From Fischerella sp. CENA71 (GTDB lineage: Bacteria; Cyanobacteriota; Cyanobacteriia; Cyanobacteriales; Nostocaceae), in the NCBI GenBank assembly GCA_024239075.1, contig JANBVI010000020.1, forward strand, positions 1 to 64,000: a DNA stretch of 64,000 nucleotides, given 5' to 3'. Positions 1 to 64,000 of the stretch are shown here, piece after piece; the stretch's first letter is position 1, and each line of letters begins with the position of its first letter. The notes beneath the pieces are model-generated. The model was not told the origin of the DNA. It worked only from the letters and a program-made list of their open reading frames with translations, and ran no database searches. Made by a program: the position numbers and the translations under genes.

Positions 1-113
1 TTAAATATCAATGGATTGAGCTCGATGCTTATTCTAGCTGGCAAACGTTTGTTGAATCTCTGGAAAAAATACTCAGAGAATTTGGACAAAACTATGTAAT
101 TAATTTTGAGTAA
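1..113 (+). CDS. C-terminal end of an unknown protein (partial)
   Basis: The window opens inside a plus-strand reading frame that runs from base 3 to a TAA at 111-113, giving 36 residues (KYQWIELDAYSSW... ending YVINFE). The composition (Trp, Glu and hydrophobic residues in an amphipathic pattern) looks like real coding sequence, but the fragment is too short to assign to a family. The gene starts upstream of the window. It is followed by a 75-base gap before the next gene. Confidence 0.45.
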   Translation, partial: KYQWIELDAYSSWQTFVESLEKILREFGQNYVINFE

Positions 114-188
114 CTACTTAATTTAAAGTAGGACTGTTTCTTTTTATTGATAATTATATATAATTCTTGATAATTATATATATTATTT

Positions 189-1121
189 ATGACAGAAACC
201 TTGTTTCATGCCTATACTCCCCTGATTTTGTGGACAAGTCTAGGGCTATCTATATGTAGATTTTTACCACAATGGCTGCCTCGCTTTTTGGGACGAGGTC
301 TTTACTGGGTTGGTGTACCACTAGAACTGTTTGCGTTGGCTCGTCAAAGTCAGTTGGGTAATTTCAATAATGAAATAGGTTTGCCCTTAATAGCACCAAT
401 AATTACACTTGGGACATTAGTTTTGGGATTGATGCTGGTACTGCTGGTTTTATGGAGATTTAAAGCATACTCACATACTCCTGCCAGTTTTATACTTTCT
501 GCTATCTTGGGAAATACTGGTTTTGTTGGTCTAGGCATCGCCCCCTTCCTAATTAATTCTGAAGCTCTGAGCTGGGCTGTACTTTACAGTGTAACACACA
601 ATGTCATTGGCCCTTACGGTTTAGGGGTTGTGATTGCTAGCTACTTTAGTCAATCCAAACCCTCAACTAGCTGGTGGATGCAACTGCGTGAAGTACTGAC
701 TGTACCTTCTTTATGGGCTTTTATAGTTGGTATGCTCACTCAAAAAGTCCAATTTCCGCAAACAATTGAATCAGGATTGCAAGGATCTATTGGTATCGTC
801 ATTGCTAGTGCTTTCTTGCTGACTGGTATTCGTTTAGCACAATTACAGGGATGGAAAAGTATAAAACCAGCCTTTGTTCCCGCCATCATCAAAGTTTGTA
901 TCATACCTCTATTTGTTGGTTTTGTAACCACATGGTTACTAGGATTGTCAGGTGATCAGCGTTTGGCTATGGTCTTAATGTCTGGAATGCCTTCAGCTTT
1001 TGCTGGTCTAATTTTGGCAGAAGAATATAATCTTGATCGCGATTTAATCGCTAGCAGTATCATTATCTCGACACTGTTGCTACTGTTAATGTTGCCTTTG
1101 TGGATATTGATGTTTGGATGA
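189..1121 (+). CDS. AEC family transporter (auxin efflux carrier / malate permease type)
   Basis: This 310-residue, very hydrophobic protein has about ten predicted membrane spans. They fall in two halves separated by a short polar stretch near residue 160, as in AEC/BASS-fold carriers. The segment GNTGFVGLGIAPFL near residue 107 and the C-terminal GMPSAFAGLILAEEY match conserved positions of bacterial AEC permeases, where broken helices carry the substrate site. Members export or import organic anions across the plasma membrane; the substrate cannot be read from sequence. The ATG at 189 has no clear Shine-Dalgarno sequence and is preceded by an AT-rich direct repeat (about 148-181). The length is normal for the family. 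The gene is monocistronic as far as can be seen. Confidence 0.85.
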   Translation: MTETLFHAYTPLILWTSLGLSICRFLPQWLPRFLGRGLYWVGVPLELFALARQSQLGNFNNEIGLPLIAPIITLGTLVLGLMLVLLVLWRFKAYSHTPASFILSAILGNTGFVGLGIAPFLINSEALSWAVLYSVTHNVIGPYGLGVVIASYFSQSKPSTSWWMQLREVLTVPSLWAFIVGMLTQKVQFPQTIESGLQGSIGIVIASAFLLTGIRLAQLQGWKSIKPAFVPAIIKVCIIPLFVGFVTTWLLGLSGDQRLAMVLMSGMPSAFAGLILAEEYNLDRDLIASSIIISTLLLLLMLPLWILMFG

Positions 1122-1248
1122 GACAAGAGCGATCGCACCCAACAAAAAACTTAGCAATACAAAAATTTAGACTCTATCCGGAATACTGCAACCTAATTTT
1201 GTAGCTCCTTGTATGCACACAATAGCTTTCATCTGAGGAGCATATAAA

Positions 1249-1539
1249 ATGGTAAGTATACCAATAAACGGCGATGATTATATCAAAAATACTAGCAACA
1301 GTGACCTATCTCAAACTTCTATAGAATCTGGCGAATCTCAGAAAATCAAACTCATATACCGTGCTAATATTTTTGAGTTTATTCCTACCTCGGAACGCTC
1401 ATATCGTCAGCCTCGTGCTGTCAACTGGCGATTTCGTACTCCTGGAAAAAATTACGAATTGGCTCCTAGTGATGAATTATTACCTCTACGTAACTACGGT
1501 AAAGCTCGTGCAGTCAACTGGAGATTTAAAATAAGTTAG
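1249..1539 (+). CDS. DUF4278 domain-containing small protein
   Basis: This is a 96-residue protein. Residues 32-46 (KIKLIYRANIFEFIP) followed by RAVNWRF at 56-62 match the pattern of DUF4278 proteins, which are common in cyanobacteria: a KLxYRG-like strand, then a R-x-x-x-W-R motif. RAVNWRF occurs a second time at residues 87-93, so the C-terminal half looks like a partial internal duplication. A good Shine-Dalgarno sequence (GAGGAG) lies 8 bases before the ATG. No signal peptide is visible and function is unknown. It stands alone between divergent and convergent neighbours. Confidence 0.7.
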   Translation: MVSIPINGDDYIKNTSNSDLSQTSIESGESQKIKLIYRANIFEFIPTSERSYRQPRAVNWRFRTPGKNYELAPSDELLPLRNYGKARAVNWRFKIS

Positions 1540-1876
1540 TAGTGTGAACAAAACAGAATATTTATCTGTTGAATACAATCACGGCACAGCTAAAGTATTA
1601 ATTAAATTTGTCAGCTTAAAAATTAACATAATAAACTTACCACAATTATAAGACTCTGTGGTTTTATATTTTAATCAGACTGAATTAAGAGTGCGATCGC
1701 TCTTAGCCAACCATCACTTAAATTGTGCGATCGCATCCAGCTATTTTGTTTATTAAAAGTAATAATAGCGCCTGCCTGCATTTAGGTTAGCGCTACTTTT
1801 TTGTTTAAGTTCAGGGAGAAAATATAGTGAAATGAATTAAGCGAACTCTACTATAAATTGAGTGCAATTTAACTCA
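1540..1876. other. Intergenic stretch with HIP1 sites
   Basis: No gene is seen between the DUF4278 gene and the convergent GlsB-type gene. The stretch contains HIP1-like GCGATCGC sites (near 1693 and 1727). Around 1768 to 1802, GTAATAATAGCGCC and GGTTAGCGCTAC bracket a weak GCGC-centred hairpin followed by a T-run, which could terminate one of the two flanking genes. Confidence 0.4.
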
Positions 1877-2149
1877 TTACACAGCACTACGACGAGTTAA
1901 CAAGTTCCACACCAAAACTGCAATAATTGCACCGATAACCGCTACTACAATACCGGGAATGCTCAGACTTGAGGCTGCTAGGGCAAAGCGTCCTGTCGCG
2001 AAAAATACGCCCAAACTACCACCAACAAATGCACCAATAATTCCTAAAATAATTGTTCCTAAAATACCACCGCCTTGATGACCAGGGTAGATAGCTTTGG
2101 CAATAGCACCAGCGATTAGACCTAAAACAATCCAAGCAAGAATATTCAT
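1877..2149 (-). CDS. GlsB/YeaQ/YmgE family membrane protein
   Basis: This 90-residue membrane protein has three hydrophobic helices. The pattern AWIVLGLIAGAIAKAIYPG, then GGGILGTIILGIIGAFVGG, then a final helix at 66-84 (IVVAVIGAIIAVLVWN), is characteristic of the transglycosylase-associated / GlsB family. Homologues in other bacteria are stress-induced inner-membrane proteins of unknown biochemical role. The gene is transcribed alone on the minus strand from an ATG at 2149. Confidence 0.88.
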   Translation of the reverse strand: MNILAWIVLGLIAGAIAKAIYPGHQGGGILGTIILGIIGAFVGGSLGVFFATGRFALAASSLSIPGIVVAVIGAIIAVLVWNLLTRRSAV

Positions 2150-2331
2150 TGTTCTGTATTTGGTAAACGTTTTTTACTAACAAATACAGATTAACAGTCA
2201 CAACATTGACAACCAATCTACCAACAGTATTAATTATTAATTAGCCAGAAGTAATACTTAAATTCTTAGCATTCCTTTTGATATATGCCTAATTGCAAAT
2301 AGACAATCAATGGCATCAATTTAAAGCTAAC

Positions 2332-2823
2332 TTAATTCACAGCATTACAAATACCATCTATACGCTGCTTTAATAAAGATTTTAAAGCTGTTTCTTGAGC
2401 CTTCAACTTGACGATTGTTGGTTGTTCTTCCACATAAACAAGTCTTTTTTTTGCTAGCTCAATTTGCACTGTTTGTAAATCTGCTAAGATATCCTGCACA
2501 TTAGACATCTTACCACCAGCAGCAACATCCTCTGGTTGGACTTCACCGCGATTGAACTTCCGGCATAATTTTCCTTGTAATTTTGCCTGTTGAATGCTTG
2601 CTTTAGAATCACTTTCCTGTTTAGCAACAGCAAAACCAGCTACATAGCCAGCTATTCCCACAGAAACAACTACTGCTGCTGATCCTACCAGCTGACGTAG
2701 CTTGAGAATCGATCCAGAATTTTGAATAGTTTTCTGTTCAGAATCGTTCTTCATTTCCATAAACTGACTAAACTCATAGCTCAATTCCGGAGACAGAATA
2801 TTTGCCAAGTAAGTTCCAATCAA
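2332..2823 (-). CDS. Membrane-anchored coiled-coil protein of unknown function
   Basis: The protein has up to 163 residues. It has a cytoplasmic N-terminus, one transmembrane helix (SAAVVVSVGIAGYVAGFAVA, about residues 49-68) and an extracytoplasmic helical region. The C-terminal part, RLVYVEEQPTIVKLKAQ..LKSLLKQRI, resembles the coiled-coil segment of polysaccharide co-polymerase (Wzz/GumC-like) proteins, where a similar '(E/T)E-x-P-x-(I/V)-x-x-L' motif recurs, but the rest of that family is absent. The longest frame starts with TTG at 2823 and overlaps the stop of the upstream LD-carboxypeptidase gene by four bases, which suggests translational coupling. ATG codons at 2760 and 2754 are alternative starts. 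The link to cell-envelope work comes only from the neighbour. Confidence 0.6.
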   Translation of the reverse strand: MIGTYLANILSPELSYEFSQFMEMKNDSEQKTIQNSGSILKLRQLVGSAAVVVSVGIAGYVAGFAVAKQESDSKASIQQAKLQGKLCRKFNRGEVQPEDVAAGGKMSNVQDILADLQTVQIELAKKRLVYVEEQPTIVKLKAQETALKSLLKQRIDGICNAVN

Positions 2824-3839
2824 CTCACAGCTGCTTCTAACATCCGCAGTATCCCTGTATTGGCATCTATTTCCACTTCTACACCAACAGGCAAGGTAAA
2901 TTTATCTTTAATATGACCAATCATCGCACCGTACCAAGCTGGAATACCCAAGGGTTGGATGTGATCTTGCAAAACTTGCGCTAACGTCAATGAAGGTTCA
3001 TCGCCGAGACTGCAATCTGTGCATTGTCCAAATATAAAACCAGCAATTTGGCTAATAATACCTGAATTTTTTAACTGAGTCAGCATCCTGTCTACACGGT
3101 AAATATCTTCGTTTAATTCTTCGACAAACAAAATAGTATGTTTCCAAGAGGGCAGATAGGAAGACCCAATCATGGATGATAGTACAGATAAATTACCACC
3201 CACAAGTTTACCCCTCGCCTTTCCTGGAGTAATTATTTGTCGCCGGAGTTGGGTAGTGAGAGTGTTGTTCATCGTCACAGTTTCACCTTGAAAAAGAATA
3301 CGCTTGATGTAATCCACCGTAAATTGACTCCAGGTAGAGATAGCTACGGGACCATGAAAAGTGACAAGTTGAGTCTGGCTGTAAATTGCCAACAACAAAG
3401 AAGTTATATCGCTGTAACCCAAGATAATTTTAGGATGGGAGCGAATTAGAGAATAGTTGATTAACGGTAAGATGCGATCGCAACCTGAACCGCCACGCAT
3501 AGCAACAATAGCTTTGATCGAGTTATCAGCAAACATCTCATTGACATCAGCAGCGCGATCGCTATCTTTACCTGCTAAATAGCCGTAACGGTCTAAAACA
3601 TGCTTGCCTACCTTGACTTTTAATCCCAATGATTTAAAAGTCTGTTTTACCTGTTCAAGGTCTTTCGCCTCAATTATACCAGCAGGGCTAATTAATCCTA
3701 CTGTGTCACCTACTTGTAAACGTTGTGGCTTAAGTACGGATTTTTTATCTTGCTTGGCTTGGGCAGAAAAAGGTTGAATATGGGCGAATAAAGTAGATAT
3801 TACCAGACTTTTGAGGTATTTACGGCGCTTGATCTTCAT
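2820..3839 (-). CDS. LD-carboxypeptidase (peptidase family S66)
   Basis: This 339-residue protein begins with a positively charged N-terminus and a hydrophobic stretch ending SAQAKQ, so it is probably exported. S66 enzymes cleave the terminal D-alanine from muropeptide tetrapeptides (LdcA) or inactivate microcin C (MccF). Motifs that fit are RGGSGCDRILPLINY, the nucleophile serine in ILGYSDITSLL, the glutamate in FVEELNEDIYRVDRML, and the late histidine in GAMIGHIKDKFTLPVG. These give the Ser-Glu-His triad. The length suits the family. The downstream coiled-coil membrane gene overlaps its stop codon. Peptidoglycan recycling or remodelling is the likeliest role; the twin alternative, antibiotic immunity, cannot be excluded. 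Confidence 0.85.
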   Translation of the reverse strand: MKIKRRKYLKSLVISTLFAHIQPFSAQAKQDKKSVLKPQRLQVGDTVGLISPAGIIEAKDLEQVKQTFKSLGLKVKVGKHVLDRYGYLAGKDSDRAADVNEMFADNSIKAIVAMRGGSGCDRILPLINYSLIRSHPKIILGYSDITSLLLAIYSQTQLVTFHGPVAISTWSQFTVDYIKRILFQGETVTMNNTLTTQLRRQIITPGKARGKLVGGNLSVLSSMIGSSYLPSWKHTILFVEELNEDIYRVDRMLTQLKNSGIISQIAGFIFGQCTDCSLGDEPSLTLAQVLQDHIQPLGIPAWYGAMIGHIKDKFTLPVGVEVEIDANTGILRMLEAAVS

Positions 3840-3896
3840 TGAAGGACTATAGTATCATTTAAAACCTGTATCCAATGCTAGGAAAAACGCGAAGGT

Positions 3897-3938
3897 AAAA
3901 GGTAAAAGTAAAAAACCTTCCCATTGCTTTTACCTTTT
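3897..3938. repeat. Inverted repeat built from GGTAAAA heptamers
   Basis: AAAAGGTAAAAG (3897-3908) is an exact inverted copy of CTTTTACCTTTT (3927-3938), with an 18-base loop. The arms are made of the short GGTAAAA unit seen in cyanobacterial short tandem repeats. It lies between two divergent genes, so a terminator role is unlikely. Confidence 0.7.
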
Positions 3939-4063
3939 ATCTTTTACTTTTGTGAGTTGGAAATTCAGCAGGGCGTAGAACGTAAAATCTTCAGGAAATA
4001 ATCGTCGGAAGCAGTACTGGTTCATGGGTACAATACATACACAAATGAATTGGTATTCAAGTC

Positions 4064-4912
4064 TTGCAAAACCAGAAAATTGAATTACCTTATTTTGACC
4101 AACTTTTTGAAGACATTCGCCAAGGAAAAACCGAAGTCATCAAAAGCTTTGGACACCATGTACATTGGGGCTATTGGCAAAATCCTACCACTGCTGATGG
4201 TTCCATAGATGACTTTGCCAACGCTGCCGAAAATTTGACTCGGCGAGTATGTGATGCTGGTGGTGCAAGTGATGGACAAAGAATTTTAGATTGTGGCTGT
4301 GGTTTTGGTGGTACGATCGCTAGCCTAAGCGATCGCTTTACTAACATGCACTTAGTAGGCTTAAATATCGATCCCCGTCAACTTCAAAGAGCCAAAGAAC
4401 TAGTGCAACCCCGCAACAGCAATCACATTGAATTTGTAGAAGGAGATGCTTGTCAGTTACCGTTTGCAGATAACTCGTTTGATTTAGTTTTAGCAGTAGA
4501 GTGTATATTTCATTTTCCTAGTCGCCAAAAGTTTTTTCAAGAAGCATGGCGAGTATTAAAACCAGGAGGAAAACTTGCTTTGTGTGACTTTGTACCCCAA
4601 GAAGCTTTTCTTCCCTTCATGCAATTGGGATCATATTTTATTAAACCTTTTCTGAGTAATTTTTTTGGATATGTTGACAGTAATATCACCCTGACTGCAT
4701 ATCGAAGTTTAGCCCAAACCACGGGATTTACCTCAATTTTAGAAGAAGATATTACCTTGAATACCTTACCAACATATCCATTCTTGCGGCAATTGCAAAG
4801 TACAGGAGAAAACGCACAACCAGACAATTCTACGGTGATGGCTGAATGGGTTAGTCGCTTGCAGTTAATTCGTTATTTAATTCTCTCTTATCAGAAGCAT
4901 GTAGAGTCCTAA
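4064..4912 (+). CDS. Class I SAM-dependent methyltransferase
   Basis: The protein has about 282 residues. Motif I (ILDCGCGFGGT, residues 74-84) binds S-adenosylmethionine; the acidic loop VGLNIDPRQL, motif II/III region FVEGDACQLPFADNSFDLV and post-motif WRVLKPGGKLALCDF complete a Rossmann methyltransferase of the Methyltransf_11/UbiE-like type. The N-terminal HHVHWGYWQNP is typical of small-molecule methyltransferases related to tocopherol and glycine-betaine enzymes. The acceptor is unknown. The predicted start is TTG at 4064, since no ATG or GTG lies in frame between it and the upstream stop region. It is monocistronic. I would not assign a pathway. Confidence 0.82.
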   Translation: MQNQKIELPYFDQLFEDIRQGKTEVIKSFGHHVHWGYWQNPTTADGSIDDFANAAENLTRRVCDAGGASDGQRILDCGCGFGGTIASLSDRFTNMHLVGLNIDPRQLQRAKELVQPRNSNHIEFVEGDACQLPFADNSFDLVLAVECIFHFPSRQKFFQEAWRVLKPGGKLALCDFVPQEAFLPFMQLGSYFIKPFLSNFFGYVDSNITLTAYRSLAQTTGFTSILEEDITLNTLPTYPFLRQLQSTGENAQPDNSTVMAEWVSRLQLIRYLILSYQKHVES

Positions 4913-4923
4913 AGCCCTAATGG

Positions 4924-5241
4924 TTATATTAATAAGGCTGAGGGCGATCGCTTCAGCGTTTTGCCCAAAAAAAGTTTCGCGATCGCACTGTTGCAACTAG
5001 GTAAGGCAAAAGCAGCAAAATAAATTACACCCATAAAGTTGGTAGCACTTTGCTCGTAGTGCGTCGCAATCCCTTGATACTGCTTGAGTTTGGCAAAAAA
5101 GTTTTCAATTAGATGACGATCTGTGTAGAAATCCTGGTCATGGTCACGAGGAATAGTACGGTTAAATCGATAGAAATACTGTTTTTTTTTGAAAACCCCT
5201 TGTCTATTCAAACAAAGATGTGAAATACTAATTTCATTCAA
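4924..5241 (-). pseudogene. IS5-type transposase remnant (C-terminal part)
   Basis: Only the C-terminal portion of a transposase is present. The segment DQDFYTDRHLIENFFAKLKQ followed by GIATHYEQSA and YFAAFAL matches the end of IS5-family DDE transposases, where 'DRHLIEN.FAKLK..R.IATRY' surrounds the catalytic glutamate. The N-terminal half and both terminal inverted repeats are not recognisable, and the first ~40 residues of this frame do not fit. It is a dead insertion-sequence fragment lying just upstream of the sulfatase/FGE pair. Confidence 0.75.
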
Positions 5242-5490
5242 AAATACTATATTTCTACAGATTTACAGTAGATTGTTGTTCAATCTGGTATCTGTTCAAC
5301 AAAGCTAGTTCAGGAATCATCAAACTTGATGAAGTACTGATCACGGAAGTGTAATGTGAGCGAGAACGCTTGCAGTACACAGTTCATAGTTTGTTGCATG
5401 GTTGAATGAGTTCTGTGAATGCAAACTCGTTTCAGCCTAGTTTTGCTATGTCCATCTGTGGTGTTTATAGCTAATGGCAAAACCAAATTT

Positions 5491-6894
5491 ATGACAAATT
5501 TCAATTTTGGCTCGATGAATCGCCGCAAGTTTCTGGGAACTGCGGCAGCTACTGCGTTGACAACTGTTGGCAGCTCAACTTTGATCTCCAAAGCAGTTGC
5601 AGGCGATGATGCTCCATATAAAACCCCAAACATTCTCTTTATCCTGGCAGATGACTTAGGATGGGGTGATTTGAGTATTTATGGCCGTACCGATTATCAG
5701 ACACCAAACCTAGATCGTCTTGCTACACAAGGAGCGCGATTTACCAATGCCTATGCAGCTCAAACGGTTTGCACACCAACACGGGTCGGCTTCCTAACTG
5801 GTCGCTATCCAGCTCGCCTAGAAGTTGGATTACGAGAACCACTTGGTAACATTAGTCAAGTTGGTAGCACCGTGGGACTACCTCCTTCACATCCCACAGT
5901 CGCCTCATTGCTAAAAGCTAGGGGTTATGAAACAGCCTTGGTAGGCAAGTGGCATCTTGGTTATCTGCCCAACTACGGCCCTAACAAAAGTGGGTTTGAC
6001 AAGTTCTTTGGTCACTTTAGTGGGGGAATCGATTATTTCAGTCATAAAGATGGCAGTGGCACTCTTGATTTCTATAATGACGAGCAATTAATTAATGTCC
6101 CTGGCTATACTACTGAACTGTTTACTGACAAGGCGATCGAGTTTATTAAGCAACCCCGGAATCGACCGTTTTACTTGAGCTTGCATTACAACGCGCCTCA
6201 CTGGCCATGGGAAGGGCCTGATGATGAAATATTGAGTACAACGCTCTATAGCAACGGTAACTATACAGCAGGAGGCTCACCTGCGATCTATGCAGCCATG
6301 ATCAAGAGCCTGGATGATGGAATTGGTAAAGTCTTACAAGCGTTAGAAGAAACTGGCCAGGCTGACAACACTTTAGTGATTTTTGTTAGTGATAACGGGG
6401 GTGAACGGTATTCTTTCTTTGGGCCATTTCGGAATCGTAAAGGGAGCTTAAATGAAGGAGGCATTCGTGTCCCAGCAATCATTCGTTGGCCTGGAAAAGT
6501 TGAACCTAATCAAGTTAAAGATCAGCCAACAATCACAATGGATCTGACTGCAACTATCTTGGCAGCAGCTCGTGTGCCACCTGCTCCCGAATATCAATTA
6601 GATGGGGTGAACTTACTTCCGGCGCTGATTGGCAACAAACCACTGGATTCACGCCCCTTATTTTGGCGTTATCGTTCTGGAATCAATATTCAAGGTGCTG
6701 TCCGTCTCGGTAACTGGAAGTACTTGCAGCAAGGTAGTAATCAAGGTCTAAATCAATACCTATACAATTTAGACAGTGACCCAGGTGAACAGAACGATCT
6801 CAAGCAAAGTAACCCTGAAACTTTCCAACATTTACAAAGGCTATTTGATAAATGGCAATTGGAGGTGTTGCCAGTCGCACAATTCCCAGCCTGA
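5491..6894 (+). CDS. Tat-exported cysteine-type sulfatase
   Basis: This type I sulfatase hydrolyses sulfate esters using a formylglycine made from an active-site cysteine. From an ATG at 5491 it has 468 residues; ATG 5515 is the other candidate start, and an open frame continues upstream to 5419. A twin-arginine signal (NRRKFLGTAAATAL) leads to export. NILFILADDLGWGDLSIYG supplies the metal-binding aspartates. CTPTR (cysteine at residue 94 from ATG 5491) followed by LTGRYP is the C-x-P-x-R modification motif. GKWHLGY, APHWPWEGP and FVSDNGGE are the remaining catalytic motifs. The length is normal. The next gene, 76 bases downstream, encodes the activating enzyme. An IS5 remnant lies upstream, suggesting the pair may have been acquired together. 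The substrate (a sulfated polysaccharide or small ester) is unknown. Confidence 0.92.
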   Translation: MTNFNFGSMNRRKFLGTAAATALTTVGSSTLISKAVAGDDAPYKTPNILFILADDLGWGDLSIYGRTDYQTPNLDRLATQGARFTNAYAAQTVCTPTRVGFLTGRYPARLEVGLREPLGNISQVGSTVGLPPSHPTVASLLKARGYETALVGKWHLGYLPNYGPNKSGFDKFFGHFSGGIDYFSHKDGSGTLDFYNDEQLINVPGYTTELFTDKAIEFIKQPRNRPFYLSLHYNAPHWPWEGPDDEILSTTLYSNGNYTAGGSPAIYAAMIKSLDDGIGKVLQALEETGQADNTLVIFVSDNGGERYSFFGPFRNRKGSLNEGGIRVPAIIRWPGKVEPNQVKDQPTITMDLTATILAAARVPPAPEYQLDGVNLLPALIGNKPLDSRPLFWRYRSGINIQGAVRLGNWKYLQQGSNQGLNQYLYNLDSDPGEQNDLKQSNPETFQHLQRLFDKWQLEVLPVAQFPA

Positions 6895-6970
6895 TACTAA
6901 TTTTCAGAATTGACGATGAGGGGGTAAAATTGTCCCCTCTCAACACTACAAGTGAGCGGAGCAATTTTGG

Positions 6971-7978
6971 ATGAAGGCACACCTATCTAAGAAAAACCTA
7001 ACAAAAAGATTAGTTAGTGGGTCTGAAAAGTCTAAATTTCAAGGTAATCTAGGCAGACCACCGCACAAGGGAATGGTCTGGATTCCCGGTGCAACTTTTC
7101 TCATGGGTTCAGATCACCATTATGCGGAGGAAAGACCATCTCATCAAGTAAAAATAGATGGCTTCTGGATAGATCACTCTCCTGTTACAAACCGTCAATT
7201 TCAGCGATTTATAAAGGAAACTGGCTATATTACTATGGCCGAGCGTTCCCCAAAAGCGGAAGATTATCCTGGCGCTCTACCAGAATTACTAGTACCTGGC
7301 TCTCTGGTATTTCAACAACCAAATTTTCCAGTTGAACTCAACCAAGTCAGTTGGTGGGCTTACATTCCTGGTGCTAACTGGCGACATCCAGAAGGACCGG
7401 GTAGTTCCATTAAGGGAAGAGAAAATCATCCCGTCGTCCATATTGCTTGTGAGGATGCAGAAGCCTACGCTGTTTGGGCAGGTAAAACTTTACCAACTGA
7501 AGCTCAATGGGAATTTGCTGCTCGTGGTGGACTGGAAGGAACAGCCTATGCCTGGGGGAATGAACTGATGCCAGGTGGCAGAATGATGGCGAATTTCTGG
7601 CTCGGCGAGTTTCCCTGGCAAAATCTCAAGACTCATCGCCCAGGTACCACGCCAGTAGCTTTATATCCCCCTAATGGCTATGGGCTTTATGACATGATCG
7701 GCAATGTTTGGGAATGGACCGCAAATTGGTATCAAGATCATCATCTTGGTCGCAAGCCAAAATCTTGCTGCATTCTGGATAACCCTAGCGGATGCCGTAA
7801 ACAAGAGAGTATTGACTCTAGAACACCGGAAATTCAAATTCCCCGACGAGTCCTCAAAGGCGGATCGTTTCTTTGTGCTGCCAACTATTGCCGTCGTTAT
7901 CGCCCATCTGCCCGTCACGCAGAAATGATTGATACTTCAGCTTGTCATATTGGTTTTCGTTGTGTTGTGAACGCTTAA
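6971..7978 (+). CDS. Formylglycine-generating enzyme (sulfatase-modifying factor)
   Basis: This 335-residue protein oxidises the C-x-P-x-R cysteine of sulfatases to formylglycine. The FGE fold begins at about residue 34 (GMVWIPGATFLMGSD), continues through PVTNRQFQRFI, LPTEAQWEFAARGG and GYGLYDMIGNVWEWT, and ends with GFRCVV. The two catalytic, copper-binding cysteines of true FGEs are present in GGSFLCAANYCRRYR at C302 and C307. This separates it from the many non-catalytic SUMF1-domain proteins, including the one at 26004-27197. Its position directly after a cysteine-type sulfatase supports a dedicated enzyme/substrate pair, presumably one transcript. There is no obvious signal peptide, so it acts in the cytoplasm before Tat export of the folded sulfatase. 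Confidence 0.94.
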   Translation: MKAHLSKKNLTKRLVSGSEKSKFQGNLGRPPHKGMVWIPGATFLMGSDHHYAEERPSHQVKIDGFWIDHSPVTNRQFQRFIKETGYITMAERSPKAEDYPGALPELLVPGSLVFQQPNFPVELNQVSWWAYIPGANWRHPEGPGSSIKGRENHPVVHIACEDAEAYAVWAGKTLPTEAQWEFAARGGLEGTAYAWGNELMPGGRMMANFWLGEFPWQNLKTHRPGTTPVALYPPNGYGLYDMIGNVWEWTANWYQDHHLGRKPKSCCILDNPSGCRKQESIDSRTPEIQIPRRVLKGGSFLCAANYCRRYRPSARHAEMIDTSACHIGFRCVVNA

Positions 7979-8011
7979 AACACCCAGTGGCATTCTAAAC
8001 CTGACAAGTAA

Positions 8012-8115
8012 GAGCGTTGCTGAATCAAAATATGAATCATGCGATCGCCAGTCCAGTGAGAACAACAGCGATAGGTCACTTGGCTGAATTTAAAATGCAA
8101 TAGTCAGCAACACTC
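8012..8115. repeat. MITE-like element with imperfect terminal inverted repeats
   Basis: GAGCGTTGCTGA (8012-8023) and TCAGCAACACTC (8104-8115) are inverted copies with one mismatch, bounding about 104 bases without coding sequence. This looks like a short non-autonomous insertion element or the ends of a deleted IS. A HIP1 site lies inside. Confidence 0.45.
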
Positions 8116-8185
8116 CAGCAGCAGTTAAAGAGCGATCGCAAGTTTTCAGAATGTGGAATATAACTGAAGCCACAAGGGTTAACAG

Positions 8186-8512
8186 CTAATCGTCATAATC
8201 GTCAGAACGATAGCGAATATGGAAGTTTGGGTAGTCTACTCGATAATCTACTCGATTGCCTGAACGATTTCTCAAACGATATTTATAACGATGCCTTGGG
8301 TAATCTTCTGAACGATACACACGATGATACCTTGGATGATAAACTCGGTAATCATGATCTCTATAGTCAGGGTAATACTCTTGATACTCTTGATAGTATG
8401 GATCGTTGCCATCGTATCGAATCACAATATCAGCTTTAGCGCTTTGCCCAAAAGCTAAAGTTGCAGACGCAGCCAAGAAAGTTGCTAGAACTACTGAAGT
8501 AAAAGGTTTCAT
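8186..8512 (-). CDS. Small secreted Tyr/Arg/Asp-rich protein
   Basis: This 108-residue protein has a clear Sec signal peptide (MKPFTSVVLATFLAASATLA, cleavage likely after SAKA at 24-27). The mature part is almost wholly made of short Tyr-Arg-Asp-Pro-His repeats (for example YRDHDYRVYHPRYHRVYR). The composition suggests an extended, surface- or matrix-associated polypeptide; no enzyme motif is present. The antisense strand also has an open frame, but the signal peptide and the strong ATG context favour this strand. Function unknown. Confidence 0.6.
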   Translation of the reverse strand: MKPFTSVVLATFLAASATLAFGQSAKADIVIRYDGNDPYYQEYQEYYPDYRDHDYRVYHPRYHRVYRSEDYPRHRYKYRLRNRSGNRVDYRVDYPNFHIRYRSDDYDD

Positions 8513-9093
8513 AACCTTACCTCAACAAAGCTATCTTAATTTTTATTGTTACAAACTATTAGAGAAATAGGTATCTGTTAGCAAGAACTTGTAATGTATT
8601 GTCCTCCAGTTCTTGAATATTCTGAATATAGCGCGCTCATAGAGGACTAAAGTCCTCACTACAAACTTATTGCAGGGCGCTAATTCTCCACTTGTTTTTT
8701 CACCAACAAAATCATAAAATTTTAATAGTATTTCCATATACAGAAATTCTACTTTTAATATTATCAACCGCACATTTTCGGTTGGGTGAGTACACGTTAA
8801 GTTATGCAAAAATATATTGCTTAAATCGTTGCAAAGTCTTACAGGCAAAGGACTAGAGACTGAGTACCAAAATACCTAGTCCCTCGCCTAAAAATACTAG
8901 TACCCCTATTCTAAAAATACTAGTACCCCTACCCCCTGACAAATTTTAAATCTTTATAAAATGGGAGATTGGGTACTTGAGTACAACTTTAATTAATCCA
9001 ATAAATTCAATCGTCATTGACTGGACTGTCTGTTGAACAAGTATCTGGTATAAGCAGAAAAATAGCGCACTGCTTTGAATCAGAGCATTACCA
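8513..9093. other. Gene-free stretch with short repeats
   Basis: No convincing gene is seen; a 99-codon minus-strand frame has no recognisable content. The palindrome GAGGACTAAAGTCCTC at 8642-8657, with trailing ACTACAAAC, is one copy of a repeat found four more times in the window. CTAAAAATACTAGTACCCCT occurs twice in tandem at 8888-8907 and 8911-8930 (period 23). The last ~100 bases are presumably the promoter region of the nif accessory cluster; I could not pick out a NifA/CnfR-type or NtcA box with confidence. Confidence 0.5.
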
Positions 9094-9822
9094 ATGCAAC
9101 AGACCTTAAACCGTATTCAGAATTCCAATACTGCCAAAACACCGGATAGTGCAAATGGCGTTTTTTTTGAACTTTTGTGGAGCGATTTTCGCATTATCTT
9201 TGAGCGTGATCCAGCAGCACGAAATTGGTTGGAGGTGCTGTTTTGCTATCCCGGATTCCATGCATTGTGTTTACATCGTCTCGCCCACTGGTTACACCGT
9301 CACCACATAGCTTTTTTTCCCCGGTTGATTTCTCACGTGGGGCGATTGTTGACAGGTATTGAAATTCATCCAGGTGCAGAAATTGGTAAAGGCGTATTTA
9401 TCGATCATGGTATGGGCGTCGTGATTGGCGAAACCGCCATTGTCGGCGACTACAGCTTGATTTATCAAGGTGTCACCTTGGGTGGAACCGGAAAACAAAC
9501 GGGTAAACGTCATCCGACTTTGGGTGAAAACGTTGTTGTGGGAGCAGGTGCAAAGGTTTTGGGGAATATTGACATTGGCGATCGCGTTCGTATTGGTGCA
9601 GGTTCAGTTGTATTACGCGATGTTCCCAATGATTGCACTGTAGTTGGTATTCCTGGACGCAATATTTCCCACAAAAAAAGCGATCGCCTCTCTCCTCTCG
9701 AACATGGCAAACTTCCCGATGTCGAAGCAACCCTTATTCGTTCTTTACAAGAACGTATAGAACAACTCGAACAACAACTGCAAAGTCTGAAAAGTCAAGG
9801 GTCAATAGTCAAGGGTCAATAG
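9094..9822 (+). CDS. nifP: Serine O-acetyltransferase, nif-associated
   Basis: The enzyme transfers acetyl from acetyl-CoA to L-serine, giving O-acetylserine for cysteine synthesis. Beside nif genes this isoform supplies sulfur for Fe-S clusters. The N-terminal helical domain ([20 protein letters not shown]) is followed by a left-handed beta-helix of hexapeptide repeats (about residues 85-190: [56 protein letters not shown]). [10 protein letters not shown] contains the catalytic His/Asp region. The last residues form a coiled coil, and the extreme C-terminus (SQGSIVKGQ) is translated from a 14-base tandem repeat that runs on past the stop codon. The symbol could equally be cysE; nifP is chosen from its place upstream of nifV-nifZ-nifT. 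Confidence 0.92.
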
Positions 9823-9880
9823 TCAAGGGTCAATAGTCAAGGGTCAATAGTCAAGGGTCAATAGTCATTTGTCAAGGGTC
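9794..9880. repeat. 14-base tandem repeat spanning a stop codon
   Basis: The unit GTCAAGGGTCAATA is repeated five times from 9794 to 9863 and then decays into GTCATTTGTCAAGGGTCATTGG. It is a double heptamer of the short tandem repeat type. The array contains the C-terminal codons and the TAG stop (9820-9822) of the acetyltransferase gene. Because 14 is not a multiple of 3, changes in copy number would shift the reading frame of anything beyond it. Confidence 0.9.
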
Positions 9881-9938
9881 ATTGGTTATTAATTAATACC
9901 AACAAGTAACAACTAAGCACTAACTACTAACTAAATAA

Positions 9939-10190
9939 ATGTTACCACCTTACACTTCTAATACTTTAGGTGATCACTATTGTATTGTGCAGATTCCTTT
10001 AAGCGATCGCTGGCAAGTTTATCACCGCCTGCAAGAGTTGATGATTCCCTGTTTGTGTGATTCTGATGGTTCTTTACGAGTACAGGTAGATAATTTTCTC
10101 ACAGTAATTCTTGTTCACAGTATCGTGAAACAGTTTTCGGTTTCTCGCCAAGAATTAATCGATTGGCTAGAACGATGTTGGCAGATGTGA
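9939..10190 (+). CDS. Conserved small protein of the nif accessory cluster
   Basis: This is an 83-residue soluble protein with no recognised domain. It is a compact alpha/beta-looking sequence (HYCIVQIPLSDRWQVYHRL, then FLTVILVHSIVKQF and a C-terminal helix RQELIDWLERCWQM). A small conserved protein occupies the same place between the serine acetyltransferase and nifV in other heterocystous cyanobacteria. It is co-directional with its neighbours and probably co-expressed with them. Function unknown. Confidence 0.75.
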   Translation: MLPPYTSNTLGDHYCIVQIPLSDRWQVYHRLQELMIPCLCDSDGSLRVQVDNFLTVILVHSIVKQFSVSRQELIDWLERCWQM

Positions 10191-10305
10191 TTATTTTATC
10201 TACACAATTATTTGGGGTAATTTTCGAGAGTTAATTTTTCAGACTAGTATTCTTGGGGGCAGGATTTTTCAACAGAACAACACTGAGGTTAAAGTTAAAT
10301 TTTCT

Positions 10306-10506
10306 ATGATAGCCAACTGTCAAACTGAGATCAGATTTATCAATTTTTTGCAGAATGAGCTTGAACTGTCAAGTGGAGATATCGCTGTAGCTCTGCGAAA
10401 ACGTGAATTAGAAAATGGGCCATTACCAATGCTGCTGTGGCAGTATGGCTTAGTTGATATAGAACAACTTGAGCGAATTTTTGATTGGTTAGAAAAACAA
10501 GCTTAA
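10306..10506 (+). CDS. DUF2949 family protein
   Basis: This 66-residue protein has the pattern of DUF2949, a small cyanobacterial family: FINFLQNELELS, then IAVALRK, GPLPMLLWQYGLVDIEQL and a final helix FDWLEKQA. It is probably an all-helical cytosolic protein. It is in line with the acetyltransferase, the 83-residue gene and nifV, suggesting nitrogen-fixation-related expression. The function of the family is unknown. Confidence 0.75.
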   Translation: MIANCQTEIRFINFLQNELELSSGDIAVALRKRELENGPLPMLLWQYGLVDIEQLERIFDWLEKQA

Positions 10507-10657
10507 TCAAATTAAAAATCAAAATATCAGTACATTCGAGAGATTTACTTATCTATCTTCTAGCACAGGTTATTTAAAAAATAACGATTCCGAATTTAAA
10601 AGCAAAAATATTCTTTGATATTTGAACATTCATATTTTTACTACTGAGGTAAACATC

Positions 10658-10822
10658 ATGCTTTCTACATTAATTGCTGGATTAAGTTTGTTAATTATAT
10701 CAGCATTGGCAGAGAATTTCATGGGTTATATGCTATTCAATAAAATTCCTAATCATCCTGAAGACAAAATGCTGAAATCAGTCAACAGCGAACAGTTATT
10801 AAAAAGAGCAACTGATAACTGA
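10658..10822 (+). CDS. Small single-pass membrane protein
   Basis: This is a 54-residue protein from ATG 10658, preceded by GAGGTAAACATC as ribosome binding site. A longer TTG start at 10622 is less likely. An N-terminal hydrophobic helix (LSTLIAGLSLLIISALA) is followed by a charged tail (NHPEDKMLKSVNSEQLLKRA). It has no recognised family. Its position in the nif accessory run may be meaningful. Confidence 0.45.
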   Translation: MLSTLIAGLSLLIISALAENFMGYMLFNKIPNHPEDKMLKSVNSEQLLKRATDN

Positions 10823-10864
10823 TAACTGTTAATTTATACCAATTCCTGGTTTGATGTCATACAG

Positions 10865-11030
10865 AATTCAAGTTATTACTTGAGTCAGAATGAAGATTAA
10901 GGATGAAGGCTAAAGGATGAATGATTAAGTATGAGGGATAAAGACTAAAGACTGAAGCTTGAATGATGAAAAAATTTTAGATTTCACATTTAATACTTCA
11001 CACTTCATCCTTCATACTACCCCGTAGGTA
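10865..11030. repeat. Degenerate heptamer repeats upstream of nifV
   Basis: The stretch is built from loosely repeated units such as AGGATGA, AGACTAA and GATTAAG on one side (about 10886-10970) and the complementary CTTCACACTTCATCCTTCATA on the other (about 10997-11018), so it can fold back on itself. No gene is present. It separates nifV from the small membrane protein gene. Confidence 0.5.
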
Positions 11031-11075
11031 GTCGTCTCAATGGCGTCTACAAACTTCATTAGAGGTATTTATGTA

Positions 11076-12209
11076 ATGAATAAAGTTCTTATTAATGACA
11101 CAACTCTGCGTGACGGCGAACAGGCGGCGGGTGTTGCTTTTAACTTACAAGAAAAAGTAGCGATCGCCAAATTTTTGGATGCTATCGGCGTTCACGAAAT
11201 CGAAGTCGGGATTCCGGCGATGGGTGAGTCAGAAAAGCAAGCGATCGCAGCAATTGGTGACTTGGGATTGTCGGCTAAATTATTAGGTTGGAATCGAGCT
11301 GTGATTTCAGACATTCAGGCGTCTATGTCCTGTGGTTTGACAAGAATGCACATTTCCATTCCGATCTCTGGAATCCAAATAGCTACCAAATTTCACGGTC
11401 AGTGGCGCGTAACTCTGCAACAGCTTAAAGATAGTATCAGCTTTGCTGTCGATCAAGGTCTTTGGGTTGCAGTTGGAGGAGAAGATTCTTCCCGTGCGGA
11501 TGAAAACTTTCTCTTTGATGTTGCTCATTACGCCCAAGAATGGGGTGCATCGCGGTTTCGCTTCTGCGATACAGTTGGAATTCTCGACTCCTTCAGCACC
11601 TACACAAAAGTGAATCGGCTAGTTGGCGCTTTGATGATTCCTGTGGAAATTCACACCCACAATGATTTCGGTTTAGCGACTGCAAACGCACTTGCGGGTA
11701 TCAAAGCTGGAGCCTCATCAGTAAATACCACAGTCAATGGCTTGGGCGAAAGAGCCGGTAACGCAGCTTTAGAAGAAGTTGTTATGGCTCTCAAACGCAT
11801 TCATGGTATAGATGTTGGCATTGATACACCACGTTTATTAGAACTATCTCGACTTGTAGCAGCAGCATCTGGTTCCAGTGTCCCACCTTGGAAAGCAATT
11901 GTGGGTGAAAATACCTTCGCTCACGAATCTGGAATTCATGCTCACGGTGTACTGCAAAATCCCACCACCTACGAACCATTTGCACCCGAAGAAGTGGGTT
12001 GGGAACGGCGTTTAGTTGTAGGTAAACATTCTGGTAGACATTTATTATCTAATTTACTAGAGCAACACGGCATTATTCTCAACACAGAAGAAACTCAATC
12101 TGTATTAGATGCAGTTAGACAACTATCTATTCAGAAAAAACGCAGTCTCACCACCCAAGAACTTTTAAATTTAGTTTACGAACAGAGGGTTTCTCATGCA
12201 ATCAGATGA
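11076..12209 (+). CDS. nifV: Homocitrate synthase
   Basis: NifV condenses acetyl-CoA with 2-oxoglutarate to homocitrate, the organic ligand of the nitrogenase FeMo cofactor. The protein has 377 residues from ATG 11076 (389 from ATG 11040). The later start is preferred because AGAGG lies 8 bases upstream and the protein then begins [20 protein letters not shown], the usual N-terminus. TTLRDGEQ carries the substrate arginine and metal aspartate; [19 protein letters not shown] provides the metal histidines; [18 protein letters not shown] is the second family signature; [11 protein letters not shown] begins the C-terminal part. Its stop overlaps nifZ by 14 bases, so the two are translationally coupled. 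Confidence 0.96.
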
Positions 12210-12474
12210 TGAAGTTGAACTATACGATCCGCCAGCTTTTAACATCGGTGATAAAGTCCGGCTCCGCAAACAAATTAAAAACGATGGCACTTTCCCTGGT
12301 CAAGAAATTGGAACAATTCTTGGTAAAAAAGGAGATATTGGTTACGTCGTTAGTATAGGCTCATTTTTACAAAGATCCTATATTTATGCTGTACATTTCC
12401 TGGAAACAGGATTTATTGTTGGGTGTCGGAAAAAAGAACTAGAACTAGTTGAAAAATCTAAAGACTTAGAATAG
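12196..12474 (+). CDS. nifZ: Nitrogenase accessory protein NifZ
   Basis: The 92-residue NifZ helps assemble the P-clusters of the MoFe protein. The motif PPAFNIGDKVRLRKQIKNDG followed by GTFPGQEIGTILGKKGDIGYV and the end GCRKKELELV is diagnostic of the family. The small SH3-like barrel sequence is complete. The gene overlaps the end of nifV by 14 bases and is followed 12 bases later by nifT, so the three form one unit. Confidence 0.95.
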   Translation: MQSDDEVELYDPPAFNIGDKVRLRKQIKNDGTFPGQEIGTILGKKGDIGYVVSIGSFLQRSYIYAVHFLETGFIVGCRKKELELVEKSKDLE

Positions 12475-12486
12475 GAAAGTAAATTT

Positions 12487-12690
12487 ATGAAAGTAATGCT
12501 ACGGAGAAATAACGCTGGTACTTTAGTTGTGTATGTTGCCAAAAAAGACCTCGAAGAAGAAGTTGTCAAAGAAACAGAAAGCTCTGAAGGTAAAATTTTC
12601 ACCTTGGCAAATGGCTGGGAATTAGAGTTTGCTAACCTACCCGAACCATTAGTTTTACCTCAAACCTTTGAGGCTAGACGTCTCGCATAA
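12487..12690 (+). CDS. nifT: NifT/FixU protein
   Basis: This 67-residue protein starts MKVMLRRNNAGTLVVYVAKK and ends TLANGWELEFANLPEPL, the fixed pattern of NifT/FixU. Its role in nitrogenase maturation is still unclear. It follows nifZ by 12 bases, the standard nifV-nifZ-nifT order of heterocystous cyanobacteria. Confidence 0.94.
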   Translation: MKVMLRRNNAGTLVVYVAKKDLEEEVVKETESSEGKIFTLANGWELEFANLPEPLVLPQTFEARRLA

Positions 12691-12789
12691 AAATTTCTAA
12701 ATACTTGTTAGTTGTTTGTTATCTGGAAATATTAATTGTCATCTACCAACAACTAACCCTCATCTAGCAACAACCAACAAAATTTTAAA

Positions 12790-13326
12790 ATGGGCGGCAA
12801 ATACTTGACATTATCAGAATTTAATTTAGAAGGACAATTCCTTGGTTTTGTCGGTAACTCATCAGCAAATTCTAAATATTTACGTTTAGCGATCGCATCT
12901 GGAGAAGTAAAACTAAAACTTCCAAAACAACTGCGTGCATATCTAGGTGGAAACTTGCAACCAGGCGAACTTTTGCGCGTATTTGGTTTGAGCAAGTTAA
13001 ACACCCACAATGATAAAATCAAATTTAAAGTTTATGGCGTCAAGCCATTAGGCGTTTGTCCCAACCAAAAAAATCCTCAACAAGCTAAAGCCAAAATTTT
13101 AGTCTGCCAAAAATCTGGTTGTCGTAAACGGGGTGGCAAAGGTTTATTGTCAGAATTAGAAAAGATTTTATGTGAACGCGGATTGCAAGATAAAGTGACT
13201 ATTGAGCAAACAGGCTGTTTAAAATGTTGTAGTAGTGCGCCTAACTGTATTGTGCAACTTGGCCATAAAGAATTTAAAAAAGTGCATCCCGAAGCGATCG
13301 CATCTTTGTTAGAAGATCATTTATAG
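12790..13326 (+). CDS. (2Fe-2S) ferredoxin domain-containing protein
   Basis: The protein has 178 residues. The N-terminal ~85 residues form a small beta-rich domain of unknown role (FLGFVGNSSANSKYLRLAIASG). The C-terminal part is a thioredoxin-like [2Fe-2S] ferredoxin: ILVCQKSGCRKRGGKGLLSEL followed by TGCLKCCSSAPNCIVQL. The cysteines of C-x4-C and the later C-x3-C spacing fit cluster ligands as in NuoE/HoxE-type proteins. It comes directly after nifT on the same strand, suggesting electron transfer or Fe-S handling linked to nitrogen fixation, though the family also occurs away from nif genes. Confidence 0.85.
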   Translation: MGGKYLTLSEFNLEGQFLGFVGNSSANSKYLRLAIASGEVKLKLPKQLRAYLGGNLQPGELLRVFGLSKLNTHNDKIKFKVYGVKPLGVCPNQKNPQQAKAKILVCQKSGCRKRGGKGLLSELEKILCERGLQDKVTIEQTGCLKCCSSAPNCIVQLGHKEFKKVHPEAIASLLEDHL

Positions 13327-13367
13327 CATTTGTGAACTATTCGTGAACAATAAGATCCCTGACTTCT

Positions 13368-13480
13368 CAATACGGTTCGGTTAAGAATTTTTCGTCATGC
13401 TTTGGGATGTAGAGACGTGCCATGGCACGTCTCTGGTGGGTTTAGATGTCTCATCGATTTGTCTTATCCGAACCGTATTG
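13368..13480. mobile_element. MITE-like element, copy 1
   Basis: CAATACGGTTCGG (13368-13380) and CCGAACCGTATTG (13468-13480) are perfect 13-base terminal inverted repeats around a 113-base non-coding element. In its centre lies a perfect 24-base palindrome (AGAGACGTGCCATGGCACGT continuing to 13434; 13411-13434). Terminal repeats of this kind are shared with full-size cyanobacterial insertion sequences, so it may be moved in trans. Confidence 0.7.
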
Positions 13481-13492
13481 CCCCAATATTTC

Positions 13493-13595
13493 TCGGTTAA
13501 GGATTTTTCGTCATGCTTTGGGATGTAGAGACGTGCCATGGCGCGTCTCTGGTGGGTTTAAATGTCAATCGATTTGTCTTATCCGAGCAGTATTG
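13493..13595. mobile_element. MITE-like element, copy 2 (tandem, partly decayed)
   Basis: This is a second copy of the preceding element, offset by 116 bases and nearly identical from TCGGTTAA to TTGTCTTATCCGA. It includes the central palindrome at 13527-13550, with one change in the right arm (GCGCGTCTCT). The left terminal repeat is eroded and the right end reads GAGCAGTATTG. A tandem duplication or a second insertion beside the first would explain it. Confidence 0.65.
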
Positions 13596-13740
13596 CGTAT
13601 TGCCTGACTTCTTATAGACACCCGGAGCGTAGAAGTCGGGGATCTAGCTGTGTGCAATTTTCAGAGCATCACAAATTTTAGATTTCAAGCTTAAAGTTTC
13701 TGGTTTCAAGCTCGAAGTTTCTCACTAGTCTTGCTAAAAC

Positions 13741-13992
13741 TGTTTCGCGCAGCCTGTAGCAACTTCCGTCTTCTTTGCAGCAACATCCGCCTTCACGTTT
13801 GCGTGTTTCGCGCAGCCTGTAGCAACTTCCGTCTTCTTTGCAGCAACATCCGCTTTCACGTTTGCGTGTTTCGCGCAGCCTGTAGCAACTTCCGTCTTCT
13901 TTGCAGCAACATCCGCCTTCACGTTTGCGTGTTTTGCGCAGCCTGTAGCAACTTCCATCTTCTTTGCAGCAAAATCCGCCTTCACGCTTACG
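13741..13992. repeat. Four-copy 63-base tandem repeat
   Basis: A 63-base unit beginning TGTTTCGCGCAGCCTGTAGC starts at 13741, 13804, 13867 and 13930. Units 1-3 are almost identical and unit 4 has several changes. Since 63 is divisible by 3, the array is open on both strands: plus 13731-14075 and minus 14069-13734. On the minus strand it would encode repeats of KADVAAKKTEVATGCAKHANV. Neither frame has a convincing start (the minus one begins with TTG), so it is recorded as a repeat and not as a gene. Confidence 0.85.
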
Positions 13993-14271
13993 TTATGGAC
14001 AACTCCAAGGGCGATCGCAAGCTTCAGTTCAAACCCACCTGCGATTTCAATCCCAGTCTCATAGTTCAAGTCTAGTTAAAGCAGACTACTTGATTTATTT
14101 GAGTCGTCCTTAGACGACTTGTGCTATTAGCCAAGGGTTTTAACCCTTAGCGGTATATTTTAAATCAATTTGCTTATATAAATTTTTTGAGAAGTTAGTA
14201 GGCTGGCTCAGACTAAAAAGATGAGTATTTGTTAAACTTAAGTCGCTCGTTCCAGGAGTAGTTTCAGCACG

Positions 14272-15111
14272 ATGCACTGGTTATTATCTGGCCCTTTAAG
14301 TGTAGAAAAATTAGTAGTTAACATAACAGATTTGCCAGCATCATTACAAGGTACGAAGCTGGTGCAGATGTCAGACTTACATTATGATGGTCTGCGACTG
14401 TCGGAAAAAATGTTAGAACAAGCGATCGTCACAAGTAATGAAGCAGAACCGGATTTAGTTGTACTAACTGGTGATTATGTTACTGATGATCCAACTCCTA
14501 TTCACCAACTGGTATTGCGACTCAAAAACTTACAAAGTCGCCTTGGAACTTATGCTGTACTCGGCAATCATGATATACGCTATTATCGTTCTCGCGATTC
14601 CAAAGCAGAAATCATCAATGCATTCACAAACATCGGAATCAAAGTCCTTTGGAACGAAATCGCTTATCCTTTGGGAGAAGAACTACCTTTAGTTGGACTT
14701 GCTGAGTTTTGGTCACGGGAGTTTAATCCTGCATCTGTGATGAACCAATTAGATCCCACAAAACCTTGTATTGTTTTATCACACAATCCCGATACTGCTG
14801 AATTTCTGCAAAAATGGCGAGTAGATTTACAGCTATCTGGTCATACTCATGGCGGTCAAATTGTAGTTCCAGGTCTTGGGCCGATAGTAATTTACTATAA
14901 AAAACTTGTTTACAAAACCCCCTCAAAAATAAAGCGATGGATTCCACTTTTGCGAGGTAACTCTGTGAAAGTGATGCGACATTGGGAATGGGCAAAAGGA
15001 TTTCACAAAGTGGAAAATAATCAGTTATACGTCAACCGTGGTTTAGGAACTTATCCACCAGGACGTTTATTTTGTCCACCAGAAGTGACTGTTATTACTT
15101 TACAAAATTAG
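14272..15111 (+). CDS. Calcineurin-like metallophosphoesterase
   Basis: The protein has 279 residues. The five metallophosphoesterase motifs are present in order: QMSDLHYDG, VVLTGDYV, VLGNHDIRYY, VLSHNPD and LSGHTHGGQIVVPG. Together they ligate a dinuclear metal centre. The overall arrangement is that of the YkuE/YaeI subgroup, whose members hydrolyse phosphodiesters or phospholipid headgroups near the membrane. No full transmembrane anchor is present at the N-terminus, unlike many homologues, so the annotated ATG at 14272 may give a slightly short form. The substrate is unknown. Confidence 0.88.
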   Translation: MHWLLSGPLSVEKLVVNITDLPASLQGTKLVQMSDLHYDGLRLSEKMLEQAIVTSNEAEPDLVVLTGDYVTDDPTPIHQLVLRLKNLQSRLGTYAVLGNHDIRYYRSRDSKAEIINAFTNIGIKVLWNEIAYPLGEELPLVGLAEFWSREFNPASVMNQLDPTKPCIVLSHNPDTAEFLQKWRVDLQLSGHTHGGQIVVPGLGPIVIYYKKLVYKTPSKIKRWIPLLRGNSVKVMRHWEWAKGFHKVENNQLYVNRGLGTYPPGRLFCPPEVTVITLQN

Positions 15112-15247
15112 AACTTACCCAAAAAACCTCTCAAACTCTTATTTCTCCGTGTACTCTGCGTCCTGGTGCGGTTTGTTTTTCCGTTACCTGTGCGTCAGTC
15201 CTGAAAATAATACCAATTTCCTTTAAAAGTGAAAAATATTTTTTTGG

Positions 15248-15271
15248 AGAGACGTGCCATGGCACGTCTCT
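15248..15271. repeat. 24-base perfect palindrome
   Basis: AGAGACGTGCCATGGCACGT, continuing to CTCT at 15271, is identical to the palindrome in the centre of the MITE-like element at 13411-13434. It occurs here without the CAATACGGTTCGG ends, so the palindrome appears to travel or persist independently. Confidence 0.8.
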
Positions 15272-15383
15272 ACATTATTTATGTGTATCGCGATTAACGT
15301 GAAATGGTATAAGGGAACAGGCAATAGAGAACTCTTAACAGAGGGTTAACAGTTCCCTCTGAGAAAACTTAGATTAACCAATA

Positions 15384-15436
15384 ATAAACTACCGCCAGTT
15401 ATGACCGAACAACGTCATTAACCAGCGGTAGTTTAT
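15384..15436. repeat. Long near-perfect hairpin
   Basis: ATAAACTACCGCCAGTTA-TGAC (15384-15405) pairs with GTCATTAACCAGCGGTAGTT, running on to 15436. The stem is about 22 base pairs with an inner mismatch and one bulged base around an 8-base loop. It lies far from either flanking gene end and has no T-run, so it is not a typical terminator. It may be a palindromic element or a structured RNA. Confidence 0.75.
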
Positions 15437-15922
15437 CAATATCCTTAATAAATTTATACGAGTCGAGATTCAGATCAAAATAACTCAAATAAAGTGGACA
15501 AAGCTCGCAACTACAGACTCTTCCGTCTAAAGCATCCTTAATCAATTCCAGCTAGGCAGGCATTCTTGGCTGTGCGTTCAAAAACCTCCAAAACAACTAA
15601 ATGAACTCAAGGCGAAAACACATTCAAAGGATGCAATAACTGAGGATTTGTTGCGATTAGACTAGAGGCGGCGGCACAAGCTCTAATCTAAGAAGCTGTG
15701 GTTGAACTTTTTAACTGCTCTGTGCCTACTTTTTAAATTAGCATTACTTTTTTTAGCAAAGACTGTTTTTTACCAAATTTGACTCGGAGTAATTTTTCGC
15801 AATAATTGACTACAGATTTTGATATTATCTATAGTGTTTACTTAAATTTTCCCTTTAGAGGAGAGTGATCCCCGCATCTTTCCTTCTCTTCATCACCATG
15901 TCAAACCCTAGCTATTAGAAAA

Positions 15923-15979
15923 GTTCGTAGTAAGGACTTTAGTCTTTATTGTTTAAGCACTAAAGTCCTTACTACAAAC
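15923..15979. repeat. Dispersed AGGACTTTAGTCCT repeat, extended copy
   Basis: GTTCGTAGTAAGGACTTTAGT (21 bases, 15923-15943) is mirrored by ACTAAAGTCCTTACTACAAAC (15959-15979). This is a larger version of the repeat also found at 8642, 50725, 53935 and 59154. It sits just downstream of the truncated SnoaL-like gene, where it could form a terminator-like hairpin. Confidence 0.8.
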
Positions 15980-16002
15980 CCTGAATTCAAACTTGATGAT
16001 TC

Positions 16003-16430
16003 TTATTGTGGAGAGGCAAGGTTTAGGAATGTAATAAGTTTAAGCGTACGACGGCTAATTTTCCAGCACCCGTTTTGGCGAACAACTTCGTCTTCATAAG
16101 TGCCATTAGCAACATCAATACTCGTCTCAGAACGCTTGTGGGTTGTATGAAGGTAAGAAGACATAGTTGCATTATTACCTTGTACTTGAATATTGACAGT
16201 GCCAATCAGGTGTTGCGTCGCCATATAACCGTTCCCTTGAAATACTGAATAAACAAAATCAGCCCAAGGATCTGTTCCAATACGTGTCTTGCTATTCCCA
16301 TTCGGAAAGATAGCGATGATCTCTGCATTTTCTGTAAAACAATTGCGATAAATATCTTTACCTTGCTGGATTTTTCCCCTACCAATCGCATCGGTTCCCA
16401 GTGCATAGCAAAAGGTAAGACAGACAAACT
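16003..16430 (-). pseudogene. SnoaL-like (NTF2-fold) protein, 5'-truncated
   Basis: The frame is open from just after a TAG near 16431 to the stop at 16003 but has no usable start codon for the first ~65 codons. Read through, it gives ALGTDAIGRGKIQQGKDIYR, then FTENAEIIAIFPNG, GTDPWADFVYSVFQGNGYMA and QHLIGTVNIQVQ, a recognisable SnoaL-like domain with the C-terminal WKISRRTLKL. The usual first ~20 residues are missing and the sequence upstream of the TAG shows no homology, so it is a truncated gene. Annotation tools would pick only the last 73 codons from ATG 16224. Homologues are small dehydratase/isomerase-like proteins of varied function. Confidence 0.7.
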
Positions 16431-17156
16431 ACATACCAGTCTAAAGATAGAAGGAGAATTGACCTCCTCCTGCCTATGTATTAAGACTTACAAAGTTTAT
16501 TAATATTACATTATCCAGCAGATAGATTCATATTTCTCTCTATAAAAAGGATAATGCTTTAGTCACACATGGTTAATCCATGAACCCTGATTATTTTTTT
16601 GTCGCGAGTTTGGAACGCGACAGCTTTTCATCTAAATTAATTATTTTAATGCGTACACCACCAAATATCATCTTTAATCCAACAAAACCCAATTATCAAG
16701 AAGGAGCTTTGTGAAAGATAAACACATTACATCGAAAGTGTGATCACGATTTGCTATTACATTATCACATCAATGTTATAAGTTTAGGTGACAGCTTATT
16801 AGGTTATTAATAAGCTGTTGATTTCTAAGTCAAACAAATCATTCACCTGAAATAGCAGGTGGATTTTATACCGTATTAATACTTAAGTATTTTTTTTGCG
16901 ATAAAACCGATTACGATCGCAAAACAAATGTAGAAGTCAGAATTTATTGCTACCATCAGTCCTCTCCATGAAAATAGTGCAATATCTTAGAGCGATCGCA
17001 TGAGTTGATTGAAGAGAACACCAGGGAAACGGGAGACACTAACAGCTTCTTTTTAACAGACAAGTCATACTGAAGATAAATAGCTAAAGTAAAAAAAGAC
17101 AGTTATTTATAAAATTCTTTAGGTTCTCTGTGTCCTCTGTGGTTCGTTAATAAAAC
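16431..17156. other. Gene-free AT-rich stretch
   Basis: No open frame of interest is seen. There is a short inverted repeat around 16595-16625 (GTCGCGAGTTTGGAACGCGAC, a 5-6 base stem). HIP1-related GATCGC octamers lie near 16915 and 16992. The end (17127-17156) carries the CTCTGTGTCCTCTGTGGTTC-type sequence often seen before cyanobacterial genes as an intergenic repeat. Confidence 0.5.
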
Positions 17157-18611
17157 ATGACTTCGATATTGCCTTTACCAGATCCTCATCAAAGTAATGC
17201 ATCTAGTTGGGAAAAAGAGTTAGATAACGCTATTTTTAGCTTTGAAGATATTCAGGCAGAACTGAACTATAAACAAGCACAAACAGCACTGCGGAATTTA
17301 GTAGCCAATCTAGACCTTTCTCCTGAAGAACAAGCAGGACTGGAAACAGAAATTAATGATCTTGAAACCATGCTAGGCAAATTAGACAGCATGGTAGTAC
17401 ATATCGCTGCTTTTGGAATGGTCGGACGGGGTAAGTCTTCTTTACTGAATGCGTTGGTGGGTCAAACTGTATTTGAAACTGGGCCTTTGCACGGGGTGAC
17501 TCGTAATGCTCAAAGAGTAAATTGGACGATCACCGAAGAAGCAATTGGGGAGACAGAACATGCTTTGCGAGTAACCCTCTCTGGAAGTGGTCAATCGCGA
17601 GTAGAATTGATTGACACACCAGGATTAGACGAAGTTGATGGCGATACCCGCGCCGCTTTGGCGGAACAAATCGCAAAACAAGCAGATTTAATTCTGTTTG
17701 TAATTTCTGGTGATATGACCAAAGTTGAACACGAAGCCCTTTCGCAATTGCGGGAAGCAGGTAAACCAATATTGCTGGTGTTTAACAAAGTCGATCAGTA
17801 TCCGGAAGCAGACCGGATGGCAATTTATCACAAAATTCGCGATGAACGGGTACGGGAATTACTCTCACCGGATGAAATTGTCATGTCAGCAGCATCACCA
17901 TTAGTACGGACAGTAGTTCGTCGCCCTGATGGTAGCAGGGGTGTGCAGATGCGTCAAGGTAATGCTGAAGTAGAAGAGTTGAAGCTAAAAATTTTGGAAA
18001 TTTTGCAGCGTGAAGGTAAAGCCTTGGTTGCTCTCAATTCAATGCTGTATGCTGACAATGTGAATGAACAATTGGTGCAGCGTAAATTGATGATTCGGGA
18101 AAATGCTGCTAATCAATTGATTTGGAAAGCAGTGATGACAAAAGCAGCTGCGATCGCTCTTAATCCTTTAACAGTAGTTGATATTCTCAGTGGTGCGGCG
18201 ATTGATGTTGCTTTGATTTTGGGTTTATCTAAACTCTACGGTATGCCGATGAACGAATCAGGCGCTGTAAAGTTACTCAAAACAATAGCCTTAAGTATGG
18301 GTGGTATTGCTGCAAGTGAATTATTGGCAAATCTCGGTTTAAGTTCACTCAAAACTTTACTGGGTATCTCTGCACCCGCCACAGGTGGCGCATCTCTTGC
18401 GCCCTATATATCTGTAGCATTGACACAAGCAGGTGTGGCTGGTGTTTCTTCCTATGGAATTGGACAAGTTACTAAAGCTTATTTAGCCAATGGGGCAACC
18501 TGGGGACCAGATGGGCCGAAGATGGTGATTAATAAGATTTTGGCAACCTTGGACGAGGGTTCGATTTTGAATCGAATTAAGGAAGAATTACGGGCAAAAA
18601 TTAAGCTTTAA
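17157..18611 (+). CDS. GTP-binding protein with DUF697 domain
   Basis: The protein has 484 residues. An N-terminal helical region (1-80) is followed by a dynamin/Era-like GTPase: P-loop FGMVGRGKSSLLNALVGQ (about 84-101), switch region with HGVTRNAQRV, DTPGLDEVDGDTR and the NKVD base-recognition motif (about residue 204). The C-terminal part, from about 310, contains hydrophobic helices of the DUF697 type (VMTKAAAIALNPLTVVDILS, then GGIAASELLANLGLS), which associate with membranes. Such proteins are widespread in cyanobacteria and are thought to act at membranes, but the role is not established. The ATG at 17157 fits the domain start. It is monocistronic. Confidence 0.85.
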   Translation: MTSILPLPDPHQSNASSWEKELDNAIFSFEDIQAELNYKQAQTALRNLVANLDLSPEEQAGLETEINDLETMLGKLDSMVVHIAAFGMVGRGKSSLLNALVGQTVFETGPLHGVTRNAQRVNWTITEEAIGETEHALRVTLSGSGQSRVELIDTPGLDEVDGDTRAALAEQIAKQADLILFVISGDMTKVEHEALSQLREAGKPILLVFNKVDQYPEADRMAIYHKIRDERVRELLSPDEIVMSAASPLVRTVVRRPDGSRGVQMRQGNAEVEELKLKILEILQREGKALVALNSMLYADNVNEQLVQRKLMIRENAANQLIWKAVMTKAAAIALNPLTVVDILSGAAIDVALILGLSKLYGMPMNESGAVKLLKTIALSMGGIAASELLANLGLSSLKTLLGISAPATGGASLAPYISVALTQAGVAGVSSYGIGQVTKAYLANGATWGPDGPKMVINKILATLDEGSILNRIKEELRAKIKL

Positions 18612-19578
18612 TTATTTTTTGGATAGTATTGCGATCGCAGGTTAGTGTATCCATGTGACCATTTGCTCCTGTTGGATATCTACGAGCATTAATTGCAAAT
18701 TGTTTTGGTTGGCAATGGTTTATGGAAATGTCCTGAATGTATGTTTGGGGACAAAGAGGGCGAGAGTGCTTGGTCGTGCGATCGCCCTTCTCTATTACCA
18801 GAGAATCTCATGCAATGATATTTATCTATCATTTACATTATATTTTTTGATGAGATTTACTTATCAAAGAAAATTTTATTTTTGTGATGTATAAATTTTG
18901 AATTTTAGTTGGGAATTATTAGCCTATGCATCAGCCATTTAACTTATGCATAAGAACATCATGGTTTAACTTTATATCAACTAAATTTAGGTATTTCAAA
19001 ATCCGGATTTGTTTTATAAATTTTGTAGAGAATGAATACATAACAATCCATATGCTAAAAATCATCAATAATTGCTTATCAGTTTATGAAAAATAGTATG
19101 ATTGAAGTTATCTGAATTTTTCAGCCAGTATTTTGACATAAAAAGATAGTCTAAATTCTCACTTTTTGTACTGGCATGACTAATATGATTGCCTAAAAAT
19201 ATCAGATTCAGGTATAAAAAACATAGATTTTGCAAGACTTCAGCAATAATCTCAATTTGCTAAAAAGTCTGATAAATAGGATCAGCAGCTATTTTTGTCT
19301 AACAAAGCAAACTATAAAAACAAGAAAAATGATACAAAACTACTGTTTAAAAAAACACAATAGATAAAACAGCCAATGTGATCTATTTATTACATAATCA
19401 TTTGTAACAAATCGTCAAACCTGAAACTAATATCAAAAAATGCAGTTATTGACTTTGAATTAGCTATTTTTTGAAACAATGATCACTAAGTTTAGGTAAG
19501 AGAAAGAACAATGCTATTTGATCCTTCTAGTGAACGTGGTAGTGGCAGATAAACAAACAGCCTCAGCTACCAAGATAA
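18612..19578. other. Gene-free AT-rich stretch
   Basis: Nearly 1 kb without a supported gene. A 79-codon frame at 18655-18894 has no family resemblance, and its sequence is low-complexity and hydrophobic by chance. The stretch from 18900 to 19500 is strongly AT-rich with many stops in all frames. It ends at the MITE-like element. Confidence 0.5.
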
Positions 19579-19727
19579 TAGACCTCTTGCATAAATATTT
19601 AAAACATCATGTTGAGCGAAGCGAAACATCTGTGAGATTCTTCATTCCACTAGGTTACATACCCTACACCGAAGGCTTACGCCTACAGAATGACAAACCT
19701 GATTTTTCCATTCGTGCAAGAGGTCTA
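19579..19727. mobile_element. MITE-like element abutting tsaE
   Basis: TAGACCTCTTGCA (19579-19591) and TGCAAGAGGTCTA (19715-19727) are perfect 13-base terminal inverted repeats around a 149-base element. If the outer TA on each side is a target duplication, the ends are GACCTCTTGCA, a layout expected for IS630/Tc1-type movement. The interior has no real ORF. The right end overlaps the tsaE stop codon. Confidence 0.75.
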
Positions 19728-20189
19728 ATGCTTAAAAGCAGCTAAAATTTCTGCATTGATAATGAAATTATGGCAAGTAACCTCAACTTGACGATTTCCT
19801 TGATCTTCATGACTCAAATGCAGAGTGAGATAACTATGTGGCTGATAGAACATTCTGTCCGCCCATTCGATCGCCACTATTCCCGGCGCAACCTCAAAAC
19901 CTTCCCAGTAGATTTCTAAGTTTAAACCTGCGACTTCTTGCGGTTCTAAGCGATACAGATCCAGATGGTACAGAGGAAGCCGCCCTGTCGTATATTCATT
20001 AATCAGAGTAAAAGTAGGACTGACAATTGGTTCGGTGATACCTAAACCTTCACCAATACCTTGTACCAAAGTCGTTTTACCAGCACCTAAATCACCTTTC
20101 AACAAAATAACACTATTAGCACTCAGGTATTGACCGAGAATGACACCAAGCGATCGCGTCGCTTCTGCACCAGTAAGAAAAATTTTCAT
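19725..20189 (-). CDS. tsaE: tRNA threonylcarbamoyladenosine biosynthesis ATPase TsaE
   Basis: TsaE is the ATPase partner of TsaB/TsaD in making t6A37 on ANN-decoding tRNAs. From ATG 20189 the protein has 154 residues. [20 protein letters not shown] is the P-loop; [10 protein letters not shown] and [10 protein letters not shown] are family signatures, and VAIEWADR is the late motif. The start ATG overlaps the yvcK stop as ATGA, indicating coupled translation; the longer frame to 20216 would overlap further and is less likely. The TAG stop (19727-19725) is the first three bases of a MITE-like inverted repeat, so the C-terminus has probably been altered by the insertion. Confidence 0.93.
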
Positions 20190-21556
20190 TTGCTGTGCTG
20201 CGCTCCACTGTACCAACGTAATAACACCTTTGCTAATTTTTGGGGATCATGACGTACGCAACCTGTTTCATCTTCGTGCATAACATTAGCTAAAACAATC
20301 CTTCGCCCTAATTTGGTGATATCTTCGCGATCTAAAAATACAGGATGGGACTGTTGTTGTGCGTAACGTATGAGGGCGCGTTCTGAAGGAGATTTTTTGT
20401 GTACCAGCACAGCATTAAATAAACGTTGACCATTGCAAGCAGCATCAATTGCCCGAATATGATCAGCAACAGTGAATCCTTGGGTTTCGCCTGGTTGAGT
20501 CATTATGTTGCAGACATAAATACAGGGTGCTTCAGAAGCTGCGATCGCATCAGCAATTTCTGGTACTAACAGATTAGGAATGACGCTAGTATAAAGACTA
20601 CCAGGCCCCATAATTATATAATTAGCTTCCTTAATAGCCTTAATTGCTGCGGGTAAAGCAGGAGGATTCGCAGGGAGACAGCCAATCTTAACAATATTAC
20701 CTCCAGCTTCGGTAATTTTAGACTCCCCCTCGATACGCCGACCATCAGCTAACTCAGCCCACAGACGCACATCACTTAAAGTCGCTGGTAACACTTGTCC
20801 CCGGATCGCAAGTACCTTAGAACTAGCAGCAACAGCCCGTTCCAAATCTCCGGTAATTTCACTCATCGCAGTTAAGAATAAATTACCAAAACTGTGACCA
20901 GTCAAACCATCACCGACTTGAAAACGATATTGAAATAATTCTGTGAGTAATTTTTCTTCATCCGCCAGTGCTGCTAAACAATTGCGAATATCCCCTGGTG
21001 GTAAAACCCCAAATTCTCGACGCAAGCGCCCGGAAGATCCGCCATCATCAGCGACAGTAACAATAGCAGTAATATTAGCACTATAACGCTTGAGTCCTCT
21101 GAGTAATGTGGAAAGTCCCGTTCCACCACCAATCACAACTATTTTCGGCCCTCGGTACAATCGGCGATGGGCCAGCAGCATATCCACTAATTCTTCTTCA
21201 TTATCAGATCGTAGCGCTTCAGTAATTGAACCTACTGTGCGGGTTTGTCCCCAAAGCAGCAACAATAAACCACCCAGAAGAACTAAAGGGCCACTAATAT
21301 AGTTGGGTATGATTTCGGCGATCGTTCCCAAAAAACTCCTGACTAATTCTAATGCCCAGAAAATCGGCGTTAATTTAATCCAAATTGCCAAACCCAGAGC
21401 TGCAAGTAAAACACCGCCGATGCTAATTAAAAACCAACGTTTCACCGAAAGTCCGGGTGACAACCATTTGAACCACTGATTAACTCGGTAAGAAGTGCGA
21501 TGGCGCGACTGCTTTTGCAAAGTCTTCAGGGCTTGTCTGAAAAAACCAAGTGACAT
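20186..21556 (-). CDS. yvcK: YvcK/CofD-like gluconeogenesis factor
   Basis: YvcK proteins bind UDP-GlcNAc and are needed for normal carbon flux and cell shape. This 456-residue version has a cyanobacterial N-terminal extension with two membrane helices (about 45-65 and 88-105) before the core, which starts [19 protein letters not shown] at about 137. [32 protein letters not shown] and [16 protein letters not shown] are conserved CofD/YvcK motifs. The core is complete. tsaE overlaps its stop by four bases. The name rests on homology; catalytic activity is not implied. Confidence 0.92.
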
Positions 21557-21716
21557 ATCTAAAAAGGAGCGATGATAAAAACTAAATAATTAACAGAAAA
21601 TTTACACTACCTGGTCTATATCCCAAATGTGAGATTCTTAGTAGATCGAAAGCACCCTGTCAAAGTTTCCAATCTGCGCCTAAACACAAAATTTTGGTTG
21701 AGTCAATTAAAAATTT

Positions 21717-22211
21717 ATGGAAAAGCGAATTTTAGGATTAGATCCAGGATTAGCAAAGTTGGGATTTGGAACAATTATCCACAAATCAAACCAACCTCAG
21801 CAGCAAGATATCTCAGTAGAGATGCTAGATTTCGGTGTTATTAGTACAGAGGCTGGTGCAGAAATGGGACAAAGACTACGCACATTGTACGAAGATTTAC
21901 ACACTTTGATAAAGGAATTACAACCCGATTTGGTAGCAATTGAAAAATTATTTTTCTATCGTATGGGCAATACTATACTAGTTGCTCAAGCACGGGGTGT
22001 CATCATGTTAGTTCTAGCGCAACACAATCTTCCGTATTTAGAGTTTACCCCTGCTCAAATTAAACAAGCATTAACCGGATATGGCAATGCAGAAAAATAT
22101 GAAGTTCAACAAGCTGTAGCGCGAGAGTTAAATCTAGATTATATCCCCCATCCAGATGATGCCGCCGATGCTTTAGCTGTCGCTTTGACAGCATTGTTTC
22201 AGTATTTGTGA
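21717..22211 (+). CDS. ruvC: Holliday junction resolvase RuvC
   Basis: RuvC is the endonuclease that cuts four-way DNA junctions made by RuvAB-driven branch migration. The protein has 164 residues. Acidic catalytic residues are in [14 protein letters not shown] (D8), [12 protein letters not shown] (E69 region) and [14 protein letters not shown] (the terminal Asp pair). [13 protein letters not shown] and [17 protein letters not shown] are standard RuvC segments. The start is ATG 21717. The last bases overlap a decayed minus-strand EAD gene. Confidence 0.96.
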
Positions 22212-22409
22212 AGTATAAAAAATCGATCTGAGCCGCCTATATGTATTTCTTTCCCTTCGCCAATATTGACATTATATTTACCTAATTTGGATGGATAAGT
22301 GGCGATCGCCATCCAAAAGTAGCTGACGCAAAACTGTTATATCTTCATCGGTTTGTTGTCCCTTTTCAACTCGATGCAGAATTTGCTTGAGGTGTTCAGA
22401 AGGTGTCAT
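22199..22409 (-). pseudogene. Frameshifted remnant of an effector-associated-type N-terminal domain
   Basis: From ATG 22409 the minus strand encodes MTPSEHLKQILHRVEKGQQT, then DEDITVLRQLLLDGDRHLSIQ, and then hits a TAA at 22280. Shifting by one base near 22284 restores homology: LGKYNVNIGEGKEIHIGGSD, ending at a TGA at 22199. The combined pattern matches the first ~60 residues of the protein at 26004-27197 (CILDRVSRHEHTEADILSLR, then VQLGKNIVNIGQVNGGEFHI). The rest of the gene (the effector) is missing, and the end overlaps ruvC by 13 bases. It is a decayed gene of the same domain family as the nearby system. Confidence 0.75.
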
Positions 22410-22596
22410 TGAATACGTTTGTGTGACTAGATGATAATTACAGTAAAGCAGTTTGCCTATTTCACTACTTTAGTAGCATTTTAATTAACTTTAAATTTTA
22501 AAGATTACCAATGGTTTTAGGCTAATTTTCCATAGTATCCAATTAGACAAGTAATAATAAGAATAGTAAGGTGGACGCAACAACCTGGAGGTAGTT

Positions 22597-25500
22597 TTGA
22601 ACGTAGCTAGTAAGGTAAATGCAATTATCAACGCATGGTTCGACTACATTGCTTTGGATGATTACAGTAAAGCCAGAATTGAAGCTAATAGTGATGCAGT
22701 ACAACGGCGCGGTGTAAACTTATTAGGTGACAATTTATTAATTGAACCAGCTACCTTTTCACAACTGCAACAGAAAGCTACCAAAGATCAAAAATATCAA
22801 CAGGAAGCGGTGTGGGTTTTGTCATTTCCACAAGTTGTACATATAGATAACAAAAAATCTTATCTTTGTCCTCTTTTTAGCTTGGATGTTACATCTATTC
22901 TTAAAGGAGAGTACCGAGAACAAGGCTGGAATCTTGAAGAGTTACAACTCGTGGAAGCAGGAGATAATTTAGCTACTTTCTTGGGGCTGGATGATGAACA
23001 ACGTGAGCAGTTGATTACCCAAGATGGACTGCGAAATTTTCTGGAGACAACCTTTGAGTTGAACTTTGAAACTTATGAACAGTGGATGCGCCAGTTTAGA
23101 ATACCTCGCTCTCATTTTCAGATTAAAGAGCAGCCATATTTATTTGAATTTTCAGGAGCAATATTTTCTAGGAATCTCAAACAAGACTTGAAAGAAATCA
23201 GGAAAGAAATTAAGTCAGGCTCAAAAAATTGGTTAAAGTCAGGACATCCAGCTCATGAATATTTGTTTGGTGTACCTCAGCCTGCAAAACATGAAGTTAC
23301 TTATATGGGTGCTTTCCCAATTTATGCACCAACTAACTCGCAATTAAAAGCACTGAAACACGCCCAAAGTGAACCTGTGACGGCTGTGCAAGGGCCACCA
23401 GGTTCTGGAAAGACTACCCTCATTCTTCATCTTATTGCTCAACAGGTAGTTCAACGCGCACTCAATTTAATTGAAACTGGTAAAGATATCAATAATTTGA
23501 CAGTTGTTAGCAGTACTAACAATAAAGCAGTTGAAAACGTCATTGACAAGCTAGATGAGTGGTTAGATTTTCAATCGTTACAACACGATTTTTTCTATCT
23601 CAAAGGAGGAAGTAAACTTAATATAACATCCTCTGGAGGTGCTTTAGAACATCTACAACAGGCTCTTGATTATTTACAAAATAATAGATTTGATGAAGAG
23701 CATCTTAATACTCTCAAACAACAAATTAAACAAATTAAAGATGAGTTAGTATCTGAGGAATATAATTATTTAGAACAATGTCGCCAAAGAGTTTTAGATG
23801 AAAAACGAAAACCTCAAGTTTTAAAACAGATACAAACACTTAAGCAACATTTAGACGAAATAAAATCCGAGAGAAACAACTCTCAAAAACGAGCATCACA
23901 ATTATCGGAGTATGACAAACTTCCAATAGAAGCTTACCGACAAATTGAAGTCATTTTTCATCATGCTTATTTGCAACTACCTAAAGGAAATATCTCTTGG
24001 TGGAAGAGGATATTACTTTGGATTACAGGTAGAACAGAAGAACAAATCCTGAAAAAAATAGCCAAAGATTGCCAAGCATTAATTTCAAATACTGAGAGTA
24101 CTATTTTTACTGTAGAAGTTCCCAGGACTCGTAGTGATTTGGCTCAAAAGATATGGTTGATTCGCGAATGGCTTGATAATGCAAATAAGCTAAAAAAATT
24201 ACAAGAAAGGTTGCAAGAATTTTCTGGAGACATAGCTATTACAGAGCAACAAATAAATGAAGCAAGTAAGGAATTAAGTTTGTTAGAAAATAGATTGGCG
24301 ACTCTACTAGAAGATTTTTACGCTTCCTTTCATCAAAATTTTCATGAGCAGCATAAAGAGCTTTTTCACCTATCGCGAGAATTTCTCACTCAACAAGCAC
24401 TGTGTTACAAAGACCGCGTAAAATCTTCTTTGGAACTTTATTCAAGTGTTCTGTCAGGAGGTGAATGGAAAAATAAAAAGAAAATGGCAGAAAATCTGGA
24501 GGAGCATATTAAAAATTTGAGTTTCATGTTTCCTGTTATTACATGTACATTGCTTTCAATCCGAAATATGCTCCCGTGGGTTTCCGAATGTGTTGATCGC
24601 ACAATTGTAGACGAAGCTGGAATGATTCCACTACATCAGACATTTCCATTACTGGTGCGATCGCGCAAAGCTATTATTGTTGGTGATCCATTGCAAATTG
24701 AGCCTGTAATTAGTCTGAGCAACCAAACACGCGATAACTATTACCAAACAGCATTTATTGATAAAGGATTAACTGAAAACGATTACCGTCGCTACAGTCC
24801 AGAGGAAGAATATAACGCTACTACTTATCATCGTGCTGCGGGAGCAAATGGAGAAGATAATGATCAAGGTCAAGGGATTCGTTTAATTGATCATCACCGT
24901 TGTCAACCTAGCATTATTCAGTATTGTAATACAATTGCTAAATATGGATTAGAGGTCAAGACACAACCTGTTGATTCTTTATTAGAATCACACTTAATTG
25001 CTTACCACGTTGAAGGAAATATCAGCAGAAATGTTAACCACGAAGAAGTTACTGCTGTATGTGATTTAATTAAGCACTTGCAAAATCAAGGTTATTTATT
25101 AGAAGACATAGGTGTTATATCAGCCTTTCGCGCTCAAGCTGATGCATTGAAGGAAGCCATAGCTAAAAATTTCTCTAAATTTGACCCAACATATGTAGGG
25201 ACAATTCACACTTTTCAAGGTTCGGAAAAGAAGGTAATTATTCTGTCAACAAAGGTTTGCCGTTTACAGGATAACGTTAGATGGATTAACCAGCGACCAA
25301 ATCTTTTGAATGTTGCTGTATCGAGAGCAAAAGAATTATTTATTTTGGTTGGTAATCTTTACCGCCTAGAAAAAGCTGGAAGCTACACTCGTCAGCTTGT
25401 GGAACATATTCGAGAGCAAGGAGTTATTGTAGAGTACAAATCCAAAGCAGAAATTCCTCAGCCACAGCCTGGAAGTATTCTAGTTTATGATTGTGAGCAT

Positions 25501-25980
25501 TTAAGACTTTTTAGAGAAGCTATTGAGCAAGCTGAAGATGAATTGATGATTATTACACCTTGGATTCGTGGAAGTGAATCAAAACAATTTTTGAATGATG
25601 TAGTTTCAGTTTTAGAAAGAGGAGTGAAGGTTATAGTCATATACGGGAACCAAAAGCCAGGAAGTGGAGAAAATGATAATAATGATGTATCAATTGAGAA
25701 CAATTTGAGAGATTTGTTTTCTCAGTATTCTGATTCGTGTTTCACTCGTTTAGGTCAAGACATACACATTGAAAGTGAAGGAACTAATGAAAAAATCTTG
25801 GTCTGTGATACTAAATTTGCTGTTGCAGGAAGTTGGAATTGGCTTTCTCATCCTTATAGAAAGCAGTGTAGTAAATCTTTAATCAACCCCAAAGTTCAAA
25901 TTCGCCGGGAAACCAGTATACAAATTTCTGACTTACCTTCTATTGAGAATATAAAAACTAGAATTTATCAATTAATTTAG
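22597..25980 (+). CDS. SF1 (Upf1/DNA2-type) helicase fused to a PLD-like domain
   Basis: The protein has 1127 residues. An N-terminal region of unknown fold (1-250) precedes a superfamily 1 helicase split by a long coiled coil. Walker A is GPPGSGKT (266-273). About 400 residues later come motif II VDEAGMIPL (D672-E673), VGDPLQIEPV, DHHRCQPSIIQYC, GTIHTFQGSEKKVIILSTK and NVAVSRAKELFILVG, as in AAA_11/AAA_12 (COG1112) helicases. Residues ~980-1127 resemble a phospholipase D-like nuclease: EDELMIITPWIRG, GVKVIVIYG and NEKILVCDTKFAVAGSWNWL. In that last motif the HKD histidine is replaced by Asn1064, while Lys1066 and Asp1071 remain. Start is TTG 22597, 5 bases after GGAGGT. A single-chain helicase-PLD architecture is known from Mokosh type II antiphage systems; assignment to that class is inference. 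Confidence 0.85.
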   Translation: MNVASKVNAIINAWFDYIALDDYSKARIEANSDAVQRRGVNLLGDNLLIEPATFSQLQQKATKDQKYQQEAVWVLSFPQVVHIDNKKSYLCPLFSLDVTSILKGEYREQGWNLEELQLVEAGDNLATFLGLDDEQREQLITQDGLRNFLETTFELNFETYEQWMRQFRIPRSHFQIKEQPYLFEFSGAIFSRNLKQDLKEIRKEIKSGSKNWLKSGHPAHEYLFGVPQPAKHEVTYMGAFPIYAPTNSQLKALKHAQSEPVTAVQGPPGSGKTTLILHLIAQQVVQRALNLIETGKDINNLTVVSSTNNKAVENVIDKLDEWLDFQSLQHDFFYLKGGSKLNITSSGGALEHLQQALDYLQNNRFDEEHLNTLKQQIKQIKDELVSEEYNYLEQCRQRVLDEKRKPQVLKQIQTLKQHLDEIKSERNNSQKRASQLSEYDKLPIEAYRQIEVIFHHAYLQLPKGNISWWKRILLWITGRTEEQILKKIAKDCQALISNTESTIFTVEVPRTRSDLAQKIWLIREWLDNANKLKKLQERLQEFSGDIAITEQQINEASKELSLLENRLATLLEDFYASFHQNFHEQHKELFHLSREFLTQQALCYKDRVKSSLELYSSVLSGGEWKNKKKMAENLEEHIKNLSFMFPVITCTLLSIRNMLPWVSECVDRTIVDEAGMIPLHQTFPLLVRSRKAIIVGDPLQIEPVISLSNQTRDNYYQTAFIDKGLTENDYRRYSPEEEYNATTYHRAAGANGEDNDQGQGIRLIDHHRCQPSIIQYCNTIAKYGLEVKTQPVDSLLESHLIAYHVEGNISRNVNHEEVTAVCDLIKHLQNQGYLLEDIGVISAFRAQADALKEAIAKNFSKFDPTYVGTIHTFQGSEKKVIILSTKVCRLQDNVRWINQRPNLLNVAVSRAKELFILVGNLYRLEKAGSYTRQLVEHIREQGVIVEYKSKAEIPQPQPGSILVYDCEHLRLFREAIEQAEDELMIITPWIRGSESKQFLNDVVSVLERGVKVIVIYGNQKPGSGENDNNDVSIENNLRDLFSQYSDSCFTRLGQDIHIESEGTNEKILVCDTKFAVAGSWNWLSHPYRKQCSKSLINPKVQIRRETSIQISDLPSIENIKTRIYQLI

Positions 25981-26003
25981 AGAATAACTAGCAAACTTTA
26001 ACT

Positions 26004-27197
26004 CTAAGAACAAACTACTCGAAAACCGAATTCCTTTTTAGGAACACTTGGATTTCCACAAAAGCGAGATGATGAACGGCACAAATTAGGAGGAGAATCC
26101 CAAGAACCACCGCGCAAAATTCGATATTCCTCATTTCCATCATTTAGCCATACACTACCATCTGATGGTGCGCCTAGATAATCTTCGTGTTCGTAGTCAG
26201 CACACCATTCCCAGACTAACCCATGCATATCACATAGTCCAAATTCATTAGCAACAAACCTACCAACCTCGGTTGTCTGTTGGCGGTAGTTTCCGCAATA
26301 ATTAGCTAAATTTGTTGTGATTGTTTTGCCAAAATAAAATGGAGTTGAAGTTCTGGCGCGACAAGCATATTCCCATTCAGATTCACTCGGTAAACGATAT
26401 TTTCGTCCTGTTTTCAGGGAAAGTCGCTGACAAAATTCCTGTGCATCATACCAAGAAACTCGCTCTACAGGTAAGTCGTTTCCTTTGAAATAAGATGGAT
26501 CAGGGTTGAGATCGCAATTGATTTTTGGGAAGTTTGCAACTATTTTCCACTGTGCCTGAGTGATAGGATATTTACCTATAAAGAAAGATTTTATATTGAC
26601 TATATGTTGGGGACGTTCATCTTCTTGGGATACTTCTTCATCTTTCGATGCTCCCATTGAAAATTTTCCACCTGGAATAGAAACCATTTCTAGGACAACA
26701 CCATTACCCAAATTTTCGATAAAATATTCAGCCTGTTTAACATAACGCTTATTTTCTCTTCCTTTTACATCTACAGTCACCACTTCAAACTCAAAAGTTG
26801 CGATCACTGGTTTAGGTGGAGATGGAAATAGTTGCGTTTCTGAATTGCTTGTCGCTACAAAACTTTTATCTGTAGACTGAGATGATAAATTAGATGGGAA
26901 AAATATTTGGGAATTTTGCTGAGGTAATTTTTCTATAGCAATGCTGCGAACTAATTCCGACCATAATTCTTGAATTATAGCTTTGATGGTTTCAGCATCA
27001 GCACCCTGGTAAATGCGATCGCCAATATGAAATTCTCCTCCGTTTACCTGTCCAATATTGACAATATTCTTACCTAGCTGCACCAAATCGTCGTTACCAG
27101 CATTAAGTAACTGACGCAAAGATAAAATATCCGCTTCAGTGTGTTCATGTCTGGAAACACGATCCAAAATACAACTTATTTCATCCTCAATCGCCAT
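26004..27197 (-). CDS. EAD-type N-terminal domain fused to a non-catalytic FGE-sulfatase-like domain
   Basis: The protein has 397 residues. Residues 1-75 form a small helical-plus-motif domain ending VNIGQVNGGEFHIGDRIYQG and ADAETIKAIIQEL. This arrangement recurs at the N-terminus of cyanobacterial conflict-system proteins with NACHT, caspase or FGE domains and is described as an effector-associated domain. After a linker, residues ~155-397 form an FGE-sulfatase/SUMF1 domain: MVSIPGGKFSMGASKDE, YPITQAQWKIV, LPSESEWEYACRAR, CDMHGLVWEWC, RILRGGSWDSPPNLCRSSSR. The C-x4-C catalytic pair of true FGE is replaced by WDSPPNL, so formylglycine synthesis is not expected; a lectin- or binding-type role is likelier. 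It is the last gene of a three-gene minus-strand operon, converging on the helicase gene 23 bases away. Confidence 0.85.
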   Translation of the reverse strand: MAIEDEISCILDRVSRHEHTEADILSLRQLLNAGNDDLVQLGKNIVNIGQVNGGEFHIGDRIYQGADAETIKAIIQELWSELVRSIAIEKLPQQNSQIFFPSNLSSQSTDKSFVATSNSETQLFPSPPKPVIATFEFEVVTVDVKGRENKRYVKQAEYFIENLGNGVVLEMVSIPGGKFSMGASKDEEVSQEDERPQHIVNIKSFFIGKYPITQAQWKIVANFPKINCDLNPDPSYFKGNDLPVERVSWYDAQEFCQRLSLKTGRKYRLPSESEWEYACRARTSTPFYFGKTITTNLANYCGNYRQQTTEVGRFVANEFGLCDMHGLVWEWCADYEHEDYLGAPSDGSVWLNDGNEEYRILRGGSWDSPPNLCRSSSRFCGNPSVPKKEFGFRVVCS

Positions 27198-27224
27198 TTA
27201 TGATTATGCTATAAGTTTCAAAGT

Positions 27225-27854
27225 TTAATTTTTATTAATAACATCACCAATATGGAAATTTTGAACATCACGCACTTCATTAATATTAGTAATAAACTTC
27301 CCATACTGATTTATTGTGTCAGCAATTTTATTAATCTTCTGAATCGCTTGAAGCTGAACTTCCTCCCATCCCTTACTCGGTAAACCTTTACCGCCTCTAA
27401 GTTTAGCAATCACAAAATCTCCTGCATCCATATCGAAATGAGGAATTTGTTCTGCATTATGTAACCGTGATGCAGTTTCAGGTACAGCTTTGCTCAGGTG
27501 ATTCATTAAATTAGAAACCTTCACTTCTGTATCACCAGGTTTATTAGCTGCACCTTGCAAAGCTTCCAGAAAATGATATGTGTAAATACTGTTTGATTCA
27601 TCTTTGATCCAAGATTTTTGTTCTCCTTCTGATGATGTAAAAACAACTCTACCTTTACCTTGTCGTGTTGCTTCCTGATTATTCAGCACTCGGATATGTT
27701 CTTGATGATCAGGATACGCACATAATTCAGGATCAATTAAAGCAGCATATATTGCTTGAGTATCTTTGACTGTCACTGGCAAAGATAACTTACTATAAGC
27801 AGATTCACCAACGCCAATTAATAAAGCATAACCCTGAGTAAATTTATCATTCAT
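27225..27854 (-). CDS. Caspase-like (peptidase C14) protein lacking its catalytic centre
   Basis: The protein has 209 residues. It opens like a bacterial caspase homologue (GYALLIGVGESAYSKLSLPV, then VKDTQAIYAALIDPELCAYP and HIRVLNNQEATRQ) and from about residue 67 continues directly with the late part of the fold (GKGRVVFTSSEGEQKSWI, SIYTYHFLEALQGAA, PHFDMDAGDFVIAK). The intervening ~110 residues that normally hold the histidine (SGHG) and the cysteine (D-x-C-H) are absent, with no frameshift at the junction. A protease activity is therefore excluded unless the deletion is recent and the gene dead. The C-terminal tail (NINEVRDVQNFHIGDVINKN) repeats the FHIGD motif of the EAD-type domain. It lies between its operon partners with 48- and 27-base spacers. 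Confidence 0.8.
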   Translation of the reverse strand: MNDKFTQGYALLIGVGESAYSKLSLPVTVKDTQAIYAALIDPELCAYPDHQEHIRVLNNQEATRQGKGRVVFTSSEGEQKSWIKDESNSIYTYHFLEALQGAANKPGDTEVKVSNLMNHLSKAVPETASRLHNAEQIPHFDMDAGDFVIAKLRGGKGLPSKGWEEVQLQAIQKINKIADTINQYGKFITNINEVRDVQNFHIGDVINKN

Positions 27855-27902
27855 TGATATTTAACCTCAATACCATCAACTAGTTACTATTAAACTAATT
27901 AC

Positions 27903-28835
27903 TTACTCTTCATATCTACTAACACGGAAAATCACATAGTTATAAGGCAGGGTAGCAGAATAATCTTCCTTTGTGACGATCGCACCCATATCTGGTTTAT
28001 AAACCCACTCACTCCAGTTAATCGCGGTTTCATCAGGAACCTGGACAGCGATATAATTACCTTCTGCTAAGGAAACTCCCATAGGCGCTTGGTCAAAATC
28101 GAGACCAAGGTAAAACTTTTGTACAGCGACATTTTCGTGACGTTGCGCTAGTAACTTGACAACACCTAAAGTAATTTCCGTAAACGGTGCGATCGCAGGC
28201 TGTGCAGTTGTTAAAAGTTTGAGTCCACTTTGAAATGGTGAAGATTCTAAAGCACCCAACAATGCTTGATCTTCTTCATTTTTGACATTTACCGTCGAAC
28301 ATTCAAAAGCGACTCCTTGTGAACTTACATTCAAACCGATAAAAACAGGATAACCAGCAACACCTGCTGAGTGTCCTTCTCTGACTCGGTAGGTTTGGCT
28401 GAAGCTAATTGATTCTTGGATTTCAGCTACTTGGTTACGTGCTGCAAAAGTCACCAAGACATTGTGTGTTCCACCCCCAGGATACTTTTCAATATGCAAG
28501 CGATCTAGCCGAATATTAATCCGGCTTTTTTTAAGAGTCCGATCCGGTTCAATTGCACCCGCATGTTGAATAATTTGCGGCTGATCAAAACTTGATTTCC
28601 GTAAGCCGATATAGCCAAATTGATGAGTTCCATACAGCCACGGTTGATCTTGAAAGATATTCAAAGCTTCTAAAATTCCTTTGCCTCCCCTTGTGGCTGT
28701 TGTATCATCACTAACATCAACCACATAATCAGGGTCTTGCATTTGTTTCAGCTTTGCAGCTATTTGCTCCGAATCTTCGTACTCACCAATGGCTTTGATA
28801 TCTCTAAATAGACTAATAATTTCTTCAGTTGGCAT
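27903..28835 (-). CDS. Unrecognised 310-residue protein, first gene of the caspase/EAD operon
   Basis: I do not recognise this protein. It starts with a short helical segment (EEIISLFRDIKAIG). A Gly-containing stretch follows (TTATRGGKGILEALNIFQD), then a beta-rich region of about 220 residues without membrane spans or a signal peptide (for example INIRLDRLHIEKYPGGGTHN, VLVTFAARNQVAEI, YPVFIGLNVSSQGVAFEC). Its length and completeness argue for a functional gene. It leads the operon that continues with the caspase-like and EAD-FGE genes, so it is presumably part of the same system, perhaps as its sensor or effector; this rests on context only. The promoter must lie in 28836-29056, divergent from the DUF433 gene. 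Confidence 0.75.
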   Translation of the reverse strand: MPTEEIISLFRDIKAIGEYEDSEQIAAKLKQMQDPDYVVDVSDDTTATRGGKGILEALNIFQDQPWLYGTHQFGYIGLRKSSFDQPQIIQHAGAIEPDRTLKKSRINIRLDRLHIEKYPGGGTHNVLVTFAARNQVAEIQESISFSQTYRVREGHSAGVAGYPVFIGLNVSSQGVAFECSTVNVKNEEDQALLGALESSPFQSGLKLLTTAQPAIAPFTEITLGVVKLLAQRHENVAVQKFYLGLDFDQAPMGVSLAEGNYIAVQVPDETAINWSEWVYKPDMGAIVTKEDYSATLPYNYVIFRVSRYEE

Positions 28836-29056
28836 CCTGACCCCCTACCTGCTCATCAAAAAAGGATACTCCTGTAAATGTACAGATACATACAAAATAA
28901 CTTTGATGTTTTACGGTTATTTAAAGAATTTCTGCGGTTTTATTAATCCAAGCAGCTTAAATCCCTATAGTTACTGAAATTACTATACTTTTCTTGTGCT
29001 TAATTCTAGTCCTAGCCCACTATGATTAATATAGGCATATTATTAGCTGCTGTAAA

Positions 29057-29776
29057 ATGACCACTATTGACCAAAAGCCTGATTTACGCAACATCCCAAG
29101 TTACTCAATTTCTGAGTCAGCACGCTATCTGCTGATTCCAGTAGGTACGTTGCGCTCGTGGCTTCATGGTCGTTTTTACCCTACAGGAGAAGGTAAGCGA
29201 TTCTTTAAACCATTGATTGAGCTTCCTAACCCAGTGATACCACAGCTTTCATTTACTAATCTGGTAGAAGCTCATGTACTGCGGGTCATTCGTAAGGATC
29301 ATCAAATTCGCCTAGATAGAGTTCGTACAGCCTTAGACTATATTGACCATCAATTCAACGTGCCTCATCCTTTGGCTCGGATTGAATTTCAAACAGATGG
29401 AGTGGATTTATTTGTTGAATCTGTGGGAAAGTTGATAAATGCTTCAATGCCAGGTCAACTAGCAATGCGGGAAGCACTAAAAAACTTGCTTAAGAGAATT
29501 GAAGTGGATGAAAGTGGAGCAGCAATTAAACTTTTTCCGTTGACACGACTAACTGAAAATTTGACGGAAAAAGAATCTCCTAAAACCTTAGTGATTGACC
29601 CTAGAATTTCCTTTGGTCGTCCAGTATTAATTGGAACGGGAATCCCAACAGCAATTTTGGCAGAGCGATACAAAGCTGGTGAGTCGATAGATAATTTGGC
29701 TGATGATTATGGTTGTGATCGCCTCCAGGTTGAAGAAGCTATTCGATGTGAATTGTCTCTGTCTCAAGCAGCGTGA
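29057..29776 (+). CDS. DUF433 antitoxin-like protein with N-terminal DNA-binding domain
   Basis: The protein has 239 residues. The N-terminal ~70 residues (YSISESARYLLIPVGTLRSW, then FFKPLIELP and LSFTNLVEAHVLRVIR) look like a MerR/winged-helix reader of the type fused to DUF433. The C-terminal ~60 residues hold DUF433 proper: VIDPRISFGRPVLIGTGIPT, AILAERYKAGESIDNLADDY and VEEAIRCEL, a helix-turn-helix fold used by VapB-like antitoxins. The downstream PIN-like gene overlaps by four bases (GTGA), a typical antitoxin-toxin arrangement. It probably binds the toxin and autoregulates the pair. Confidence 0.82.
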   Translation: MTTIDQKPDLRNIPSYSISESARYLLIPVGTLRSWLHGRFYPTGEGKRFFKPLIELPNPVIPQLSFTNLVEAHVLRVIRKDHQIRLDRVRTALDYIDHQFNVPHPLARIEFQTDGVDLFVESVGKLINASMPGQLAMREALKNLLKRIEVDESGAAIKLFPLTRLTENLTEKESPKTLVIDPRISFGRPVLIGTGIPTAILAERYKAGESIDNLADDYGCDRLQVEEAIRCELSLSQAA

Positions 29777-30207
29777 ATAAAGTAGAAAAGCCGACTTTCT
29801 TTATTGACAGAGCTTTAGGAAAGAAATATGTTGCGGATGCTTTGCGTAGTGTAGGTGTAACCGTGGAAGTTCATGCAGACCACTTTTCGCCTGATGCACC
29901 AGATACAGAATGGTTATCAGAAGCAAGTTGCAGAGGCTGGTTGATTCTCACGAAAGATGATGAAATTGGGCGTAATTTTCTAGAGCAAATGGCGATCGCC
30001 AGTTCAAATGCTAAAGTTTTTGTACTCTCTCTACGAAATTTGACTGGAGAAGAAATGGCAGACATTTTCGTACAGGCTGTTGAACGAATGGAAAAGTTTG
30101 CCCAAAGTAATCAAGCACCATTCATTGCCAAAATCTACAAATATGGCAAGGTCAGAGTTTGGAAAAATCACACTCAATTGCTCAAGATACTAAAAACTAC
30201 TACTTGA
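29773..30207 (+). CDS. DUF5615 PIN-like toxin
   Basis: This 144-residue protein starts with GTG inside the stop of the antitoxin gene (GTGA). The sequence FFIDRALGKKYVADALRSVG, then WLSEASCRGWLILTKDDEIG and VFVLSLRNLTGEEMAD follows the DUF5615/Mut7-C-like PIN pattern: an N-terminal Asp (here in FIDRALG) and a T-K/R-D-x-D/E motif with acidic residues for metal binding. Such proteins are RNase toxins paired with DUF433 proteins. The C-terminal 30 residues (PFIAKIYKYGKVRVWKN) are conserved in full-length members. The stretch after it (30208-30314) has a short frame of unknown origin but no gene I can support. Confidence 0.82.
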   Translation: MNKVEKPTFFIDRALGKKYVADALRSVGVTVEVHADHFSPDAPDTEWLSEASCRGWLILTKDDEIGRNFLEQMAIASSNAKVFVLSLRNLTGEEMADIFVQAVERMEKFAQSNQAPFIAKIYKYGKVRVWKNHTQLLKILKTTT

Positions 30208-30314
30208 GGATCAGCAAGCTCGATTTGTTAAGGCAAAGGAACTGGAAGATCCTAATAATCCTATTAAACAGGCGATATTCCCCACATGAATCAAAAAAAA
30301 AGCGACGCCAAATC

Positions 30315-31034
30315 TCACCAATCTACGGGTAAACCTAACTTTTCCAAAGTATCAGTTTCATTTAATAATGAGTGAATATCACTATCTATATGAATACGTC
30401 CTCTAGAAAGCACTAAAGCACGTTGAGTGACTTTTCCTAACCAATGCAAATCGTGAGACGCGATTAACATCACCTTACCTTGCCACTTTAATAACATTTG
30501 AGCAAAGTGACGCCGCCATGCAGGATCAAGACCATTGGTTGGTTCGTCCAAAATTAATATATCTGGTTCCAATGCTAGAATTGCAGCCAGAGCAGCAAGA
30601 CGTCTTTGCCCTCCTGACAGCTCGTGAGCAGAACGATGAGCATAAGCTTCTAAACCAAAATCAGCTAATAAATTTCTCGCTTTATCAATAGCGATCGCAG
30701 GTGAGACACCGTAGTTACGCGGTCCAAAGGTAATATCTTCAAGTATGGTAGGCATAAATAGTTGATCGTTAGCATCTTGAAAACCAAAACCAATTTGACG
30801 CCGTACTTGAGGTAAAGTTTTGGGTTCTAGGGGAATATTATTAATCCAAATCTTCCCCGCTTGGGGTTCTTTTAAACCGATTAAATTCTCAAGCAAAGTA
30901 CTTTTACCCGAACCAGTCGGCCCCATTAGTGCAACGCGATCGCCTGCATTTAAACTAAAAGAAATTTCTCGTAAAACTGGCTCATGACTGGAATAGGCAT
31001 AAACTAGGTTTTGAACCACAAGAGCTTGTGACAT
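30315..31034 (-). CDS. Energy-coupling-type ABC transporter ATP-binding protein
   Basis: The protein has 239 residues from ATG 31034. The frame is open to 31154, but those extra 40 codons are translated low-complexity repeat and are not used here. Walker A is GPTGSGKSTLLENLIG, the Q-loop FGFQDANDQLFMPTI, the signature LSGGQRRLAALAAILALEPD with Walker B ILILDEPTNGLDP, and the H-loop ASHDLHWL. The sequence FQDANDQLF is typical of CbiO/EcfA ATPases of cobalt, nickel or vitamin uptake systems. No membrane partner (CbiQ/CbiM/S-component) lies next to it in the window, so the substrate is open. Confidence 0.87.
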   Translation of the reverse strand: MSQALVVQNLVYAYSSHEPVLREISFSLNAGDRVALMGPTGSGKSTLLENLIGLKEPQAGKIWINNIPLEPKTLPQVRRQIGFGFQDANDQLFMPTILEDITFGPRNYGVSPAIAIDKARNLLADFGLEAYAHRSAHELSGGQRRLAALAAILALEPDILILDEPTNGLDPAWRRHFAQMLLKWQGKVMLIASHDLHWLGKVTQRALVLSRGRIHIDSDIHSLLNETDTLEKLGLPVDW

Positions 31035-31063
31035 TTTTTGGTTAGTATTTAAGGGAACGGGGA

Positions 31064-31160
31064 TCGGGGAATGGCGAAAGGGGACAAGGGAGACAAGGAG
31101 CAGGGAGCAGGGAGATGGGAGACAAAGGAGAATAACCAATGCCCAATGTCCCATGCCCCA
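31064..31160. repeat. G-rich and GGGAGA-type intergenic repeat
   Basis: Purine-rich short repeats such as GGGGATCGGGGA, AAGGGAGACAAGGAGCAGGG and CCAATGCCCAATGTCCCATG fill the space between the antiporter and the ABC ATPase genes. They belong to the same family as those at 37252-37470 and 38041-38200 and create a spurious N-terminal extension of the ATPase frame. Confidence 0.7.
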
Positions 31161-31161
31161 A

Positions 31162-33300
31162 TTAAGTTACAGGAATAGGACTAGGAACACCGACTGGTAA
31201 AGTTACTGATTGAGTACGTTGTGGTGGTTCTCCCAGCATGACAATAGAACAAGTCAGTTGTCTCACCAACAGAGTTGTAACATCGCTAATCGCTAATCCA
31301 CCGGGACTAGTACGATTACGTACGAAAGGTAAGACAACCAAATCATATAATCGTGCTGCCTGTAAAATTGCTTGAGCAACATTTTCGTGAGCGATAATTT
31401 GAATTTCTGGAGGATTAGCTGAAGATATATTTGATACCATCTGAGAGAGTTGCGCTCGCCTAGATGCGATTTTGCTAGAACTAGTACGGCGTTCACAGAC
31501 ACTCAATACAGTTACTTGTGTTTGATTTGCTTCTGCAAGCATTTGAGCAAACTGTATAGATTGCAACGTTGGTGTCAGGAAACTTTCTATCGGTACTAAG
31601 ATCCTCTGAATATTTCTTGGTGATTCTACCAAACGAGTTACAGCTACTGGACAGTGAGATGCCCATAAAACATTATCAATGACATTTCCAAACAAACGCG
31701 CTCTCAATCCAGTGCGCTTACCCCAACCCATCAAAATTAAATCAGCTTTTTGTTCACGTGCAGCCCTGCTAATTCCTGGGGCAAAAGCATCATCAATTCG
31801 CAGTAGTGGTTCTGCTTCCACACCCAAAGCACGACTTAGACTTGTAGCTTTTAACAGTAACCGTTCGCTGCGTTCCAAAGAAGTATCTAATTGAGGAGCA
31901 TCCATATGAGCCGCAGCTGTAGCGATCGCTAATGGTATGATTTTGCCATGAGCCTGACGCGCCAATAAAGTTGCCATTTCAATTAAATATTGCTGTGTTT
32001 GAGGATTGTAAATTGGCACAACTATAGTAAAAGGGCTGCTGTTTCTTTTTCTAGAATCGAGCTGAGGCGAACTAGTCAATGTTTGTTCTTTGACAGCTGA
32101 AGCAGTTAAACCAACAGCAAACCGACTAGTCATTAATGAGCCTATAGTTGAAGTCACCAGCATCAAGACAATGACGCTGTTGAATAATGTCGGTGAGAGT
32201 AACCCATTTTCATAACCTACTACAGCTATGGCCAATGCCACACCCACTTGGGGTAATGACAGTGACCACATGGTTAACGTTTCTTGCCAATTGTAATGAT
32301 AAAGTAGCTTTGCTCCCAAAGCAGCCAGAAATTTGCTGACAAATAAACCTACTATTAATAAAAGTGTGAATTGAAGTGTGTTCACACTACCAATAAAAGC
32401 CGGAATATCGATAAGGAAACCCAAATGAACAAAGAAAATGGGAATAAATAATATACTGCCAACAAAAACAATCTTTTCTTTAACTGGGCCTTCCCCAACA
32501 ACTTCATTTACTACCAAACCAGCTAAAAAGGCCGCAACAATTTTTTCTATTCCGATCAATTGGCCACCAAAAGCAACCAGAAAAACAGACAACAACACAA
32601 ATAAAAGCTGATTTCCTTCCTCATTTCCTGAACGACGAAAGAATTCTTTCCCCACCCAATTGCAGCTAATCAAAACAAAGATAGTGTAGAGAATGAGTGA
32701 GTTAAAAAAAGGAATAACTTGCCAAAAACTCAAATAATTAGTGTTTGCAGCCAAAGATAAAGTAAATACCAATAATGCGCCTAAATTGGTGATCACTGTA
32801 GCACCAATAGTTGTCCTGACTGCTGTGTTGTTTGTGACTCTTAAACCATTAATCAGAGGATAGGCTAAAAGGGTGTGGGATGCGACTATCGAGCCAATGA
32901 ATACAGAAACATTCCAGCCATAGCCAAAATTTCGACCTAACAACACTCCTAGCACTAAAGGTATACTGAAGGTCAAGCTGCCAAAGCTAAAAGCCTGAAT
33001 TTTCTGGCGGCGAAACTGTTCTAGGTCGAATTCTAAACCCGCAACAAACATCAAGTAAATCAACCCGATGTCTGTAAGTAAACTCATAGTTGGTGTTTGT
33101 GTAGGAAATAAATTCCAACCATAACGACCAAGTACTACCCCTGATAGTACCAAACCTACTAAACCAGGTAGTCGTAGTCGCTCAAATATAATTGGTACAA
33201 CTAAGATGACTACCAGCAAAATGGCAAAGGGAATAATGGGTTCTTTGGCGAGAACTTGAGCAGTAGGTTCAACAGCAAGAACTTGTAACATTAGTTCCAT
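31162..33300 (-). CDS. CPA2-family cation:proton antiporter with C-terminal Usp domain
   Basis: The protein has 712 residues from ATG 33300 (a TTG at 33336 would extend it by 12). The first ~400 residues are a Kef/NapA-type antiporter with about 12-13 membrane helices: PGLVGLVLSGVVLGRYGWN, DIGLIYLMFVAGLEFDLEQF, GSIVASHTLLAYPLI and VGVALAIAVVGYENGLL. The cytoplasmic part (~410-690) contains universal stress protein-like repeats (FTIVVPIYNPQTQQYLIEMA; ADLILMGWGKRTGLRARLFG; DNVLWASHCPVAVTRLV), which may sense nucleotides. It exchanges Na+ or K+ for protons at the plasma or thylakoid membrane. The ABC ATPase gene downstream is co-directional but separated by repeats. Confidence 0.88.
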   Translation of the reverse strand: MELMLQVLAVEPTAQVLAKEPIIPFAILLVVILVVPIIFERLRLPGLVGLVLSGVVLGRYGWNLFPTQTPTMSLLTDIGLIYLMFVAGLEFDLEQFRRQKIQAFSFGSLTFSIPLVLGVLLGRNFGYGWNVSVFIGSIVASHTLLAYPLINGLRVTNNTAVRTTIGATVITNLGALLVFTLSLAANTNYLSFWQVIPFFNSLILYTIFVLISCNWVGKEFFRRSGNEEGNQLLFVLLSVFLVAFGGQLIGIEKIVAAFLAGLVVNEVVGEGPVKEKIVFVGSILFIPIFFVHLGFLIDIPAFIGSVNTLQFTLLLIVGLFVSKFLAALGAKLLYHYNWQETLTMWSLSLPQVGVALAIAVVGYENGLLSPTLFNSVIVLMLVTSTIGSLMTSRFAVGLTASAVKEQTLTSSPQLDSRKRNSSPFTIVVPIYNPQTQQYLIEMATLLARQAHGKIIPLAIATAAAHMDAPQLDTSLERSERLLLKATSLSRALGVEAEPLLRIDDAFAPGISRAAREQKADLILMGWGKRTGLRARLFGNVIDNVLWASHCPVAVTRLVESPRNIQRILVPIESFLTPTLQSIQFAQMLAEANQTQVTVLSVCERRTSSSKIASRRAQLSQMVSNISSANPPEIQIIAHENVAQAILQAARLYDLVVLPFVRNRTSPGGLAISDVTTLLVRQLTCSIVMLGEPPQRTQSVTLPVGVPSPIPVT

Positions 33301-33513
33301 AGGTAGGAATAACAGGGGTGAGGATGAGACAGTCAACAGTTATCAGTTGTCGTTGGTCATTTGTCATTGGTAATTTGTGTATTTCCGCCGACTTACCTTA
33401 TTTTCTTTACTGGTCACTGAATAACTGATCACTAAGTAACTGATAAAAGTTTACTCAGACTATAAATACAAAAATTGTACAAGCGTTAACTAAGCTAATG
33501 ATTGGAAAACTAC

Positions 33514-34170
33514 CTATGGGTGGATTTGGCTCAAAATAAACCGTAGGCGATCATAGTCGTCTTTAAGCAGTACACTTAGGGTACGTCCCGCTTGCACTAA
33601 CCATTGTCGGTCAGCTTTGCGTAACCAAAATACTTCCCGAATAGCTGCTGCGGTTAAAGAATCCACTGGTGCTCCATTTATAGAAAGTAGAGTCCGCAAA
33701 AAATCCAGTTGTTCCGTAAATTCAATAATTGCTTCTGCTTCACATCTATAAACTGGTTGGTGAATTTGTGGTGGACGTGGAGGTAAGTATTGATACAAGT
33801 TGTTTAGAGAATTCCGTCTCTCTGGTGCCACTGCAAAACCCACAATCGCAGCACGGAATTCTGTCTTGAGCATCGCAAATATCTGTGGTTGTTCTTCTCG
33901 CAACTCCTGTAACGACATTCCCAGAGCCACTGGTCTGTGTACAGAATCGATTGGCATAGTGGTGGCATAATATACCACGGCATAAACCTGGTTGCCCGAT
34001 TCCTCATCAATAGAACAAACCCAGCTGCCAAAAGGAGGCATAGGTGGAAAACTTAAGTCTTCTGGTTCTAAACACTGGGCTAAAAACTCGCATGTACTGG
34101 TTTCGATCACCTCTGCAAAATGATTAGGATGGCGATCGCCTCGATTAAATTGTGGCAGGGGAAGGCGCAT
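33514..34170 (-). CDS. HAS-barrel domain-containing protein
   Basis: The protein has about 218 residues from ATG 34170; a TTG at 34179 gives three more. The N-terminal half (FAEVIETSTCEFLAQCLEPE, PPFGSWVCSID, VYAVVYYATTMPIDS) is the HAS-barrel (HerA/ATP-synthase barrel) typical of cyanobacterial proteins of this length. The C-terminal half is helical. No ATPase domain is attached. The function is unknown; the barrel in HerA and F-ATPase helps assemble rings or contact partners. Upstream is ndhS in the same orientation. Confidence 0.75.
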   Translation of the reverse strand: MRLPLPQFNRGDRHPNHFAEVIETSTCEFLAQCLEPEDLSFPPMPPFGSWVCSIDEESGNQVYAVVYYATTMPIDSVHRPVALGMSLQELREEQPQIFAMLKTEFRAAIVGFAVAPERRNSLNNLYQYLPPRPPQIHQPVYRCEAEAIIEFTEQLDFLRTLLSINGAPVDSLTAAAIREVFWLRKADRQWLVQAGRTLSVLLKDDYDRLRFILSQIHP

Positions 34171-34257
34171 AATGGTCAACAGTCATTGATCATTTGTCAT
34201 TGGTCATTTGTCATTAGTTGTTTACAAAGGACAAACGACGAATGACAAAGGACTAAC
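34171..34257. repeat. Heptamer tandem repeats (TCATTTG/TCATTGG)
   Basis: Alternating TCATTTG and TCATTGG heptamers run from about 34185 to 34216, followed by complementary GACAAACGACGAATGACAAA. The space between the HAS-barrel gene and ndhS is filled by this short tandem repeat. The same type recurs at 34497-34584 and at 33338-33380. Confidence 0.75.
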
Positions 34258-34455
34258 TTATTTTGCTTTTTTACGTCCGGCGGTTGTTTCTACAGTCTCT
34301 AATTCCGAGAGACGAAAGGTAACTAATTTATCCCAGTTACCACCTTCAAACAGTACGGCTACCTTACCATCACTGACTCTCTGCACAAGTCCTTCATACC
34401 GATAATAGGTATCTGTTGGATTCTTGACACGAACAGTTGCTCCAGGCAAGATCAT
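34258..34455 (-). CDS. ndhS: NAD(P)H dehydrogenase-like complex subunit S
   Basis: NdhS forms part of the ferredoxin docking site of the cyanobacterial NDH-1 complex in cyclic electron flow and respiration. This 65-residue protein starts [20 protein letters not shown] and continues [20 protein letters not shown] and [13 protein letters not shown], the full SH3-like family pattern. Length and start are standard. The gene is monocistronic, flanked on both sides by heptamer repeats. Confidence 0.93.
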
Positions 34456-34496
34456 AGTTTTTGTCCTCGCTTCTTTCCTGTTAATAGCTTAATACT

Positions 34497-34584
34497 TGTG
34501 ATTGGTCATTTGTCCAAAGTCCAGAGTCCAAAGTCAACAGTTTCTTTGACTAATAACCATTGACAAATGACAATGAACAATTGA
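34497..34584. repeat. Heptamer tandem repeats between ndhS and rodA
   Basis: GGTCATTTGTCCAAAGTCCAGAGTCCAAAGTC-type repeats and the complementary TTGACAAATGACAATGAACA form a degenerate short-tandem-repeat patch. No gene is present. Confidence 0.6.
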
Positions 34585-35898
34585 CTAATATCTTTGCTTT
34601 TGACGAAAATTAGCCACTGACTCGACTATTCCCAGGGCGATGAAGTTTTTCAACATTGCCGAACGCCCGTAACTCATCCAAGGTAAGGGTATTCCTGCCA
34701 CTGGTGCTAAACCAACGTTCATACCAACGTTGACTATCATCTGAAATACGATCATAGACAATACGCCAATAGCCAATAAAGAGCCAAAGTTGTCTTTAGC
34801 GGTTTGGGCGACATGCAATAAGCGCAGGCAAATTAAGCAAAAAACAGCCAATACTACCAAACAGCCAATAAAACCAAATTCTTCACCAACGGCAGAAAAA
34901 ATAAAGTCTGTGTGCTGTTCAGGGACAAAATTGAGTTGGGTCATAGGCCCTTTAAACAGACCCCATCCCCACCATTCTCCAGCACCGATAGCAATGCGGG
35001 ATTGGATTTGGTGATAGGCAGCACCAAGGGGATCAGCATTGGGATTGATAAATGAAGTGAGTCGGTCTTTTTGATATCCCCTTAGCAGGTGGTTCCAAGC
35101 AAATAGTCCTAATTCACCACCAAACATATTCAAACCCCATGCACCGATAGCACTCAAATAATATCGCCGCCAGGGAAGGGTGTGCCAGCCAACAATACCC
35201 ATGATTAAAGACCAAATTAATCCCAATGGCCCTAACTTGATATCTGGCGACAAAGCGATCGCAAAGGGCCAAGGTATGCTAAACAAAATTGCGGCAAAAA
35301 TTGGAGAGATCATCAATATCAGCCAGCCGGGGTTAGCGTTTGCCCAGTACAACATCCCCAAGACGATCGCACCAAACACAAGTGACGTTGCTAAATCTGG
35401 CTGTATAAATACCAATCCCCAAGGAATGGCAGTAATTGCTAAAGCGCGGAAAACATTATCTAAGTTGGAAGCAGTGCGTTTATGTAATAACGCCGCGAGG
35501 GTAATAATCACCCCGATTTTGGCAAATTCTGACGGCTGAATATTAAAACCAAAGATATTGATCCATCGCTGGGCGCCTTTAGCACTGTGACCGACTATCA
35601 TCACTGCGGTGAGGCTGATATTGGTGATTGTATAAGTAATCCAGTGCCATTGCAGCAGATTTTCATAACGCAGACGCGCCAGAAACAGGGCGATGATACA
35701 ACCAATTCCACCAATTAGCCAGTGCCACCACCAATCAGTGAGTCCTTGATTCAATTCCGCACTACGGATCATAATGCCGCCGAATATTGTCAAAGCAACT
35801 GGTAAACACAACAACAACCAGTCCATTTGTTGCCAAGGCTTAAACCAATATTTCCAGCGAATTTGTAAAAATGAAGAACGTGACCTTTTTAACAACAT
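34585..35898 (-). CDS. rodA: Rod shape-determining peptidoglycan polymerase RodA
   Basis: RodA is the SEDS-family glycosyltransferase that polymerises lipid II for lateral wall growth together with a class B PBP. The protein has 437 residues, about ten membrane helices and a cytoplasmic N-terminus. FGFNIQPSEFAKIGVIITLA, IFIQPDLATSLVFGAI-like (here VFIQPDLATSLVFGA), FIFSAVGEEFGFIGCLVVL and the end GIPLPWMSYGRSAMLKNFIA are SEDS signatures. WINIFGFN and QPSE contain the region of the catalytic aspartate loop. The last motif has R where many proteins have GGSS. Transcribed alone; the next upstream gene, mrp, is 200 bases away in the same direction. Confidence 0.92.
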   Translation of the reverse strand: MLLKRSRSSFLQIRWKYWFKPWQQMDWLLLCLPVALTIFGGIMIRSAELNQGLTDWWWHWLIGGIGCIIALFLARLRYENLLQWHWITYTITNISLTAVMIVGHSAKGAQRWINIFGFNIQPSEFAKIGVIITLAALLHKRTASNLDNVFRALAITAIPWGLVFIQPDLATSLVFGAIVLGMLYWANANPGWLILMISPIFAAILFSIPWPFAIALSPDIKLGPLGLIWSLIMGIVGWHTLPWRRYYLSAIGAWGLNMFGGELGLFAWNHLLRGYQKDRLTSFINPNADPLGAAYHQIQSRIAIGAGEWWGWGLFKGPMTQLNFVPEQHTDFIFSAVGEEFGFIGCLVVLAVFCLICLRLLHVAQTAKDNFGSLLAIGVLSMIVFQMIVNVGMNVGLAPVAGIPLPWMSYGRSAMLKNFIALGIVESVANFRQKQRY

Positions 35899-36101
35899 TG
35901 GGCGACTATAGACTTTAGTTTTTAGATTTTAAATTTACTCAGTACTAAAAATCTGTATTCTGATCCGTAGTTTCCTACCTAGACAAAAATTACATTTTTT
36001 AAGTACTCAAGCAGAATTAATTACAGACATTGTCTTCTTGTTCCCTATTCCCTGTTAATAGTTCCCGATCTCCACGAATGAATTTAATTTTGCTTCACTA
36101 C

Positions 36102-37172
36102 TTATGTCAGAGCAGCAACTGATACTTTCGCAGCAATTGCCTGGGCGATCGCTTTGAATGCTTTGGCACTCGCTGAATCTGGGTCGGCTATAACAATGGG
36201 TACACCACTGTCACCACCAATTCTAGTAGAAATCTCTAGAGGTATACATCCCAACAAAGGTACTTCCAATTCTGCTGCTGTTTTAGAGCCACCACCAGAA
36301 CCAAAGATGTCATACTGCTTCTCTGGCATATCTGGAGGAATAAAGTAACTCATGTTTTCAACAATACCCAAGACAGACACATTCATCTGTTGGAACATCC
36401 GCAAACCCTTGCGGGAGTCTAATAAAGCTACAGTTTGCGGTGTCGTTACAATTACTGCTCCTGCCATGGGTACCGCTTGTGTCAATGTTAACTGAGCATC
36501 TCCTGTTCCCGGTGGCATGTCCACAAGTAAATAGTCTAATTCTCCCCATTGCACTTGATAGAGAAACTGACGAATCACACCATTCAGCATCGGACCACGC
36601 CAAATCACGGGTTGATCGCGGTCAATCAAAAAGCCCATTGACACTAGTTTGACGCCATGATTGAAAGCTGGTTCGAGTATTTCCCCTTTTTCAGAAGAAC
36701 GTACTACAATCTGAGCATCAGCCAGACCAAGCATAGTTGGGTCATTGGGACCATAAATATCAGCATCCAACAAACCTACCTTTGCTCCTGCTTGTGCTAG
36801 AGCAACGGCAATATTTACAGCCACCGTACTTTTACCAACGCCACCTTTGCCACTAGATATGGCAATAATGTTCTTGACCCCAATCACACCCGTGCGATCG
36901 GGTAAACTTTTTTGCTGAGGAGTTTCTGCTGTGACTTCTACAAATACATCCGTAACTCCTGGCAGTTTTTTAACCGCTTTTTGACAGTCTTCGACAATGA
37001 ATTCACGTAATGGACAGGCAGGTGTAGTTAGTACCAGTGTAAAACTTACCTTTCCTGCGTCTATTTTGACGTTACGAATCATATTCAATTCCACCAGACT
37101 TTTCCGAAGTTCCGGATCTTGAACTGGTCGCAACACTTCTAAGACTGACTGAGAATCGAGAACATCGTTCAT
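36102..37172 (-). CDS. Mrp/NBP35 family P-loop ATPase (Fe-S carrier)
   Basis: The protein has 356 residues. An N-terminal MIP18/DUF59 domain (VLEVLRPVQDPELRKSLVEL, VLTTPACPLREFI) is followed by a MinD-like ATPase with the deviant Walker A SSGKGGVGKSTVAVNIAVAL (about 106-125), DADIYGPNDPTMLGL and LLVDMPPGTGDAQLTLTQ. Mrp/ApbC proteins hold and transfer Fe-S clusters. The usual C-x-x-C after ENMSYF, used to bridge a cluster between subunits, is absent: here the sequence is ENMSYFIPPDMPEKQYDIFG. Loss of that motif is seen in some cyanobacterial members, and cluster binding would then need other ligands (C-terminal cysteines are also lacking). Confidence 0.9.
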   Translation of the reverse strand: MNDVLDSQSVLEVLRPVQDPELRKSLVELNMIRNVKIDAGKVSFTLVLTTPACPLREFIVEDCQKAVKKLPGVTDVFVEVTAETPQQKSLPDRTGVIGVKNIIAISSGKGGVGKSTVAVNIAVALAQAGAKVGLLDADIYGPNDPTMLGLADAQIVVRSSEKGEILEPAFNHGVKLVSMGFLIDRDQPVIWRGPMLNGVIRQFLYQVQWGELDYLLVDMPPGTGDAQLTLTQAVPMAGAVIVTTPQTVALLDSRKGLRMFQQMNVSVLGIVENMSYFIPPDMPEKQYDIFGSGGGSKTAAELEVPLLGCIPLEISTRIGGDSGVPIVIADPDSASAKAFKAIAQAIAAKVSVAALT

Positions 37173-37251
37173 AATTTATTTCACACTTACTGCCGCAATA
37201 ATTTTTAACAAACTGTAATGATTGGCTACTTGCATCTTAACTTTCTAAGGC

Positions 37252-37470
37252 GATCGGGGATTGGGGATCAGGGATCGGGGAGTGGATTGGGGATCGGGGA
37301 TCAGGGATCGGGGATCGGGGATTGGGGATCGGGGATCGGGGATTGGGGATCGGGGATCGGGGATCGGGGAGTGTGGGGAGAATTATTTAACAAGTTTCTT
37401 CCCAATGCCCAATGCCCGATGCCCTTTCCCTGATCCCCAATCCCCAATCCCCAATCCCCAATGCCCCATT
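37252..37470. repeat. G-rich 9-16 base tandem repeats with C-rich mirror
   Basis: GGGGATCGGGGATTGGGGAT-type units run from about 37252 to 37372. After a short spacer, CCCCAATCCCCAATCCCCAA runs from about 37434 to 37470. The two arms are complementary, so the region can form a long hairpin, and the G-tracts of four could form quadruplex structures. It separates mrp from the convergently placed end of the SRPBCC gene. Confidence 0.85.
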
Positions 37471-37471
37471 C

Positions 37472-37996
37472 CTAAAAATCAAAACAACTATCGTTCAGAG
37501 ATTTTCTCTTTCTTGTAACTACTGGCAGTGTGCCTTTTTCTACTGCCTCAATCAAGGCTTTGGCAACGCGATCAGTATAAGGACGAGAAAATAGCCAAAT
37601 CAATGGTGATAACCAACCACGTAATGTTACAGAATACGACAAATAACTACCACAAACTGTAGACTCTATTTTGTAACTTACTCGTTCTTCAACACCGGGA
37701 ATTGCCATTATTCTGATGCTCAATAATTCTCTAGGGTTGACACGCTCAACAAAAATACGTATTGGAATGGGTGATAAGCGTGTGACTGCTTGGTAAATGA
37801 GTCCAGGTTTGGGTACAAGTCCATAGGGAACATTGGTACTCTTGAGTAGTGGATGCCAGGAGACATCTGCCAAGTTCACTAGCTTTTGCCACAGTTCATC
37901 AACAGAAGCAGAACTGATCTCCCGATATGTTCGCACCAGAGTCGCGCAAAACCAACGACGTTTGCGCTGGATGAATTTAGACAACCAAGCTCGCAT
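37472..37996 (-). CDS. SRPBCC (START-like) family protein
   Basis: The protein has 174 residues from ATG 37996. This start is chosen because GAGGAGAT lies just upstream; the frame is open for another 63 codons, but these are translated tandem repeat. The pattern LVRTYREISSASVDELWQKL, WHPLLKSTNVPYGLVPKPGL and the beta strands ending VTLRGWLSPLIWLFSRPYTD, plus a long C-terminal helix, fit an SRPBCC hydrophobic-ligand-binding fold. No signal peptide. The ligand is unknown. It is bracketed on both sides by G/C-rich repeats of one family. Confidence 0.75.
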   Translation of the reverse strand: MRAWLSKFIQRKRRWFCATLVRTYREISSASVDELWQKLVNLADVSWHPLLKSTNVPYGLVPKPGLIYQAVTRLSPIPIRIFVERVNPRELLSIRIMAIPGVEERVSYKIESTVCGSYLSYSVTLRGWLSPLIWLFSRPYTDRVAKALIEAVEKGTLPVVTRKRKSLNDSCFDF

Positions 37997-38040
37997 TTTT
38001 TTTATCTCCTCGCTACACGCTTTTTGGTAACTCTGGCATA

Positions 38041-38200
38041 TTGGGGATCGGGGATCGGGGATCGGGGATTGGGGATTGGGAAGAGACTTGTTAAATAATT
38101 CCCCTTGTCTCCCTTGTTCCCCTTGTCTCCCTCCCTTGTCCCCCGTGTCCCCCGTGTCTCCCTTGTCTTCCCACACTCCAAGCACACCCCACTCTCCCTT
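38041..38200. repeat. GGGGATC/CCCTTGTCTC repeat patch
   Basis: GGGGATCGGGGATCGGGGAT from 38042 is followed by pyrimidine-rich units (CCCTTGTCTCCCTTGTTCCC, 38101-38170). It is the upstream counterpart of the array at 37252-37470 and generates spurious frames on both strands. Confidence 0.8.
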
Positions 38201-38649
38201 ATCTTTCTTGCCTCACAGTCTTCGTTTCATTGAAACTTTTGATGTCTTAGGTAAAACCAGCGATATAAACCATTTTTTCTATTTTTTATAAATATATTAA
38301 TCAGTGTCTAATGTCTTCCTACCTACTGCGGAAATGCACAGAAAAAATGGTGTTTAATTATACAGTTTTTATTTTTGATATGTTGGTTTCGACTTATAAA
38401 ACTTCAGTTGCTTACATAACTAAGTAAAAAGTTTATTAATCAGCCTTTATAAGTACATAACTTTTGCATTGCTTGGGTTTTGTGTTTTATAGCGATTACA
38501 TTTAAGATTAAAAATACTGGTATTTTTATTTACCTAAACTGCTTGAAATTTCTCTGACAAGATTGTCTCATGAATTTTTGTAACAATTTACATGAGCTTT
38601 TGCTTACAACTAAAGATAAAAATGTGTTTTTTCTTTACATTTAATTCTT
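38201..38649. other. Gene-free AT-rich stretch
   Basis: No gene is seen. It is AT-rich with stops in all frames and presumably includes the promoter for the small ORF at 38650 or for hemF. I could not identify a specific operator. Confidence 0.4.
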
Positions 38650-38880
38650 ATGGCTTCTTACCTTTCAAATTGGTCTATTAATTTGCTCTGGCTAAGTATA
38701 TATACCAAAAAATTTCCACATAGAAAAGAATTTGAAAAAAAATCAATCAATATACAAGCCTATACGCATTTGAGGGACAATAACTCTAGTCAAACTGACG
38801 CATTGCCAAAATGCTTGATTCTCTGGAAAAAAGCAAGTTGGGCATTTTTAGGCGGATTTTTAGTTGCCGTGCATTTTTAG
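38650..38880 (+). CDS. Possible small hydrophobic-ended protein
   Basis: This is a 76-codon frame from ATG 38650, 48 bases before hemF on the same strand. It reads MASYLSNWSINLLWLSIYTK at the start and ends KKASWAFLGGFLVAVHF, a plausible single membrane helix. There is no recognised family and no clear ribosome binding site, so it may be a chance frame in an AT-rich leader. If real it would be co-transcribed with hemF. Confidence 0.3.
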   Translation: MASYLSNWSINLLWLSIYTKKFPHRKEFEKKSINIQAYTHLRDNNSSQTDALPKCLILWKKASWAFLGGFLVAVHF

Positions 38881-38928
38881 TAAAAAAATAGTTGTTCTTT
38901 GCAAACTGTAATTTAGGTCGTTGAACTT

Positions 38929-39978
38929 ATGATGACAAACTCCCAAAGCCCAACTTTGCCAATAGAATCATCTACTTGTTTACCCCCGACTGATGCTAAA
39001 ACTAGGGTCAGTCAGTTCATGAAACAGTTACAAGACGAAATTACACAAGCTTTGGAAAAATTGGATGGTGTAGGGAAGTTTCAAGAAGATTCTTGGGAAA
39101 GACCAGAAGGAGGTGGGGGGCGATCGCGTGTAATGAGTGAAGGCGCTATCTTTGAACAAGGTGGTGTAAATTTTTCTGAAGTTTGGGGTTCCCATTTGCC
39201 ACCTTCAATCTTAGCCCAACGTCCAGAAGCGGCAGGACACGGTTTTTATGCAACTGGTACTTCTATGGTGTTGCATCCCCGTAATCCTTATGTACCCACT
39301 GTTCATCTTAATTATCGTTACTTTGAAGCTGGCCCGGTATGGTGGTTTGGTGGTGGTGCTGACCTTACACCCTATTATCCATTTGCGGAAGATGCTAGTC
39401 ATTTCCATAAAACTTTCAAGCAAGCTTGTGATGCTCATCACTCAGAGTATTACCCAGTATTTAAACGCTGGTGTGATGAATATTTTTATTTAAAGCACCG
39501 CGGTGAGACACGGGGTGTTGGTGGTCTATTTTTTGATTATCAAGATGGCCAACAAGGTGTTTTGTATCGTGGTCCCCATACAGATGGTGAGGCGGCTAAG
39601 TACAGCAATCAAGTAGGGACTATTAAATCCCGCAGTTGGGAAGATTTATTTGCTTTTGTGCAAAGTTGTGGTGGAGCTTTTTTACCTGCATATGTGCCTA
39701 TTGCCGAACGCCGACACACAATAGAATATGGCGATCGCGAACGCAATTTTCAACTATACCGTCGAGGACGATATGTTGAATTTAACTTGGTTTATGACCG
39801 AGGTACAATCTTTGGGCTACAAACCAACGGACGCACAGAATCAATTTTGATGTCTCTACCACCATTGGTACGTTGGGAATACGGCTACAAACCAGAACCA
39901 AATACACCCGAAGCGGAGTTATACGAAACCTTCCTCAAACCCCAAGATTGGATAAACTGGACACCAAGCCACACGTAA
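38929..39978 (+). CDS. hemF: Oxygen-dependent coproporphyrinogen III oxidase
   Basis: HemF oxidatively decarboxylates coproporphyrinogen III to protoporphyrinogen IX, on the route to haem, chlorophyll and bilins. The protein has 349 residues. Signatures are [67 protein letters not shown] and the C-terminal [20 protein letters not shown]. The first ~45 residues are a loose extension. An ATG three bases later (38932) is an equivalent start. It is a single copy in the window with no biosynthetic neighbours. Confidence 0.96.
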
Positions 39979-40206
39979 AAATTGTGAGTTAAACTACTAG
40001 AGGTAAGTAGTTAGTGGATAGTAGATAGTCGATAGTGGTTATTGAGTTGTAAAATAATTAACCAGTAAATCCTGTATGGGCGTAGACGCGCTCTCTTGCG
40101 CCTTCAAGGCAAAGTACGGCTGTACTCTCTTAAAAAGCCGTAGGGTGCGTCTATGCCCCTACTAACTACTAACTAGTAGATTTCGACAAAGCCAAGGGGA
40201 GGCAAT

Positions 40207-40575
40207 GTGATAGACATCGATCAAAAAACTTATACAACCCAAGACGGCAATACTGTTATTGTCTTAACACCTACAGGTCGCTTGGATATCACCACAGCAT
40301 GGCAATTTCGTTTGAAATTGCAGGAATGTATTTCTAAATTTAGTCGTCATGTAGTTGTAAATCTTGGTCAAGTCAATTTTATTGACAGTTCTGGTTTAAC
40401 TTCTTTGGTAGCAGGAATGCGCGATGCTGACAAAGTTAAGGGTAGTTTCCGTATTTGTAATGTTCACCCAGAAGCCAAACTGGTTTTTGAAGTGACAATG
40501 ATGGATACGGTGTTTGAAATCTTTGAAACTGAGCAGGAAGCTTTAGAAGGTGTACCTCGTAGCATCGCCAGCTAA
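40207..40575 (+). CDS. STAS domain anti-sigma factor antagonist
   Basis: This 122-residue single-domain STAS protein is of the SpoIIAA/RsbV type. LTPTGRLDITTAWQFRLKLQ, then VVVNLGQVNFIDSSGLTSLV contains the conserved serine (DSSGL) that partner kinases phosphorylate. The start is GTG 40207 with GGGGAGG 4-10 bases upstream. No anti-sigma kinase or PP2C phosphatase is adjacent. It probably acts in a partner-switching pathway with components elsewhere. Confidence 0.9.
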   Translation: MIDIDQKTYTTQDGNTVIVLTPTGRLDITTAWQFRLKLQECISKFSRHVVVNLGQVNFIDSSGLTSLVAGMRDADKVKGSFRICNVHPEAKLVFEVTMMDTVFEIFETEQEALEGVPRSIAS

Positions 40576-40637
40576 ATAAGTTGGAAAAAATAAACTTAAC
40601 TAGTTGGGGTCGTCATTTATCAAAAGTCATTTGTCAT

Positions 40638-41246
40638 TTAATTTTGAATTTGGGATTGTTCTCGCTTGGTGTAGCGATAAGGTCCCATAATCGCTCCCCA
40701 AGTTGCACTACCAGTGTTAGGATCAATTCCTTTATCGTAAGTTTTCAACTCTTGTTGAGAAACTTCAAATCCCAGGGAAACTTGTATGGTGTTACCTGCA
40801 TAACTAAAGCAGCAACGAGTGTTTGCAGGTGCGATCGCAGTGAATTTATATTGGTTGGGAGCTAATGTTTCTTGACTGATGTTAAGAACGCAATCAGGTA
40901 ACAAATCCAATTTATCAGGTGTCAGGGTTTGAAGTAACGAAGGGTTTCGACCAGCACCACGTAAAGCTGTTGGGTCTTTAGGCATGTAGTATTGTACTTT
41001 GAGAGGGGTATTGTGATCATGCCCAGATGTGAGCCGCATGATTCTTTGGCGATAGGGTTGGTCTAATTTAACAATATTGGCTTGTTCAGCAAACAAGGTA
41101 ATACTGTCTTCTGAAAATAGAGGTATAGGTATTTGCCACAAACGTAAGTGGACATACCAAGCAGGTTCTGCTAAAGCTTGTTCTCTATTGTCAAATTCAC
41201 CTGCTAGATATTGAGCTAAGGCTATTAACTCTGGTGAAGAAGTCAT
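40638..41246 (-). CDS. cpcT: Phycobiliprotein lyase CpcT
   Basis: CpcT/CpeT lyases attach phycocyanobilin to Cys-153/155 of the beta subunit of phycocyanin. This 202-residue protein matches the family: LAQYLAGEFDNREQALAEPA, WYVHLRLWQIPIPLF, QPYRQRIMRL and the C-terminal VSLGFEVSQQELKTYDKGID followed by WGAIMGPYRYTKR. The length is normal. It is transcribed alone, convergent with the STAS gene. It shows that the organism has phycobilisomes. Confidence 0.92.
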   Translation of the reverse strand: MTSSPELIALAQYLAGEFDNREQALAEPAWYVHLRLWQIPIPLFSEDSITLFAEQANIVKLDQPYRQRIMRLTSGHDHNTPLKVQYYMPKDPTALRGAGRNPSLLQTLTPDKLDLLPDCVLNISQETLAPNQYKFTAIAPANTRCCFSYAGNTIQVSLGFEVSQQELKTYDKGIDPNTGSATWGAIMGPYRYTKREQSQIQN

Positions 41247-41409
41247 GGAATTTTGGATTTTAGATTTTAGATTTTAGCTTAACCGAATCAGTACCCAATC
41301 CCCAATCCCTGATCCCCAACCCTCGATCCCCTCAAAACCCAAACTTGGCAAAGTGACCTGGAAGCGAGAAAATAAACATACGTCGCCCTAAAATATTGAA
41401 ATTTTTTTT

Positions 41410-42117
41410 GTGAATAACGTTCGTACTGTATCAGATACAAAGCGCACTTTCCATACTCTCCACACCCGACCGATTAACACCATTTATCGGAGAGTGGTAG
41501 AGGAATTGATGGTAGAAATGCACCTGCTCGCAGTAAATATTGATTTCAGCTATAACCCAATTTTTGCTTTGGGCGTCGTTACTTGCTTCGACCGATTTAT
41601 GCAAGGTTATCAACCTGAATCGGACAAGGAATCGATATTTAACGCCCTACTGCGATCAATAGAAGCAGATCCGCAAATCTATAAACAGGATGCTCAACGT
41701 TTGCAAGAGATAGCAAAAAGTCTGCCACGCCAAGATTTAATTGCTACTTTAAGCCAACAAACTCAGTTAAATAGAGATGCTGACTTACAATCCCATTTGC
41801 AAGCGATCGCCGATAATCCTAAATTTAAATACAATCGTTTGTTTGCGATCGGTTTATTCTCTTTGTTAGAACTGTCAGATCCAGAACTAGTCAAAGACGA
41901 AAAACAACGCACTGAAGCACTCAAATCCATTGCAGCCGGCTTACATTTATCTGATGACAAACTCAATAAAGATTTGGAACTTTATCGTTCCAACTTAGAT
42001 AAAATGACCCAAGCATTGGTAGTAATGGCAGATATGCTCTCAGCTGATCGCAAAAAACGTGAGCAACGTAGTCAACAATCTAGTACTACAGTTACCCCTC
42101 CAACTACTAGCGAATAA
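41410..42117 (+). CDS. thf1: Photosystem II biogenesis protein Psp29 (Thf1)
   Basis: Psp29/Thf1 is involved in PSII repair, FtsH protease stability and thylakoid formation. The protein has 235 residues, mostly helical: VSDTKRTFHTLHTRPINTIY, then VVEELMVEMHLLAVNIDFSY and FALGVVTCFDRFMQGYQPES. A C-terminal coiled coil and a Thr/Pro-rich tail close it. The start is GTG 41410. No close partners. Confidence 0.94.
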   Translation: MNNVRTVSDTKRTFHTLHTRPINTIYRRVVEELMVEMHLLAVNIDFSYNPIFALGVVTCFDRFMQGYQPESDKESIFNALLRSIEADPQIYKQDAQRLQEIAKSLPRQDLIATLSQQTQLNRDADLQSHLQAIADNPKFKYNRLFAIGLFSLLELSDPELVKDEKQRTEALKSIAAGLHLSDDKLNKDLELYRSNLDKMTQALVVMADMLSADRKKREQRSQQSSTTVTPPTTSE

Positions 42118-42129
42118 ATTACGTTGATT

Positions 42130-42186
42130 GTTGTAAATACGTGCCAATAGCGCTGTCGTGCATGGCTTCGCTAAGGCACGTCTCTA
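42130..42186. repeat. Palindromic ACGTGCC...GGCACGTCT repeat, left copy
   Basis: TACGTGCCAATAGCGCTGTC, then GTGCATGGCTTCGCTAAGGC and ACGTCTC, has inverted ends (ACGTGCC/GGCACGT). A similar ~50-base sequence occurs in opposite orientation at 42726-42779, so the two copies bracket the holin-like gene. Confidence 0.75.
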
Positions 42187-42558
42187 CTAACTATTTAATG
42201 GCAAAATAGTATAAATTATCTTCATCACTATCGAGAGTGTTAGCGCTCCTAAAATTGCGCTCCAAATTCCAAAACGTAAGCGAAATCCTTGTACTAAATA
42301 TGCTGCTATTCCAAAGCAGATTACTGTAATTAAAAATGAGAAAAATCCATCAAGCCATCCAAATGTTAAGATATTTGGTAGCTTGAATGTAAACTCTAGT
42401 ATTGGTCTAACTAATGCTGTCACAATTCCAAATACAGCAGCAGAAACCAAAGTTTTTTGAGGAGTATCAATTTCTACTCCGATAAAAGGTACTTTACTAA
42501 TAATGTAAAAGCTCGCAGCTACTACTAACCAAGCAATAAAAAGCGATACGATATTCAT
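42187..42558 (-). CDS. Phage-holin-family (YvlD-like) four-helix membrane protein
   Basis: The protein has about 123 residues with four membrane helices: NIVSLFIAWLVVAASFYIIS, VSAAVFGIVTALVRPILEF, FFSFLITVICFGIAAYLVQG and the last GIWSAILGALTLSIVMKII. The pattern FG-x-V-x-A-L-V-R-P-I is that of the 'phage holin family' DUF (YvlD type), found in many non-phage contexts. The start is ATG 42558, or GTG 42564. Despite the family name nothing phage-like lies nearby. Function unknown. Confidence 0.8.
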   Translation of the reverse strand: MNIVSLFIAWLVVAASFYIISKVPFIGVEIDTPQKTLVSAAVFGIVTALVRPILEFTFKLPNILTFGWLDGFFSFLITVICFGIAAYLVQGFRLRFGIWSAILGALTLSIVMKIIYTILPLNS

Positions 42559-42725
42559 TGCCACAACCCTTAAGACTTGAATGGCGATTTGTCAAAAAAA
42601 GGCAAAAAGATTTATTCGGTTGATGTGGAGAAACAAACCGAAAATGAAGCTTTAATTTGTAAGTTAGCAGAAAAACTTTAACTAGCGAAAATTTATTTTA
42701 GATATCTTTAGGTTTGGAAATGTAA

Positions 42726-42779
42726 TAGACGTATGTTAGCGAAGCCATGGGCGACAGCGCTATTCGCACGTCTATTAAC
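42726..42779. repeat. Palindromic repeat, right copy (inverted)
   Basis: TAGACGTATGTTAGCGAAGC, then CATGGGCGACAGCGCTATTC and GCACGTCTATT is the inverted counterpart of the copy at 42130-42186 with several substitutions. Its own ends (AGACGT/ACGTCT) also pair. Confidence 0.75.
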
Positions 42780-42786
42780 TTCATAT

Positions 42787-43428
42787 TTAGGGAGCAGAAT
42801 TTGTCTTACCTGGCGCTGTGGGTTGTTGAGGAGAAATACCAGTGTTAGACTGACCAGGTGCAACAGGAAAGGGAACGGAATTAGGAATAGCAGGAGAGTT
42901 GAGGTTAAGCTCACCTTGAGGATTGAAAGGAGTAACTGGTGCTGCGCCAGGGTTAACTGGAAAAGAGGGAGGATTCAGAGGTGAAGAATTAGCGGGCTTG
43001 TCTGAAGAGCCTGGTATGATTCCCAAAGATACGCGATCGCCTCCTACTTGTCGTAGCAAATCTAATAATTCTACGACATCGTTATAAGTTGCGGAACGAG
43101 AAGCATTGAGTACTAAAACACCATTGGGATTTCTCTGTAAATAATTTCTTAAAATCCCTGCTAGCTGTTCGCGTTGAATCGGTTGTTTTTCTACATAGGT
43201 TTGACCAACAGCATCAATAGTTACAGGTAAAATGTTTTGGTTTGGCGAAGCATTGATATTACCTGCTGCTGCGGAACTGGCTTTAGGTAAGTCAACATTA
43301 ATTGCTTGCTGGCGAGTAAATTGTAAAGATGCCAAGATGAAAAATGTCAAAATGCAAAAAATGACATCAATTAAAGGAATGATCTGAACTTGAGCATCTT
43401 CAATTGGAGCATGTAAATTAATTTTCAT
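42787..43428 (-). CDS. ExbD/TolR-type energy transducer subunit
   Basis: The protein has 213 residues. One N-terminal membrane helix contains the proton-carrying aspartate (VQIIPLIDVIFCILTFFILA), followed by the periplasmic TolR/ExbD domain (INVDLPKASSA, LAGILRNYLQRNPNGVLVLN, YNDVVELLDLLRQVGGDRVS). The last ~75 residues form a long Pro/Asn/Gly-rich tail (SPLNPPSFPVNPGAAP...) that is unusual for the family, which normally ends soon after 'VSLGI'. It pairs with the ExbB-like gene upstream, 109 bases away, to use the proton gradient for outer-membrane work. Confidence 0.88.
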   Translation of the reverse strand: MKINLHAPIEDAQVQIIPLIDVIFCILTFFILASLQFTRQQAINVDLPKASSAAAGNINASPNQNILPVTIDAVGQTYVEKQPIQREQLAGILRNYLQRNPNGVLVLNASRSATYNDVVELLDLLRQVGGDRVSLGIIPGSSDKPANSSPLNPPSFPVNPGAAPVTPFNPQGELNLNSPAIPNSVPFPVAPGQSNTGISPQQPTAPGKTNSAP

Positions 43429-43537
43429 ATTGTTTGGCGTTAAGACGGTAATTAGTAATTGCTGATTATTTCATGGCTTATAGTTGATGGTTGATTGTTC
43501 CGCAAACAAACAACAAACAACCAACAACATACATAAC

Positions 43538-44311
43538 TTACTTGTCAGAATCAGATGGATCTGGATCTGAAATTTCTGGAGGTTCAGAAAACTTATTTTG
43601 AGTTCGCTTGCGCGGGTTGATGAATTTCCCACCAGTAGAATCCCGAACAGTAACTTTAGGCTCGTCGAAGTTAGATTTACCTTTGCTCAAATCAGGCGAT
43701 GATTGCAAATAAAGCATTTCCAAATCATTCCCTGCTTGACGGAATATTTTGACTTGATTGACTAGTAAAGCTTGAAAAAATCGATAGAAGATCAAGCTAA
43801 CAATAGCGACTCCCATTCCTACAGCTGTACTGTATAGAGCTTCGCCAATACCTGTAGTCACTCCTGCTGTTGCTTCTGTTCCCAAATCGCCAATCCGAAT
43901 TGATTCCAAAGACCTAATTAACCCCCAAACTGTACCAAACAATCCCAACAAAGGAGAAACAGCAATCACAAGTTCTAAAACTTTTTCACCTCGTCGCATG
44001 TGAGCTAATTCAGTTTCTGCTGTTGACTCTAGTGCTAGTCGAAACAGTTCAGCATTACTTATTGGTTGGCTTAAAGGAGCATACAAAAACCTACCAATTG
44101 GTTGATCAGTTGCTTGTTGAGCCATATCTCTGGCGATTTCCCAATCGTTACGCGCAGCTTCTAGAATGCGATTAACAATTTCCTTTTCTTGACTTAAAAT
44201 TCGTAGCCAGAACCATAGACGTTCTAAAATCACACTTAACGACAATACCGAAAACAAAAGTAATGGCCAAATCACTGGCCCAACTTTACGAAATATATCT
44301 AAAATCTCCAC
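43538..44311 (-). CDS. MotA/TolQ/ExbB proton channel family protein
   Basis: The protein has 257 residues. Three membrane helices and the ExbB core (LELVIAVSPLLGLFGTVWGL, IGEALYSTAVGMGVAIVSLI) are clear. The GTG start at 44311 is supported by AAGGAGG 12 bases upstream. The C-terminus is a charged cytoplasmic tail. With the following ExbD gene it forms a proton-driven motor that powers TonB-dependent import or envelope maintenance; no tonB gene is seen here. Confidence 0.9.
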   Translation of the reverse strand: MEILDIFRKVGPVIWPLLLFSVLSLSVILERLWFWLRILSQEKEIVNRILEAARNDWEIARDMAQQATDQPIGRFLYAPLSQPISNAELFRLALESTAETELAHMRRGEKVLELVIAVSPLLGLFGTVWGLIRSLESIRIGDLGTEATAGVTTGIGEALYSTAVGMGVAIVSLIFYRFFQALLVNQVKIFRQAGNDLEMLYLQSSPDLSKGKSNFDEPKVTVRDSTGGKFINPRKRTQNKFSEPPEISDPDPSDSDK

Positions 44312-44675
44312 TGCTTACATTCCCTCCTTGTGTTTTTGTAGCAACTATCCCACAGCATTTTAATACTAGAGTGGTAAAGGTGGCTTTGTTGAATCTGAGA
44401 AATTAAAAATGGGGAACGGGGAACAGGAATGCGGAACAGGGTACGGGGATTGGAGCAATTAGTTTTGCAATAAATAGAAATTTTTTTAGGAAATTTTTTA
44501 TCAGTAATTTTACAGTAGCTGGACTATAATGTTATTTCAATTAACGACAGTATAAGTTACTCCAGAAGCAGTGGACTTAAATGCGGGTGAATATCGAACA
44601 TATAGCTTCTGGAAGCATCGTTTAAATCATATTGGCAAAGGTAAAGGACTTGACAAGCTTACCTTAACCTGGATC
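44312..44675. other. Gene-free stretch
   Basis: No gene is supported. The first half includes a purine-rich GGGGAACGGGGAACAGG repeat (about 44411-44450); the rest is AT-rich and leads into the hairpin at 44676. Confidence 0.4.
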
Positions 44676-44700
44676 TGCTGAGTTTGGCTAAGACTCAGCA
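44676..44700. terminator. Stem-loop followed by T-run
   Basis: TGCTGAGT (44676-44683) pairs exactly with ACTCAGCA (44693-44700) around a 9-base loop, and TCTTTTT follows 6 bases later. It has the look of a plus-strand factor-independent terminator or an attenuator placed before the small gene at 44786. Confidence 0.5.
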
Positions 44701-44785
44701 CATATCTTTTTGCAAAAAACTTTTGTGGTAGTAACTTACTTGCTACCGCTTTCTTGCTCTTCAATTGCAATGCGCGGAATTATAT

Positions 44786-44971
44786 ATGAACAGTAGAAAA
44801 GAAAGTGAAAGAAACGGAAAAGCTCATGAAAAGAATATTGGTGAGATATTTACTCCTTTGGGAGGAGGAGAATATATGGAGGAAAGCTCAGGCAATCCGG
44901 TTGAGAGAGAACAAATCGTGAAAGAGGATAAAGATGAAAAAGGCAATGGATCTAGTTCCAAAAGAGCCTAA
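44786..44971 (+). CDS. Small highly charged protein of unknown function
   Basis: This is a 61-residue protein from ATG 44786; the frame is open to 44765. It is extremely hydrophilic, rich in Glu, Lys, Gly, Ser and Asn, and ends KGNGSSSKRA, with one turn-like segment (EIFTPLGGGEYMEESS). No cysteine and no signal peptide, so neither a secreted protein nor a typical lanthipeptide. It lies between two hairpins and upstream of another unknown gene. Possibly a leader or regulatory peptide; not recognised. Confidence 0.45.
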   Translation: MNSRKESERNGKAHEKNIGEIFTPLGGGEYMEESSGNPVEREQIVKEDKDEKGNGSSSKRA

Positions 44972-44984
44972 CTAATTCAATATT

Positions 44985-45023
44985 TATCCCCACACCCGAT
45001 TTTAACTGTTGTGGGTGGGGATA
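44985..45023. terminator. GC-rich hairpin between two small genes
   Basis: TATCCCCAC (44985-44993) pairs with GTGGGGATA (45015-45023), with further partial pairing inside the loop. It lies between the stop of the charged small gene and the start of the next gene at 45052, where it could end or attenuate transcription. Confidence 0.5.
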
Positions 45024-45051
45024 ATACTCAGAGGCTGCTTGAGAGGCAATT

Positions 45052-45441
45052 ATGGAAGAAGAATTTACTCAAAGGTATCAAATTATTAATTCATCTGAGG
45101 AATTAAAAAAAATACCTACTAGAAAATCTTATACTAGACCCCTTCACATAGTGACATACTGGAGAAAAGATAATGATTTTTTAATTGAAAAAACTACCCT
45201 AACCTTAGGAAAAGCTTTGAAACAATCGGATATTGAGGCGGCTAAATCGATACATAATTCCGTCGAAGAACACTTTGGATTAACCAGAAAAGAAGTCTTC
45301 AGTGTACTGTTGGAGCTTTATGGGGGACAAAATGGCTACTACGTTGTTGATTTAAAAAATCGGCAATACTTTTACTTTAAAAACTACGAAGATATGAAAG
45401 TCAAGCTGGAAGAATTAGGCTGTAAACCTGTTGATTACTAA
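45052..45441 (+). CDS. Unrecognised 129-residue protein
   Basis: I do not recognise the family. It is a soluble, mixed alpha/beta-looking protein (SYTRPLHIVTYWRKDNDFLI, EAAKSIHNSVEEHFGLTRKE, YYVVDLKNRQYFYFKNYEDM) with a normal composition for a real gene. It starts with ATG 45052 after GAGAGGC. It is co-directional with the small charged gene but separated from it by a hairpin. Confidence 0.6.
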   Translation: MEEEFTQRYQIINSSEELKKIPTRKSYTRPLHIVTYWRKDNDFLIEKTTLTLGKALKQSDIEAAKSIHNSVEEHFGLTRKEVFSVLLELYGGQNGYYVVDLKNRQYFYFKNYEDMKVKLEELGCKPVDY

Positions 45442-45500
45442 TTATTCCAATCTTTCCGTCTTCTCACCTCTCCCCGTTCCCACATCCCCACTTCACCGCT

Positions 45501-46517
45501 TCACTCTGTCACTTTAATCACTACTTTTCCAAAGTGAGATGCGCTTTGCAAGTAACGATAAGCCTCTTGTACTTCACCAAAAGCAAATACTTTATCTATA
45601 ACGGGTTTAACTTGATGTTGAGCAATGGTTTGATTCATTGCTTCAAAAATTTCTCTACTACCTACGTAGATTCCCTGAAGTGTGACACTTTTAAAGAGTA
45701 TTGGTAAAGGATCTACTTGCTCTCCCCTACCCGACAGAACTCCAATTAAACTTACACGTCCACCAATTCGGACTGCTTGTAGAGATTTTGATAATGTGCC
45801 AGTACCTCCTACTTCTATCACATGGTCTACACCAGTGCGATCGCTCAATTCATAAACCTGCTTGTCCCAGTCTGGCGTCATCTTGTAGTTCACCGTCTCG
45901 TCAGCACCTAATTCTCTGGCGCGTGCTAGTTTCTCCTCGCTGCTAGAGGTAATAATCACTTTCGCACCGTGGATTTTGGCAAACTGGAGAGCAAAAATAG
46001 ATACTCCACCTGTACCAAGTAATAATACAGTATCACTGGCGCTGACGTTGCCTTTAGTTACCAAGGCGTGCCATGCTGTCACAGCTGCACAGGGTAAGGT
46101 TGCACCTTCTTCATAGGAAAGATGATCAGGTAATATTACTACCCCATCTTGGTGTAAAATCACATACTCTGCCAACATCCCATCAATGCCGCTCCCCAAA
46201 TCAGATTTCATTTGCTGACGGGTGAGTTGACCGTAAATCCAGTCTTGAAAGAAAATACCAGCGACGCGATCGCCTACTTTAACTCGTGTTACACCTTCAC
46301 CCACAGCAACCACTTCACCTGCGCCATCGGACATCGGAATGAGGGGATATTTTTGCGTAGGGTTATAAGTTCCTGTGGCTACTATCAAGTCACGATAATT
46401 GAGAGATGTGGCGTGGATACGGACGAGAATCTGACCTGCTTGAGGTTTCGCTTCTGGCCGTTCCACTAATTTCAAGGCGTCAATACCTGCATTACTTTGG
46501 AGTTCGTATACTTTCAT
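45501..46517 (-). CDS. Quinone oxidoreductase-like MDR family alcohol dehydrogenase
   Basis: This 338-residue protein is of the zinc-type/quinone oxidoreductase medium-chain superfamily. The N-terminal GroES-like part (SLNYRDLIVATGTYNPTQKY, PLIPMSDGAGEVVAVGEGVT, VGDRVAGIFFQDW) is followed by a Rossmann domain (LLLGTGGVSIFALQFAKIHG, HVIEVGGTGTLSKSLQAV). The catalytic-zinc cysteine position is Asn/Tyr, and no structural four-cysteine loop is seen, so a zinc-free NAD(P)H-dependent reductase is more likely than a true alcohol dehydrogenase. Substrate unknown. It is divergent from the histidine kinase gene. Confidence 0.87.
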   Translation of the reverse strand: MKVYELQSNAGIDALKLVERPEAKPQAGQILVRIHATSLNYRDLIVATGTYNPTQKYPLIPMSDGAGEVVAVGEGVTRVKVGDRVAGIFFQDWIYGQLTRQQMKSDLGSGIDGMLAEYVILHQDGVVILPDHLSYEEGATLPCAAVTAWHALVTKGNVSASDTVLLLGTGGVSIFALQFAKIHGAKVIITSSSEEKLARARELGADETVNYKMTPDWDKQVYELSDRTGVDHVIEVGGTGTLSKSLQAVRIGGRVSLIGVLSGRGEQVDPLPILFKSVTLQGIYVGSREIFEAMNQTIAQHQVKPVIDKVFAFGEVQEAYRYLQSASHFGKVVIKVTE

Positions 46518-46680
46518 AAGTATTTTTCCTCAAACGATTTCTCAATTCCACAACCAGTTTTTAATTTGTAATGATAGCGTTCTATTAACCAACGGTTTGA
46601 TTCTTTCTATTATGCTGGCTATAAGGAGAGGAGCAACAATCCCCATGTCCCCTCCATCTCCACAAATAAAAGGAGTCTTC

Positions 46681-48051
46681 ATGCTACACGATCCTAATCA
46701 GATGACGCTGTTTCCGAAGTTAAATGATGAAGCTTTAGAGGAGATGAAACAGTTTGGAACTGAAATCTGGTTGAATACGGGAGATATGCTGTTTCATGAA
46801 GGTGATTCTAACTATCACTTTCACGCCATTTTAGAGGGTGAGTTAGAAGTTACTAAGCAAGTAGGTGGTGAAACCAGACTTTTGGCGATTCATCGCCAGG
46901 GTGAGTTTGTGGGTGAATTGTCGATGCTGACAGGTGCGGCTTCTATTGCTAGCGGAAAAGCGATCGCACCTACTCATATCCTACAAATTGAGGTTGATAC
47001 TTTTAGACACATTCTGGTTGAGTGTTCGCCCCTAGCTGATGTAATTCTCACAGCAATGGCTGGGAGAACCAAAGATGTAGAAGCCCAACTGCGCCAACAA
47101 GAAAAGATGGCAGCGTTAGGTAAACTATCAGCAGGTTTAGCACACGAATTAAATAATCCAGGGTCTGCGGCGCAAAGGGCTGCGTCTTTATTACGTAAGA
47201 ATTTGCAAAACTTGCAATCTCTGACTTTACAATTAAATAGCCTCACATCCGAACAACTCAATTTGCTTGTGGATATGCAAAATCAAGCCACAGCATACGC
47301 CGCCACAGCACCGAAACTTAACCCAATCACCCAAGCGGATAAAGAAGATGAAGTTTTAGAATGGCTGGAAGATCATGATGTAAATTATGCTTGGAAACTT
47401 GCTCCGACATTAGTTTTTGCAGGGATTGATACAAGAAAACTGGATATAATTGGCGATCGCATTCCTGCTGAATTCTTGAGTAATGTATTGACTTGGTTAG
47501 AAGCTTCTCTTTCGGCGACAGGACTGATCAATGAAATTGAACACAGTACAGGACGCATTTCTGACTTGGTGAAAGCAATAAAAGGCTACACCTATATGGA
47601 TCAAGCCCCTTTGCAGGAAATAGATGTGCATGAGGGTATCGAAAATACTTTACTGATCTTTCACTGTCGTATAAAAAAGGGTGTGATTATTCACCGCAAC
47701 TATGATCGCACTTTGCCACGCATCAACGCCTATGCTGGCGAACTTAATCAAGTATGGACAAATTTAATTGATAATGCTCTGGATGCGATGGACGGAAAAG
47801 GGGAATTGACAATTAACACTTGTAAAGAAAATAACTGTCTTGTAGTTGAAATTATTGATACTGGTTCGGGCATCCCAGAAGCGATTCAATCTCGGATCTT
47901 TGAGCCGTTTTTTACTACAAAAGGTGTTGGTAAAGGTACTGGTTTAGGTTTAGAAATTAGCTACCGAATTATTGTAAATCGGCACAAAGGAGATATTCAT
48001 ATTGAGTCAAAACCAGGTGATACGCGCTTTCGGGTGCGTTTACCGATATGA
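46681..48051 (+). CDS. Cyclic-nucleotide-binding-domain sensor histidine kinase
   Basis: The protein has 456 residues from ATG 46681, which has AAAGGAG 6 bases upstream; the 28 upstream codons are ignored. Residues 1-135 are a CRP-like cNMP-binding domain (MLFHEGDSNYHFHAILEGEL, FVGELSMLTGA). A dimerisation helix carries the phosphorylated His in GKLSAGLAHELNNPGSAAQR. The ATPase has N-box NLIDNALDAMDG, DTGSGIPEAI and GKGTGLGLEISYRI. No membrane segment is present, so it is cytoplasmic. No response regulator is adjacent. The ligand might be cAMP or another effector. Confidence 0.9.
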   Translation: MLHDPNQMTLFPKLNDEALEEMKQFGTEIWLNTGDMLFHEGDSNYHFHAILEGELEVTKQVGGETRLLAIHRQGEFVGELSMLTGAASIASGKAIAPTHILQIEVDTFRHILVECSPLADVILTAMAGRTKDVEAQLRQQEKMAALGKLSAGLAHELNNPGSAAQRAASLLRKNLQNLQSLTLQLNSLTSEQLNLLVDMQNQATAYAATAPKLNPITQADKEDEVLEWLEDHDVNYAWKLAPTLVFAGIDTRKLDIIGDRIPAEFLSNVLTWLEASLSATGLINEIEHSTGRISDLVKAIKGYTYMDQAPLQEIDVHEGIENTLLIFHCRIKKGVIIHRNYDRTLPRINAYAGELNQVWTNLIDNALDAMDGKGELTINTCKENNCLVVEIIDTGSGIPEAIQSRIFEPFFTTKGVGKGTGLGLEISYRIIVNRHKGDIHIESKPGDTRFRVRLPI

Positions 48052-48185
48052 TTGGGGGTATGGAGACAAGGCAAGGGGTTGAAACAAGAAAATTCTAGGT
48101 TGAAACCTAAAATTTGTGGTGCGTTAGGCTAAAGCCTTAACGCACGCTACTCGTTGCGATATTACTATTCCCTATTCCCTAAATC

Positions 48186-48652
48186 CTAATCAAGATGATC
48201 TTCATCAAGTTCTGCAATTGCTGGTGGTTCATCACCAGGGGTTCTTAACACCTCAACCATTTCTTGGACTTCGAGTGGTGGAGGTGGTATGAGTCGAGAA
48301 ACGCTCCAAGTGACGACAAAGTTGATTAACATATCAAGAGTTCCAATTCCTTCCGCAGAGACTCCGAAGAACCAAGGTTGCATTCCGTAGAATTTCACCC
48401 CGACTATATAAAAGATAGTGAAACACAAGCCGACCACCATACTGGCGATCGCTCCTTCTCGGTTTGTCCGCTTGTCAAAAATATCTGGGTCAATGGTAAT
48501 CTCACTGGTTTTTTTATCTGGTGTTAATTCAATTCGCCCATTATTGTTGTTGTCTTTAAAGGTAAGTAGTTTGGTATTTTCCCACTTTTTCGCCCAATCA
48601 AACTGATGGATTTGCTCAATTGTTTTGTTGTGTAGGCTATCAATACAGAACT
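48186..48652 (-). pseudogene. Sodium:solute symporter, 5'-truncated
   Basis: Read through from just after a TAG near 48653, the frame gives LHNKTIEQIHQFDWAKKWEN, then TKLLTFKDNNNNGRIELTPD, FDKRTNREGAIASMVVGLCF, YGMQPWFFGVSAEGIGTL and VTWSVSRLIPPPPLEVQEMV. This is the C-terminal ~155 residues of an SSS-family transporter of the VC_2705/ActP-like group, normally about 550-600 residues. There is no start codon until ATG 48440, inside a helix. The N-terminal transporter core is gone, and the TPR gene begins immediately upstream (48656). Confidence 0.75.
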
Positions 48653-48655
48653 AGA

Positions 48656-49492
48656 CTAACGCTGAAGATTGTTGATATTTTGCATCACTTGTTGATATAA
48701 ATCCGTATTCTTTTGTTTTTGAAAAATATTTGCTGCTTGTTTGAGGTCAGAAGTTGCTCCTTGTTTGTCTCCTAGCACCGCGCGAGTATTACCACGATTA
48801 TTGTAAGCGGCGGCAAAATTGGGATTTAAGCGAATAGCTTGATCGAAATCATTAATCGCCCCTTGGTTATCACCTTGGGCAGAACGGGCGTTTCCTCGGT
48901 TATTATAGGCAACAGCATATTTAGGATTGAGGCGAATAGCTTGATCATAATCTGCGATCGCTTCGTTTCTTCTGCCCAAAGCAGCGTAGGCGTTACCTCT
49001 GTTATTGTAAGCTTCGGCATAATTGGGAGCAATACGAATCGCTTCGTTATAATCTGAGATAGCGGCGTTGATATCTCCGGTTGCAGCGCGGGCATTACCT
49101 CGGTTATTGTAGGCTTCGGCATAGTTGAGAAACAGGCGAATAGCTTCGCTGTAATCTGCGATCGCCTTTTGTTTATCATCCAGATCAAAGTGAACAAGTC
49201 CCCGCCCATTGTAAGCTTCAGCATACTTGGGATTAAGCTTGATGGCTTCGGTGTAAGCTGCGATCGCACCTTGAGCATCGCCTTTGATATGTCTATACTG
49301 AGCCTGAGTATAGAAGTCTCCTGCTTTTGATGGTTTTGATGTTGGACTCTTGGGAGGACTAATACCAATTTCTGTTACTAACATCTCATTATTCCTCGCA
49401 CAAGAAACAGTTGCCAAGGCTATAAATGTCATAAGTGTAGCGATGCTAACTGTTATTCTTGTCAATTTTTGCTCCTCTAACCACAATTTCAT
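48656..49492 (-). CDS. TPR-repeat lipoprotein
   Basis: The protein has 278 residues. The N-terminal hydrophobic stretch ends LATVSCARN, which fits a lipobox with cysteine at about residue 31, so it is probably a lipid-anchored outer-face protein. From about residue 57 it is a run of six tetratricopeptide repeats with the cyanobacterial consensus 'A-x-x-x-Y-(N/D)-x-A-I-x-L-N-P-x-Y-A-x-A-Y-N-N-R-G'. TPRs bind protein partners; the partner is unknown. Its stop lies 4 bases from a truncated transporter gene. Confidence 0.85.
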   Translation of the reverse strand: MKLWLEEQKLTRITVSIATLMTFIALATVSCARNNEMLVTEIGISPPKSPTSKPSKAGDFYTQAQYRHIKGDAQGAIAAYTEAIKLNPKYAEAYNGRGLVHFDLDDKQKAIADYSEAIRLFLNYAEAYNNRGNARAATGDINAAISDYNEAIRIAPNYAEAYNNRGNAYAALGRRNEAIADYDQAIRLNPKYAVAYNNRGNARSAQGDNQGAINDFDQAIRLNPNFAAAYNNRGNTRAVLGDKQGATSDLKQAANIFQKQKNTDLYQQVMQNINNLQR

Positions 49493-49722
49493 AAGTCATT
49501 CTAAATTAAGTAGATGTTCCTAAAAATTGTGCTAATCACTTTTATTAATGTTCCACTATTTTCTATATTTAACAATAAAAGCTGACAAACATCTAATTAA
49601 TCAAGCAATGCTAAATTATGTGTAAAAGTATCTCCTCATATCTTTTATTTTGAGACTTTATGTGCTTGTGGTTGAAGAGGAATTCCTATAACAATCTTAA
49701 CGAAATTATCATATTGCAGAGT

Positions 49723-50643
49723 TTATTCATTCTGAGCTATATCTTCTTCAGTTTTGGGACTTAAGCGCCAAGTTTGGGTTTTTTCTATATCTAACGATAA
49801 TTGCTCAAGATTTTCTTCCAAATCTTTTTGCATTTTCTGCGTCAATGTAATGGGAAAATCGAGTTTAATATCTTTATTTTGGATTAGTTTTACTAATTCC
49901 GATAATGCTACTTTTATTGTTGTACGTTCATAGTTATTCAATTTTAAATCAGAAGTTTCAGTTAAATTTTGAGCTTGCATAGCTTTTTTGATGCGCTCTT
50001 GTAAATGTTCATATTCTGATTTGACTATTTTCCAATTGTGTTCAACTTCTTGATATTTTTTTGCGAGTTCGCTTAAGTCTTCTGTTTGTGGTTCCGGGTT
50101 GCTTTTTTGACTTAATTCTATTAATCGTGAATGCACTTGAGCCAGATAAATACAGTCTAGGTAAGCATATTCTATTTGTCCTTCTGTCAAAGGTCGCTGT
50201 CCCCAGTCGCTAGTTTGTTCTTGTTTATTAATATATAAAAATTTGCATAGTTTGGCAGCAAGAGTTTTAAGTTGGTAGTTAGGTAATGGCAGGATATAAT
50301 AAGGAATCTTTTTTGCCATTTCTAGAGTACAAGTAACATTTTTCGCTTTTTTATTTCCCAAAAATTTTAAATCGTAGCTAGCATTGTGAAAGACTTTTTC
50401 TATTGCAGAATTCGTCATGATTTGACTAATGAAATCAGCCACAATATCCGGTGAGTCTAATACATCTAAAAGATAAATGCGATCGCCACTCATATCTGTT
50501 GCCTCGTCTAGTACCTGAATCAGCGACAATCTAGGACGATTACTTTTATAGTCAGCCACTTCTGTATCTATCCACAAAATTGAGCTTTGAGCAAATTCTG
50601 CAATCTGAGAACGAATAGCACTAGCTGATGTCAGATAAGGCAT
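49723..50643 (-). CDS. RNase D-like 3'-5' exonuclease domain protein
   Basis: The protein has 306 residues. The DEDD exonuclease motifs are ILWIDTEVADYKSN (ExoI, D-x-E), KVFHNASYDLKFLGN (ExoII, N-x3-D) and YAYLDCIYLAQVHSRLIEL (ExoIII, Y-x3-D), spanning residues ~22-195. The C-terminal third is a coiled coil and helix (EHNWKIVKSEYEHLQERIKK), not an HRDC domain, so it differs from classical RNase D. It probably trims structured RNA. Monocistronic. Confidence 0.88.
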   Translation of the reverse strand: MPYLTSASAIRSQIAEFAQSSILWIDTEVADYKSNRPRLSLIQVLDEATDMSGDRIYLLDVLDSPDIVADFISQIMTNSAIEKVFHNASYDLKFLGNKKAKNVTCTLEMAKKIPYYILPLPNYQLKTLAAKLCKFLYINKQEQTSDWGQRPLTEGQIEYAYLDCIYLAQVHSRLIELSQKSNPEPQTEDLSELAKKYQEVEHNWKIVKSEYEHLQERIKKAMQAQNLTETSDLKLNNYERTTIKVALSELVKLIQNKDIKLDFPITLTQKMQKDLEENLEQLSLDIEKTQTWRLSPKTEEDIAQNE

Positions 50644-50724
50644 GTTGAGGAAGCATGTAAAAATTAAAGAATGTTTTACAAGTGTATCGTTACTCTCAGA
50701 TAGCCTGCGGAATGTGGGGTATAA

Positions 50725-50760
50725 GTTCGTAGTGAGGACTTTAGTCCTCTGACTACAAAC
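50725..50760. repeat. Dispersed AGGACTTTAGTCCT repeat
   Basis: GTTCGTAGTGAGGACTTTAG, then TCCTCTGACTACAAAC, is the best-preserved copy of a palindromic repeat with the core GAGGACTTTAGTCCTC. It lies between the exonuclease and the protease-TPR gene. Confidence 0.85.
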
Positions 50761-50849
50761 CCTTCAAAGTGGACTTGCCAAACCAAACGCGATCGCAACA
50801 GCCAAGTTACTGGATAATAGTTTTGCTGCTAAGTTTATCCCCAATCCAA

Positions 50850-52871
50850 TTACTGCTGAAGCTTTTTAATCACATCCAATGTTGTTTGATACAACTGGGT
50901 GTTTCCTTGTTGTCGAAACCATTCCGCAGCTTTTTGTAAGTCTGTGATTGCACCTTGTTTATCTCCCAATTGCACACGCAGTAAACCCCGGCTGCCATAG
51001 ATTTGAATTAAATCGGGATTAATTTTCAATGCCTGATTATAATCTGCTAAGGCTCCTTGTAAGTCTTGCATCTGAGAGCGAAGCACACCTCTGTTAAAAT
51101 AAGCGGCGGCGTAGTTGGGATTTATTTTGATTGCTTGGTTATAGTCTGCTAACGCTCCTTGCGTATCTCCCAACTTCAAACGCACAGCCCCCCGGTTATT
51201 ATAAACTTCGGGATCATTGGGATTAATCTTGAGTGCCTGATTATAATCTGCTAAAGCCCCTTGATTATCTCCCAAATCATCACGAACAGTACCCCGATTT
51301 AAGTAAGCTTTGGGGAGGTTGGGATTAATTTTAATCGCTTGATTATTATCTGCTAATGCTCCTTGTTTATCTCCTGATAAGTAGTGCAGACGACCGCGAT
51401 TGTAGTAAGCTTCGGCATAGTTGGGATTAAGCTTGAGAGCAGAGTTGAAATCTGCTAATGCTCCTTGTTGATCTCCTGCATCTTGACCGATAATTCCTCG
51501 GTTACTGTAAGCTTCGGCAAGGTTAGGATTAATTTTGATCGCTTGATTGTAGTCTGCTAACGCCGCTTGTTTATCTCCCTGTTCTTGGCGAATCAGTCCT
51601 CGGTTATTGTAAGCATGAGCATAATTAGGATTAATTTTAATTACTTGGTTGTAATCTGCTAAGGCGCCGTTTTGATCTCCCAACTCGCTGCGAACAATTC
51701 CTCTGTTATTGTAAGCATCGTCAAAGTAGGGATCAATTTTGATTGCTTGGTTGTAATCTGCGATCGCTTTCTGCTTTTCTCCCAAGTCAGAGTAAGCATT
51801 ACCCCGTTTATTATAAGCTTGGGCATCTTCAGGATTGAGTTTAATACTTTGAGTGTAAGCCGCGATCGCTCCTTGATAATCTTTTAATATCGTACGGGCT
51901 ACCGCTTGACTATTGTAGCCTTCAACTTGATTCCCTTGTTCTAAAAATAATTTTGTCGCTGTCTGTAAATCCTTAGCTGCATTTTCTTTATCGTAAAGAT
52001 TTAACTGGACAATTCCTCGTTGGTAGTAAGCTTCGGCATATTTCGGATTGAGGCGAATTGCTTGGGTGTAATATGCGATCGCACCTTTATAATCTTGATT
52101 GCGGTCTTTTTGTTTGGCTTGAATAAAAAAGTCGTCTGCTTTCGGCCCGGTAGCTACAACATTCGGGGGACGCACTCCTAAATCAACCCCCACAGCTGAA
52201 ATTTTCTGCAAAGCTGAATTAATAGTGATACCTAAACCTGTAATAATCTTACTCTGACTTTTTTCACCAATTTCTTGCTCATCAGCCCGACCATGAATCG
52301 CCACCACTTCACCTTGCTCATTTAGCACCGGGCCACCACTCATCCCTCCCAAAGTATCGTTATCATAGATGAGATTGTAACCATCACCTTGCGGTGTACC
52401 ATTGGCGTTCACACGTCCTGTAGTGAAAAATAGAGTCGGATTGGGAATGGCGCCTCTTCTTCCCGGAAATCCTACTACGTAAACTGTTGTACTAGCTGTA
52501 GCTTTGTCAGAATTCCCGATTTTGGCAACTTTATAACTCTTACTACTGCTAAACTCCACAACAGCTAAATCCACTCCTGACAAGTGTTTAACAGATTTAA
52601 TCTGATTGCTTTGTTGATCTGGTGTAATAATTTCGTACTTACTATCATCTTTCACCACATGATAGGCAGTCAGCACAGTATAAGTATTACTAGATTGCTT
52701 GATAATAACTCCTGAACCAGTCGCCACAGGATTTTGACTATCCACAATCCGTACTGTAATTTCTCTACCTATACTTTCTACCTCTTGTCCAGATACGGCG
52801 ACTGCAATTTGTGATTGCATCAATACTATGGATGCGCCTACTAGTATGGGTGGAAGATGGTAATATCTCAT
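50850..52871 (-). CDS. Trypsin-like protease with TPR array
   Basis: The protein has 673 residues from ATG 52871 (a TTG at 52895 adds eight). A signal peptide (LPPILVGASIVLMQSQIAVA) precedes a chymotrypsin-fold protease with His71 (LTAYHVV), Asp101 (GVDLAVVEF) and Ser178 (GGMSGGPVL). From about residue 245 to the end it contains about twelve tetratricopeptide repeats with the consensus GDKQGALADYNQAIKINPN. It is presumably a periplasmic or surface protease whose TPRs select partners. It shares this architecture with the gene at 59282-61012 on the other strand and its TPR consensus with the lipoprotein at 48656. Confidence 0.9.
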   Translation of the reverse strand: MRYYHLPPILVGASIVLMQSQIAVAVSGQEVESIGREITVRIVDSQNPVATGSGVIIKQSSNTYTVLTAYHVVKDDSKYEIITPDQQSNQIKSVKHLSGVDLAVVEFSSSKSYKVAKIGNSDKATASTTVYVVGFPGRRGAIPNPTLFFTTGRVNANGTPQGDGYNLIYDNDTLGGMSGGPVLNEQGEVVAIHGRADEQEIGEKSQSKIITGLGITINSALQKISAVGVDLGVRPPNVVATGPKADDFFIQAKQKDRNQDYKGAIAYYTQAIRLNPKYAEAYYQRGIVQLNLYDKENAAKDLQTATKLFLEQGNQVEGYNSQAVARTILKDYQGAIAAYTQSIKLNPEDAQAYNKRGNAYSDLGEKQKAIADYNQAIKIDPYFDDAYNNRGIVRSELGDQNGALADYNQVIKINPNYAHAYNNRGLIRQEQGDKQAALADYNQAIKINPNLAEAYSNRGIIGQDAGDQQGALADFNSALKLNPNYAEAYYNRGRLHYLSGDKQGALADNNQAIKINPNLPKAYLNRGTVRDDLGDNQGALADYNQALKINPNDPEVYNNRGAVRLKLGDTQGALADYNQAIKINPNYAAAYFNRGVLRSQMQDLQGALADYNQALKINPDLIQIYGSRGLLRVQLGDKQGAITDLQKAAEWFRQQGNTQLYQTTLDVIKKLQQ

Positions 52872-53059
52872 GGTTTTGTAGTAAATTTTACTCAAAATTT
52901 GTTGTTGTTACTAGCCACCCTGGATTTTAATTTTGAACAAAATAATTAATACACAAAAATTAAAAATAACACGATTCATCGGCATTCGATAACTCCTGCG
53001 CTAACTCTTCAGCAGAATTTAAAATTAAACTCTGTAGGCTTTTTGAGTTCAAAACGAAT

Positions 53060-53926
53060 ATGGTAAGTTCAACTGCTGTACTACCTCCATTGATCGTGCT
53101 AGATCAACTTCTGCAAAACTGGTTATTAGAAGATATCGGTAGAGGCGATCGCACAACTCAGTCTCTTTTAAGTGAAAATACAATTCAAGGACAAGCCTAT
53201 TGGATAGCAAAAGCGCCTGGGGTAATTGCTGGTTTACCAATAGCGGCGAGAGTTTTTCAGCTTTTAAATCAAAAGGTCGAGTTTACCACATATGCAGCTG
53301 AAGGTGAATACTGTCAGCAAGGACAAACAATAGCACAGATGCATGGATCTTTAGATGCACTGTTAATGGGGGAACGAGTAGCACTGAATTTAGCGATGCG
53401 TTTAAGTGGAATTGCTACACTCACTCGTCAATATACAGATAAAATTTCAGACTTACCTACTAAATTTGTGGATACGCGTAAAACTACACCAGGTTTAAGA
53501 ATTTTGGAAAAGTATGCAACTCAAGTAGGAGGGGCGATCAATCATCGTATGGGATTGGATGATGCAGTAATGATCAAGGATAACCATATTACAGCAGCTG
53601 GAGGAATAAAAGAAGCTATTATTCAGATTCGAGAACGGATACCTTATCCATTGACGATTGAGGTAGAAACAGAAACTTTAGAACAGGTGCAAGAAGCTCT
53701 AAATAATAAAGCTGACATTATTATGTTGGACAATATGCCTCTAAATATGATGCGGGAGGCAGTGCAAATAATTCGCTCAGAAAATAGTAGAGTCAAAATA
53801 GAGGCTTCTGGCAATATTACCTTAGAGACAATTCGTCCTGTAGCAGAGACAGGTGTAGACTACATTTCTAGTAGTGCGCCAATTACACAGTCAAAATGGT
53901 TAGATTTGAGCATGAAGATTCAGTAA
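53060..53926 (+). CDS. nadC: Nicotinate-nucleotide diphosphorylase (carboxylating)
   Basis: NadC (quinolinate phosphoribosyltransferase) makes nicotinate mononucleotide in NAD synthesis. The protein has 288 residues. Motifs are EDIGRGDRTTQSL, LMGERVALNLAMRLSGIATL, VDTRKTTPGLRILEKYA, GGAINHRMGLDDAVMIKDNH and IEVETETLEQVQEAL with the final EASGNITLETIRPVAETGVD. All substrate-binding Arg/Lys/His positions are present. Start ATG 53060. No NAD genes are adjacent. Confidence 0.96.
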   Translation: MVSSTAVLPPLIVLDQLLQNWLLEDIGRGDRTTQSLLSENTIQGQAYWIAKAPGVIAGLPIAARVFQLLNQKVEFTTYAAEGEYCQQGQTIAQMHGSLDALLMGERVALNLAMRLSGIATLTRQYTDKISDLPTKFVDTRKTTPGLRILEKYATQVGGAINHRMGLDDAVMIKDNHITAAGGIKEAIIQIRERIPYPLTIEVETETLEQVQEALNNKADIIMLDNMPLNMMREAVQIIRSENSRVKIEASGNITLETIRPVAETGVDYISSSAPITQSKWLDLSMKIQ

Positions 53927-53934
53927 CGTATTAA

Positions 53935-53983
53935 GTTCGTAGTCAGCAATGCGCGTTCCTAAATGAGGACTTTAGTCCTCAAA
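53935..53983. repeat. Dispersed AGGACTTTAGTCCT repeat with insertion
   Basis: GTTCGTAGTCAGCAATGCGC, then GTTCCTAAATGAGGACTTTA and GTCCTCAAAAC: the usual flank (GTTCGTAGTC) is separated from the core GAGGACTTTAGTCCTC by about 20 extra bases. It lies just after nadC. Confidence 0.8.
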
Positions 53984-54111
53984 ACCTTTTGTTATTTGCA
54001 CTGTCTTACTTATGACTAGAGATGATTTAAAATCTATCCTGAGATGATTTGATGTAAAAGCGATCGCAAGTAAGCTTGCAAGACGAGGTATTATTTTACT
54101 TGCTAGCTTTT

Positions 54112-55410
54112 ATGGTAGATATTTATATTATTGACCTGCTGATCATTGGTCTGCTGTTGCTATTTGTAACTCTAGGCTCAGGTTGGATTGCACGTTTACC
54201 TCTATCTTTTGCCCTGATTTATCTGGTGGTTGGTATTCTTCTCGGCCCTTACGGATTTGGACTAATTCAACTACGCCGTGATGAGATTTTTAATGCTGAA
54301 TTACTAGAACGTATAGCTGAATTTGTAGTAATTATTTCTGTTTTTAGTTGCGGTTTAAAAATTGTTCGTCCCATCAGTTGGAAATCTTGGAATCTGACGA
54401 CACGCTTGATTGGTTTATTAATGCCAATTTCCATATTTGGGCTAGCAATTGTAGGGAAATTTTTTTTAGGAATGAATTGGGGAGAAGCAATTTTATTAGG
54501 AGCAATTCTTGCACCTACTGATCCAGTTTTAGCTTCCGAAGTTCAGCTAACTGATACACGCGATCAAGATGAATTACGTTTTGGTTTAACTTCCGAAGGT
54601 GGTTTAAATGATGCTTTAGCTTTTCCTTTTGTTTACTTTGGATTATATGCTTTAAAAGATAGCAATTGGAATAATTGGTTGAAATTCTGGATTAGTGTTG
54701 ATGTCATTTGGGCGATTGCTGCTGGCATAATTATGGGGTTTATTGTTGCGAAAGCTGTAGTCTGGATTGATAAAAAAATCCAAAAGCATCGTCGCCCTGA
54801 TGAATTAATGGAAGATTTTATTGCGATTAGTACTATTTTATTAACTTATTCATTAACAGAAATAGTTAATGGTTATGGTTTTCTAGCAGTATTTATCGCA
54901 GGACTAGTTGTTCAGCGCAGCTACAAAGATACAGAGAAAACTTTAGCAAAATTGGAATTTATCGAAAGATTAGAAAAGCTTCTAGAAGTAGGAACAATTT
55001 TATTACTAGGCTCAATATTATTATTTCAGCCAATCCTAAATTATGCTACCCAATCTTTAATAGTGATAGTTTTACTATTCTTTATCATTCGACCTCTAGG
55101 AGTCTGGTTAAGTACAATTGGTCATCGTTCACCGTCTATGCGTCGCCGCTTCTTACATCCCGGAAGTCGTTGGCTAATTGGTTGGTTTGGGATTCGTGGC
55201 GTTGGTTCTTTATATTATCTTGCTTATGCTTTTGGTAAGGGTTTAGAAGGTGAAGTTGCGGAGAATATTTCCTGGATTATTTACACTACTATTGTTGTTT
55301 CTGTAATTGTTCATGGCGTTAGTGCGACTCCTTTAATGAATCTATATGAACGCCATATTTCCGAACGCAAAGAAACTCATTCACCTTCAACAATTGATGA
55401 ATTTGAGTAA
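54112..55410 (+). CDS. CPA1-type sodium:proton antiporter
   Basis: The protein has about 432 residues from ATG 54112; TTG 54076 would add twelve. It has about 12 membrane helices. AIYLVVGILLGPYGFG-like N-terminal sequence (here LIYLVVGILLGPYGFG), GAILAPTDPVLASEVQL, LTSEGGLNDALAFPFVYFGL and GFLAVFIAGLVVQRSYKDTE match NhaP-family exchangers; the Asp in TDPVL and in NDALAFP are the ion-binding residues. The final GWFGIRGVGSLYYLAYAFGK is the usual arginine-containing helix. It exchanges Na+ for H+. Not linked to neighbours. Confidence 0.9.
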   Translation: MVDIYIIDLLIIGLLLLFVTLGSGWIARLPLSFALIYLVVGILLGPYGFGLIQLRRDEIFNAELLERIAEFVVIISVFSCGLKIVRPISWKSWNLTTRLIGLLMPISIFGLAIVGKFFLGMNWGEAILLGAILAPTDPVLASEVQLTDTRDQDELRFGLTSEGGLNDALAFPFVYFGLYALKDSNWNNWLKFWISVDVIWAIAAGIIMGFIVAKAVVWIDKKIQKHRRPDELMEDFIAISTILLTYSLTEIVNGYGFLAVFIAGLVVQRSYKDTEKTLAKLEFIERLEKLLEVGTILLLGSILLFQPILNYATQSLIVIVLLFFIIRPLGVWLSTIGHRSPSMRRRFLHPGSRWLIGWFGIRGVGSLYYLAYAFGKGLEGEVAENISWIIYTTIVVSVIVHGVSATPLMNLYERHISERKETHSPSTIDEFE

Positions 55411-55427
55411 TTTTTATTTTAGGAAAT

Positions 55428-56453
55428 TTAATATCTAATTCTAGGATCTATATAGGCATTTAAAATGTCAATCAAAATGCTTGCCCCCACAACAATCGTG
55501 CCAAAAAATACCATTATTCCTTGAACTGTGGGATAATCTCGCTCTGAAATTCCTTGATATAATCTATTTGCTAATCCTGGCCAAGAAAATGTAACTTCAG
55601 TCAAAATTGCTCCACCCAACAAAGAAGCAAAAGTTAATCCTAAAACAGTGATCACTGGAATTAAAGCATTCTTAAAAGCATGAGAAAGTAAGATTTTATT
55701 CTCAGGAATACCTCTGGCTCTAGCAGCTTCTACATAATCTGCTTGCATAGTTTGCTTTAAATTGACACGTACAATTCGCTCAAAAATTCCACTGAGTAAA
55801 ATTCCCAAAGTACAACAAGGAAGAATCAGATATTGCACAGCAGTAAAGAATTGCGTGAAGTTACCTTTTAAAAGACTATCAATGCTATATAAACCTGTAA
55901 TAGTATCTGGTGCGGTAAGAGTTGCAGGGTAACGTGTTCCTAAAGGTAATATATCTAATTGAACAGCAAAAATTAATTGTAAAATCATTCCTGCCCAAAA
56001 TATCGGTAGTGCATAGGTAATAATTCCAAATAATCTTCCTCCGACATCTAAAGCTGTACCAGGACGAGAAGCAGAAATCACACCAACCGCAATACCAACA
56101 ATCAGGGCGATCGCAATACCATATATTGCTAATTCAGCTGTGGCTGGGAAATATTGCCAAATAATATCCCAAACTTGTTGTCCACGACTGGAAATAGATT
56201 TACCCATATCAAAACGTAGTAAATCGCCTATATACTTTAAGTACTGTAACCACAAGGGTAAATTTAAACCTAGCTGTTTTCGCATTTCTTCTTTAACACT
56301 TTCTGGCGCCCGCGCCCCCAAAATTGCATCAACGGGATCTCCAGGTGTTGCTCTGAGTAAAAGAAATACAATTGTGATAATTGTTAACAACTGAAGCGGA
56401 GCTAATAATAAACGAGTAGTGATGTAATATGTTAAAGCTTTAGAACGGGACAT
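55428..56453 (-). CDS. ABC transporter permease (DppB/OppB type)
   Basis: The protein has 341 residues from ATG 56453; the upstream 21 codons come from heptamer repeats and are excluded. Six membrane helices are arranged as in dipeptide/oligopeptide/nickel permeases: LLLAPLQLLTIITIVFLLLR, RATPGDPVDAILG, LGLNLPLWLQYLKYIGDLLR, and the ATPase-contact loop VEAARARGIPENKILLSHAF. It ends LIDILNAYIDPRIRY, the conserved family end. No partner permease, ATPase or binding protein lies beside it here. Confidence 0.9.
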   Translation of the reverse strand: MSRSKALTYYITTRLLLAPLQLLTIITIVFLLLRATPGDPVDAILGARAPESVKEEMRKQLGLNLPLWLQYLKYIGDLLRFDMGKSISSRGQQVWDIIWQYFPATAELAIYGIAIALIVGIAVGVISASRPGTALDVGGRLFGIITYALPIFWAGMILQLIFAVQLDILPLGTRYPATLTAPDTITGLYSIDSLLKGNFTQFFTAVQYLILPCCTLGILLSGIFERIVRVNLKQTMQADYVEAARARGIPENKILLSHAFKNALIPVITVLGLTFASLLGGAILTEVTFSWPGLANRLYQGISERDYPTVQGIMVFFGTIVVGASILIDILNAYIDPRIRY

Positions 56454-56456
56454 GAT

Positions 56457-56505
56457 AATTTGGGTAATTGGTAATTGGTAATTGGTAATTGGTAATGGGT
56501 AATTG
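56457..56505. repeat. GGTAATT heptamer repeat
   Basis: About five consecutive GGTAATT units (56462-56496), in places GGTAATG. This short tandem repeat extends the permease reading frame upstream of its true start. Confidence 0.8.
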
Positions 56506-56550
56506 TAATGTTCCAAGTTTGAAAGTACAATAGCTTGGGAGTAATCAACT

Positions 56551-57531
56551 ATGAGATTCTACAGGCATTTAGCTACTGTTGTATTAACAATAGCTACAGT
56601 AATAGCGATCGCATTTATTCATACATTTGCTTTGGCATTTCCAGAACACGAAGTTGATGCAATTGCGTCTCAGACCACGGTCTTAATTGCACCAGCATTA
56701 CAAGAAGGGGATATAAAGGCACGCAGGGAATGGGACCCCGGTTCTGGGGTGGTTATAGCACGCAAAGGTAAAACTTATTACGCACTCACAGCACTCCATG
56801 TTGTGCAAACTAAAGGATTTTATGGAGTACGCACCAGTGACGGAAAAGTACACTTAGTAGAACACAACGAAGATAATTCCAGCATTCAAGCTTTAGGTAG
56901 GGAAGAGGGAGAACTAAGAACAAAAGTTAAAGGTTTTGATTTAGCGCTAGTCAAATTTGAGAGTGAACACGATTATCCTGTTGCTTCTTTAGGAAATTCT
57001 GAAAAGCTGAGAAGTAAAGATGTATTATATGTTTCTGGTTGGCCTGTACCCCAAAATCAAACTCCTCGCCGAGAAAGGGTTACAGAAGTCACATCATTAA
57101 ATCAAATTAATTCTCAACCTCATTCTGAAGGCGGCTATAGTTTAGCTTACAACGTTCAAACTCGTCAGGGGATGGATGGTGGCCCAGTATTTAGTCAAAA
57201 TGGACAAGTTGTTGCTATTCACCAAAGCGATCGCTCAAATGAACATGGATATTGCCTTGAGCGAAAACTGAGCGGAAATAATAGTTGTGGTTTGCAAATA
57301 AGTCATATATTACAAGCGATCGAAGCAGAGGATATGCGTGTGAGCTTTGATCGCGGCTCGATAGATTCAAAATTGATTGCGCGAGGAATACAAAACAAAT
57401 CAACAGCAGATGTAATTCCAGATGTCTACAAGTTGTTTACCTTTGATTTAGATGCAATGTTGAGAAATAAACCTTCTTTAGGATGTGGGAGTCTCTTACT
57501 AGGGGATAAATGTCCAACCAGACGGATGTAG
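56551..57531 (+). CDS. Trypsin-like protease homologue with catalytic Ser replaced by Asp
   Basis: The protein has 326 residues. An N-terminal signal/anchor (LATVVLTIATVIAIAFIHTF) leads to a chymotrypsin fold. His83 (LTALHVV) and Asp130 (GFDLALVKF) of the triad are present, but the nucleophile motif reads RQGMDGGPVF: residue 209 is Asp (GAT at 57175) where the three related proteins in this window have Ser in GMSGGP. It is therefore probably inactive as a protease. The C-terminal ~75 residues are helical. It is the first of four co-directional exported proteins (56551-61012). Confidence 0.85.
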   Translation: MRFYRHLATVVLTIATVIAIAFIHTFALAFPEHEVDAIASQTTVLIAPALQEGDIKARREWDPGSGVVIARKGKTYYALTALHVVQTKGFYGVRTSDGKVHLVEHNEDNSSIQALGREEGELRTKVKGFDLALVKFESEHDYPVASLGNSEKLRSKDVLYVSGWPVPQNQTPRRERVTEVTSLNQINSQPHSEGGYSLAYNVQTRQGMDGGPVFSQNGQVVAIHQSDRSNEHGYCLERKLSGNNSCGLQISHILQAIEAEDMRVSFDRGSIDSKLIARGIQNKSTADVIPDVYKLFTFDLDAMLRNKPSLGCGSLLLGDKCPTRRM

Positions 57532-57681
57532 GGAGTGTTTAAGGGTAAAAGTCAAAATCCAACATTCCTTGACAAGGGTTATTAAGAAAATTAACAAAAA
57601 TGAATGCTTTTCTTAAAAAAATAGTAAGTACTCTGAAGATATACTGAAATTAGAAATATGCTTATCATAATTTAGGATAAA

Positions 57682-58263
57682 ATGAACATGAAATTCAGTT
57701 TATTTGTCCAAGTTCTAAGTGCAATAGCAATCACACTAAGTTCTACTGCAATTAACGTTCAGCCCACCTATGCTCAAAGAAGTAAATTTTTCTGTGGTAT
57801 GAGCAGGGGTAATCCAGCAACCATTGTGAACACCGATAGGGGCAATAAACCAATAATTAGCTGGGTTGATACGGCTTTCCCCCCACCTTGGACACCTTGG
57901 CAACGCTGTGAAGCAATATCTGATCGGTTTAATCGATTTTATGAGAACGGCACACTGAAATTTATCAGAGCGGGAGAACTCAAGCGACAACCTGTGCTGT
58001 GTGTTGCTAGCTACAGTGGTGGCCCTTGTTTGCCTAATGGAGTATTAGTCACTCTGAAACCAGGAACAAACCCCCAGCTGATTCTATATCGATTGCTGAA
58101 TAAATCAGTTGGTGGTGGTGGCAGAATCATTGAACTGACAGATAACAACAACAACTTGATTTCCAACGTTGATAATACTTCCTATCTTGATGTACAAAAG
58201 TTGATCGGTGAGGAAAAAGAATTAGGACAATGCCCATCCGGACAACCCACGTGGGAATGTTGA
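57682..58263 (+). CDS. COP23 domain-containing protein
   Basis: COP23 (circadian oscillating polypeptide) proteins are small secreted cyanobacterial proteins. This 193-residue one has a Sec signal peptide (LSAIAITLSSTAINVQPTYA), then FFCGMSRGNPATIVNTDRGN, PWTPWQRCEAISDRFNRFYE, IRAGELKRQPVLCVA and GGPCLPNGVLVTLKPGTNP, which match the family, including four conserved cysteines probably forming disulfides. It sits between two trypsin-fold genes (150 bases after the first, 22 before the second), suggesting shared expression. Biochemical role unknown. Confidence 0.88.
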   Translation: MNMKFSLFVQVLSAIAITLSSTAINVQPTYAQRSKFFCGMSRGNPATIVNTDRGNKPIISWVDTAFPPPWTPWQRCEAISDRFNRFYENGTLKFIRAGELKRQPVLCVASYSGGPCLPNGVLVTLKPGTNPQLILYRLLNKSVGGGGRIIELTDNNNNLISNVDNTSYLDVQKLIGEEKELGQCPSGQPTWEC

Positions 58264-58285
58264 GGAAATCGTAAGGTAAACCAAC

Positions 58286-59149
58286 ATGGATTGGCGCTTC
58301 TTAATTATGGTTGCCTGTATTGGGGGTTTATCAATTCTGTTACCAGCATTAGCACCACTAAGTTCTAAAGTTATAGTTGAACAACCCTCAAGTCAAGGTT
58401 CGACAAAAGAACTACAGCATTTAGCTCAGTCTATTACAGTCAAAGTCCTTGCGGGAGGATTTTTAGGTTCTGGAATTCTAATTAAAGAACAAGATTCTGT
58501 TTATACTGTAGTGACTAATGCCCACGTACTGATCTCAGGAGATCCTCCCTATAGAATTCAAACACCTGATGGTCGTGTATATAAAGCTAAACTTCCCAAT
58601 CAGGTACAAAAATTAGATGCAACTTCTTTGAAGAGCAAGGATTTAGCGGTTTTACAGTTTTACAGTCCTATTACCAGATATACTGTAGCATCCCTTGGTT
58701 CGGCATCAAGTTTGGGTGTGGGGAGTCAAGTGTTTGCCGCCGGATTTCCATTTAATGTTGAGGGAACCGAGGATGTAGGGTTTGTTTTCAAAATCGGTAA
58801 GGTTTCCTGGGTTTTAGACAAAGCCTTAGAAGGTGGCTATCGTATTGGGTATACCAATGATATTCAAAAGGGTATGAGTGGGGGGCCGTTACTAAATCAG
58901 CAAGGAAAAGTAGTGGCTATTAATGGAATACATGCGGAACCTCTCTGGGGCGAGCCTTATACTTATCAAGATGGAACCGAGCCAGAAGCATCCCTACGAA
59001 AACAAATGAGTAGGTATAGTTGGGGTATTCCGATTGAAATGTTTGTGGAATTAGTGTCACCATCTTTGATAGATTGTAACTCCAGATTTTCACTCACCCA
59101 TAAATGCGATCGCAAGCAAGTGGTCTATCGCATTAATTATCAAAGGTAA
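58286..59149 (+). CDS. Trypsin-like serine protease
   Basis: The protein has 287 residues. An N-terminal hydrophobic segment (FLIMVACIGGLSILLPALAP) directs export. The triad is complete: His80 in VVTNAHVL, Asp119 in SKDLAVLQF and Ser198 in QKGMSGGPLL. It has a single protease domain without PDZ or TPR; the end carries two cysteines. It is 22 bases after the COP23 gene, likely on the same transcript. It could process COP23 or the neighbouring proteins, but that is a guess from position. Confidence 0.9.
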   Translation: MDWRFLIMVACIGGLSILLPALAPLSSKVIVEQPSSQGSTKELQHLAQSITVKVLAGGFLGSGILIKEQDSVYTVVTNAHVLISGDPPYRIQTPDGRVYKAKLPNQVQKLDATSLKSKDLAVLQFYSPITRYTVASLGSASSLGVGSQVFAAGFPFNVEGTEDVGFVFKIGKVSWVLDKALEGGYRIGYTNDIQKGMSGGPLLNQQGKVVAINGIHAEPLWGEPYTYQDGTEPEASLRKQMSRYSWGIPIEMFVELVSPSLIDCNSRFSLTHKCDRKQVVYRINYQR

Positions 59150-59153
59150 ATTT

Positions 59154-59182
59154 GTTCGTAGTCAGGACTTTAGTCCTCTAAA
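59154..59182. repeat. Dispersed AGGACTTTAGTCCT repeat, short copy
   Basis: GTTCGTAGTCAGGACTTTAG, then TCCTCTAAA, between two protease genes. It is a shorter copy of the family, lacking the right flank. Confidence 0.8.
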
Positions 59183-59281
59183 TTATTGAAATCGGTATTG
59201 AGAATTGATGATTAGGAACCAAGCCATATTTTTCCCGATCACCTATCCCCAATCACCTATCCCCTTTTTAGAAGTTTGAAA

Positions 59282-61012
59282 ATGAAGTGTTCTTATGCTA
59301 TCCCGGCAGCGCTATTTGGTGCAGCCATCGTGTTAATACAGCCTCAATTAACCGTAGCATTATCTCCCAAACAGGTTAGTGATATTGCTAAACAATTTAC
59401 CGTTCGCATAGATGGAGAAGGTATTGGCTCAGGGATAATTTTTGAACGCAAGGGAGATAAATATTTTGTTCTGACTAATCGCCATGTTGTGTACAAAGAT
59501 GGGAGATACGAAATCCTCGCGCCAGATGGCGATCGCTATCCAGTCTACTATAGCCAAGAATTGCCCGGTTTGGATTTGGCGGTATTAGAGTTCATAAGTC
59601 CGAAAGATTACAGCACTGCCAAGTTTGGTAACTCTGATCAATTAACAGAGGGAATGACTGTTTATGCCGTGGGTTGGGCTAAGATACCAGGGTTGGATCA
59701 ACCCACTTACCAGTTTACTAAGGGAGACATTCGCAGTCGTTTGCAAAAACCAGATGAAGGTTATGCTCTAGTTTATGACAACGAGGCAATACCAGGGATG
59801 AGTGGCGGCCCTTTACTAGATGAAAATGGTTTGGTAGTGGGTATTAATGGGCGAGCCACCGTTCCCGATACTTCTACAGGAACTGTTTTACGATTGGGAA
59901 TTCCTGTAAATATATTTGTAGCTGCTAAAGGCAATTTGAGAACGCCAACTACTCAACAACCAACTACTCAACAACCAACTACTCAACAACCAACTACTCA
60001 ACAACCAATTACTCAACAACCAACTACTCAACAACCAACTACTCAACAACCAACTACCAACAATCAACCACCAAAAATCAACCACCAACGATCAACCAGA
60101 ACAGCAACGCGAAGTGGTAAACAACAACTAAGTGCCGAAAGTTTGATCAGCTTAGGTGGAGCTAAAGCCCAAAAAGGAGACTATCAAGGAGCGATAGCCG
60201 CCTATGAAGAAGCTTTACAGATTAATCCGAGTCATCCTGATGCTTACTTTCAAAGGGCTGTCGCTTACTACGATCTCAAGAATTATCAAGCAGCATTTGA
60301 GGATTTAAACCAAGTTGTTCGTCTAACTCCTAATAGTTCTGTTGCTTACATGAACCGGGGGTTAACTCAGGATCTCCTGCAAAGAAATCAGGAAGCTATT
60401 AGAGATTACAGTAAAGCTATTAACCTTAATCCTAATTATGCAGCAGCTTACTTAAATCGAGGAGCTATCAAAAATGAACTCCAAGATTATCAAGGAGGAT
60501 TATCTGATTTAAATCAAGCAATTAACCTCAAACTAGACTATGCTCTTGCTTACTTAAATCGGGGTGATTCTTACATTGGTCTTAAAGATTATAAAAGAGC
60601 GATCGCTGATTTAGACGAAGCGATTAAACTACAACCTAACAATGCTCTTGCCTACTCCAGACGGGGTTTTGCCTACAGACAACTCCAAGAATATAAAAAA
60701 GCAGCCTTGGATTATAACATGGCGATCGGCATTCAACCAGACTTCGCTTCTGCCTATTTTGGCAGGGCTTTTGTCCGTCGTAGACTGCAAGATAATCAAG
60801 GCGCCCTTGCCGATTACACCAAGCTAATTAGTCTCAGTCCAGAATTTGCAGAAGCTTACTACAATCGTGGTCTAATCTATGAGGATTTAGGAGATAGTAA
60901 AAAAGCTATTGTAGATTTTCAAAAAGCAGCAAATCTATATCAACGACAAAACAAAAGCGAATATTACCAAGACGCTATTCAAAGAATTAGAGAACTAAAA
61001 ACTAAAAACTAA
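59282..61012 (+). CDS. Trypsin-like protease with TTQQP linker and TPR array
   Basis: The protein has 576 residues from ATG 59282; a TTG 6 bases earlier is less likely. A signal peptide (IPAALFGAAIVLIQPQLTVA) precedes the protease domain with His68 (LTNRHVV), Asp98 (GLDLAVLEF) and Ser174 (IPGMSGGPLL). A linker of about eight TTQQP pentapeptides (from 59949 to 60057, a 15-base DNA repeat) connects to about eight TPRs (from ~60145 on, for example GDYQGAIAAYEEALQINPSH). The domain order equals that of 50850-52871 apart from the linker. It ends the protease/COP23 run. Confidence 0.9.
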   Translation: MKCSYAIPAALFGAAIVLIQPQLTVALSPKQVSDIAKQFTVRIDGEGIGSGIIFERKGDKYFVLTNRHVVYKDGRYEILAPDGDRYPVYYSQELPGLDLAVLEFISPKDYSTAKFGNSDQLTEGMTVYAVGWAKIPGLDQPTYQFTKGDIRSRLQKPDEGYALVYDNEAIPGMSGGPLLDENGLVVGINGRATVPDTSTGTVLRLGIPVNIFVAAKGNLRTPTTQQPTTQQPTTQQPTTQQPITQQPTTQQPTTQQPTTNNQPPKINHQRSTRTATRSGKQQLSAESLISLGGAKAQKGDYQGAIAAYEEALQINPSHPDAYFQRAVAYYDLKNYQAAFEDLNQVVRLTPNSSVAYMNRGLTQDLLQRNQEAIRDYSKAINLNPNYAAAYLNRGAIKNELQDYQGGLSDLNQAINLKLDYALAYLNRGDSYIGLKDYKRAIADLDEAIKLQPNNALAYSRRGFAYRQLQEYKKAALDYNMAIGIQPDFASAYFGRAFVRRRLQDNQGALADYTKLISLSPEFAEAYYNRGLIYEDLGDSKKAIVDFQKAANLYQRQNKSEYYQDAIQRIRELKTKN

Positions 61013-61109
61013 AAAATTAGTTAAAATGTAAAATACAAAAATACCTTGTTTATTGATAGATAATAAATATTTGTAGATACTTGTATCAAAGCAAATTAAT
61101 CTCAAAAAA

Positions 61110-62531
61110 CTAATAAATTGTTAACGAATTAATCATTTTTTGGGCTATTTCTAAATATTGCTCATATTCACTTTCCTCTGCTGTATAAGTAATTATATAG
61201 ACTTGATTATCCTTTAAAGTCCAAATAGCCATCCTTTTAATATTATATCCATCTTCTTTGCCACTATAAATCACTTCATGAGCAGGCAAATTTGAGAGTT
61301 TAGTAGGATGGGAATCATGAATTCTAGCATTAGTCAGAAATTGGACTATTTCATTAACAGATGAATTTGTATATTCCACTAAAGAAGTAGGTTCTTTCAA
61401 ATTTTCAACATTGATATTTACCTCTGACGTCATTTTTTTTGTCCTACCTATTGAGTGTGGCCAAAATTTCACTACATCTCCGGTAAATGGATCACCTATT
61501 TGTTGAAAATTCCAAGATTGGGGATATTGTATTCTAATGCTATAAGTGGGATTCTCATAAATCGAGAATTTTGTATCTGCTAATGGATATTGCTTTTGGG
61601 GGTCGAATATTTGTCTGATTTGTGGAACTGTCAATACTGTTATGAAGAAAATGCTAATAAATAGCACTAATAGGATCGCATATTTTTTGCTTAATCTCCA
61701 CTTTTTAGTCGTCTTAATATCTGCAATTGCTTGTAAAACTTCACTTACAGATTGGTAGCGATCGCGGAAGTCATAGCTTACCATTCTGTCTAAAATATCT
61801 ATTACATGAGGTTTAATATGTTTAATGTTTATCAGACCTCGCCAAAAAATTCTACTACTATTGGGATCTCTTGGTAGATGTTCGGGCAAAATACCTGTAA
61901 GAGCTTGGATAGCAATTAATCCTACAGCATAAATATCACTGTTAAATTTTGGTTGACCATTATTTTGTTCATGCGGCATATAACCAGGAGTACCAATAGC
62001 AATTGTTTTTCCTTGCAAATTGGCAGCCAAGGCACTAATTTGTTTCACTGCTCCAAAATCAATTAAGACTAGCTTATTGTCACTAGTACGTCTCATTAAA
62101 TTTGCAGGTTTAATATCTCGATGAATAACATTTTGTTGATGGACATACTTGAGTATATTTAATACATCTTCTAAAAAGCCGATTACCTTTTCTTCACTCC
62201 ATTTGCTATCTGTTTTTAGTTCTAAACTAATAACATTACCTTCTATATATTCCTGAACTAAATAAAAATCTTCATTTTCCTGAAAATGAGCCAAAAGCCT
62301 GGGTATTTGATCGTGGTTGCCTAATTGGTAAAGAACTTGTGCTTCCTGCTCAAATAAACGTTTAGCCGTTTGTAAAAGAAACGGATCGGTAGATTTGGGT
62401 TTGAGCCGCTTGACAACACAATAAGGATTACCTGGTAAATCCTTATCTTTAGCCAGATAAGTCTCAGCAAACCATCCTTTTCCTAATTGTTTGATGATTT
62501 CGTAGCGCCCTCGGAGGGTTGTTCCTAACAT
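61110..62531 (-). CDS. Ser/Thr protein kinase with transmembrane helix and PsbP-like C-terminal domain
   Basis: The protein has 473 residues. The N-terminal Hanks-type kinase (1-275) has GKGWFAETYLAKD (a glycine loop ending in W-F), CVVKRLKP (lysine), VIHRDIKPANLMRR (catalytic loop), LIDFGAVKQ (DFG) and GTPGYMPHEQN. A membrane helix (YAILLVLFISIFFITVLTVP, about 287-306) follows. The extracytoplasmic C-terminal part (~325-473: IRIQYPQSWNFQQIGDPFTG, VNINVENLKEPTSLVEYTNS) resembles PsbP/MOG1-type domains often fused to cyanobacterial kinases and may sense ligands outside. Convergent with the protease-TPR gene. Confidence 0.88.
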   Translation of the reverse strand: MLGTTLRGRYEIIKQLGKGWFAETYLAKDKDLPGNPYCVVKRLKPKSTDPFLLQTAKRLFEQEAQVLYQLGNHDQIPRLLAHFQENEDFYLVQEYIEGNVISLELKTDSKWSEEKVIGFLEDVLNILKYVHQQNVIHRDIKPANLMRRTSDNKLVLIDFGAVKQISALAANLQGKTIAIGTPGYMPHEQNNGQPKFNSDIYAVGLIAIQALTGILPEHLPRDPNSSRIFWRGLINIKHIKPHVIDILDRMVSYDFRDRYQSVSEVLQAIADIKTTKKWRLSKKYAILLVLFISIFFITVLTVPQIRQIFDPQKQYPLADTKFSIYENPTYSIRIQYPQSWNFQQIGDPFTGDVVKFWPHSIGRTKKMTSEVNINVENLKEPTSLVEYTNSSVNEIVQFLTNARIHDSHPTKLSNLPAHEVIYSGKEDGYNIKRMAIWTLKDNQVYIITYTAEESEYEQYLEIAQKMINSLTIY

Positions 62532-63252
62532 TCAATTTGATCCAAGGTTATACATTTTCTGGTTTGACAAGAGAAAATTGGGAGCGAAGAAAAGTCATTT
62601 TTATGTTTATTTTGGGACTCTCCTGTAAATGACTAGCTTGCCAAAGAGTAGGTTCAGCTTTTACACATGATTATTTGCTAGTTTTGGTAGACAGCGGAGA
62701 TGGTAATTTTCTCAACTAGGCAATATTCAAGTTAAATATGCGATCGCTGCTTAATTCTGATATATTACCTAATTTAGCAGAATTTATATAAGTCAAAAAA
62801 ATTAGGTGTCATAGTTAACTCAATCTAACACTTATACCAATTCTATGTGAGGCTGTATAGAACTGTAAGACCAGAAGCGGAGAAACTGGAATGTCCTGTC
62901 TTGATAGGTTCGGCAGCTATAGAGAAATTGTAGAGCGGCTAAAGCAGGAATTTCATCTAGAAGTCAAATATAAGACAATTAATTTTTCGAGAAAATGTTC
63001 TTGTTTATACATTAATTTTACTAAAGCCATCTTGTATAGAAAGATATCAACGATGTATAGTCATCCATAATCATCTTTCAAACAACATCCTAAATATATC
63101 AAGTTCAAATAATTAGCTGTTACTAACAGGACAGCTATAGCTAGTTAATGGAGATTGAACAACTTCTTAACATTAACTCAGTAGCTCTTGCCTTTTCAAG
63201 AAAGTAAGAGTCAATTTTTGATGACTGTTTTGTAGTGTGAGGATTTAAGACA
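62532..63252. other. Stretch without an intact gene
   Basis: Apart from a short transposase remnant (62891-62980), no gene is seen. TATACCAATTCTATGTGAGG near 62835 looks like the edge of an insertion element, since TATACCAATT also occurs near 10837. The last ~70 bases are the leader of the porin gene. Confidence 0.5.
62891..62980 (+). pseudogene. IS630-type transposase fragment
   Basis: A frame of about 30 codons reads LDRFGSYREIVERLKQEFHL and EVKYKT. This matches the helix-turn-helix region 'SYREIVEYLKxxFxLEVxYKTVH' of IS630-family transposases. Nothing else of the gene is visible on either side, so it is a small relic. Confidence 0.55.
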
Positions 63253-64000
63253 GTGATAGGGAAAAAATATTTACTCGTAAATGGTGCTTCAGCAATTTTG
63301 TTGTTTCTATCAATAACTGCGGCAGAAGCTGTTGAGCAACCAATCCTAAAAAAAGAAATACTACAACTTCCTACTACAAATGTAGCTCAGTTGAGTGAAA
63401 AAGAATTAGTACCATCAAAGAAAAAACCAAAAGAAAATTCCCTTGAATGGCAGGAACAAAATACTACTCTGCAATCAGATTTAAATTTGGATGCAGAACA
63501 ATCAAAAAATCAGGTAAGTGATATTTCCCAGCAAAAAGATGACGAAAATACCTCAAGAAATAGCATTGAGCAAGTGACATCCGTGTCTCAATTATCGGAT
63601 GTGCGACCTACTGATTGGGCTTTTCAAGCATTGCAATCTCTCGTAGAACGGTATGGCGTAATTGCTGGTTATCCAGATGGCACCTTCCGAGGGAATCGTC
63701 CGATGACACGCTACGAATTTGCTGCGGGATTAAATGCAGCCTTGGACAAGATTAATGAACTTGCTGCTGCTGGTACAGAAGATAAAGTTCGTAAAGAGGA
63801 TTTAGTCACACTGCAAAAACTACAAGAAGAGTTTGCTGCTGAATTAACTGCTTTACGAGGTCGTGTTGATAATCTAGAAGCTCGTACAGCAGAAATAGCA
63901 GCTAATCAATTCTCGACAACTACAGTACTCGGAGGAGAAGTAATTTTTGCAGTGGCGAGCGCCTTTGGAGGTAACCCACCAGGGGGATGTAGATTTTTAG
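63253..64000 (+). CDS. Iron uptake porin with SLH domain (5' part, cut by window end)
   Basis: The frame opens at GTG 63253 (GAGGA about 11 bases upstream) and runs off the window after 249 codons. A signal peptide (LVNGASAILLFLSITAAEA) is followed by a low-complexity linker rich in Lys, Glu and Gln. The S-layer homology domain then starts VSQLSDVRPTDWAFQALQSL, with RYGVIAGYPDGTFRGNRPMT and RYEFAAGLNAALDKINEL. A coiled coil (LQKLQEEFAAELTALRGRVD) leads into the beginning of the beta-barrel. This is the standard layout of cyanobacterial SomA/iron-uptake-type outer membrane porins, in which the SLH domain binds peptidoglycan-linked polysaccharide. Confidence 0.88.
   Translation, partial: MIGKKYLLVNGASAILLFLSITAAEAVEQPILKKEILQLPTTNVAQLSEKELVPSKKKPKENSLEWQEQNTTLQSDLNLDAEQSKNQVSDISQQKDDENTSRNSIEQVTSVSQLSDVRPTDWAFQALQSLVERYGVIAGYPDGTFRGNRPMTRYEFAAGLNAALDKINELAAAGTEDKVRKEDLVTLQKLQEEFAAELTALRGRVDNLEARTAEIAANQFSTTTVLGGEVIFAVASAFGGNPPGGCRFL

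Follow-up and report, generated by a model that had tools for sequence, protein, structure and literature searches.

A helicase, EAD10-FGE, caspase and P310 island in Fischerella sp. CENA71: a possible abortive-infection-type module of cyanobacteria, partly broken

Genes and features of the locus

The window is the whole stretch of DNA analysed here, 64,000 nucleotides from Fischerella sp. CENA71 (contig JANBVI010000020.1, positions 1 to 64,000). A preliminary description of it had proposed a candidate defence island of four genes, in which a helicase gene converges on an operon of three. The positions of the four genes and the 23 bases between the facing stop codons were reproduced, and the following features are distinguished:

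22201..22410, minus strand: broken EAD10 copy, matching PF19954 at 22284-22409 (4.3e-9) and 22232-22288 (4.6e-6)
22597..25980, plus strand: MkoC-like SF1 helicase, 1127 aa, TTG start, with AAA_11/AAA_12 and PLDc_2 (9e-7) matches
25981..26003, no strand: gap between the facing stops, 23 bases
26004..27197, minus strand: EAD10-FGE protein, 397 aa, with EAD10 (5.9e-25) and FGE-sulfatase (4.5e-52) matches
27225..27854, minus strand: caspase-like protein, 209 aa, matching only the last third of Peptidase_C14 (profile positions 152-224 of 233)
27903..28835, minus strand: P310, a 310-aa protein without a Pfam match

The broken EAD10 copy lies on the minus strand at the start of the interval first singled out (22199-22410) and had been missed; it consists of two pieces in different frames, sited between ruvC and the helicase gene. 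A decayed EAD10 remnant can be recognized by eye at the same site in Westiellopsis (our locus L016). The four-gene locus is flanked by ruvC and a DUF433/PIN-like gene pair, beyond which lies a gene that we named by eye as an ABC ATPase. Neither IetA nor IetS was found among the seven proteins of the locus that were scanned, and no NLR was found at the locus. Two other genomes of the genus continue for several kb past ruvC without any island gene, and in a third only about 0.8 kb past ruvC is visible.

The helicase has GGAGG immediately 5' of its TTG start, and its best PADLOC model is MkoC of Mokosh II (2.4e-98). The PLD of Mokosh type II carries a catalytic HKD motif. The proposed likeness to Mokosh type II holds for the joining of helicase and PLD in one chain and for the MkoC match, but the PLD lacks its catalytic His. 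The window has N-x-K where H-x-K would be expected; the His is Asn in all 23 helicases that have the region, and in 10 of them the Lys has changed to Arg as well. A relative on an Acinetobacter plasmid (L149) keeps H-E-K-I-L-L-I-D (H-x-K-x4-D) and matches MkoC about equally (3.5e-99). Judged by this motif, the PLD of the cyanobacterial helicase clade is degenerate, and because the His is Asn in 23/23 we have not filed the helicase as Mokosh II. Some helicases of the clade are themselves broken (L111, L132).

Gene neighborhoods of helicase, caspase and P310

Linkage was counted across one cyanobacterial family (218 genomes). The classes were defined post hoc from identity, with clade helicases at 55% or more (or clear same-type fragments) and close caspases at 70% or more. 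Clade helicases and close caspases were each counted at 29 places, leaving out 13 partial or second-piece rows of one listing and one broken fragment (G338) of another, while four P310 fragments were counted as neighbors of helicase or caspase and not among the 20 P310 places. A close caspase lies within 15 kb of the clade helicase at 16 of the 29 places, and P310 (fragments counted) at 9. P310 is found within 3 kb of a caspase at 17/20 places; two of the other three are at contig ends, and the third is that of Westiellopsis, with a TIR gene. The control classes gave no linkage, with 0/62 weaker helicases near a caspase, 0/62 near P310, and 0/45 weaker caspases near P310. For this reason the weaker helicase homologues (about 40% identity), whose matches mostly end at residue 945, short of the PLD, were rejected as members; one on a plasmid (L150) adjoins partition and mobilization genes.

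Counts over whole genomes agree. Caspase and helicase were observed together in 21 genomes (3.5 expected) and P310 and helicase in 12 (2.4 expected), whereas the weaker classes show no excess (5 against 3.5 and 5 against 5.3 expected). Since related genomes are not independent, p-values from these counts overstate the significance, and the absence of linkage and excess in the control classes carries more weight. No close caspase lies within 15 kb in 13/29 helicase loci, and 12/29 caspase loci have no P310 within 3 kb, some of these loci being at contig ends. The association of helicase, caspase and P310 is real, though loose in part, and the neighborhood analysis (caspase 16/29, P310 9/29, controls 0/62, facing pair 22/27) bears out the earlier suggestion that the two convergent units belong to one island.

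Twenty-seven of the 29 clade helicase loci were read for gene order (G533:C151 and G423:C259 were left out). An FGE-family gene faces the helicase tail-to-tail in 22, with gaps between the facing stops of -8 to 23 bases in 19 and of 113, 163 and 906 bases in the others. The FGE ORF also carries EAD10 in 16 of these; for the remaining six, EAD10 is in the next ORF (L116), EAD1 takes its place (L125), the ORF runs off the stretch (L029), or the ORF is short and without EAD10 (L115, L123, L127). Exchange of the EAD is seen at some loci, with EAD1 in L125 and EAD1 together with EAD10 in L128. Of the five loci in which no FGE gene faces the helicase, four are interrupted by a stretch or contig end (L010, L020, L121, L130), and the fifth has a truncated helicase opposite an EAD10-only ORF (L133).

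A further component, a membrane-NERD protein of 218 aa, is present in 16/27 helicase loci. Its N-terminal hydrophobic stretches were recognized by eye, and the one member of the family that was scanned contains a NERD domain (PF08378, 3.2e-12). In 11/16 loci no more than 260 bases separate the gene from a downstream P310, caspase or helicase gene; in the others the distance is 0.7 to 3.9 kb. The fullest order is membrane-NERD, P310, caspase, helicase and facing EAD10-FGE (L011, L021, L022).

The position of the caspase varies. It follows the EAD-FGE gene in the window, L113 and L114, and lies directly upstream of the helicase on the same strand, at 102-241 bases, in L011, L109, L111, L115 and L116; in L129 a more distant caspase is found 194 bases upstream of the helicase. 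Of the 31 close caspases, 17 have an EAD10 gene as the next gene on their strand, and 6 have the helicase there. Only three of the 17 belong to the EAD-FGE family of the window, and the other 14 encode EAD10 proteins that include, where scanned, NB-ARC, NACHT-HEAT and VMAP-C. EAD-bearing NTPase-core genes adjoin the P310-caspase pair in L009, L010 and L020. With other EAD10 genes next in 14/31 cases, the caspase may serve EAD10 systems generally and the helicase may be incidental to it; these counts support the link between EAD10 and caspase and weaken the case for the helicase as the caspase's own partner. P310 and caspase form a conserved gene pair that stands beside EAD10 genes or a PLD-tailed SF1 helicase.

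The shortened caspase, its tail and the P310 family

Compared with its relatives, the caspase gene of the window lacks 348 bases, in frame. The segments lost include SGHG and D-[SC]-C-H, and with them both catalytic residues, while the EAD10-like C-terminal tail is kept. The initial caspase-like assignment had overlooked that the middle of the domain, with both catalytic residues, is gone. Catalytic His and Cys are both present in 29 of the 31 close caspases, the window counted among them; the exceptions are the window, with neither residue, and L025, where the caspase is fused to P310 and the His part is lost. This tally omits two caspases that fall in the same blast cluster but are more distant (L027 at 2098 and L129); the one in L129 has its dyad. 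Going by these residues, the caspase of the window cannot be an active protease.

The retained part of the gene has a dN/dS of 0.10 against L018, with values of 0.07-0.19 for the other caspase pairs computed and 0.54 for one near-identical pair. L113 served as the sole outgroup, L117 being nearer to L018 than the window is. Changes on the window branch number 15 non-synonymous and 16 synonymous, against 12 and 26 on the L018 branch (Fisher p 0.22), which leans toward relaxation on the window branch without being significant; with so few changes, recent loss cannot be told from retained function. In the genome, no relative of the membrane-NERD protein was found at E 0.001. With the catalytic segment of the caspase deleted and the membrane-NERD gene absent, the protease arm is defunct, whereas P310 and the helicase/EAD-FGE pair remain open frames. 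The window holds an island copy whose protease arm is broken, a natural case of loss of the protease active site with the remaining genes kept.

EAD10 in the 7.47-Mb genome of the window is confined, at E 0.001, to the EAD-FGE gene and the broken copy at 22232-22409, which leaves the caspase tail as the sole remaining EAD10 partner of the EAD-FGE protein besides itself. A profile was built from 47 N-terminal EAD10s from outside the caspase cluster, as the iterated source search had also gathered caspase tails, and the tails of L014, L025, L122, L129 and L027 at 2098 were left out of the comparison. The profile matched 28/28 caspase tails at E 0.002 or below, 25 of them below 1e-6 (database of 28), and a single hhalign comparison of EAD10 with the caspase tail gave a probability of 94 and an E of 1e-7 over 27 columns. 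The tail corresponds to EAD10 positions ~37-60 only, whereas the full EAD10 sits on the FGE protein. The common element reads Q-x-G-K-x-I-x-N-I ... H-I-G-D. The motif [IVLF]H[IVF]G is found in 25/28 caspase tails, and the wider [IVLF][HQ][IVF]G in 37/47 EAD10s; the remaining proteins of these loci, 161,070 residues in all, contain the wider form 21 times. The form G-[IVLFG]-H-[IVF]-G occurs in 12/28 tails, and the tail of the window has N-F-H-I-G. The RHIM core is given in the relevant passages of PMC7885112 as G-(I,V)-Q-(I,V)-G, and the short element shared by caspase tail and EAD10 is perhaps RHIM-like, in which case the two might make an amyloid contact. At the other end of the sensor candidate, diversification of the FGE end by a DGR was considered and rejected, as there is no template and the FGE 3' end matches only itself in its own genome.

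P310 is conserved over its full length (mean column identity 80%, 18 copies). It has no match in Pfam (E 0.1), PADLOC or the PDB sequences, and a single sub-cut-off match in NCBIfam (0.095); the gene 5' of the caspase accordingly does not encode an EACC1 domain, P310 being without a Pfam match at that threshold. The AlphaFold2 model has a mean pLDDT of 36 (18 alignment rows), but the EAD-FGE protein, a control of known FGE fold, also gave 36 (16 rows), so the low value probably stems from the shallow alignments and is uninformative on P310.

A scan of one genome per species (84,980 species) gave 15 P310 loci, all cyanobacterial; the scan depends on conserved peptides, and distant relatives escape it. 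Among the 218 genomes of the one family, 21 have a P310 match (fragments included). The profile search that had been suggested for this protein, run on 386 cyanobacterial genomes, recovered the copies already known, a fragment that was likewise known, and weak matches (best 0.002), mostly to the first 77 positions and in long ORFs of ~1330-1400 aa, which were dismissed as chance. There was no P310 match in phages and no relative in IMG/VR. Five P310 records were found on plasmids by tblastn, of which three are cyanobacterial (Tolypothrix, Microchaete) and carry shortened copies. The distant two are from Rhizobium leguminosarum (39% over 71%) and Undibacterium (34%, the gene being split by a frame change), and both lie directly downstream of IetA and IetS as named by PADLOC, a catalogued defense pair made up of an AAA ATPase and an S8 subtilase. 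A relative of IetS at E 1e-20 is present on 63 plasmid records, two of which carry P310, and the IetS nearest to the Rhizobium one is that of Undibacterium (41%). The position directly after IetA-IetS on both plasmids indicates that P310 accompanies unrelated defense proteases.

In Westiellopsis prolifica (L016), which belongs to the genus of the window and has the locus at the same ruvC site, P310 is 96% identical and is followed by a same-strand TIR gene, with no helicase at the locus; homology to the window ends two bases before the caspase start codon. As P310 stands beside caspase, subtilase or TIR, it is the constant member and its neighbor varies. P310 is a distinct conserved family adjoining defense proteases (within 3 kb of a caspase at 17/20 places, beside IetAS in 2/2 non-cyanobacterial hits), which agrees with the initial view of the 310-residue protein as a new component. 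A gasdermin-like identity, suggested by context, was dropped for want of evidence.

Interpretation and relation to known systems

We tentatively read the island, at a little short of an even call, as a partly broken copy of a predicted abortive-infection-type module of cyanobacteria. The helicase and NERD would target the nucleic acid of the invader, as Mokosh does, and the EAD10-FGE protein, with its C-type-lectin-like FGE domain, is proposed as sensor or adaptor, a role put forward for FGE in passages of PMC8195603. Upon a trigger, EAD10 would contact the EAD10-like caspase tail, cluster the caspase and switch it on. P310 and caspase would form an effector cassette in which the activated caspase cleaves P310, itself the effector or the gate of one, and the outcome would be arrest or death of the infected cell. 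A cut in P310 might fall at a basic residue of its variable linker (about residues 37-55). Part of PMC12799240 describes unrelated systems in which protease-gated pro-nucleases are partnered by a trypsin-like protease or by a caspase, and a small conserved protein travelling with two unrelated defense proteases is a concrete candidate for their target.

The genes might instead be island neighbors that act independently, a Mokosh-II-like helicase/EAD-FGE unit next to a P310-caspase unit serving EAD10 systems. In L009, L012, L014 and L018 the stretch read shows the P310-caspase pair but no helicase, the caspase often precedes other EAD10 genes (14/31), helicase/FGE pairs occur with no close caspase in view (e.g. 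L125, L127, L128), and the Westiellopsis P310 has a TIR gene and no helicase. We nevertheless consider independent action rather unlikely, because 16/29 helicases have the caspase within 15 kb in genomes of ~5 to 13 Mb and because the caspase lies only 102-241 bases upstream of the helicase on the same strand in the five loci named above, as does the more distant one of L129 at 194 bases. P310 itself could be an inhibitor or chaperone. The conservation of its whole length (80%) without a domain match would suit a regulator of the protease (inhibitor, chaperone or co-protease subunit) in place of a substrate or effector, and in the relevant part of PMC12799240 CanB sets a precedent by forming a soluble complex with its caspase. 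Yet P310 is an open frame beside the siteless caspase of the window and the TIR gene of L016, two settings that offer no working protease for a regulator to control, and we regard this role as doubtful to about the same degree.

The shortened caspase could also be a selected pseudo-protease adaptor and not a decaying gene. Its deletion is in frame with no stop after it, the rest of the gene has a dN/dS (0.10 against L018) inside the 0.07-0.19 of other pairs, and a second shortened form exists in the P310 fusion of L025. Most of that divergence may, however, predate the deletion, the branch counts (15/16 against 12/26) point in the direction of relaxation though not significantly (p 0.22), and the membrane-NERD gene is absent too; selection for such an adaptor appears distinctly unlikely. 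Returning to the abortive-infection-type module, a bolder version would make P310 the founder of a protease-gated effector family common to the IetAS subtilase of proteobacteria and the caspase of cyanobacteria, and would have the cyanobacterial caspase activated by RHIM-like amyloid contact with the EAD10-FGE sensor of a helicase-NERD-PLD system. This combined proposal is improbable as it stands; if true, it would provide a bacterial counterpart of the helicase sensor, RHIM adaptor and caspase of animal innate immunity.

New here are the adjacency of P310 and IetAS, the element shared by caspase tail and EAD10 together with an EAD10 gene as the next gene in 17/31 cases, and the in-frame loss of 348 bases from the caspase of the window, in a genome without a relative of the membrane-NERD protein. 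Among the open papers listed for Mokosh in cyanobacteria and for IetAS, none was seen to describe the layout or P310, which is no proof of absence. Three lines that have been studied separately are joined, namely Mokosh-type helicases, the EAD/caspase conflict genes of multicellular cyanobacteria, and IetAS.

Mokosh type II, with which the island shares an SF1 helicase and a PLD-like domain in one chain and the MkoC profile match, is a single-gene system, whereas an FGE gene faces the helicase here in 22/27 loci and caspase, membrane-NERD and P310 accompany it as well. The relevant passages of PMC10952713 list NERD for Mokosh type I and PLD-like domains for types I and II, and the combination of NERD, SF1 helicase and PLD is Mokosh-like. 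EAD10, FGE lectin-fold sensors and caspases are described in passages on EAD-coupled conflict systems (Kaur et al. 2020, 2021; PMC7159879, PMC8195603), and the island shares with these the EAD10, FGE (FGS) and caspase domains, the setting in filamentous cyanobacteria and EAD swapping. It differs in that the genome of the window has no further EAD10 protein, and hence no EAD10-bearing NTPase core (VMAP/MoxR/STAND) at E 0.001, in that the caspase carries only an element like the second half of EAD10, and in having a helicase-PLD gene as the neighbor. NERD is absent from the main texts of PMC8195603 and PMC7159879, and their relevant passages describe no facing helicase-PLD gene.

IetAS (AAA ATPase and subtilase) has only the partner P310 in common with the island, through the homologue directly downstream of IetS on two plasmids; no IetA or IetS is found among the ORFs around the locus of the window. 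Canu (caspase-nuclease), as described in part of PMC12799240, likewise combines a caspase with a conserved partner next to it, the kind of partner that recurs beside several types of protease, but here P310 has no match to any nuclease family, no Ig-like domain is matched in the caspase and the partner gene comes first. The BASS3/RHIM-like amyloid signaling treated in passages of PMC7889193 and PMC7885112 shares with the island a short element in the adaptor and at the C-terminal end of the effector; the likeness is one of sequence alone, and some tails here read G-I-H-I-G, with His in place of the RHIM Gln.

Genes immediately beside P310

In the window, P310 (the 310-residue partner of defence proteases) is immediately adjoined by two genes, identified by domain matches, that likely form a toxin-antitoxin pair:

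29057-30207, window: DUF433/HTH gene, then PIN-like (PF18478/DUF5615) gene

A pair at 12518-13668 of a relative's locus, L129, also lies next to the island and clusters with both window genes. Within the islands of two further loci (L020 and L022) there are pairs belonging to protein clusters c24/c25, which by eye are similar to the pair in the window.

Caspase-helicase spacing and an extended caspase

Small ORFs of cluster c13, HNH endonuclease-like by eye, lie between caspase and helicase at L010, L029, L112 and L121, accompanied in L112 by a DDE transposase, which suggests that insertions have split a compact operon in these loci. In genome G197 the caspase itself is extended, by a segment that appears alpha/beta hydrolase-like by eye:

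L014:15753-17810, G197: caspase, EAD10-like tail and about 350 further residues, single chain

Tandem repeat in the window

13741-13993, window: 63-base unit, four tandem copies, 96% alike

ORFs here are made repetitive on both strands by these units, and the region is probably non-coding.

Neighbours of P310-caspase in L009

L009:2355-8533: EAD10-VMAP-C protein, AAA ATPase and Roc-COR GTPase protein, adjoining P310-caspase

The AAA ATPase belongs to a cluster that carries a MoxR annotation in Tolypothrix.
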